A stretch of DNA of 28,617 nucleotides from a virus. Shown in pieces: positions 1 to 28,617 of the stretch. A program made the translations under genes and the position numbers. Where the stretch lies: positions 1-28,617 of IMG/VR virus record IMGVR_UViG_3300047557_000555; one strand, given 5' to 3'. The notes under the pieces are model-generated. The model did not search any database. It saw nothing but the letters and a program-made list of their open reading frames with translations, and was not told where the DNA came from. The first letter of the stretch is position 1. Each line of letters begins with the position of its first letter.

Positions 1-1
1 C

Positions 2-778
2 ATTGATAATGCCCCTAGAGAAATACAGAAAGCTATCCGTAGTGCAGAAGCAGAGAGATCATTAGGCTTAGGTGCTATGGGTTTCCATGGTTACCTACAA
101 AGCAAGGATATTCCATTTGAAGGACTGTCAGCCAAGATTGCAAACCTTAGAATGTTTAGATACATCAAAGCACAGGCAACTAAAGCTACACAGACTATGG
201 CACGTACAAGAGGGGAGCCAAGTGATCTCATTGGTACAGGCACTCGTAATGCACACCTTATTGCTGTTGCTCCAAACGCTAACAGTAGTATTATTTGTGG
301 TTGCTCTGCTTCCATTGAGCCTATTAAGTCTAACGCATATGTGCACAGAACACGTGCAGGCTCACATCTTGTCAAGAACGTCTATTTACAACGCATCCTC
401 AAGGGTATGGAGAAAGATACGCCGGAGGTATGGCAATCGATCATCATGAATGAAGGATCAGTGCAGCATCTGGACTTCTTAAATAGTACAGTTAAAGATA
501 TCTATAAGACTGCATTTGAATTGGATCAGATGTGGATCGTTGAACATGCAGCAGATAGACAGCAGTACATATGTCAGGGTCAGTCACTGAATTTATTCTT
601 CCCTGCAGGTAGCCCCAAGTCTTATGTTAATGCAGTACACTTACGAGCTTGGAAATCTAAACTCAAAGGTTTGTATTATCTGCGTACTAGTGCAGGTGTA
701 CAAGCCGATAAGATCGGTTTAAAGATCGAAAGGAATGCGTTACAAGATGCTGAAGAATGTCTTAGCTGCCACGGGTAA
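2..778 (+). CDS. nrdA: Ribonucleotide reductase class I large subunit, C-terminal part (5' end outside window)
   Basis: Catalytic subunit that reduces ribonucleoside diphosphates to deoxyribonucleotides for phage DNA synthesis, working with the radical-generating NrdB encoded at 2509. The frame is open from base 2, so the gene enters from the left and only its last 258 residues are seen. Recognisable family blocks, in order, are SLGLGAMGFHGYLQ, PNANSSIICG with the following SIEP, QSLNLFFP and YYLRTSAG. The protein ends in ECLSCHG, a cysteine pair (CxxC) in the place of the mobile C-terminal redox pair that is re-reduced by thioredoxin or glutaredoxin in class I enzymes. The stop is 12 bases before the ATG of the next gene, so the two are probably co-transcribed. 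No frameshift is visible. Class and subunit are secure; the N-terminal allosteric region cannot be judged. Confidence 0.96.
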   Translation: MDNAPREIQKAIRSAEAERSLGLGAMGFHGYLQSKDIPFEGLSAKIANLRMFRYIKAQATKATQTMARTRGEPSDLIGTGTRNAHLIAVAPNANSSIICGCSASIEPIKSNAYVHRTRAGSHLVKNVYLQRILKGMEKDTPEVWQSIIMNEGSVQHLDFLNSTVKDIYKTAFELDQMWIVEHAADRQQYICQGQSLNLFFPAGSPKSYVNAVHLRAWKSKLKGLYYLRTSAGVQADKIGLKIERNALQDAEECLSCHG

Positions 779-789
779 GAGTGATAGCG

Positions 790-1227
790 ATGAGTAAAAA
801 GAAACGCTTTGATAAAAAGCTATTCACAGAGAATGACTCACCAGCTAGAATTGCTGGAGTTAGGTACTGGGGTGCATTGGGATATATAGCAGCACCTAAC
901 TATGATCAGTATGGTCCAGACTTAATAGTGATTACAGACAGTGAAAGATTCTATAGTGAAGTTGAGATTAAAAGGGTATGGTCAGGAGAGGCTTTTCAGT
1001 ACGATACCCTACAAATACCTGAAAGGAAGCGTAAGTTTGTCGGACTTGATTTCCCGTGTACTTTCATGGTATTTAATAACGAACAAACCTATGCATTTCT
1101 CTGTGAGGGTGATACACTTATTGCTTCCCCCTTAGTGGAAGTTCCTAATAAGTATGTACATGCAGGTGAGATGTTCTATCAAGTGCCTGTTAGTAAGCTT
1201 AAGCTAGTGAGGGTTCCTGTACAATGA
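790..1227 (+). CDS. PD-(D/E)XK-like phage nuclease family protein
   Basis: A 145-aa protein. I see a PD-(D/E)XK-type arrangement: an acidic strand in YGPDLIVIT, then a strand EVEIKRVW carrying the ExK pair about 15 residues later, followed by a basic stretch IPERKRKF. This is the usual layout of metal-dependent nucleases and resolvases, and similar small proteins sit among replication genes in other phages. The fold and nuclease activity are inferred from motif spacing only. A GTG at 781 is in frame, but the ATG at 790 gives the natural MSKKKRFDKK start with a weak AAGAG upstream, so I chose it. The stop overlaps the next start (ATGA, 1224-1227), suggesting translational coupling. It lies between nrdA and nrdB. 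Confidence 0.72.
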   Translation: MSKKKRFDKKLFTENDSPARIAGVRYWGALGYIAAPNYDQYGPDLIVITDSERFYSEVEIKRVWSGEAFQYDTLQIPERKRKFVGLDFPCTFMVFNNEQTYAFLCEGDTLIASPLVEVPNKYVHAGEMFYQVPVSKLKLVRVPVQ

Positions 1228-1595
1228 ATAAAGACGTTATCATTAATCAACTTGAGAGGATCTATGCTAATCTAGTAGCATTGGGTACATACTATTTCCA
1301 CGAGCATTGTGAATACAATAATAAGTATTGTGCTACTGATGCTATAGATACAGTAGAGTTTGGCTTGTGGGATGCAGAGCTAAGGATTAAAGAGATTATT
1401 AAACTACTGGAGGAATCACATGAGTTCAGAGATGCCAGAAATTTTAATGACAAAGAATCTTGGGAAACATCCGAGTGGTCTTACGATGCAGGAATGGCTA
1501 TGGCCTTTCAAGACTGCGGAACAGCGGAAGCTAGTAGCAAAGTATCACAAGCGGACGGAGAAGCAGCAGCGCAAGAAGCAATTAGACGATATTGA
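1224..1595 (+). CDS. Hypothetical protein, 123 aa
   Basis: I do not recognise a family. The protein begins MNKDVIINQLERIYANL and its first two thirds look helical, with two cysteines (CEYNNKYC) near residue 35 and an acidic helix IKEIIKLLEESHEF. The start overlaps the stop of the upstream nuclease-like gene by four bases. The last third, rich in A, S, E and Q, overlaps a second open frame at 1420 that has a much better ribosome binding site. The C-terminal part of this product may therefore be read through rather than selected for. No membrane segment or signal peptide is seen. It probably belongs to the nrd-linked early operon; its function is unknown. Confidence 0.65.
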   Translation: MNKDVIINQLERIYANLVALGTYYFHEHCEYNNKYCATDAIDTVEFGLWDAELRIKEIIKLLEESHEFRDARNFNDKESWETSEWSYDAGMAMAFQDCGTAEASSKVSQADGEAAAQEAIRRY

Positions 1596-1611
1596 ACTTG
1601 CACCCTTTTAA
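1420..1611 (+). CDS. Small basic protein nested in the +1 frame of the upstream gene
   Basis: A 63-aa frame beginning MSSEMPEILMTKNLG and ending in a lysine/arginine/glutamine-rich helix (RKLVAKYHKRTEKQQRKK), then LDDIELAPF. It overlaps the 123-aa gene by 176 bases in another frame. Support: GGAGG at 1409-1413 lies six bases before the ATG, the best Shine-Dalgarno match in this part of the window, and the stop falls 17 bases before the next gene's ATG at the spacing usual in this operon. The predicted charged amphipathic helix reads like a natural small protein. I cannot tell whether both frames are translated or whether only the first part of the upstream gene is real. Function unknown. Confidence 0.55.
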   Translation: MSSEMPEILMTKNLGKHPSGLTMQEWLWPFKTAEQRKLVAKYHKRTEKQQRKKQLDDIELAPF

Positions 1612-1628
1612 CTTAACAGGAGAAAACT

Positions 1629-1940
1629 ATGACTTACATTAAAGTAGATCCCGATATGGTAGATAAAATCATCCGTGATGGATTAATTGAAAGCTATTTC
1701 ACAACGGAAGAGATGATTGAGACTGCCGAAACAATGGAAGAATCAGGTGAAGAACTTAAACCCTTTCAGAAAGAAGACCTTGAGTACAATAGAAAATACC
1801 TTAAGGCACTCAAAAGAGTTATCGAACACTTTAGCATCGCAGGAATCTTTAATATCGAGGCTGAAAGACTTGACTACTATGAAAAAAGTTTTGACCCACC
1901 AACCTACACCCATGTCGAAGAAGATGAAGATGAAGTCTGA
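1629..1940 (+). CDS. Hypothetical acidic protein, 103 aa
   Basis: Not recognised. The protein begins MTYIKVDPDMVDKIIRDGL, is largely helical by eye, and ends in a strongly acidic tail (HVEEDEDEV). AGGAG at 1617-1621 sits seven bases before the ATG, a clear ribosome binding site. Its 3' end overlaps the next gene by about 11 bases if that gene starts at 1930. No membrane segment, cysteine cluster or nucleotide-binding motif is visible. The acidic composition and short length suit a small accessory or inhibitor-type early phage protein, but nothing in the sequence fixes a role. Confidence 0.75.
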   Translation: MTYIKVDPDMVDKIIRDGLIESYFTTEEMIETAETMEESGEELKPFQKEDLEYNRKYLKALKRVIEHFSIAGIFNIEAERLDYYEKSFDPPTYTHVEEDEDEV

Positions 1941-2397
1941 TAACGTGTTTGAAGGACCAGATAGGTTTGACTTAGAGCAAGCTATCATGACTGTGTGGGG
2001 CTTAGAGGAGGATTTAGATGCCCTCTATGGCTACCTATATGAAACGGACGCAGATGCAGACACTGTAGCTAATGCTATCCTTGGAGCAAAGGTACTGCAC
2101 ATAGCACGATGTACTAAGCTGTGGGGTATCTTTAATAAGTTAGTAAGTAGTAAACAACTTGGAAGTAACAATACATGTGTGGATGAAGCAGATTTAAAGG
2201 AGCAAATTAAAGAACTAAGGGAAGACAATGCTAACTTGCTAGCTGCCTTACATGAGAGCTATGAGAATTGTGAAAGCATTGTGAAGTATGAAGGTCTAGG
2301 GCCAGGACAGTCACAGCAAGGTATGAGTCTTCGTGAGCAACTTGCAAGTGCTATAAGACTAAAGGCTAAGGAAGTAAGTGAGGAGTACTTAAAGTAA
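1930..2397 (+). CDS. Hypothetical phage protein, 155 aa
   Basis: The N-terminal half (residues 4-70: FEGPDRFDLEQAIM, then acidic LEEDLDALYGYLYE, then AKVLHIARCTKLWGIF) is a helical block of a type I have seen in small proteins of marine phages. The C-terminal half is a predicted coiled coil (LKEQIKELREDNANLLAAL) followed by a helix ending in EEYLK. In-frame starts exist at 1912, 1924 and 1930. I prefer 1930 because an AGAAG stretch lies about six bases upstream, while 1912 has no ribosome site and would add only basic residues. The longer frame that opens at 1717 is the shadow of the preceding gene. Function unknown; an oligomeric helical protein is likely. Confidence 0.7.
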   Translation: MKSDNVFEGPDRFDLEQAIMTVWGLEEDLDALYGYLYETDADADTVANAILGAKVLHIARCTKLWGIFNKLVSSKQLGSNNTCVDEADLKEQIKELREDNANLLAALHESYENCESIVKYEGLGPGQSQQGMSLREQLASAIRLKAKEVSEEYLK

Positions 2398-2417
2398 GGA
2401 AAGAGTACTTAAAGTAA

Positions 2418-2445
2418 TTGACATAGACAAATAGCTACATATAAC
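2418..2445 (+). promoter_or_regulatory. Sigma70-like promoter for nrdB
   Basis: TTGACA at 2418-2423 and TATAAC at 2440-2445, separated by 16 bases, predict a start near 2452. The 15 bases ATAGCTACATATAAC at 2431-2445 recur exactly, on the opposite strand, at 26208-26222 in front of the major capsid gene, where a perfect TTGACA again lies upstream. An exact shared core spanning the -10 and its upstream flank at two well-formed promoters argues that this is a real phage promoter element read by host-type polymerase. Confidence 0.7.
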
Positions 2446-2459
2446 TTTACTTCCCGCCT

Positions 2460-2487
2460 GGGCACTTTCATAGTGCCCTTTATTTTC
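2460..2487 (+). terminator. Rho-independent terminator-like hairpin in the nrdB leader
   Basis: GGGCACT (2460-2466), loop TTCAT, AGTGCCC (2472-2478), followed by TTTATTTT. A perfect 7-bp stem with a U-rich tail is typical of an intrinsic terminator. It would end transcripts coming from nrdA and the small genes. It lies only about 8 bases after the start predicted for the nrdB promoter, so for that transcript it may instead act as a 5' stabilising stem-loop, because a nascent RNA this short rarely terminates. Confidence 0.7.
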
Positions 2488-2508
2488 CCCTTTATCTTTG
2501 GAGTATTC

Positions 2509-3495
2509 ATGTCTGTAACAGCACCAAATACAACGTACAAACCTTTCACTTATCCATGGGCTATGGAATATGCAGTTGAATCTGAGAAGGTTCATTGGAT
2601 TGAGGCAGAGGCTAAGTTACAGGACGACGTAGCACAATGGCAAAATGGTAAGCTATCCAGTCAAGAAAAGAATCACATTACCCAGATTCTTAGATTGTTT
2701 ACACAAAGTGACGTAGCAGTTGGATCTAATTACCTAGATCATTATGTACACAAATTTAAGAATAATGAAATCCGAGCAATGCTTACTAGTTTTGCTGCGA
2801 GAGAATTCATTCACCAACGTGCATATGCCCTATTAAACGACACACTTGGATTACCAGAGGAAGAGTACTCAGCATTCCTAGAATACAAGCAGATGCGTGA
2901 CAAGATCGATTTTATGACACAGATAGATACCCATAGCCATGAAGGATTAGCGAAGGCTGTAGCTCGTTCTGTGATGAATGAGGGCATGTCTTTGTTCAGT
3001 GCCTTTGCCATGCTCTTAAACTACCAGAGATATGGCAAGATGAAAGGTATGTGTGAGATTGTTGAATGGTCTATCCGTGATGAGTCCATGCACTGTGAAG
3101 GCATGGTAAGACTGTTCAGGGAATTCTGTAAGGAACATCCAAGGATTGTCACAGATGACTTTAAGAAAGATATCTACCAAATGTTCAGGGATGGTGTAGC
3201 ACTTGAAGATGCAGTTATTGATGGAGCATTTGAAATGGGTGCTGTACAGGGCTTGACAGCAGAGGATGTAAAAGGGTATATTCGCTACATAGCAGATAGA
3301 CGTTTAATTCAACTGGGACTTAAGGGTAACTGGGGAGTTAAAAAGAATCCGCTAGAGTGGCTTGATTGGATTGTTGCAGGTGATACACTGAAGAACTTCT
3401 TTGAGGGTGTGGTTACCGACTACAATGCAGCAGGTATGGTAGGCGATTGGGGATGGAACTACAATGAATCAGAGCAACACAAACTTGCAGCGTAA
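2509..3495 (+). CDS. nrdB: Ribonucleotide reductase class Ia small subunit
   Basis: Di-iron/tyrosyl-radical subunit that supplies the radical used by NrdA. The start at 2509 has GGAG at 2499-2502; an in-frame upstream ATG at 2473 lies inside the terminator-like hairpin and is rejected. In the resulting 328 residues all expected ligands are visible: D68 (FTQSD), E99 and H102 (REFIHQRAY), E158 (NEGMSLFSAF), and E192 and H195 (RDESMH). The radical tyrosine is present as Y106, seven residues after E99, as in Escherichia coli Y122 relative to E115. This marks a classical class Ia enzyme rather than a Mn/Fe type lacking the tyrosine. Length is slightly below bacterial NrdB (about 375) and typical of phage versions. 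It has its own promoter at 2418. Confidence 0.97.
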   Translation: MSVTAPNTTYKPFTYPWAMEYAVESEKVHWIEAEAKLQDDVAQWQNGKLSSQEKNHITQILRLFTQSDVAVGSNYLDHYVHKFKNNEIRAMLTSFAAREFIHQRAYALLNDTLGLPEEEYSAFLEYKQMRDKIDFMTQIDTHSHEGLAKAVARSVMNEGMSLFSAFAMLLNYQRYGKMKGMCEIVEWSIRDESMHCEGMVRLFREFCKEHPRIVTDDFKKDIYQMFRDGVALEDAVIDGAFEMGAVQGLTAEDVKGYIRYIADRRLIQLGLKGNWGVKKNPLEWLDWIVAGDTLKNFFEGVVTDYNAAGMVGDWGWNYNESEQHKLAA

Positions 3496-3697
3496 TAGCA
3501 ACACTGAACATCTTAAGAAAGATCGTGTACCTCCTTTGTCAATTCAATTTGATAAAGGCAGGTATGCTTTTGTCAGGGGATGGATTGCCAATCCCTACTC
3601 TGAAGATGACCCGAAAGGGAAAGAGTGGCAGCGAGGATTTAATGCTGCCTATTTTGATAACCTAGATAGAGTGAAAGTTAAGTATGCAAAACGATAA
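3464..3697 (+). CDS. RMF-like (ribosome modulation factor-type) small protein
   Basis: A 77-aa protein whose core reads GRYAFVRGWIANPY (residues 32-45), then DDPKGKEW and RGFNAAY (57-63). The spacing A-x3-G, NPY, W-x2-GF-x-A is the pattern shared by ribosome modulation factor and many small phage and proteobacterial relatives. In bacteria RMF drives 70S ribosomes into inactive dimers. Whether this relative binds ribosomes is inference, and the resemblance is only a short motif. The start overlaps the nrdB 3' end by 32 bases in another frame and no later in-frame ATG exists, so the first 30 residues are polar linker. It is followed by an overlapping small gene, so it belongs to the nrdB transcript. 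Confidence 0.6.
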   Translation: MNQSNTNLQRNSNTEHLKKDRVPPLSIQFDKGRYAFVRGWIANPYSEDDPKGKEWQRGFNAAYFDNLDRVKVKYAKR

Positions 3698-3872
3698 TGT
3701 TAGCATTCAGGTAACCCTACAAGAAATAGAGATCATTCTTAACTTGATTAAGAAGACCCCTATTGAAACTGGGCTATACCCTATGTTCGTTAAGCTAGTA
3801 AATCAGTACAATGGTATACGGCAAGAGTTAGCAGCTAAAGAGAATGCAGCTATCGCAGACCCTCTAGCCTAG
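3684..3872 (+). CDS. Hypothetical protein, 62 aa
   Basis: The protein opens with a strand VSIQVTLQEIEIILNLI and continues as a helical hairpin ending in RQELAAKENAAIADPLA. Small phage proteins of this build (a V-T-L-Q-E-I-E-x-I-L-x-x-L block, then helices) are common in early regions, with no assigned role. It overlaps the preceding gene by 14 bases and its stop (3870-3872) lies inside the 3' end of the convergent late gene, overlapping it by 23 bases. The ribosome site is weak, so coupling to the upstream gene is likely. It is the last gene of the + strand operon. Confidence 0.65.
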   Translation: MQNDNVSIQVTLQEIEIILNLIKKTPIETGLYPMFVKLVNQYNGIRQELAAKENAAIADPLA

Positions 3873-6800
3873 CTGCATACTCATACACTGAGGCGTAATC
3901 TTTGGCATCTTCAAGGGTTACGCCTTTGTCACGTTTGTACATGTCATTAATAGCCAAGCGTCTTTGTTGAGATAGCCTGTTGTATGCCATCTTATCTACA
4001 CGCTCTTTATCTTTAGCTGTCATGTCACCCTGCACAATCGAACGTGCAGCACTTAAAGCAGTTGACATGTTATTAGTTATAGCAACTTTCTTTTCTCTAT
4101 CTGACATTGCATTGTATTCACGTGAGTCAATGCGTGGTATCACAACTTGTTTAATCCATTTACCTGCTTCTTTAATGACTGCACGATCATAGATCTTATC
4201 GCCAGTAGAACCAAACATTTGATAGGGATCTAAGTTGAGTCTTTCAACTTCTTGCTCAAGCTTGTTGCCACGTGGTACGACACGAACACCTGCTAGTGTG
4301 CTAAAGAATTCACCCGCACGTATGGGAGTTTCCTCACGTAAATAGGGCAAGTATTCAGGTAAGTCTGCCTTACCTCTTCCAACCACAGGCAGTGGTGTCT
4401 CAAGTGCGGGTACTTTAGATTTAAGTACGTTACCTGCTGATACAGCAATAATATCTTTCCATCCCTCTGCCTCAACAACATTAGGATCACGAACAATTCC
4501 TGATTCCCTGTCTATTAAATCAAAGTAAGAAAAGACGGGCTGTCCTGGTTGTATAAATCTACCTACAAAGTTACCCATCACTTTGCCTATAGCTTTAAGT
4601 GCCCTGTCAGAGTCTTTGCCCTCAGTGCCAGACAGCAACTCAGGTAGTGCTTCAAAGATTGTGCCTTGAGTTCCAGCAGGCAGTTTTAAACCTGCCATGG
4701 TTTCAATACCCTCACTTACTTTAATCTCTTCTTCTTTATTCAATTTAGATTTGGCTAAAGTGTCACCTATCCAGAATGCAGGACCGGCAGGGAAGAGGGA
4801 GCGTATGTCTACAGTGCTACCGTCCTCAGCTTGTACATTATTCCACTTAGTGTCTTGGTTTTCTAATCTGTACTTATAGGCTGCATATATCATTGCAGTG
4901 CCAACAACGCCCTGAGAAAACTTTCTTGTACCATCACGAAATAGCCTATCTATTTCAATAGCCTCGTCAGTAACTTTACCTTGTGCTGTCTTTTTTATAG
5001 CTGCAGGGTTAGTTAAAAACTTATCTGTGGCTTGCAAGATATCAGATAGACCTGATGCCGCACCGAAAGGGCTATACTTATATTGGAAGGCTATAGCGTT
5101 AGCCATAAATCTAGGGAATGGCACAGCCAAACTACTGCCAGGAAACTTTTCTATGCCACGGATAATATAGTTAGCTGCTGTCTCTGTCATATTCTCGATA
5201 GATGTGGCAGCTTTAGTCTTTGGCATATAGGAAAAGGTAGCCTTTAATGCATCATCAGCAGCATTGTTTAAGATACTAGTAGGTATCTTTTTATCATTGG
5301 CTAGTATTTCCATCATATCCATGCCAACCCTGCGTAAGCTTCTCTCCACACTGGCAGTGAATACGGCCCTACGAAACAGGGCATCCTGTGCTACGTTAAG
5401 TGAATTCACAAAACGTGCACCCTTACTTAACTCTTGGTCCCCTGATTCTTGCAGTGAGTTAAGCATTAGGCTTCTTAACTTTGGATTATCTGCTAGAATA
5501 AGGTCCATAGTTTCTGCTGTCATTCCTGCATCATTTAGTTTGACAAGCGTACTAAAAGAGTCATTAACAATGTTGCTCATGCTTTGGGAAAAGTCACCTC
5601 TTTTAAATGATCCCGTGGCTGCTGATTTAACAAGCTTTCCTGTCTCATATATCGTACCTTCAAGAAGTCTAGATGCCGCATCTAAAGTAAGAGCACCCAT
5701 AGTACCGTATACGTTTCTTATGGTAGTACCTAAACCAGACACCATGTAAGCTTTAGACTCTCTTTCAAGTCGGGACACAGCATTAATAGTTGCAGCACCC
5801 GAACTGACTATTTCATTGTCTCTTCCGTACAAACCATCTATAAGTCTTTGTGACTCTGGGTCTAGTTTCCCTACACTATTAAGTGCTCTTGACAGACTAC
5901 TAAGACCTGCCAAACCTCTGCCCATTTCACTAGCAGTAGTTAATGAGGCTTGACCAAATTCACTTAAAGTTATATTGGCCTTTTTAAGTGCATCGTTAAA
6001 TATTTCATCTGGTATTGTCACAGATCCTTCAGGTAAGTTTTTACTACGCTCACCCAAAATCATAAACACATCTCTAACTGCTTCCATCATTTGCTGCCCT
6101 TTCTTTGGTTTAAAAGCAGGGTCAGCATCCATGATATATTTAACTACATCAAGAGATCTTTTATAAATATCGTTTTTTATTTTTCCATCTGTTACAGACG
6201 TTGGTGGTGTTATTTCATCCAGCACCCGTGTCCTACCTTGCTGTATGTCGAACTGCTTAAGTACATCTTCCATCTCACGATCAAAGGCTTCTATGAAATT
6301 AGTTGTTTGCTGATTAGACGTTGGCTTTCTTTTTCCTGCTAACTTTTCTTCTAAGTCTTTCTTATATGTAGCAGGTTTACGTGCTACACCAGCAGCTTCA
6401 AAGCCACTAAACACCGAGCCTAATACTCCTGCAAAAGCAGCTTCACCTAAATCAACTGGACCTTCTGTAGCCCCACTCTCAATTCTAATACGCTGTTGTA
6501 CAATATTAGATCCAGCAGATATAGGAGCTTCTACGGCAGCAGCAGTGACACCTGTACGTGTGGCAGTAGAGAATGCTTTCTTAAGTAGCCCACGTGCAGC
6601 AGCATACTTACCGAATGCCCCAACGCCCAATCCTGTGTATGTAAGAGGATCACTGGCAATGGACATGACAGTTTCAGCGTAAGGTCTTATACCTTCCTGC
6701 CCACCTTTACTCACAGCAAATGGAACACGATCCCATAGATCAATAGCTTTACCTGCCTTCTCTGCATCTGCAGGTTTAGCATTAGCAATCCAGTTTAGTT

Positions 6801-7233
6801 CAGGTACTGCATTGAGCGTTGTGTTATATTCAATCTTACGCATCTCAGTAGCAAACCGCTTAGCGTAATCTTCATTGGATTCATCTTTCTTCTGCTCACC
6901 TGCCTTGCCAAACCTAGATGTCATGTAACCTTTAATGATATTGAAGTTCTCTGGCTTCTGGTACAAGTCAACAAAGTCTACTTTATTCTCACGTTCATAC
7001 TGTTCTATCTCAGCACGATCTTCCCGCTGCTTAGCCATAATACCTTTAGTGATCTGTGTCACTTTAGCCGCAGGTTTACCATACTCTTTAAACATGCTAG
7101 TACGTTTATAATCTTTTAAGTCATCGGCAGTGCCACTGACTTCTATCTTTGGTGTGCTATCCCATTTAATACCTTCATCTTTCTGTGGTACTACAGAAGG
7201 TATAGGATCCCATTTGATATTTTCATCTGCCAT
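3850..7233 (-). CDS. Large internal virion (DNA-ejection) protein, candidate
   Basis: An 1127-aa protein at the promoter-distal end of the late operon, where T7-like and related podoviruses carry their largest internal core protein. The N-terminus holds two copies of an IKWD-type motif (NIKWDPIPS near residue 5 and GIKWDSTPK near 21), followed by charged helices. Residues about 190-250 contain alanine/glycine-rich helices that could be membrane-active (SIASDPLTYTGLGVGAFG onward). The middle holds long helices and an FPRFMANAIAFQYKYSPFG block near residue 700. No lytic transglycosylase motif is seen, unlike T7 gp16. Its ATG shares one base with the stop of the upstream gene (TAATG), so translation is coupled. 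The assignment rests on position, size and composition, not on a recognised domain. Confidence 0.6.
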   Translation of the reverse strand: MADENIKWDPIPSVVPQKDEGIKWDSTPKIEVSGTADDLKDYKRTSMFKEYGKPAAKVTQITKGIMAKQREDRAEIEQYERENKVDFVDLYQKPENFNIIKGYMTSRFGKAGEQKKDESNEDYAKRFATEMRKIEYNTTLNAVPELNWIANAKPADAEKAGKAIDLWDRVPFAVSKGGQEGIRPYAETVMSIASDPLTYTGLGVGAFGKYAAARGLLKKAFSTATRTGVTAAAVEAPISAGSNIVQQRIRIESGATEGPVDLGEAAFAGVLGSVFSGFEAAGVARKPATYKKDLEEKLAGKRKPTSNQQTTNFIEAFDREMEDVLKQFDIQQGRTRVLDEITPPTSVTDGKIKNDIYKRSLDVVKYIMDADPAFKPKKGQQMMEAVRDVFMILGERSKNLPEGSVTIPDEIFNDALKKANITLSEFGQASLTTASEMGRGLAGLSSLSRALNSVGKLDPESQRLIDGLYGRDNEIVSSGAATINAVSRLERESKAYMVSGLGTTIRNVYGTMGALTLDAASRLLEGTIYETGKLVKSAATGSFKRGDFSQSMSNIVNDSFSTLVKLNDAGMTAETMDLILADNPKLRSLMLNSLQESGDQELSKGARFVNSLNVAQDALFRRAVFTASVERSLRRVGMDMMEILANDKKIPTSILNNAADDALKATFSYMPKTKAATSIENMTETAANYIIRGIEKFPGSSLAVPFPRFMANAIAFQYKYSPFGAASGLSDILQATDKFLTNPAAIKKTAQGKVTDEAIEIDRLFRDGTRKFSQGVVGTAMIYAAYKYRLENQDTKWNNVQAEDGSTVDIRSLFPAGPAFWIGDTLAKSKLNKEEEIKVSEGIETMAGLKLPAGTQGTIFEALPELLSGTEGKDSDRALKAIGKVMGNFVGRFIQPGQPVFSYFDLIDRESGIVRDPNVVEAEGWKDIIAVSAGNVLKSKVPALETPLPVVGRGKADLPEYLPYLREETPIRAGEFFSTLAGVRVVPRGNKLEQEVERLNLDPYQMFGSTGDKIYDRAVIKEAGKWIKQVVIPRIDSREYNAMSDREKKVAITNNMSTALSAARSIVQGDMTAKDKERVDKMAYNRLSQQRRLAINDMYKRDKGVTLEDAKDYASVYEYAARLEGLR
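3891..3932 (+). terminator. Hairpin, probable terminator of the + operon, inside the convergent gene
   Basis: AGGCGTAATCTTTG (3891-3904) pairs with CAAGGGTTACGCCT (3912-3925) around a 7-base loop, giving 14 continuous pairs in the + strand RNA, two of them G-U. The - strand RNA would have two C-A mismatches there, so the fold favours the + transcript. It begins 19 bases after the stop of the last + gene. The tail TTGTCACGTTTG is only moderately U-rich, so termination may be partial. Confidence 0.55.
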
Positions 7234-8690
7234 TATTGGATCTCACGAGTTCCATCAGAGTATTCAATGACTTTCCTGCCTTTGTCTGGACCTGACTGCA
7301 CTGTTCCTGTACGTACAATGGTTCTAGTAGAAGTTGCACGTGCAGCAGCTACACCTGAAGGCTTAGATGCCTGTGGTGCAGCAGCAGGTGTTGATTCAGG
7401 TATGTTGCCAGCTTCTTTACCTAGCCTTTGCACAGTTACCTTACCGTCTTTAGATATATCAATACCCATGCCAGAAGCTGCCACAATCATTGCAGGAGGC
7501 ACTTTACCTGCCTGCTGGACTACAGTATTCACATAGCTATTTGCAAGCTTCCTACGCTCCTCATAGATAGCTTCCCATGCCTTTGGATCAGTGCCTGTAT
7601 AAGTCAACGTGCGATCACCTGTAATTGGGTTTACACTGGGTACAAAACCTGATCCACCAATACGTGTCTGTGCAGCTTCAGTGGCTGTACTAAATATGCC
7701 ACGGAAGTCTGATCTAAAGGTTGCTAGATTTTTGAAGGGGTCTTCTGCAGCAGGTGCGTCAGAAACACGTGGAATACGTTTAAATATTTCGTTTGCTTCT
7801 TTATCCAAACCATCGGCTCGTTTAAACAAAGCATTACCTTTTTGAATGTCATCTTTATTGCCAGAAGAAAGTAATGTATTTGCTTCTCTTCGTAGTAAAG
7901 TCCCTTCATGAATAAGTGCATTAACTTGATCCCTTGGGTCAGCTTTAGGTGGTTCTTTAGCTGGCTTTCCTACTTGTTCCTGCTTAACAAAAATTTCAAG
8001 TTCTTTGTCTATTGCCTCTGCTGCAACAGTGTCACCTTGACTTTTTGCTGTTGCACCTGCAAGTCTTAGTTCAGCAATCTTTCTAGCATAAGGATCGCCG
8101 GTGAATTCTTTAGGAGAAGCTGTTGCAGTTAAATCTACTATAGCTTTAATAGTAGGCATATCCCCAAGCTTAGTCTTGTAGATATCCTCCATGCTTACAC
8201 CTGTCTGTGCAGAGGCAGACTTAAGACCCTGTTCAAATGCACGAGTACGTAATCCAAATGCACCACGCATTTGATCTTCACTAGGCGCAGATACAGCCCC
8301 AGGTTTTAACTCAGTAGTCTGCTCACGGAACTTAGCAAGTGTGGGTACTTCTTGATCTTCACCCACTTGAATAAGCTTCTTAGCCTGTTCAGAGGTAAGT
8401 TTAGTTTTAATACTGGAAAGACTTTCTACAATCTCTTTAGCATTACCACTGGCAATGGCAGCTACAATCTGCTGCTCAGTAAGTAAACCCTGCCCTAATG
8501 AACTCAGTTGCCTAGCGTAAGTATCTACTTCCTCTTTACGTTTCTCTGCACGTAAAGTAGCTTTCTCCCTCTCTTTAAGCAAAGAGTTCCAACGCATAGT
8601 AGCTTCATCACGAAGCTCCTTATCACGTTCTTCAATATCTTTAGTGGCTTGTGTAGCGAAGCCAGTTACAAAGGAAGCTAAGAAGGACAT
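7233..8690 (-). CDS. Internal virion protein candidate, coiled-coil, 485 aa
   Basis: The first 17 residues (MSFLASFVTGFATQATK) form a short amphipathic or membrane-active stretch, followed by a highly charged coiled coil (IEERDKELRDEATMRW through about residue 55). Residues 60-300 are helical and rich in K, E, A and Q. The C-terminal third has proline/alanine linkers (ESTPAAAPQASKPSG) and ends in a short beta-like tail GRKVIEYSDGTREIQ. Size, order and composition suit the middle-sized internal core protein of a podovirus (the role of T7 gp15), but I see no sequence identity that proves it. Two bases separate it from the upstream gene and its stop overlaps the next start, so it is made together with the 1127-aa protein. 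Confidence 0.55.
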   Translation of the reverse strand: MSFLASFVTGFATQATKDIEERDKELRDEATMRWNSLLKEREKATLRAEKRKEEVDTYARQLSSLGQGLLTEQQIVAAIASGNAKEIVESLSSIKTKLTSEQAKKLIQVGEDQEVPTLAKFREQTTELKPGAVSAPSEDQMRGAFGLRTRAFEQGLKSASAQTGVSMEDIYKTKLGDMPTIKAIVDLTATASPKEFTGDPYARKIAELRLAGATAKSQGDTVAAEAIDKELEIFVKQEQVGKPAKEPPKADPRDQVNALIHEGTLLRREANTLLSSGNKDDIQKGNALFKRADGLDKEANEIFKRIPRVSDAPAAEDPFKNLATFRSDFRGIFSTATEAAQTRIGGSGFVPSVNPITGDRTLTYTGTDPKAWEAIYEERRKLANSYVNTVVQQAGKVPPAMIVAASGMGIDISKDGKVTVQRLGKEAGNIPESTPAAAPQASKPSGVAAARATSTRTIVRTGTVQSGPDKGRKVIEYSDGTREIQ

Positions 8691-8692
8691 AC

Positions 8693-9226
8693 TTACCTCA
8701 CAGGTGCTTGTGGTGCATTTACCGGGGCCATTAAGCCACGATATTCAGGGGGCATTTCTTGACCTACATCAGTGGGCATAGGTGTAGCAGGCTCTGGCAT
8801 GGATGTTTGCTGTTCCTCCATAGCCTGTCTTACAATCTGCCTTGCCACGGATCTAGGAATACGCTTACTCTTTTCTTGTTGCTTGTACGACTCCACATAC
8901 TCTGTGTCTGTACTATCAGCTACAAGCATGATGAGTTCCCGTACAACTGGATTGATAAGGACACCCACATCCAATGAATGAATACCATTCATAACAGATG
9001 AAGTAATAAGATGATCAGCTATAGTCTCAATATCAAGCTTATTATCTAATACATCTAGGATATTATCTTCCATCTCAGGATCTAATAGCTTGTCTGTGTA
9101 GTAGGCAATAGTATCCTCTACAGTAGCAAGCATAGGGGGATTCTCCCAAGGTACATTACGTGGAGCACCTGTCAATGACATGCCTGGAATAGGACCAGAC
9201 ATAAACATTTGGTCATCTTTATTCAT
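8693..9226 (-). CDS. Late structural-cluster protein, 177 aa
   Basis: Not recognised by domain. The N-terminus is proline/glycine-rich (MSGPIPGMSLTGAP). The centre is helical and acidic (DNILDVLDNKLDIETIADHL, then VGVLINPVVRELIMLVADS). A basic helix follows (RIPRSVARQIVRQAMEEQQ), and then a proline/methionine-rich tail. Such tails are common in small virion or core-assembly proteins. It overlaps the 67-aa gene upstream by eight bases and is followed after two bases by the 485-aa protein. It is therefore probably a partner of the internal virion proteins; T7 gp14 has a similar size and position, but that comparison is positional only. Confidence 0.55.
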   Translation of the reverse strand: MNKDDQMFMSGPIPGMSLTGAPRNVPWENPPMLATVEDTIAYYTDKLLDPEMEDNILDVLDNKLDIETIADHLITSSVMNGIHSLDVGVLINPVVRELIMLVADSTDTEYVESYKQQEKSKRIPRSVARQIVRQAMEEQQTSMPEPATPMPTDVGQEMPPEYRGLMAPVNAPQAPVR

Positions 9227-9422
9227 CTCGCTTATACTCCATTCTCTTCATACGAATGTCAGCAATAAAGTTAGCAATCAGATTCATGACATCATCTTTC
9301 TTAGCTTCTTCATCTTTAAGCTTGTTTTGCTTAGGTGCTAGTAAGCCTTTACCTTTAGGCTTAGTTGCATTGTTAAGCTTTTCTTCTACAAGCTTATTTA
9401 CTTTTTGAATATATTTATCCAT
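9219..9422 (-). CDS. Small lysine-rich protein, 67 aa
   Basis: A strongly charged, helical small protein starting MDKYIQKVNKLVEEKL, with a lysine/proline/glycine linker (KPKGKGLLAPKQNK) and a C-terminal helix MNLIANFIADIRMKRM. The ATG at 9422 is preceded on the coding strand by GGAGAGGATTAATCA, giving AGAGGA about seven bases upstream. It lies three bases after the stop of the 1184-aa protein and overlaps the next gene by eight bases. No function can be assigned. A small scaffold, linker or DNA-binding protein of the internal-virion cluster would fit its charge and place. Confidence 0.6.
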   Translation of the reverse strand: MDKYIQKVNKLVEEKLNNATKPKGKGLLAPKQNKLKDEEAKKDDVMNLIANFIADIRMKRMEYKRDE

Positions 9423-9425
9423 TGA

Positions 9426-12400
9426 TTAATCCTCTCCAGGAATACCAAACAATGCATCTAAACTTTCATCTGTTATGTCGTCCATATTTTCAGGTAGCTT
9501 AGACCAATCCATTTTTTCAAGGGCTGTAGTCCAATCCACCTTAGTCCAATCATAGTCTTTTGCAGAATCTCCAAATATACCTTTAAAGAATCCAGTTGCT
9601 GCAGAAGCTAGTTCTGTACCTAAAGCAGTTTTACCTAGTAGCGTAGCACCCAAGCTACCTAATGCACTTACAGCATTGGCAGTACGCTGTGCTTGTGCAG
9701 CTTTAATCGTGGCATTCTCTTGTATCTTGGCAATAGCCAATCTATTCTCACGATCTTGATCATTCTCACCTGCTTGATAGGCATACTGCATACTATCTCT
9801 ATAACCCTGCCACATGTTGTTATACTGGGTTGTAGTTACAGATAAAGCAGCTTGGGCATTAACTTCATTAGCACGATTGGTAGCTGCTGTATCAGCAGTA
9901 GCAATATTCCTTCTCCACTCTGCATTAGATTGATCAATGACTAATTTCTGCTGAGCATTAAACTGTTCACGATTAGCTGTTAGCTGAGCATTGAATTGAG
10001 CTACACTATTTTCTTGTCCAGTATTAAACTGTGCCATGGCATTTGTCTGTGCTGCATTGAACTGACTAACCTGTGTCTTAAGTGAAGCAAAGAATTGATC
10101 AGTCTGCATTTGAGATGTAGCATTAAACTGCTTAGCTGCATTATCAGCAGCAGCATCATTAAAGATACTTTGTGTAATAGCCTGAGCTTTAAACATCTCA
10201 GCTTGCTGCTGATTATTGAGGTTAGTAAGATCCATTTGCAAGAAGGCTCTAGCATTCTCCACAGCAGCTTGTTGCCTGTTGTTGAGATTAGCCATGTCCA
10301 TTGATGCATAGGTAGCTGCATTTTGTAATACAGCAGCTTGCTCAGCATTTAAGTTAGCTAAGCCAATAGTCTTCATTAATTCTGAATTATGAAGTGCAGC
10401 AGTCTGCTGTGCAGTAAATGTAATATTGTTAGCTTCTGCATAACGTGAAGCATTAATAACTGCAGTCTGTTGCTTATTGTCTAAATTCTTTAGTTCAAGT
10501 GCAGCTTGCAACTGAGCATTAGCCACAGCAGCTTGTTGCTTTGTACTTAAGTTTGCTAGATCTGTCTGTAAGTTTTGAGCACTAGATTGTAAAGAAGCCT
10601 GTTGTTGATTATTTAAATTGATGTTTAGTACATCAGACTCTTTTGCTGCATTCATAAGTGCAGCTTGCATTTGATTGCTTAGGTTCTGACCTTGGAATGC
10701 AGCACGAATCTGAGCATTAGCAAGCATAGTCTGTTGCATGTTGCTGAGATTCTGAGACTGTAAGCTAAAGGCATTGGCAGAGTTTTGAAGTGCTACTTGC
10801 TGTTCTGCATTAAACTTAGCTAACTCTACACCCTGCTGTGCTGCTGCATTAGCAAGAGCTACCTGCTGTCTATTGTTCAGATTCTGCAAGTTCATTGTTG
10901 CAAAAGTCTGAGCATCCTGTGCTGCAATAGGCAATGCAGATTCCATAGCAGCCTGGAAGATAGCTGCACCTGCCATGGAACTATTACCTAAACCTCTAGA
11001 TGCCATAGCTGCATTAGCTGCACGAATAGCACCAGCAGCCCATGCAGGAGTCTTACCATCATCAAAAGACTTCATTAACTCAGTAAGCTGCCCTTGCACT
11101 GTAGCTTTTGCAGGTACATCACCTTCAATGAAAGCAGCTAGTGTCCCTGCATCAACAGTAAACTTGTCTAACTTGGCAGCTACAGCTTTAGCATCAGTAG
11201 ATAAACCATCAGCAGTGATAGCATCTGCCTGTGCCATATCCTTTTCTTTGATAGTAACAGGTGTTACCTTCTCACGCTCGGTAATCTCACGTGTCATTGC
11301 AGCTACTTCAGCAGGCTTATTGGCTTCTGCAGCAGTAATAACAGGAGCAGAAGTCTGTGTCTGTGCATCGATAAGCTCTGTTTGATCTACCTTACGTGTA
11401 GCATCAGTAGCAAGTAACTGTTTATTCTTCTCATCAAATGTAGCTTCTTTAGCCAGTGCTCCAGTAGATAAAGTACCTTGCTCAGCAGTGACTTTTGCCT
11501 TATCGGATACAGTGCCAGTTTTTCCTGTCACTGTTGAAAGTGCTTTAGTTATGTCTGTTTCAGTTGAGGTAGCTTCATATGTCTGTGCAGTAAGTTTAGT
11601 TGGCTCTGCTACAGTCTGAGTAGTACCCACTGTTTTAGCTGTAGCACCTGTAACTGCACCTGCACCACCTGCACCACTAATAATCTGATTAGTGGATTCC
11701 TGTATTTTAACTGGGCTTACTTTAGGTACAGTAGTAATAACAGGCTGTCCAGTTGTAGGATCAGTCTTTACTGTGGGGTCAGATACCGTGTATCCTAGTC
11801 CTGCCATTTGATCGATGGTAGCTTGATCTACCCCTGCATTTCTTAGAATGTCAGGTGTAATATTGTTTGTATTGTAAAATGCTACTTTCTCTGAGGCATT
11901 TAAACTATCCCAGTTACTGGGTAGTGTAATATTTGTACCTGCTAGCTTTTTACCTGCATTAGTAGCTGCTCCCTGCTTAGCTGTAGTAGATCCTGTGTAG
12001 CCATTAGACTGCATTTGAGTAATCGTAGCATCATCAACACCAACAGCTTTTAATTTATCTGGGGTTATATTATTGGCATTATAAAAATCAATTTTAGCTT
12101 TACCGTCTAATGAATCCCAGTTACTGGGTAATATAACACCTGCGATAGTTTTACCTGCATTAGTAGCTGCGCCTTGTCTAGCAGTGTTTTGATTAACTGC
12201 AGTTGTAGCTGCAGTATTATTAGTAGCTGCAGTTGTAGCTGCAGTATTATTAGTAGCTGCAGTTGTAGCTGCAGTATTATTAGTAGCTGCAGTTGTAGCT
12301 GCAGTATTATTAGTAGCTGCAGTATTATTAGTAGCTGCAGTATTATTAGTAGCTGCAGTATTATTAGTAGCTGCAGTTGTAGCTGCAGTATTATTAGTAG

Positions 12401-12980
12401 CTGCAGTTGTAGCTGCAGTATTATTAGCGGTAGAGGCAGTGTTATTAACAGTAGAATTACCTGCAGCTACATTAGTAGATGCATTAGTGGCAGCAGTAGG
12501 GTTAGCAACCGAATAACCCATATTCCGTGTCATGTTATCAATCGTAGCTTGATCTACACCAGCAGCAGCAAGCATAGCTGGTGTAATACCTTTCTGATTA
12601 TAAAACTCTACTTTCTTAGTGCCATCTAATGAGTCCCAGTTAGATGGTAAAGTGATACCTGCTATAGTCTTACCTGCATTAGTAGCAGCACCTTGTTGTG
12701 CAGTAGTATTGGTAGCACTTTGTTGTGTGGTACTAGCTTCTACAGAAGTGGGATCATCTTCAATACGCTTGTCACCTACACCACCAGCAAAGTACTTCTT
12801 ACGTTTAGTCTTCTTAGCCAGACCACCACGTGCCATATATTTATCCGCAACTAATCCATACCTTTGTGCCATTGAAGGATCAGATTTAAGAAACTCATCG
12901 AACATAGACATAGGACCATCGTAGCCCAATCTACGTGCTACAATCTCTTTTTGCTTTGTAGTAAATTCTTTGCTTGGCAT
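9426..12980 (-). CDS. Giant repeat-rich virion protein, 1184 aa
   Basis: A modular protein. The N-terminus (about 1-70) carries a basic, glycine-rich YMARGGLAKKTKRKKYFAGG stretch, a motif recurrent in marine phage structural proteins. Residues about 95-400 hold three copies of a 64-66 aa module (NAGKT-IAG-LPSNWDSL-FYN-ITP-GVD-ATI-M-GY), the first and second separated by an asparagine/threonine/alanine linker of NNTAATTAAT and NNTAAT units. A threonine/alanine/valine-rich region follows. Residues 696-937 are eleven uninterrupted 22-residue repeats (consensus NLNNxQQAALxNA), and 951-1027 are seven 11-residue repeats starting QFNA. The C-terminus (about 1110-1184) has a glycine/alanine hydrophobic segment and a W/D-rich end (DYDWTKVDWTTALEKMDWSK). 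The helical rod and hydrophobic tail suggest a long fibre-like or ejection-channel component; its place beside the internal proteins favours the latter. AGGA about eight bases upstream supports the ATG. Confidence 0.65.
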   Translation of the reverse strand: MPSKEFTTKQKEIVARRLGYDGPMSMFDEFLKSDPSMAQRYGLVADKYMARGGLAKKTKRKKYFAGGVGDKRIEDDPTSVEASTTQQSATNTTAQQGAATNAGKTIAGITLPSNWDSLDGTKKVEFYNQKGITPAMLAAAGVDQATIDNMTRNMGYSVANPTAATNASTNVAAGNSTVNNTASTANNTAATTAATNNTAATTAATNNTAATNNTAATNNTAATNNTAATTAATNNTAATTAATNNTAATTAATNNTAATTAVNQNTARQGAATNAGKTIAGVILPSNWDSLDGKAKIDFYNANNITPDKLKAVGVDDATITQMQSNGYTGSTTAKQGAATNAGKKLAGTNITLPSNWDSLNASEKVAFYNTNNITPDILRNAGVDQATIDQMAGLGYTVSDPTVKTDPTTGQPVITTVPKVSPVKIQESTNQIISGAGGAGAVTGATAKTVGTTQTVAEPTKLTAQTYEATSTETDITKALSTVTGKTGTVSDKAKVTAEQGTLSTGALAKEATFDEKNKQLLATDATRKVDQTELIDAQTQTSAPVITAAEANKPAEVAAMTREITEREKVTPVTIKEKDMAQADAITADGLSTDAKAVAAKLDKFTVDAGTLAAFIEGDVPAKATVQGQLTELMKSFDDGKTPAWAAGAIRAANAAMASRGLGNSSMAGAAIFQAAMESALPIAAQDAQTFATMNLQNLNNRQQVALANAAAQQGVELAKFNAEQQVALQNSANAFSLQSQNLSNMQQTMLANAQIRAAFQGQNLSNQMQAALMNAAKESDVLNINLNNQQQASLQSSAQNLQTDLANLSTKQQAAVANAQLQAALELKNLDNKQQTAVINASRYAEANNITFTAQQTAALHNSELMKTIGLANLNAEQAAVLQNAATYASMDMANLNNRQQAAVENARAFLQMDLTNLNNQQQAEMFKAQAITQSIFNDAAADNAAKQFNATSQMQTDQFFASLKTQVSQFNAAQTNAMAQFNTGQENSVAQFNAQLTANREQFNAQQKLVIDQSNAEWRRNIATADTAATNRANEVNAQAALSVTTTQYNNMWQGYRDSMQYAYQAGENDQDRENRLAIAKIQENATIKAAQAQRTANAVSALGSLGATLLGKTALGTELASAATGFFKGIFGDSAKDYDWTKVDWTTALEKMDWSKLPENMDDITDESLDALFGIPGED
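9900..10130 (-). repeat. Seven 11-residue (hendecad) repeats coded in the 1184-aa protein
   Basis: Seven consecutive 33-base units code QFNATSQMQTD, QFFASLKTQVS, QFNAAQTNAMA, QFNTGQENSVA, QFNAQLTANRE, QFNAQQKLVID and QSNAEWRRNIA (residues 951-1027). There are no insertions. The DNA has diverged, so this is an old, protein-level repeat. An 11-residue period fits a hendecad coiled coil. Confidence 0.85.
10170..10895 (-). repeat. Eleven gap-free 22-residue repeats coded in the 1184-aa protein
   Basis: Eleven 66-base units code residues 696-937. Examples are MNLQNLNNRQQVALANAA, LELKNLDNKQQTAVINAS and MDLTNLNNQQQAEMFKAQ (first 18 of 22 residues each). Position 5-8 is NLNN or similar, 10-11 is QQ, 13-14 is AL or AV and 16 is N. 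All eleven are exactly 22 residues, twice the 11-residue period of the array that follows. Confidence 0.88.
11781..12698 (-). repeat. Three copies of a 64-66 aa module in the 1184-aa protein
   Basis: Copies lie at 12507-12698, 11988-12179 and 11781-11978. Shared positions are QGAATNAGK, LPSNWDSL, FYN, ITPxxL, GVDxATIxxM and GY. Copies 2 and 3 are adjacent, while copies 1 and 2 are separated by the asparagine/threonine/alanine linker. I do not recognise the module; it reads as a small helical domain and is duplicated within one gene. Confidence 0.88.
12193..12426 (-). repeat. In-frame tandem repeat of 30-bp and 18-bp units
   Basis: On the + strand the units are GTAGCTGCAGTATTATTA (18 bp) and the same preceded by GTAGCTGCAGTT (30 bp). 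The order is four 30s, three 18s and two 30s, 234 bp in all, nearly identical in sequence. On the coding strand they give NNTAAT and NNTAATTAAT. All unit lengths are multiples of three, so copy-number change lengthens or shortens the linker without a frameshift. Confidence 0.93.
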
Positions 12981-12984
12981 ATCT

Positions 12985-13458
12985 TTATCCTAACATAACG
13001 GCTTCTGCATTTCTTCGTATGGTTAAGCCTCTTAGTACCCTACCTGCAGCTTTATTCCACTTCCTGCATTCTTCTTGTGCACCTGCCCAATCTTTGGCAT
13101 CAATGCGCTTTTTAAATGTGGATATCCGATAGTTACCTAACCCACAATTATACACCCAAGATAATATAGCTGCAATACGCTTTGGACTTTCTTGTGCAAC
13201 CCCAGGTGATAATTTTAATAACCCATTAAGAAAGTACAGTAGGTGTTCATCTAAAGCATGTTCACACTGTTCCATAGTCCACACAGTATCTTCGGTAATA
13301 TCTGGACCTGTAGAACCGTAGCCTATAGTCCAAGGCTTGCCACCTGTTCCTGGATCTGGATAAGCTTTTACTAACTTGTTTGGTAGTATTGTTGCACAAC
13401 CTTCAAAGGGCTTTATCAGTGTTTCTTTTGATATTTTAATAGCTTCTTTAACACTCAC
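12985..13458 (-). CDS. Phage lysozyme (endolysin), GH24 family
   Basis: Muramidase that cuts the glycan strands of peptidoglycan at the end of infection. In 157 residues the family pattern is clear: FEG (catalytic E19), AYPDPGTGGKPWTIGYGST with D35 and T44 in the positions of the E-D-T catalytic set, the NCGLGNYRISTF block near 115 and RRNAEAVM at the C-terminus. The loop between E19 and D35 is about seven residues longer than the usual nine-residue spacing. No signal peptide or N-terminal anchor is seen, so export should depend on the holin-like proteins upstream. The start overlaps the stop of the cyclase gene (ATGA), so the two are translationally coupled. Its 3' end carries the ribosome site of the following 1184-aa gene. 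Confidence 0.95.
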   Translation of the reverse strand: MSVKEAIKISKETLIKPFEGCATILPNKLVKAYPDPGTGGKPWTIGYGSTGPDITEDTVWTMEQCEHALDEHLLYFLNGLLKLSPGVAQESPKRIAAILSWVYNCGLGNYRISTFKKRIDAKDWAGAQEECRKWNKAAGRVLRGLTIRRNAEAVMLG

Positions 13459-14687
13459 TGCCTCATCCTGTTTTCATCTAAAAACTTTATCTCATCTACT
13501 AAGGCATCTGCATCTGTCTTAAAGTTATTAAAATCACTCTTGCTTAAAGTCTTATTAAGTGCATCTAATAACTCTTGTGCTTCTTTACTGTGCTGAGCAC
13601 GTGCTGCATACAACCATCTAAATGCATTCTTGTTATCTTTAATCTTTGTATAGTACATACCTAGGTTTAACATAGCTTGTACTTTACGTTTCATTGCATA
13701 TTCTTTTAAATCATTAATAGCTTCTTCTATTTCTTTATCACTACTATTGGGGCTACTAAAAATCATCATAGCTAAACGGTAATTAGCTTCTTCATTTACA
13801 CTAGCAGCACCACGTAGAAACTGTAAAGCTAAACTAGGACTATCTTTTTCTATAAGGTCTGCTATCTGCATAGCAGTTTCACTATCTACTTTAGTGCAGT
13901 ACTCTTTAAATACAGCAAATACATAAGGCTTAAGATCATTAGGAACAATGTTTTTCTGTAACATATTAACTAATTCACTTATAGCTTTACTATCTTGTTT
14001 GCTGATTCTCCACATTAATACACGAGTAGCAGGACCATATTTATTATCGTGCTTTAGATTAATAGCATCTTGAATACTATGATTACGTGCAGCTTGATCA
14101 TTGATAACTGCAGCTATTAACTCTTTATGACTTTTATTATTTGTTTGTTTTACTGGCTTAGAACCTTTATTTAAATACGGGTTAGGTTCACATCCATCGA
14201 TTATAACGCTATATATTTCTATAGGGTTTACATTTTTAAATTCTTGTACACCCCTACTTATAATTTTATAATCATTTAGTTTACCTGATACTAACTTATA
14301 CACAGTGTCTGTCATAGTGACACCACCGTAGTCAGCTAGGGATTCCGTTCTTGCTGCAAGATTAACTGCTTCACCCATAAGATCAGTGCCATATACCCAC
14401 ACTTCTCCCATATGAATACCAACTCTCCACCGTAAACCACTGTTTAATTTACGTAAAGCTGCTTGCATTTCAACACCAAAGTTAACTGCATCAACAGCAC
14501 TTGTAAATTCTACTAGTACGGAATCTCCACCAGTATTAAACAACCTACCACGCTTTAAAGTAATTAACGGATCTATAACACTTCTACATGCATCTAACAT
14601 CTTTAATGTTAGAAATTCATTCTCTTGCATCTTTGCACTGTAGCCAATGACATCAGAGCATACAATCGTAGCAAGTTTAGTTTGCAT
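13455..14687 (-). CDS. Class III nucleotidyl (adenylate/guanylate) cyclase fused to Sel1/TPR-like helices
   Basis: Predicted to make a cyclic nucleotide from ATP or GTP. The cyclase homology domain covers residues about 5-165: metal aspartates D12 (VCSDVIGYS) and D55 (NTGGDSVLVEF), the RVGIHMGEV strand, and GEAVNLAARTES with N109 and transition-state R113. The purine-recognition aspartate position is D102; the partner position, lysine in many adenylate cyclases, is N51. The wording (GGDSVLVEF, VNLAARTES, FKNVNPIEIYSV) matches the soluble cyclases with C-terminal repeats common in alphaproteobacteria. Residues about 190-410 are helical, with Sel1/TPR-like units at 301-330 and 335-365 (MLNLGMYYTK, FRWLYAARA). 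No membrane anchor. It starts two bases after the holin-like gene and overlaps lysozyme by four, so it is expressed late with the lysis genes. All catalytic residues are present, so it is probably active. Confidence 0.9.
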   Translation of the reverse strand: MQTKLATIVCSDVIGYSAKMQENEFLTLKMLDACRSVIDPLITLKRGRLFNTGGDSVLVEFTSAVDAVNFGVEMQAALRKLNSGLRWRVGIHMGEVWVYGTDLMGEAVNLAARTESLADYGGVTMTDTVYKLVSGKLNDYKIISRGVQEFKNVNPIEIYSVIIDGCEPNPYLNKGSKPVKQTNNKSHKELIAAVINDQAARNHSIQDAINLKHDNKYGPATRVLMWRISKQDSKAISELVNMLQKNIVPNDLKPYVFAVFKEYCTKVDSETAMQIADLIEKDSPSLALQFLRGAASVNEEANYRLAMMIFSSPNSSDKEIEEAINDLKEYAMKRKVQAMLNLGMYYTKIKDNKNAFRWLYAARAQHSKEAQELLDALNKTLSKSDFNNFKTDADALVDEIKFLDENRMRQ

Positions 14688-14689
14688 AA

Positions 14690-15172
14690 TTACTTGTTAT
14701 ATTTCTCTATACTTCTTCCGACAAACCAGAATGAAATACACATAGTAAATATACCAAAGTCATCTGCATCCCATGTCTGTTGAATAACTTCATACCAAGG
14801 TGCATTAGTTAAGAATGCCATATAAATTGCAGCTACTTTAACTGCTGCATACATGAAGAACAATGCCCATGTAATCCCAGGTCTTACTAATGCAGATATA
14901 GCTGATACAAACCAACCTGCATTCTTAGCTGTTTCTGATTGTTCTCTGAATGCTTCTTTAATAGCGTCCAGTTGTGCTACAGAATGTTCTACATATTTCT
15001 CTTCCATACGAAACTGACCCCTCATCTTTTCTAGGTCAGTCTGTAACTGGAACATATTTAATTCATGAGATCTTTCATTCTTCTTATCTAGGAACTTAAG
15101 TATTTCAGGTGCAAGACGAAATAGCCCACCAAAAACACTACCTAAAAGTCCACCACTGAGGAGTTCAAACAT
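14690..15172 (-). CDS. Holin-like membrane protein resembling the gene-transfer-agent 3TM holin family
   Basis: A 160-aa protein with a hydrophobic glycine-rich N-terminus (4-21, LLSGGLLGSVFGGLFRLA), a charged coiled-coil middle (30-82), a long hydrophobic region 86-121 around VRPGITWALFFMY, and a last segment at about 139-152. The ALVRP-x-x-T-W motif before a membrane helix and the overall layout match holins of gene transfer agents and related alphaproteobacterial phages, which permeabilise the inner membrane for endolysin release. The large soluble coil suggests regulated assembly. It sits six bases after the 66-aa membrane protein and two bases before the cyclase. Holin function is inferred from family resemblance and context. 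Confidence 0.78.
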   Translation of the reverse strand: MFELLSGGLLGSVFGGLFRLAPEILKFLDKKNERSHELNMFQLQTDLEKMRGQFRMEEKYVEHSVAQLDAIKEAFREQSETAKNAGWFVSAISALVRPGITWALFFMYAAVKVAAIYMAFLTNAPWYEVIQQTWDADDFGIFTMCISFWFVGRSIEKYNK

Positions 15173-15178
15173 TGCAGA

Positions 15179-15379
15179 TTAATCCTCTTTATCTTTTTGT
15201 ACAGCCTTTCTATTAAACATACATTGCACTGTATCTGTTTCCCATATACGGATAGCAGTCCATATAATGGTCAGTATGGCAGCTACAGCAGGCAATAGCT
15301 CAGCTAAAGTCCCCACAACCGTGAGGATTGATATGGCATCGCCTACCGTCTTTATCTGTTCATCAGCTTGCAATGCCAT
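15179..15379 (-). CDS. Small hydrophobic protein, candidate holin or antiholin, 66 aa
   Basis: Residues 14-46 form one long or two short membrane helices (ISILTVVGTLAELLPAVAA, then ILTIIWTAIRIW), followed by a charged C-terminus KAVQKDKED. The size, double hydrophobic stretch and basic tail are those of small class II-type phage holins. AAAGG lies about ten bases before the ATG on the coding strand, inside the end of the 55-aa gene. It is flanked by two further membrane proteins, so which of the three forms the lethal lesion cannot be decided from sequence. Confidence 0.7.
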   Translation of the reverse strand: MALQADEQIKTVGDAISILTVVGTLAELLPAVAAILTIIWTAIRIWETDTVQCMFNRKAVQKDKED

Positions 15380-15380
15380 A

Positions 15381-15548
15381 CTATTTACCTTTCAATTCAT
15401 TAACATGCTTCCAAAGTTCAGTGATTTGTTTATCGTAGCCCTTCTCTAAATAATCGACACGAACTTTAATAGTTACAGCATACGCTGCAATAGCTACTAC
15501 AGCAGCACCTAGATACCAGAGTTTACCCAGTGTTTCTAGAGCGTCCAT
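15381..15548 (-). CDS. Single-span membrane protein with cytoplasmic or periplasmic coil, 55 aa
   Basis: A short gene filling the gap between the 84-aa and 66-aa genes, with one base between its stop (15381-15383) and the next ATG. It begins MDALETLGKLWYLGAAVVAI, has one clear transmembrane segment (residues about 9-28), then a charged helix VRVDYLEKGYDKQITELWKH ending NELKGK. One N-terminal span plus a charged coil is the layout of inner-membrane spanins and of some small holin partners. No lipobox-bearing outer spanin is seen nearby. The lack of a gap without it, and the AAAGG at its 3' end serving the next gene, support it as real. The ribosome site is weak. Confidence 0.68.
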   Translation of the reverse strand: MDALETLGKLWYLGAAVVAIAAYAVTIKVRVDYLEKGYDKQITELWKHVNELKGK

Positions 15549-15564
15549 GGTTTATGCTCATGGG

Positions 15565-15819
15565 CTAAGGTTTAGGATACTTAGCCTTGACAGCCAAACA
15601 TGCATCAATGTAAGCCTGAATCTGAGCTTGATCATTCTTTACGATGCCATCAAGGTAGTCAGCTACAGGTGGATATTCAGCAGCACGTTGCCGTTGATAT
15701 GCTGTCTTTGCAAATTCAGCTTGTTCTGCTGCGTGTGCAGCCTCCATTGCATCCCATTCGGCCTCTTCTTCCTGTGTGAATGGCACTGGGCCTTCTGCGG
15801 TCATATGATGTCTTGCCAT
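15565..15819 (-). CDS. Small tail-fibre-associated or chaperone-like protein, 84 aa
   Basis: The first half is acidic and alanine-rich (EEEAEWDAMEAAHAAEQAEF). The second half carries RAAEYPPVADYLDGIV and ends CLAVKAKYPKP. The pattern R-x-x-YP-x-x-x-D-x-LD-x-x-x-K followed by a terminal VK-x-KYP is repeated in small proteins encoded next to tail fibres of many phages, often in the same family as tail assembly chaperones. It lies 10 bases downstream of a fibre gene and before the lysis cassette, consistent with a fibre-folding or attachment role. AGGG lies near the ATG. Function is inferred from the motif and position. Confidence 0.62.
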   Translation of the reverse strand: MARHHMTAEGPVPFTQEEEAEWDAMEAAHAAEQAEFAKTAYQRQRAAEYPPVADYLDGIVKNDQAQIQAYIDACLAVKAKYPKP

Positions 15820-15829
15820 GATTTAACCC

Positions 15830-16654
15830 TTAATTTTTCTTGATTCCATACAGACGGAATGTGCCGGAAGCAATGTTTCCTGAATCTGGAAGGAAACGAA
15901 CACCTGTTAATGCGCCAGTGTTGCCGGTAACAGCCCCCGACCCATGCGCTGTGCGAGTTGCTCCGGCATCGGTCGTAAACGTCCCTGTCCAATAAGCCTG
16001 TTTGTAGTTTGTTGTTCCAGAAGTAGGACCAAAATATATGGTGAAATTTGCCACTCCTCCTGCGGCTGAACCTTGACTGTTAATTACACGTATTCGGGTA
16101 TTGCCGTTGTCATTACCACCTACAACAGTTACTGCCGTAGATGTGCTGAATAGAGAGTAATGATTGTAGTCTGCGCCACTTAAATACGCCCCGCCAATCT
16201 TCCACCGCATCCCAAGAACGGTGCCATTGGAAGACACTGTAACATCTGAAGCAACAATTACATATGTATCGTATGTGCTATCAAATGTAGTTTCAATGTC
16301 AACCGTAGAAGAAGAAGATGCAGTTACGGTGGACAAATAAACCCAAGATCCTCCACTCGGTGTAGCCCAACTAGGAGCAGCACCAGAACCACCAGAAGTA
16401 AGCACCTGACCAGATGTCCCAGGCGAAAGCATTGCAGTATCACCAACACCTGCCTGATATGGTACTGCACCAGTTACCCCGCCAGACAGATCATTAGCAG
16501 TTGCAATAGTAGTTGGCTTATTACTTAAATCATTATAACTACCAGAGGTTGCTACTGTAGATAATCCAGAAATATCTGAGGCAGGGATAGCATCAGGGGT
16601 TTCAAGAGAACCTCCCGTTGATACTGTATTTGCTAATGTACGTGCTTTAGACAT
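15830..16654 (-). CDS. Tail fibre or receptor-binding protein, 274 aa
   Basis: The N-terminus (MSKARTLANTVSTGGSL) is the linker type seen in marine phage fibre genes. It is followed by GSYNDLSNKPT and a VPYQAGVGDTAMLSPGTSG segment, common motifs of fibre shafts. Residues 105-274 form a threonine/serine/glycine-rich beta domain (WVYLSTVTASSSSTVDIE onward) ending in FRLYGIKKN, a plausible receptor-binding tip. GGAG lies eight bases before the ATG. It follows the tail-assembly chaperone gene by four bases. Base composition is richer in G and C in its 5' coding part than in the neighbours, which may reflect module exchange in the fibre locus, a common event. Confidence 0.75.
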   Translation of the reverse strand: MSKARTLANTVSTGGSLETPDAIPASDISGLSTVATSGSYNDLSNKPTTIATANDLSGGVTGAVPYQAGVGDTAMLSPGTSGQVLTSGGSGAAPSWATPSGGSWVYLSTVTASSSSTVDIETTFDSTYDTYVIVASDVTVSSNGTVLGMRWKIGGAYLSGADYNHYSLFSTSTAVTVVGGNDNGNTRIRVINSQGSAAGGVANFTIYFGPTSGTTNYKQAYWTGTFTTDAGATRTAHGSGAVTGNTGALTGVRFLPDSGNIASGTFRLYGIKKN

Positions 16655-16658
16655 TTAC

Positions 16659-17174
16659 TTACTCCGGTTGTACAGGCCATTGAACATTCCACGGGAATCC
16701 ATCTTGCCTTGTTATATCTCTTAATGCTTGTCTATATGTTGACCATGCTACAGGTACAAGCGTATTTGTTTCTACAGATTTAGTGACAATCCAATCTGTA
16801 TCTTTTAATAGTTGATCCCTAGATGCACGAATGTTTTTAGCTTGTTCTGCATCTTTCATTGCCATCCATGCAGAACGCTGTTCTTCTACTGTAACTGCCA
16901 CACCTTCACTATTTGTGTAGGGATAAAACAGTGGACCTAATACGTACTTGGTATACCACTTACCATCAGCTTTTAGTTCTACACCTTGGCGTTGACTAAA
17001 CTCATACACATTAGTAGGTGTAGCCTGTGGACCTTCAAACACTGGATCTACGCCTAGCTCTGCCATAATTTCAGGTGTCAGTGTTTCATAGCTAGGTCCA
17101 TTAGTATCTTTCAGGTACTGCCTGAATTCACTTTCGTACATCACTTGACCTGTTGATCTAATTCTAATTTCCAT
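16659..17174 (-). CDS. Phage tail assembly chaperone-type protein, 171 aa
   Basis: The C-terminal 70 residues carry the tail assembly chaperone signature: IRASRDQLLKDTDWIV, then WSTYRQALRDITRQDGFPW and a final VQWPVQPE. The N-terminal 90 residues (MEIRIRSTGQVMYESEFR, VYEFSQRQGVELKADG) form an accessory domain frequently fused to it. Relatives lie beside tail fibre genes and are thought to help fold or attach fibres. Here it is wedged between two fibre genes (9 and 4 base gaps), exactly that context. AGGG upstream supports the start. Confidence 0.85.
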   Translation of the reverse strand: MEIRIRSTGQVMYESEFRQYLKDTNGPSYETLTPEIMAELGVDPVFEGPQATPTNVYEFSQRQGVELKADGKWYTKYVLGPLFYPYTNSEGVAVTVEEQRSAWMAMKDAEQAKNIRASRDQLLKDTDWIVTKSVETNTLVPVAWSTYRQALRDITRQDGFPWNVQWPVQPE

Positions 17175-17183
17175 AGATAGCCC

Positions 17184-19172
17184 TTAAGCAATTGCTAAGA
17201 ATATAAATGTTCCACCACTTGCATTGATCGCTGCTGGTGCTGTGCTGCTGATCTCAAACCCTGCTGAGTAGGTGTCAATGTAGTCAGTGCTGGTGACTTC
17301 AGCAGCAGTGCCATTCAAGAGCAGGTAAGGATCGTTGCCACTGACAATACCTCTAGCTGTATCCCACACATACCAATCACCCGTGCTGTCAGTACGCTTG
17401 ATAAGTACGAACCTAGCACCGCCAGTGAAGCCACAATCAATCTGCTTAGTAGTGCCAGAGCCTGTGTAGCTACCGACTTTGGATACACCAGCGCAGGTAG
17501 CGAATAGGTAGGCGACATAGGTGGCTGCACTTTTATTAACTATGTCATTGGTTCCTATATATACTTGCGTTGCTGTTGGAAGAACTGGAGTCCCGCTGCT
17601 ATCAGCAAACTTCCCGTTAAGACCGCCGCCTGCTGCATTAAGGTCTAAATATAAAAATCTACGATCAGGGCTAGAACTTGCGGGAGTACACATAACAGCC
17701 CAATTTTCTCCAGTAGCCCCCGTTCTCCATTTAACAATTACAAGTTCAGGCGCAACACCTAAATTGTGATTGAACGTAGTCGCAGAACCCGTCCCCGTGT
17801 AGCACACCACATCAAAGAAGCCGGGGGCACGGCGGAACACATGGTCAACATAACCAATGCCGCTTTCATACATCCTAGACCAGCCAATATTGTAGGTCTG
17901 AGATGCAGAGCTAAACATATTGCCGTCTGAACCAGTTTCTCCATCTGTAAACGGGGCAAACAACCAATTATTGTTTCCACGCAAACGATCAGCAAAGAGA
18001 TGTCCAGTACTGTTTCCGAATGATCCTGTCTGTCTATGTTTTGGAATAATTAAATCAGGAACAAAACCAACTCCTGTAATTGTTGGCTCAGTACCATTTC
18101 CAGTGCGAGTATTAGACTTATAAACACTCGTCCCGCTCGTCGGCACTTTCATCGGGCCACGGCGGATGGCGATGTAGATGTAGGTAGCTGAGGTGACACG
18201 ACTTACAGCATTAAACCCTGTGGCAGTAGCGGTGTATCCAACATAATTTGGATTCTCAACCGCACTCGTATTCGGCTGCAAATGCCCATTATTTGAATAC
18301 GATAGACCACGCATTGAATCTTGCAATTCCCAGTCATTCACTACTGAGGATGTTTTGGTAAGTATCCATTGTGGCTCGTACCCAAGGTTTACCGTAGCAT
18401 TGCCGCTGCCGTCAGTCGTAAACGACCCACACGAAATCACATTGTCTGACCCACTTAGGCCAAAGCCACCTGCGTTGTGGGCAAAAAAGTAGGCTACATA
18501 TTGATTACTAGCCGAGCCACCAGAGTCATAAAATCTAGCAGAAGTGCTAGTAACGTCGGAGATTGAACCCTGACCACCAACTTTTGCGCTAGTTAGATTT
18601 AGATAAATGTCATCATTCGTGGCTAAGCTTCTGTGATACGCAATCCAGTTATTGGTAGTTGGGGTTCCCGCAATTCGTTTATAAACAATGAATCCAGGGG
18701 TAGAACCTAGGTTATGGTTAACCGTTACAAAACCCGTTGAACTACCATTAAATACTTGTATATCAAAGAACTTCGGCTGCTTGCGGAAGGTCCAAGACGC
18801 AAAAGTTTGCGAACTGTTGTTTAGCGCCCATGCGTATCCAGAGCCGAGTGAAAATCCGGAACCATTGAAGGATGTTAAATCACTATCTACAGCCGAATAA
18901 GTTTGACTATTTGTTGTATCGGAACTAAGACCATATCGATTGCCACGAACAGTATCAAAAAGGGCATGGTCAAAAGCAGCGGACCTGCATTTAATCCAAA
19001 CCAGCCCACCCTTCGTGGACAGATCAATGCCATTGGTGATCGTCTGGGTAGAGCCATTACCCGTATACAGATACGTCGAGAATACGTCCTCAATATACGT
19101 TACAGGCCCACTTCTTAACGTCAGACCAAACCCCTGAGCAGATGCAGCACCTTTGGTTTCTAATAACGGCAT
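17184..19172 (-). CDS. Tail fibre protein with repeated beta domains, 662 aa
   Basis: A long beta-rich protein with repeated blocks of the type YTGNGSTQTITNGIDL, FVTVNHNLGSTPGFIVYKR, VYKSNTRTGNGTEPTITGVG, YTGTGSATTFNHNLGVAP and GSYTGSGTTKQIDCGF, each followed by a hydrophobic strand with K-R or W (VWIKCR, LVIVKWR, VLIKR) and a T-V-R-G-type turn. Similar repeats occur in large proteins of marine phages and cyanophages (I believe the DUF7483 family). At least four repeats are visible. The protein ends abruptly after a hydrophobic strand (TFIFLAIA). It lies between the 802-aa fibre and the tail chaperone gene and is probably part of the distal fibre or receptor recognition. The third bases are more GC-rich than in the neighbours, hinting at horizontal exchange. 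Confidence 0.78.
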   Translation of the reverse strand: MPLLETKGAASAQGFGLTLRSGPVTYIEDVFSTYLYTGNGSTQTITNGIDLSTKGGLVWIKCRSAAFDHALFDTVRGNRYGLSSDTTNSQTYSAVDSDLTSFNGSGFSLGSGYAWALNNSSQTFASWTFRKQPKFFDIQVFNGSSTGFVTVNHNLGSTPGFIVYKRIAGTPTTNNWIAYHRSLATNDDIYLNLTSAKVGGQGSISDVTSTSARFYDSGGSASNQYVAYFFAHNAGGFGLSGSDNVISCGSFTTDGSGNATVNLGYEPQWILTKTSSVVNDWELQDSMRGLSYSNNGHLQPNTSAVENPNYVGYTATATGFNAVSRVTSATYIYIAIRRGPMKVPTSGTSVYKSNTRTGNGTEPTITGVGFVPDLIIPKHRQTGSFGNSTGHLFADRLRGNNNWLFAPFTDGETGSDGNMFSSASQTYNIGWSRMYESGIGYVDHVFRRAPGFFDVVCYTGTGSATTFNHNLGVAPELVIVKWRTGATGENWAVMCTPASSSPDRRFLYLDLNAAGGGLNGKFADSSGTPVLPTATQVYIGTNDIVNKSAATYVAYLFATCAGVSKVGSYTGSGTTKQIDCGFTGGARFVLIKRTDSTGDWYVWDTARGIVSGNDPYLLLNGTAAEVTSTDYIDTYSAGFEISSTAPAAINASGGTFIFLAIA

Positions 19173-19181
19173 ACTTTACTC

Positions 19182-21590
19182 TTAAGCGAACTTGGTTTGT
19201 GAAGCTAATGCAGTGAACGTAGCACTGCCAGTCTTGATAATCGTAATTACATAAGCATCAATCGAGCTTGCATTACCTGCTGATGGTGCAGTACCGCCCT
19301 GCCACTTAGGTGTTACAGAGCTACCATCCACCTGAAGTGCTGACTGATAATAGGCAGTTGAACCATTGGTCACGAGGAATGCAATCGTCAGGGACTGTCC
19401 CGTAGACATAACTGTATTTAAACTGGTACCTGAACTTCCTCTAATATTTAAAGTCCAATTACCTGAAGCATTAGATGTGTAATACAAAACAGCTTGAGTC
19501 AAGACATCGTAATTAATAGTCCCAGTTGCTGCTGTAGCACTTACAGTAGATGTCTCTGCAGCATTTTTAAGAATTATGCCAAGTGTAGATGCTGAACCAT
19601 TAAATGTTTGTGTTGCACTAAACGATTGGGCTACGTCTGTTTTAGCTGTATCAGCATCATAAGCCTGTACAGAAACACCTATATCTGCAGACTTTAAAAT
19701 AGTTGCATCATAGGCTTGTACATTAGTGCCAATAACAAGACCTAAGTTTGAACGGGCAGTTGCAGCATTATTTAAATCAGAAAGGTTATTAGCTACCTGT
19801 AAAAACTTTGCGTCTGCTGCAGCTTGCGTATATGTATTCGCTACATTAAAAGATCCATAGGCAATGATATCAACAATATCACCTGCCGTAGCTCCTGTAG
19901 CTAATACAATATTAGTACCACTTGTTGCAGTAAAGTCTGTTCCTACAACAAGCTTTACACCATTAAGGTATACATCTACAAAACCTACGTCATAAGTAAT
20001 AGCAAATGTAGTCTGGCTTGCAGTAGCTGTATATACTTGTCTTGAAGATGTACCATTAACAGAAGATCCAGCAGCTACCCAAGAAGATCCTGTATATACA
20101 TACATCAAATTTGAAGCTGTACTAAAATATAGTGCACCAGTTAGAAGTGCATTACCATCATTGTCCAGTGTGGGTGCTGAAGACTTTGCACCTAAATATC
20201 TGTCATCAAAAGAATCATAGCTAGCTGCTGCTGCACTAGCAGATGCTGCTGCATTAGTTTCGCTTGTAGAGGCATTAGATGCGCTTGTAGCAGCGTTAGA
20301 AGCACTGGTAGCTGCTGCTGCTGCACTTGCTGCTGCACTCGCTGTAGAGCCAAATAAAGTGTCTATATAGTTCTTTGTAGCTGCATCCTGAGCACTTGAA
20401 GGATCACCCATGCCAGTGATCTTATTTGTACCCATTGCAATAGCACCTGTCATCGTACCACCTGACAGGCTTAGCTTTGTAGCATCTGCAGTATCTACAT
20501 AGACTTTAGTTGCTGCATCCTGATTAGCAGTTGGATCACCTAGACCTGTAATCTTATTTGTACCCATTGCAATAGCACCAGACATCGTGCCACCTGCAAG
20601 TGCAAGCTTAGTTGCAATAGAGTTGGTAATTGTGGTAGCAAAGTTAGGATCATCTCCTAGTGCTGCTGCAAGTTCATTGAGTGTGTCTAATGTACCAGGA
20701 GCAGTATCAATAAGGTTTGATATGGAAGTATCTACATAGTTTTTAGTAGCTGCATCCTGAGCATTAGTCGGGTCAGTAATATTAGTAATCGTAGCTGCAC
20801 TAGAAGCATCCATATTCAATGTGCCATTGATGGTCACATTGTTGAATGTACTTGATCCAGAGGATGCAGTGACGTTACCTGTTAGATTACCTGTAACATT
20901 GCCAGTTACATTGCCTGTCACATTACCTGTAAGATTACCTGTGACATCACCTGTTAAGTTTCCTACAAACCCAGTGGTAGCTGTGATTGTCGTACCAGTG
21001 ATAGCTTGAGCAGATGCACCACCAATTACAGTACCATCAATCGTACCTGCATTAATATCTGCACTAGCAATGACAGCAGATGTATTTACTGTAAGTGAAG
21101 GTGTAGTAACAGAGGTATTAGCTACAAGTGTAGTAAATGTACCTGCTGCTGCAGTACTACCACCGATAATTGAAGCATCAATAGTTCCACCATTTATATC
21201 AGCAGTATCAGCTACAAGGCTATCAATATTGGCTGTACCATCAATGTACAGATCTTTAAACTCAAGTGAAGATGTACCTAAGTCAATATCATTATCAGTG
21301 ACAGGTACAAATGCACCATCTTGAAATCTTACTTGTTCTACTGCACTAGAACTAACGCTGATAAATACACCTACACGATTGTTAGTACTATCAGTAACTA
21401 CTTTATTGCGATTATTAGAATCTGATATTAAAGGTACATAAGCACCTTCAGCAGCAGTGCCATCATGCCTGTGACCAGATGCTTGAGCAAAGGCATCACG
21501 CAATGCATTATATTCATTGTTAATGGGCGTAGCCCTAACAATTGCGGTAGGTACAATATCCGCTGAAGATTGTCTTACATAACCTGCCAT
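19182..21590 (-). CDS. Main tail fibre protein, 802 aa
   Basis: The N-terminus (ATPINNEYNALRDAFAQASG, then HRHDGTAAEGAYVPL) is the conserved virion-attachment part seen in fibres of marine podoviruses. It is followed by a shaft with DINGGTIDASIIGGS and INAGTIDGTVIGGA repeats, eight GN(L/V)T four-residue repeats, and two copies of AMGTNKITGxGDP with DAATKxYxDT. An alanine/serine-rich heptad-like stretch then runs ATSASNAATSASNAST. The C-terminal half is beta-rich (VDVYLNGVKLVVGTDFT). AAAGGA eight bases before the ATG supports the start. It directly follows the nozzle-like gene, the usual place for the fibre that attaches to the tail. Confidence 0.88.
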   Translation of the reverse strand: MAGYVRQSSADIVPTAIVRATPINNEYNALRDAFAQASGHRHDGTAAEGAYVPLISDSNNRNKVVTDSTNNRVGVFISVSSSAVEQVRFQDGAFVPVTDNDIDLGTSSLEFKDLYIDGTANIDSLVADTADINGGTIDASIIGGSTAAAGTFTTLVANTSVTTPSLTVNTSAVIASADINAGTIDGTVIGGASAQAITGTTITATTGFVGNLTGDVTGNLTGNVTGNVTGNVTGNLTGNVTASSGSSTFNNVTINGTLNMDASSAATITNITDPTNAQDAATKNYVDTSISNLIDTAPGTLDTLNELAAALGDDPNFATTITNSIATKLALAGGTMSGAIAMGTNKITGLGDPTANQDAATKVYVDTADATKLSLSGGTMTGAIAMGTNKITGMGDPSSAQDAATKNYIDTLFGSTASAAASAAAAATSASNAATSASNASTSETNAAASASAAAASYDSFDDRYLGAKSSAPTLDNDGNALLTGALYFSTASNLMYVYTGSSWVAAGSSVNGTSSRQVYTATASQTTFAITYDVGFVDVYLNGVKLVVGTDFTATSGTNIVLATGATAGDIVDIIAYGSFNVANTYTQAAADAKFLQVANNLSDLNNAATARSNLGLVIGTNVQAYDATILKSADIGVSVQAYDADTAKTDVAQSFSATQTFNGSASTLGIILKNAAETSTVSATAATGTINYDVLTQAVLYYTSNASGNWTLNIRGSSGTSLNTVMSTGQSLTIAFLVTNGSTAYYQSALQVDGSSVTPKWQGGTAPSAGNASSIDAYVITIIKTGSATFTALASQTKFA
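20868..20963 (-). repeat. Eight 12-bp units coding GN(L/V)T in the main tail fibre
   Basis: Eight consecutive 12-base units code GNLT, GDVT, GNLT, GNVT, GNVT, GNVT, GNLT, GNVT. Third-base variation shows the array is not recent. Glycine-asparagine-hydrophobic-threonine repeats form triple-beta shaft segments in many phage fibres. Confidence 0.85.
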
Positions 21591-21616
21591 GTCATTGTCC
21601 TTTGCCGTCTGTCCCT

Positions 21617-23170
21617 TTAGCGTCTGTCATTAAAGGAATAATTTAAAACAAAACCTTGAATGGTATGACTTGCATTTGTATCATTAGTGACGTATCTAAA
21701 TGCCACAGAGAAACCAGATCCAGAGAAATTAGATTTAACTACAGGTGCAGGATTACCGTCATAGATAGCTGCTGCATCATATACTGCTTCGTTGTAGTAT
21801 GCTGCTGCACCTATAGTTGTAAATGTAGTATTCTTGGGATTGAAGACATTGATATCTTCAAAATCGTATTGCACTGAAAATACAATACTAGAAGCACCTT
21901 CACTACGTAAGAAATTGGTAATACTATAAAAGTTCTTCCTTACTGTAGGATCATCAAAATAATAATAAGGAGTTTGATAAACACTTAAAATCTCTGCACT
22001 ATCAAAACTTGTACCTACTTCCTGTCTTTGTACTTTACCGTTAGCATCACCATGAATTACAACTTCATCAGTACCTATGTAACCACTATCAGCACAGGTA
22101 GCAGGTATGCCAAAGATTAAACTGTACTCAAAGCCAAAGCCCTGTTGTGTCTGCCTAAGCCCACCTAATACACCAAACAAACCTTCAGTTGGAATAAAGA
22201 ATCTAAACTGTGATTTCTTACGTACTACAATTGAAGTGATTGTTTCTACATCAATACTCTCAGCTACAATATCAGCTAAGATAGATGAAACAGTAAACTG
22301 AATCTGTTTAGATATAGTCTCTAGTTCTACGTCACCAATTCTTGATGTTCCAGCTACAGGTCTAAATCCATCAGGACCAAGGAACATAAGATTACCACCA
22401 ATCTCTACAACACTATCGGGTACTAAACAACCTAAATTAAAAGTAACATCACTTAATACAAAGTCAGCTACAGATAATCCATCTAACTTCTTAATAGCAT
22501 TTTTACCAAAGATATATAAGCTATCCCTGAAATGCTTAATCTGTGTAATCTCAAAACCTATATTGATAACACCTGCACCATTAGCTGGATTAAAGTCAGT
22601 TTCAGCTAGAGGAGAAGAGAAATATAAATTGTAAGGTTCTGAAGGATCACCTGCCAGAAATAAATGATTTCTGTAATCATCCGAATACTTAGGTGCAGAC
22701 GGGGCATTAGCATGTGTTATTTGAGTGTATGTAGTGCCATCGTACACAGCAGCAGGATTAACACCGTCCGTAAGGCAAAGCTTTCTTACTTGCCAATTAA
22801 ATTTAGTAAACCTTACTTTCTTAACACCTGTCATTGTAACACTGCTAGGAGTTGTGACAGCTACCCAAGCACTTGTAGCAGAGTTCCAACGATAAAAATA
22901 GTTAGTACCTGCTGAAGGTGCTCTACATGCAAAGATGCCATTGTTGACATCTTCAAATACACATACGCCTAGTACTTTGCCTGTGCCAGTAACTGTACCG
23001 TAATTATTAGCAAAGCCACTAATGCGCCTATAACCACCAGCAATAGAAGGTTCATAATTTATTAATTGTGTAGCAGATCCTGGATAGAGTACAGGTTGAG
23101 CTAAAAGATCCCTGTTGGTGTTTAAGCCACCTTCACAGTTAACCTTAAAGCCATTGATTCTGTCTGCCAT
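21617..23170 (-). CDS. Tail nozzle / tail tubular protein B-like protein, 517 aa
   Basis: A beta-rich protein with repeated short blades ending in phrases such as RNHLFLAGDPSEPYNLYFSS, QIKHFRDSLYIFGKNAIKKL, and VVEIGGNLMFLGPDGFRPVAG. Together they read like a propeller-type fold of podovirus nozzle proteins and P22 gp10-type stabilisation proteins. The N-terminus GFKVNCEGGLNTNRDLLAQ is typical of this group. Its ATG shares one base with the stop of the adaptor-like gene upstream (TAATG), the usual adaptor-nozzle pairing of podoviruses. The fibre gene follows after 26 bases. The exact name (nozzle versus DNA-stabilisation protein) is uncertain, but a tail-shaft role is well supported by order and sequence style. 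Confidence 0.75.
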   Translation of the reverse strand: MADRINGFKVNCEGGLNTNRDLLAQPVLYPGSATQLINYEPSIAGGYRRISGFANNYGTVTGTGKVLGVCVFEDVNNGIFACRAPSAGTNYFYRWNSATSAWVAVTTPSSVTMTGVKKVRFTKFNWQVRKLCLTDGVNPAAVYDGTTYTQITHANAPSAPKYSDDYRNHLFLAGDPSEPYNLYFSSPLAETDFNPANGAGVINIGFEITQIKHFRDSLYIFGKNAIKKLDGLSVADFVLSDVTFNLGCLVPDSVVEIGGNLMFLGPDGFRPVAGTSRIGDVELETISKQIQFTVSSILADIVAESIDVETITSIVVRKKSQFRFFIPTEGLFGVLGGLRQTQQGFGFEYSLIFGIPATCADSGYIGTDEVVIHGDANGKVQRQEVGTSFDSAEILSVYQTPYYYFDDPTVRKNFYSITNFLRSEGASSIVFSVQYDFEDINVFNPKNTTFTTIGAAAYYNEAVYDAAAIYDGNPAPVVKSNFSGSGFSVAFRYVTNDTNASHTIQGFVLNYSFNDRR

Positions 23171-23880
23171 TAGAATGTCCGAGGAGAGTAAGCTGTCTTG
23201 GATATAAAGGTAGAAGTCACAAACAAAGGCTCATCTTGCAATAACCTACGCATGGTCCTAATACCTTGTTGAAATTTATTCTGAAAGATACTAGCAGCTT
23301 GCTCGTTAGACCTAAACATCATCAGATACATTTGTGCACCATCGATAATGACATCTTTAAATCTATCGGGGATAATGCAGACATCTGTAGCATTAGTAAG
23401 TTCAGTGGGAAACTTCCAATACTTATATTCAATCTCATATGCTTGATCAGGTATTGGTGTTACACCAAACTTAAGATCTTGTGTCTGATAAACAAAATAA
23501 GGTGTAGTCCTACCACCCTCACCGGAAGTATCCTCTTCAGGTCTGTATCTTGAGAGATACAAGTTATAGGTTATAGGCTCTAACTTAAATGGTAAGTTGT
23601 CTGTAGCTGTTAGCTTCTTAAGATAAAAGCTATCCCAATCTACACTTGATGCATCTGCAGGTAAACTGTAAACACCTGTACCAATAGTACATGTCTGTAT
23701 CTCAGTCTCTAGCGTAAAAGGCCATTCTTGAGCGTCATGCAATATCTCACGAATAGCGATATTAACTGCATCTTTTGCCAAGGCTTGAATGTTTCCTGCA
23801 GTAGGAAACTCTGTCTCATCCATAGTTACTTCGTTAATACGCCGAAGTAATTCATTTGCTAATGATATGTATGTAGCCAT
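23170..23880 (-). CDS. Head-tail adaptor / tail tubular protein A-like protein, 236 aa
   Basis: Starts YISLANELLRRINEVTM, followed by a helix with KDAVNIAIREILHDAQEWPF. This opening (a helix, R-x-N-E, then W-P-F after two helices) is characteristic of podovirus adaptor or tail tubular A proteins. The middle is beta-rich (GTGVYSLPADASSVDWDSFY) and the end is a long helix (RFKDVIIDGAQMYLMMFR) with a C-terminal tail. It forms the ring between portal and nozzle. No Shine-Dalgarno sequence precedes its ATG, because the U-rich tail of the terminator at 23898 runs almost to the start codon. Expression is therefore probably low and depends on read-through. Confidence 0.78.
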   Translation of the reverse strand: MATYISLANELLRRINEVTMDETEFPTAGNIQALAKDAVNIAIREILHDAQEWPFTLETEIQTCTIGTGVYSLPADASSVDWDSFYLKKLTATDNLPFKLEPITYNLYLSRYRPEEDTSGEGGRTTPYFVYQTQDLKFGVTPIPDQAYEIEYKYWKFPTELTNATDVCIIPDRFKDVIIDGAQMYLMMFRSNEQAASIFQNKFQQGIRTMRRLLQDEPLFVTSTFISKTAYSPRTF

Positions 23881-23887
23881 GGTTTAG

Positions 23888-23923
23888 ATAATAAAAGGGG
23901 GCAATGCCCGAAGACACTGCCCC
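23888..23923 (-). terminator. Strong rho-independent terminator after the capsid genes
   Basis: On the coding (-) strand an 11-bp stem GGGGCAGTGTC/GGCATTGCCCC (23923-23913 and 23908-23898) closes a TTCG tetraloop and is followed by CTTTTATTAT. It contains two G-U pairs and no mismatch. A UUCG loop, GC-rich base and U tract are textbook features. It separates the highly expressed capsid and decoration genes from the tail genes, so it should set their expression ratio. Confidence 0.9.
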
Positions 23924-23937
23924 TGTCAGACTAGCTA

Positions 23938-24429
23938 TTAAGCCAATTGATCACGATCTACATCAACGGGACCAACACGATCTGCAACGCTGCATACAAC
24001 TGCCCACACACGGATACGTCCAGCAGAGATAGCCGTAGTAGAAGTTGCAATCAGAACGTCAAGTGTGTCTGCTGATGCAAGAATGATAGGCTGGAATGCA
24101 GCAGCCTGCTGTGCATACGTACCAACTGCAGTAGCTGCAGCTAGCGTAGCACCATCAATGAAGTTGTCAGCATCAATGCCAGTAACACCGACATCGACAG
24201 TAACATCACCAGTGATAGCTGAAAGAACTTCATAACCAGCAGCAAGAATCACAGACTCTGCAGGGATGTCTAGAACTTCTAGAACATCAGTAGCTGCAAG
24301 AGCACTGCCTTTGGTGGTTGTAGCCGTAGCAAAGTTAAGCTCGTTTTCAATCACATAAGGCATATTACGAACGGAACGTGCAGGATGCGTACCTGCTTGG
24401 ATTCCTGGGGATACGTCAACGGTAGCCAT
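23938..24429 (-). CDS. Capsid decoration or minor head protein candidate, 163 aa
   Basis: An alanine/threonine/valine-rich beta protein lying in the capsid transcription unit, just before its terminator. Visible blocks are IENELNFATATTTKGSALAA, VLEVLDIPAESVILAAGYEV, DVTVDVGVTGIDADNFIDGA and GRIRVWAVVCSVADRVG. The pattern D-(A/G)-D-x-F-I-D-G-A followed by an I-R-V-W-A strand recurs in small proteins found next to major capsid genes of marine phages, taken to be decoration or head fibre proteins. Its ribosome site (AAAGGA) lies inside the last codons of the endonuclease gene and the two genes touch with no gap. The role is inferred from position, expression context and composition. Confidence 0.62.
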   Translation of the reverse strand: MATVDVSPGIQAGTHPARSVRNMPYVIENELNFATATTTKGSALAATDVLEVLDIPAESVILAAGYEVLSAITGDVTVDVGVTGIDADNFIDGATLAAATAVGTYAQQAAAFQPIILASADTLDVLIATSTTAISAGRIRVWAVVCSVADRVGPVDVDRDQLA

Positions 24430-24870
24430 TTAAAAATTCCTTTCAGATGAACTTAAATAAGATATAGCACGTTTTAATGTTTCAACATCATCATCAAAAT
24501 TGCCGAGGGCTATATTACATTTACTACAAAGCAGCCCTCTTACTTTACCTGTTTCATGACAGTGATCAATAAACATTTTCTCACGAGCAGCATTTTTGTT
24601 AGATTCAGAATCGCAAATAGCACATTTGTAATTCTGTTTTTCTAGCATGACATAATAGTCATCTACAGTTATGCCATAGGTTCTAACAATAAACGATTTC
24701 CATTTGATATGCTCTCTACAAGGTCTACACTGTCCCCTCATAGTTATGCCATTTTTGGCTTTAGAGTCACGCTCTAAATGAAATTGATCTGCTGGCTTAA
24801 ACACCCCACATGAAGTGCAATGTCTGCCGTTTTCATGTGGGTGTCCTGGGTAAAGTTTTAATGTGTCCAT
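24430..24870 (-). CDS. Endonuclease VII-type HNH endonuclease, free-standing homing-like gene
   Basis: A 146-aa protein with two zinc-binding parts. An N-terminal ribbon has C18, C21, C48 and C51 (CTSCG ... CRPC). The endonuclease VII domain has C83 and C86 (KCAIC), catalytic D102-H103 with H105 (IDHCHETGKVRGLLC), C115, C118 and N119 (CSKCN), and a following helix. This is the His-Me finger fold of T4 endonuclease VII, widespread in mobile phage genes. The ATG at 24870 is preferred to the in-frame TTG at 24873. There is no Shine-Dalgarno sequence, but an extended -10 ends six bases upstream. Its site between capsid and decoration genes, without disturbing either frame, suggests a mobile insertion. 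A junction-resolving role is the alternative. Confidence 0.88.
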   Translation of the reverse strand: MDTLKLYPGHPHENGRHCTSCGVFKPADQFHLERDSKAKNGITMRGQCRPCREHIKWKSFIVRTYGITVDDYYVMLEKQNYKCAICDSESNKNAAREKMFIDHCHETGKVRGLLCSKCNIALGNFDDDVETLKRAISYLSSSERNF

Positions 24871-24876
24871 CAAAAC

Positions 24877-24885
24877 ATTATAACA
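24877..24885 (-). promoter_or_regulatory. Extended -10 promoter, possibly giving a leaderless endonuclease mRNA
   Basis: On the - strand the bases read TGTTATAAT, an exact TGnTATAAT extended -10, with no clear -35. Six bases lie between the -10 and the A of the endonuclease ATG at 24870, so transcription would start at or beside the start codon. The gap between the capsid stop (24894) and this ATG holds no Shine-Dalgarno sequence, consistent with leaderless translation. Confidence 0.45.
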
Positions 24886-24893
24886 TAAAGCAA

Positions 24894-25964
24894 TTAGGCT
24901 GCGTTATATTTAGCAGTTACAATTGCTTCGGGCCTCAAAATTTTCCTTCCGTACAGATGCATACCACGAACAATGTCAGCAAAACTGTCAGGATCACGAT
25001 AGCTTTCAGTCTTGGTGATTTGCTGTGCAGTAGCAACAGCAGCTTCATGACCAGCTACAATAACACCGTAGTTGCTGTTCTGGTTAGCAGTACCCGTGGT
25101 GCCAGGACCAGTACCAATCTTGGGAAGGTTGTTAGAAACATAAACACGGAAACCGTGGAGGTTGTTAATAACAAGACCATTCTGAAGACCAGAACCACCG
25201 AAGTCACTGTTGAGCAAACGGCTATCTTCGTCTTTAAGGATTTCAATAAAGACAGGATCGACAACCAACCAACGACCAGACGTATCAACAAACTGCTGAT
25301 CCATCAAGCGTGACATACGTGCAATAACCATCAAAGGCGATGCAGTGGCAGTGGGAAGCGAAGATGCGCCAGGAAGACGGGCAGCAAGAGGAATGGAATG
25401 ATCACCTGCAGATGCAGTAGTGATGTTACCAAAGTCACTCTTCTTAAGCTTCATCGAAGAAAGCAATTCATCCGAACCTGCAGTAGAGACTGCCTTAGTG
25501 CCGGGAGCAGTAGTACGTGCAGTATCAGCGTTAGCGTGTTTTGCAGACTGATAGAAGCCAGAGAGATAACCAAGAACGTCTTGATCATACTGGTCACGCA
25601 AGCGATAAGCTGCACGATCAGATGCCATTGCCATGAAGTTTACGTGGCTGTGAGCTGCTTCGATGTCATCAATCTTAAATGCAAAGTAGTTTGCTTGATC
25701 AACGACAAGGGTGAAGTCTTCGTCATCAAGATCTTGTGCCGTGATTTGAGTGCCACGAGCATAAGACTGAACAGAAACTTCAGGCTCTTTGATGATCTTA
25801 ACCGAGTCACCCATGTTAGCGATCTCACCAAAGTAGTCGCTGTTAGTGATGTCTTCTACGGTTGAAGATTTACGGAATGCAAGCTGTACTTGCTTGCTAT
25901 AGATTACGGGACTAAAATTCCCATTTGGCAGATTATTATAACCTGCTGCCTTTGGAAATGCCAT
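24894..25964 (-). CDS. Major capsid protein
   Basis: A 356-aa protein of the HK97-fold capsid type. It has an N-terminal segment NFSPVIYSKQVQLAFRKSST, a domain with GDSVKIIKEPEVSVQSY, and a long spine helix region (HVNFMAMASDRAAYRLRDQY). The C-terminal half carries DTSGRWLVVDPVFIEILKDE, GFRVYVSNNLPK and the late strand IVAGHEAAVATAQQITKTES, then SFADIVRGMHLYGRKILRPE. This order is the usual one in marine podovirus capsids. It follows the scaffold gene, has the best ribosome site in the late region (AGGAGG eight bases before the ATG) and its own promoter and long leader, as expected of the most abundant virion protein. Confidence 0.93.
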   Translation of the reverse strand: MAFPKAAGYNNLPNGNFSPVIYSKQVQLAFRKSSTVEDITNSDYFGEIANMGDSVKIIKEPEVSVQSYARGTQITAQDLDDEDFTLVVDQANYFAFKIDDIEAAHSHVNFMAMASDRAAYRLRDQYDQDVLGYLSGFYQSAKHANADTARTTAPGTKAVSTAGSDELLSSMKLKKSDFGNITTASAGDHSIPLAARLPGASSLPTATASPLMVIARMSRLMDQQFVDTSGRWLVVDPVFIEILKDEDSRLLNSDFGGSGLQNGLVINNLHGFRVYVSNNLPKIGTGPGTTGTANQNSNYGVIVAGHEAAVATAQQITKTESYRDPDSFADIVRGMHLYGRKILRPEAIVTAKYNAA

Positions 25965-26200
25965 GATATAACCTCCTACGGTATGTTAGGCATATATTTA
26001 TATACGCTCAACACATCACAGCAGAGGCTGAGTAGGTTAGGTGCGTTAAGTTAGGGCTGCGCTTCCCTTGCTTAATCGGGCTAACTCACCTTCAGGTAAG
26101 TCTGTCAGTATTGTTGTTGCGTTACATTGACTAATATCTACTGTCGTACTTGGTTAGGACTTACGTCGGCAAATACATTAACAGTAAATATTAGTTCACT
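25965..26200 (-). other. Untranslated leader of the capsid mRNA, about 235 nt
   Basis: No plausible gene or tRNA is visible here on either strand. The stretch lies between the promoter at 26208-26236 and the capsid ATG. It holds a 15-bp long-range stem (26130-26144 with 26181-26195) near the RNA 5' end, a smaller hairpin ACTTACC/GGTGAGT with a TGAA loop (26084-26101), and the AGGAGG ribosome site at its end. Confidence 0.6.
26130..26195 (-). promoter_or_regulatory. 15-bp stem-loop at the 5' end of the capsid mRNA
   Basis: ACTAATATCTACTGT (26130-26144) and ACAGTAAATATTAGT (26181-26195) are inverted repeats. In the - strand RNA they give 15 continuous pairs, one a G-U, around a 36-base loop. 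The first arm lies about five bases from the predicted 5' end. A terminal stem like this protects mRNA from 5'-dependent decay in other phages and bacteria; that role here is inferred. Confidence 0.6.
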
Positions 26201-26207
26201 CTACATT

Positions 26208-26236
26208 GTTATATGTAGCTATTATAAATTTGTCAA
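26208..26236 (-). promoter_or_regulatory. Sigma70-like promoter for the major capsid gene
   Basis: On the - strand a perfect TTGACA (26236-26231) is followed after 17 bases by TATAAC (26213-26208). The ATAGCTACATATAAC core (26222-26208) is identical to that of the nrdB promoter at 2431-2445. The predicted start is near 26200, downstream of the scaffold gene, so capsid mRNA can be made independently of scaffold. Confidence 0.75.
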
Positions 26237-26248
26237 GCTACCCCACGT

Positions 26249-26283
26249 ACTAACGTGCGTGAAGTACTTACTAACGTGCGTGA
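26249..26283. repeat. 14-bp direct repeat spaced by 21 bp at the scaffold stop
   Basis: ACTAACGTGCGTGA occurs at 26249-26262 and again at 26270-26283, 21 bp apart, about two helical turns. The right copy codes the last residues and stop of the scaffold gene; the left copy lies just upstream of the -35 of the capsid promoter. It could be an operator or simply a small duplication. Confidence 0.7.
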
Positions 26284-27134
26284 CCTGTCTTGTCATACAC
26301 AAACTTACCTGCACGGATAGCTGCAATAATAGCTTCTTGATTCTTTTCATATTCACGGGAAGACATCTTCTCTACCTGTGATTCATAGAACAATCCATCT
26401 TCCGATTCAAACTCGACACGAGCTTTATTAGTAGCCCTGACAGTACGTGCTGCAGCGATTGAATCATCTTTGTCTGACTGTCTGCTTCGTTTAGCAGTAA
26501 TACCCTTGTCAGCTTTGTATAAGTCGATTGCTCTAGCTGCCGATACCGCATCACTCTCATTGTCGTACAACGCACTCTGCACCCAACGAGGCTGCTTTTC
26601 AACCCATTCATGGAACTCATCCTGGTCACGAATCCTGGCAAAGTCGGGATGCAGACGCATTAGTTCTGCTTCAGCTTTCTCTTTAGCAGTCTCTTCTGCC
26701 ATTGCATTAATCTTTTGTAGCCGTGTTTCTAGTTCTTGCGATTGTTCACGTGCTTTCTTAATGGCAATTGTTTCTACAATCCTGGCTACATCTGGGTACT
26801 CATTAGCCCATGCTTCTAGCTCTTCTTCAGTCTTAGGTAGATTAATACCTTGCTTTGCTGTAGTTTCTAGTTGAACTTTTAAATCATCAATCTGCTTTTG
26901 TAATTCAACCTGTTGCTTTTGTGAATGCCTACGCAAATCACCATATCGCTTTTTAAAACTACGCTCTTCTGCACTATCTGGTTCAGGTTCATTGTCTGGA
27001 TTATTATCTTGTGGATTATTCTCCATCAACTGTTTCAGCTCTTCCTCTTCTTCTTTAATACGTTCGTGATTTGCTGAGCGTTTAATAAAACCTGCTACTT
27101 TTACTTGTTGTACTTCTTGCTGTTGATCGGACAT
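26271..27134 (-). CDS. Capsid scaffold protein
   Basis: A 287-aa highly charged helical protein directly upstream of the major capsid gene, the standard scaffold position. It opens MSDQQQEVQQVKVAGFIKR, has an acidic coil (ERIKEEEEELKQLMENN), a low-complexity asparagine/proline/aspartate linker, then long coiled coils (HSQKQQVELQKQIDDLKVQL and KAREQSQELETRLQKINAMA). It ends in a basic helical region with FVYDKTGHAR, suitable for contact with the capsid protein. This build is shared by T7-like and related scaffolds, which guide procapsid assembly and leave before packaging. AAGAGG lies about five bases before the ATG. Confidence 0.88.
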   Translation of the reverse strand: MSDQQQEVQQVKVAGFIKRSANHERIKEEEEELKQLMENNPQDNNPDNEPEPDSAEERSFKKRYGDLRRHSQKQQVELQKQIDDLKVQLETTAKQGINLPKTEEELEAWANEYPDVARIVETIAIKKAREQSQELETRLQKINAMAEETAKEKAEAELMRLHPDFARIRDQDEFHEWVEKQPRWVQSALYDNESDAVSAARAIDLYKADKGITAKRSRQSDKDDSIAAARTVRATNKARVEFESEDGLFYESQVEKMSSREYEKNQEAIIAAIRAGKFVYDKTGHAR

Positions 27135-27227
27135 ATATACCTCTTAAAGTGGGGGCTGTCTCATCAGGTGGCCCATGATGAAGGGTTATTGTTGTTGAAA
27201 GCTACACCCTTCTATAGCTAACTGTCT

Positions 27228-27257
27228 ATTATATCATCCTCCACCAGGAACAGTCAA
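27228..27257 (-). promoter_or_regulatory. Sigma70-like promoter upstream of the scaffold gene
   Basis: On the - strand TTGACT (27257-27252) and a perfect TATAAT (27233-27228) are separated by 18 bases. The -35 lies in the last codons of the 444-aa gene and the -10 abuts its stop. The predicted start near 27220 gives the scaffold gene a leader of about 85 nt (27135-27220), in which I see no gene; only a weak TCATCA/TGATGA inverted repeat at about 27161-27181 stands out. Confidence 0.6.
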
Positions 27258-28568
27258 TGCTCGTGTCATTATTGTTGGTGCATAATATTTAATTGCAGTA
27301 TTAACGTCTAAGCCTTTCATAGAAGCATTGATAGCCACATTAGATAGCATCTTAGTTGCTGTGCCAATACGTCTTAAGTTATCTGGGTCCATTGTACCTG
27401 ATAACGATTTCATTACATTGGCTGCAGCTATTTCAGATACACCGGAAGAAATTAGTGTATCTTTAAATGAAGTTAATACATCCCCTAAATCACCACCTTG
27501 AATAGCTTTGATCACACCACTACCTATGGATTGAGAAAAAACATTTGCAACTTGTTGAGGTTTCATATTTAAAGTTGTTGCAATTGAATTAATATTCTCA
27601 ACGCCAACTATCGCACTAGTAATATCCATTGCATTAGCTTGAAATACTCCAGATGCAGCACCAGAAATCATAGCCTTTTTTACATCGCCGCCAACTGCAG
27701 CAGCAGTAATACCACTCGTAGCTGCACCTAAAATGGCAGCTCCTACTGTTTGTGCACCAACTGCACCTGCACCTAAAACTGCATTCCCTATTGCTGTAGA
27801 CCACCCTGCTGTAAATGGAGCAGCAGCCATGGCAGCAAATTGTACAAGAGTCCCTGCAGTTTTAGCATCTGGGTGCTCTCCTTTATAAAAAGAAGCTTTG
27901 CCAACGGGCACAAGTTTGTCTCCTACTTCCTTATAAATTTGAGACATCCTTTCCCTGTCATCCCCACCCGTTTTGCCTGATATTTGATAGTATACTGCGC
28001 CTTCCTGTTCAATCTTTTTTACATCGGTTGTTTTATGATTTAAAATATCATACATAAACGAAGAGCCGGGTTTATCTTTGGCTGCATCTGTTTGTAACCA
28101 AGCACGATATGGATTAGCCCAGTACGCACTATTTTGTACTGTTTCTATAATGGGAGTACCATCGGTATCTACTCCTGTTTGTACTTCACTTGTTCCAAAA
28201 TCTTTTAAGTCTTTAAAGGGGTTATCTAATGTCATACCTGGACCCCATGCTCTACCCTTAGCCTTATTTTCTGCTGCGTATTTTTCTTCATCTCTCTTTG
28301 CAAGATTTATGAGATATTGATCTGTATCCGTGTCCGTATCTAAATCTTTATACGCATCTGGTATTGGTTGTGTAGTTTTTGTTAAATCTGTAGTTGTAGC
28401 AGGAGTACTTGTGGATTCTTTAGCTTCTCTTCCTATGCCTAAAGAGGAGGTAACTGTTTGCTGTGCTTCTTCTGGCTTACGAAATACACCACCAAAACTT
28501 TGAACCTTAGTACTCTTCTGAAATCCTTCAGGTATTGCAGCCTGTGTTTGCCCACCAAATGTAGGCAT
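27234..28568 (-). CDS. Head-region protein with glycine/alanine-rich hydrophobic segment, 444 aa (start uncertain)
   Basis: Not recognised by family. Residues 1-120 are polar, with the opening MPTFGGQTQAAIPEGFQK and an aspartate/threonine run near residue 78 (DLDTDTDTDQYL). Residues 235-305 are alanine/glycine-rich and hydrophobic (VQFAAMAAAPFTAGWSTAIG to TSGITAAAVGG) and could insert in a membrane. The rest is helical and ends in VPGGG. It precedes the scaffold gene, where marine podoviruses often carry an extra virion gene after the portal. The frame stays open to the right edge, and AAGGAG at 28583-28588 is 14 bases from this ATG, longer than usual. The true start could therefore lie outside the window. 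A frame ending in TAA at 28591 may be the end of the upstream gene. Confidence 0.62.
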   Translation of the reverse strand: MPTFGGQTQAAIPEGFQKSTKVQSFGGVFRKPEEAQQTVTSSLGIGREAKESTSTPATTTDLTKTTQPIPDAYKDLDTDTDTDQYLINLAKRDEEKYAAENKAKGRAWGPGMTLDNPFKDLKDFGTSEVQTGVDTDGTPIIETVQNSAYWANPYRAWLQTDAAKDKPGSSFMYDILNHKTTDVKKIEQEGAVYYQISGKTGGDDRERMSQIYKEVGDKLVPVGKASFYKGEHPDAKTAGTLVQFAAMAAAPFTAGWSTAIGNAVLGAGAVGAQTVGAAILGAATSGITAAAVGGDVKKAMISGAASGVFQANAMDITSAIVGVENINSIATTLNMKPQQVANVFSQSIGSGVIKAIQGGDLGDVLTSFKDTLISSGVSEIAAANVMKSLSGTMDPDNLRRIGTATKMLSNVAINASMKGLDVNTAIKYYAPTIMTRALTVPGGG

Positions 28569-28617
28569 AAAAATATCTTTTTCTCCTTCTTTACTGTAAC
28601 GCTCTACAGAAAAAGGT

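Follow-up and report, generated by a model that had tools for sequence, protein, structure and literature searches.

A conserved and covarying leader RNA in front of the major capsid gene of HMO-2011-type phages

The window analysed here, a whole stretch of 28,617 nucleotides that forms an IMG/VR virus record of the HMO-2011 type, carries before its main capsid gene a conserved folded RNA of about 235 bases that recurs in a large group of aquatic phages. This RNA was previously uncatalogued, and a hairpin singled out in the original prediction is its front end. Comparison among relatives establishes that the RNA is conserved and covarying, that it is linked to the capsid gene, and that a small internal loop is repeated within it. 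The RNA probably governs the timing of capsid protein production. There is, in our estimate, an even chance that the leader acts in cis as a regulatory RNA for the capsid gene, with two exclusive states set by a trans-acting factor that times or balances capsid synthesis. The pairing that would define the second state is predicted from folding, and we infer that the control is translational, which way it works, and that the ligand is a protein.

The capsid protein of the window shares 76% identity with its counterpart in Puniceispirillum phage HMO-2011 and about 75% with those of Roseobacter phages CRP-1, CRP-13, and CRP-9. Both PHROGs and Pfam identify it as a major head protein, and the gene behind the leader is therefore the capsid gene, as had been assumed. 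A gap of 306 nt separates it from the upstream gene (26271-27134), which encodes a 287-aa protein of a PHROG without assigned function, probably the scaffold as judged by its position. Directly 3' of the capsid gene lies an endonuclease VII gene (24430-24873, minus strand). The stop codon of the upstream gene and the beginning of the intergenic region are covered by a tandem repeat of 21 bp, TCACGCACGTTAGTAAGTACT (26245-26283, minus strand), whose copy number varies among near-identical phages, with two in the window, three in L002, and one each in L003 and L004. The features of the leader are as follows.

24894-25964, minus strand: major capsid protein gene, the presumed regulated gene (phrog_267 major head protein, E = 9.9e-64; PF25209 Phage_capsid_4)
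26208-26236, minus strand: predicted sigma-70-type promoter of the capsid transcript, read from the sequence; TTGACA (26236-26231), 17-nt spacer, TATAAC (26213-26208)
26130-26195, minus strand: 5'-terminal hairpin of the original prediction, outer 15-bp stem of 26195-26181 with 26144-26130 (folding)
26145-26177, minus strand: first copy of the loop motif, inside the 5' hairpin; stem UGUAUUUG/CAAGUACG, CC (26169-26168) facing CUAAC (26157-26153), inner GAC/GUC with GUAA loop
26105-26125, minus strand: linker with conserved ACGCAA(A) (alignment A1)
26022-26104, minus strand: core RNA, P1 to P4 (alignment, pairing counts, covariation, and capsid tree)
26104-26101 with 26025-26022, minus strand: core helix P1, CAGA/UCUG
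P1/P2 internal loop of the core, minus strand: CUUAC facing CC (26027-26026)
26095-26093 with 26030-26028, minus strand: core helix P2, CUG/CAG
26085-26081 with 26040-26036, minus strand: core helix P3, GUUAG/CUAAC
P3/P4 internal loop of the core, minus strand: CC (26080-26079) facing CAC (26043-26041)
P4, minus strand: core helix beginning at 26078/26044
25970-26029, minus strand: predicted alternative hairpin P5, AGCCUC (26029-26024, containing the P1 3' strand) with GAGGUU (25975-25970), overlapping the Shine-Dalgarno AGGAGG (25977-25972) (folding)

Transcription is predicted to start near 26202-26200, as estimated from the position of the promoter. A simple promoter scanner did not list the TTGACA-17-TATAAC site, since it requires T at position 6 of the -10 element. 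A site of the form TTGACA, 16 to 18 nt, and TATAAC or similar is present in 60 of the 63 distinct leaders that are free of an HNH gene. Counted from the predicted start, the leader is about 235-237 nt long, and the claim of an unusually long leader of about 235 nt holds, with about 237 nt from the predicted promoter.

The 15-bp stem exists as described. Its arms (26130-26144 and 26181-26195) are complementary as DNA at 14 of 15 positions, the fifteenth is a G-U pair in the minus-strand RNA, and 36 nt lie between them. Folding, which had been proposed as a check, gave -24.8 kcal/mol for the 66-nt hairpin against -8.2 +/- 2.2 when shuffled (z = -7.67; 0/200 shuffles as stable), and the fold of the whole leader has z = -4.77. 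The 36-nt spacing had been taken for a loop; the spacing is correct, but the loop is not open, since the interior folds into a second stem of 7 bp (GUAUUUG/CAAGUAC), an internal loop (CC/CUAAC), and a small hairpin with a 3-bp stem and a GUAA cap (GAC-GUAA-GUC). The distance of about five bases between the stem and the 5' end agrees with the TTGACA-17-TATAAC promoter, from which the start is predicted only. The 15-bp stem is invariant among the four closest leaders, and distant relatives carry hairpins of unrelated sequence at the same place with the same internal loop kept. Hence, covariation of the 5' hairpin depends on these distant hairpins, which had been selected for pairing. Four freshwater relatives (L016, L031, L036, and L052) have an extra hairpin in the first about 35 nt, ahead of the first motif copy, and some of these hairpins carry a terminator-like U tract.

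A stem lying a few nucleotides from the 5' end is the mark of a stabilising 5'-terminal hairpin, and in 55 of the 60 promoter-bearing HNH-free leaders the first predicted helix is local and lies within 10 nt of the start, on predicted starts only. This placement, together with the high stability of the hairpin in the window, speaks for a constitutive leader, in which the 5' hairpin and a compact core would guard a very abundant message against 5'-end-dependent decay and expose the ribosome site, with no switching. We regard this explanation as unlikely, since stability alone gives no reason why the CC/(N)YAC loop is kept in several places or why the P1 strand is common to the pairing of the Shine-Dalgarno. 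Rhizobium-type phages, moreover, keep the core, whereas the promoter and the 5' hairpin motif are absent from the regions searched. In a two-state leader, the 5'-terminal stem may additionally protect the message.

Of 94 loci of HMO-2011-type phages, 90 have a recognisable core immediately before the capsid gene. These loci are the window, 80 IMG/VR loci fetched by capsid protein, and 13 phage records in which a gap precedes a related capsid gene (HTVC033P, with a 31-nt gap, was not counted). Among the four loci not entered, L009 and L012 have a visible core, the same as in L008 and L011, the contig of L028 begins within the core, and in L085 (CRP-738) no core was recognised. The consensus runs from P1 (CAGA/UCUG or variants) through (N)NYAC facing CC, P2, P3 (NNUAG/CUANN), and CC facing YAC to P4. 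The apical region of P4 (26078-26044 in the window) falls by eye into two conserved classes among the relatives, GGC(A/G) and UCUAGAA.

Alignment A1 holds 48 of 55 representatives, seven near-duplicates being omitted. A gapless, loop-anchored count over these 48 sequences found pairing per position in 48, 47, and 45 for P2, in 48, 48, 45, and 44 for P3, in 44, 43, and 43 for P4, and in 43, 41, 42, and 39 for P1. With the named structure imposed on A1, 83.3% of the cells are paired and 17 of 18 pairs show changes on both sides; the covariation score is 0.534, against 0.240 for shuffled and at most 0.116 for slid controls. Compensatory changes are therefore found in several helices, as in a cis-regulatory leader RNA. 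Such changes in homologous leaders had been put forward as a check; they are clear in the core but weaker for the 15-bp stem with its invariance among close relatives. On the capsid-gene tree, the Watson-Crick states switch 0 to 13 times per pair, with a sum of 114 over 16 pairs, a total that recombination could inflate and that favours P1, whose register was taken per sequence as the better of two. RNAalifold predicted zero pairs on A1 and thus failed as an independent prediction of the core; we read this as a limit of the program with short helices and long variable inserts, because the named structure covaries strongly. The median core-constrained fold lies 6 kcal/mol above the free minimum.

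In many relatives (L007, L008, L020, L066, and L187-L240) an HNH gene is nested in the leader. All 55 HNH homologues examined, which are 59 minus four weak partial matches, sit just upstream of the capsid gene. The HNH protein has no Pfam match at 0.01, and for a related protein in a Manatee Spring phage the annotation is PacI-like HNH enzyme. A CC/CAAC loop lies inside the HNH reading frame in 49 of 55 by the scan used, and the frame reads on across the linker and enters the core; in the 16 loci listed it stops 78-125 nt short of the capsid start. Paired codon swaps in this frame, for example TTG/CAA and CTG/CAG, are synonymous on both sides. The RNA is thus kept although it is translated, since the HNH frame runs through loop, linker, and core, and an HNH gene retaining an RNA motif in frame is a natural case of dual coding. 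The nesting could also suggest a DNA-level element, such as a homing-endonuclease target or a packaging site, that forms stems by chance. This is very improbable, as the stem sequences vary freely with the pairing kept, and among the deviating cells G-U (31) is commoner than A-C (19) on the transcribed strand, a modest bias.

The most unusual feature of the leader is a single type of internal loop, CC facing (N)YAC and closed by G-C, which is common to the 5' hairpin, the P1/P2 junction, and the P3/P4 junction, and so occurs up to three times when the hairpin is counted. The two copies in the core have opposite orientation. At P1/P2 the loop ends in AC in 48/48 sequences and faces CC in 46/48, and at P3/P4 CC faces CAC or UAC in 48/48. 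A scan for stem-CC-stem-(N)YAC-stem gave one match in the window, at 26177-26145, with 0.05 expected per shuffle at the 6-bp/3-bp setting. A 5' hairpin with the loop motif is present in 39 of 61 distinct HNH-free leaders (63 minus two regions under 60 nt), against 1.7% of shuffles; the 44 loose motif matches include L081, which is apparently spurious. The scan criteria used gave no motif in the 5' part of the leaders of HMO-2011, CRP-2, CRP-207, phiM6, and N3_13.

The association of the core with one downstream gene is fixed. A DNA pattern of the core matched 91 stretches of viral contigs; among the 80 loci listed, 78 have a capsid start downstream and the other two run off the contig end. The distance from pattern to capsid start is 54-57 nt in 72 of these 78. 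With a covariance model, 21 of 22 records had a single match below E = 1e-5; the only further matches, at E of 0.05 to 1, look like chance, and nothing was found in CRP-738. In a further search with the model, CRP-603 matched at E = 6.9e-7, and weak matches in the right place were obtained for CRP-212 (E = 0.09) and a Gammaproteobacteria MAG contig (E = 0.02). Among distant capsid relatives, the model had no match in Aeromonas, Vibrio, and Pseudoalteromonas phages, two Pelagibacter phages, phage Jace, and one Rhizobium phage, where a gap of 15-58 nt precedes the capsid gene. No account of this leader was found in the literature searched, subscription papers aside, and a term search of PMC9038755 and PMC6918029 found no mention of a capsid-gene leader, promoter, or riboswitch.

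The location just after a promoter that heads the capsid and tail genes would also suit a late-operon signal that works in cis on RNA polymerase or on mRNA processing, either for antitermination, in the manner of a put site, or for cleavage, in the manner of an RNase III site. The spacing to the capsid start is, however, nearly fixed even where an HNH gene lies between promoter and core, and therefore translation is favoured and such a signal, ranked below it for this reason, seems improbable.

Comparison with Rfam 15 gave zero matches at the gathering cut-off for the whole window, three microRNA matches far below the cut-off for the leader at a relaxed threshold, and zero matches at E <= 1 for 10 relatives. 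Group I intron, tRNA-like, and ribozyme readings were dropped on sight, the capsid frame being intact and no family matching. The leader RNA may possibly have self-cleaving activity. The conserved loops and linker, and a strand that is predicted to be common to a core helix and to the Shine-Dalgarno hairpin in the layout of translational riboswitches, would suit a metabolite riboswitch whose aptamer is made or supported by the loops and whose expression platform is P1/P5. We give this little chance, for the element precedes only one structural gene among the listed matches, repeated identical small loops suit a protein array better, and no Rfam family corresponds to it.

A protein-set switch would rest on the 3' strand of P1, which is predicted to pair either with its P1 partner or with the capsid Shine-Dalgarno, the two pairings being mutually exclusive. 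In isolation, P5 of the window folds at -22.1 kcal/mol (z = -3.71). Joint folding of core and ribosome site gives a probability above 0.5 for pairing of the Shine-Dalgarno with the 3' strand of P1 in 43 of 55 leaders; the mean is 0.62, compared with 0.04 for shuffles in which the Shine-Dalgarno is preserved. The pairing is absent in HMO-2011, CRP-1, CRP-345, CRP-3, CRP-235, and L080 among the leaders folded. Local folding of the 3' hairpin yields it in 28 of 41 leaders and in 12% of shuffles, and three long 3' regions were omitted from a 3'-region comparison. P5 was judged by pairing and permutation tests, since alignment A3 is too variable for column-wise covariation. With relatedness ignored, one of 1000 permutations was as stable as the native strands of P5 and none of 1000 as those of P1, and so a single strand appears to be fitted to two partners that exclude each other. 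A helix masking the Shine-Dalgarno at the expense of a core helix, as in translational riboswitches, is predicted in the 43 of 55 leaders, native strands exceeding permuted ones, but in the window this fold depends on context. The complementarity may be partly automatic, because the core needs CC followed by UCU and ribosomes need GGAG.

Forcing the core raised Shine-Dalgarno accessibility in 29 of 48 leaders and lowered it in 9; in the window it fell from 0.70 to 0.14. Overall accessibility was not below that of shuffled leaders (0.24 against 0.26). Depending on the 3' end chosen, the partner of the Shine-Dalgarno in the window is the P1 strand, the P3 region, or the coding region. As this partner varies and core forcing lowers accessibility there, these folding results leave the reading of P1/P5 as a switch evenly poised, and the direction of the switch is less probable than the switch itself.

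The proposed course of events is as follows. Comparison among relatives shows a promoter directly after the upstream gene (putative scaffold), followed by a hairpin at the 5' terminus and by the core with its four helices stacked. According to folding, the CCUCU strand of P1 could instead pair with the capsid Shine-Dalgarno, and it is for this reason that two exclusive states are proposed. With the core folded, the ribosome site would be free and the capsid translated, and with P5 formed the site would be blocked. The choice of state would fall to a trans-acting factor, most likely a protein recognising the repeated CC/YAC loops (phage scaffold protein, capsid protein, and a host factor are candidates), and this choice would time or balance capsid synthesis. 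Of the RNA-level control or stabilisation of capsid expression originally suggested, control is well supported by a conserved covarying RNA before the capsid gene; stabilisation is possible but explains neither the CC/YAC loops nor the core. The core, the recurring loop, and the alternative Shine-Dalgarno pairing had not been noticed in the original prediction.

More tentatively, and with some doubt, the leader may represent a new class of phage RNA switch. The three loop copies would then act together as a cooperative array for sensing a virion-assembly protein or other late signal and would toggle the capsid ribosome site, and in some genomes a homing endonuclease gene, the HNH gene, would be built around the RNA and encode protein through its folded parts. 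Promoter strength, operon order, and scaffold ratios are the usual explanations for how much capsid a dsDNA phage makes. If the present reading is true, a dsDNA phage would have feedback control of its most abundant protein, and a switch-like leader would mean RNA-level control of capsid synthesis in abundant marine and freshwater phages, within reach of cultured isolates.

Among known systems, translational riboswitches with an anti-Shine-Dalgarno platform share one strand between a conserved upstream helix and a helix covering the Shine-Dalgarno, as is predicted for the leader. The present leader differs from them in carrying repeated CC/(N)YAC loops where they have a recognised aptamer, in preceding a phage structural gene, and in matching no Rfam family. 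The RNA phage MS2 has a translational operator hairpin for its coat protein, which would be the analogue should capsid or scaffold protein turn out to bind the leader; here, in contrast, the phage is a dsDNA phage with an HK97/P22-type capsid and the binder is putative. The put antiterminator of HK022 is a cis-acting structured RNA immediately after a phage promoter and resembles the leader in this position. Its sequence and fold differ, however, and the leader is fixed in spacing to the start codon and not to the promoter. The manA and wcaG motifs, structured-RNA candidates of cyanophages tied to metabolic and photosynthesis genes, are similar in being candidate RNAs of aquatic phages from comparative genomics (PMC2864571); the capsid leader, in contrast, has no match in Rfam, which holds the motifs of that paper. 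Translational operators are also found in the mRNA leaders of T4 gene 32 and gene 43, where gp32 binds a pseudoknot that lies 67 nt ahead of its own start (PMC3014915). These operators are short and serve replication proteins, whereas the capsid leader is about 235 nt long, with no pseudoknot seen and a putative binder only. The likeness is that structured RNA ahead of the start codon in a phage mRNA controls translation, as we infer for the capsid leader.
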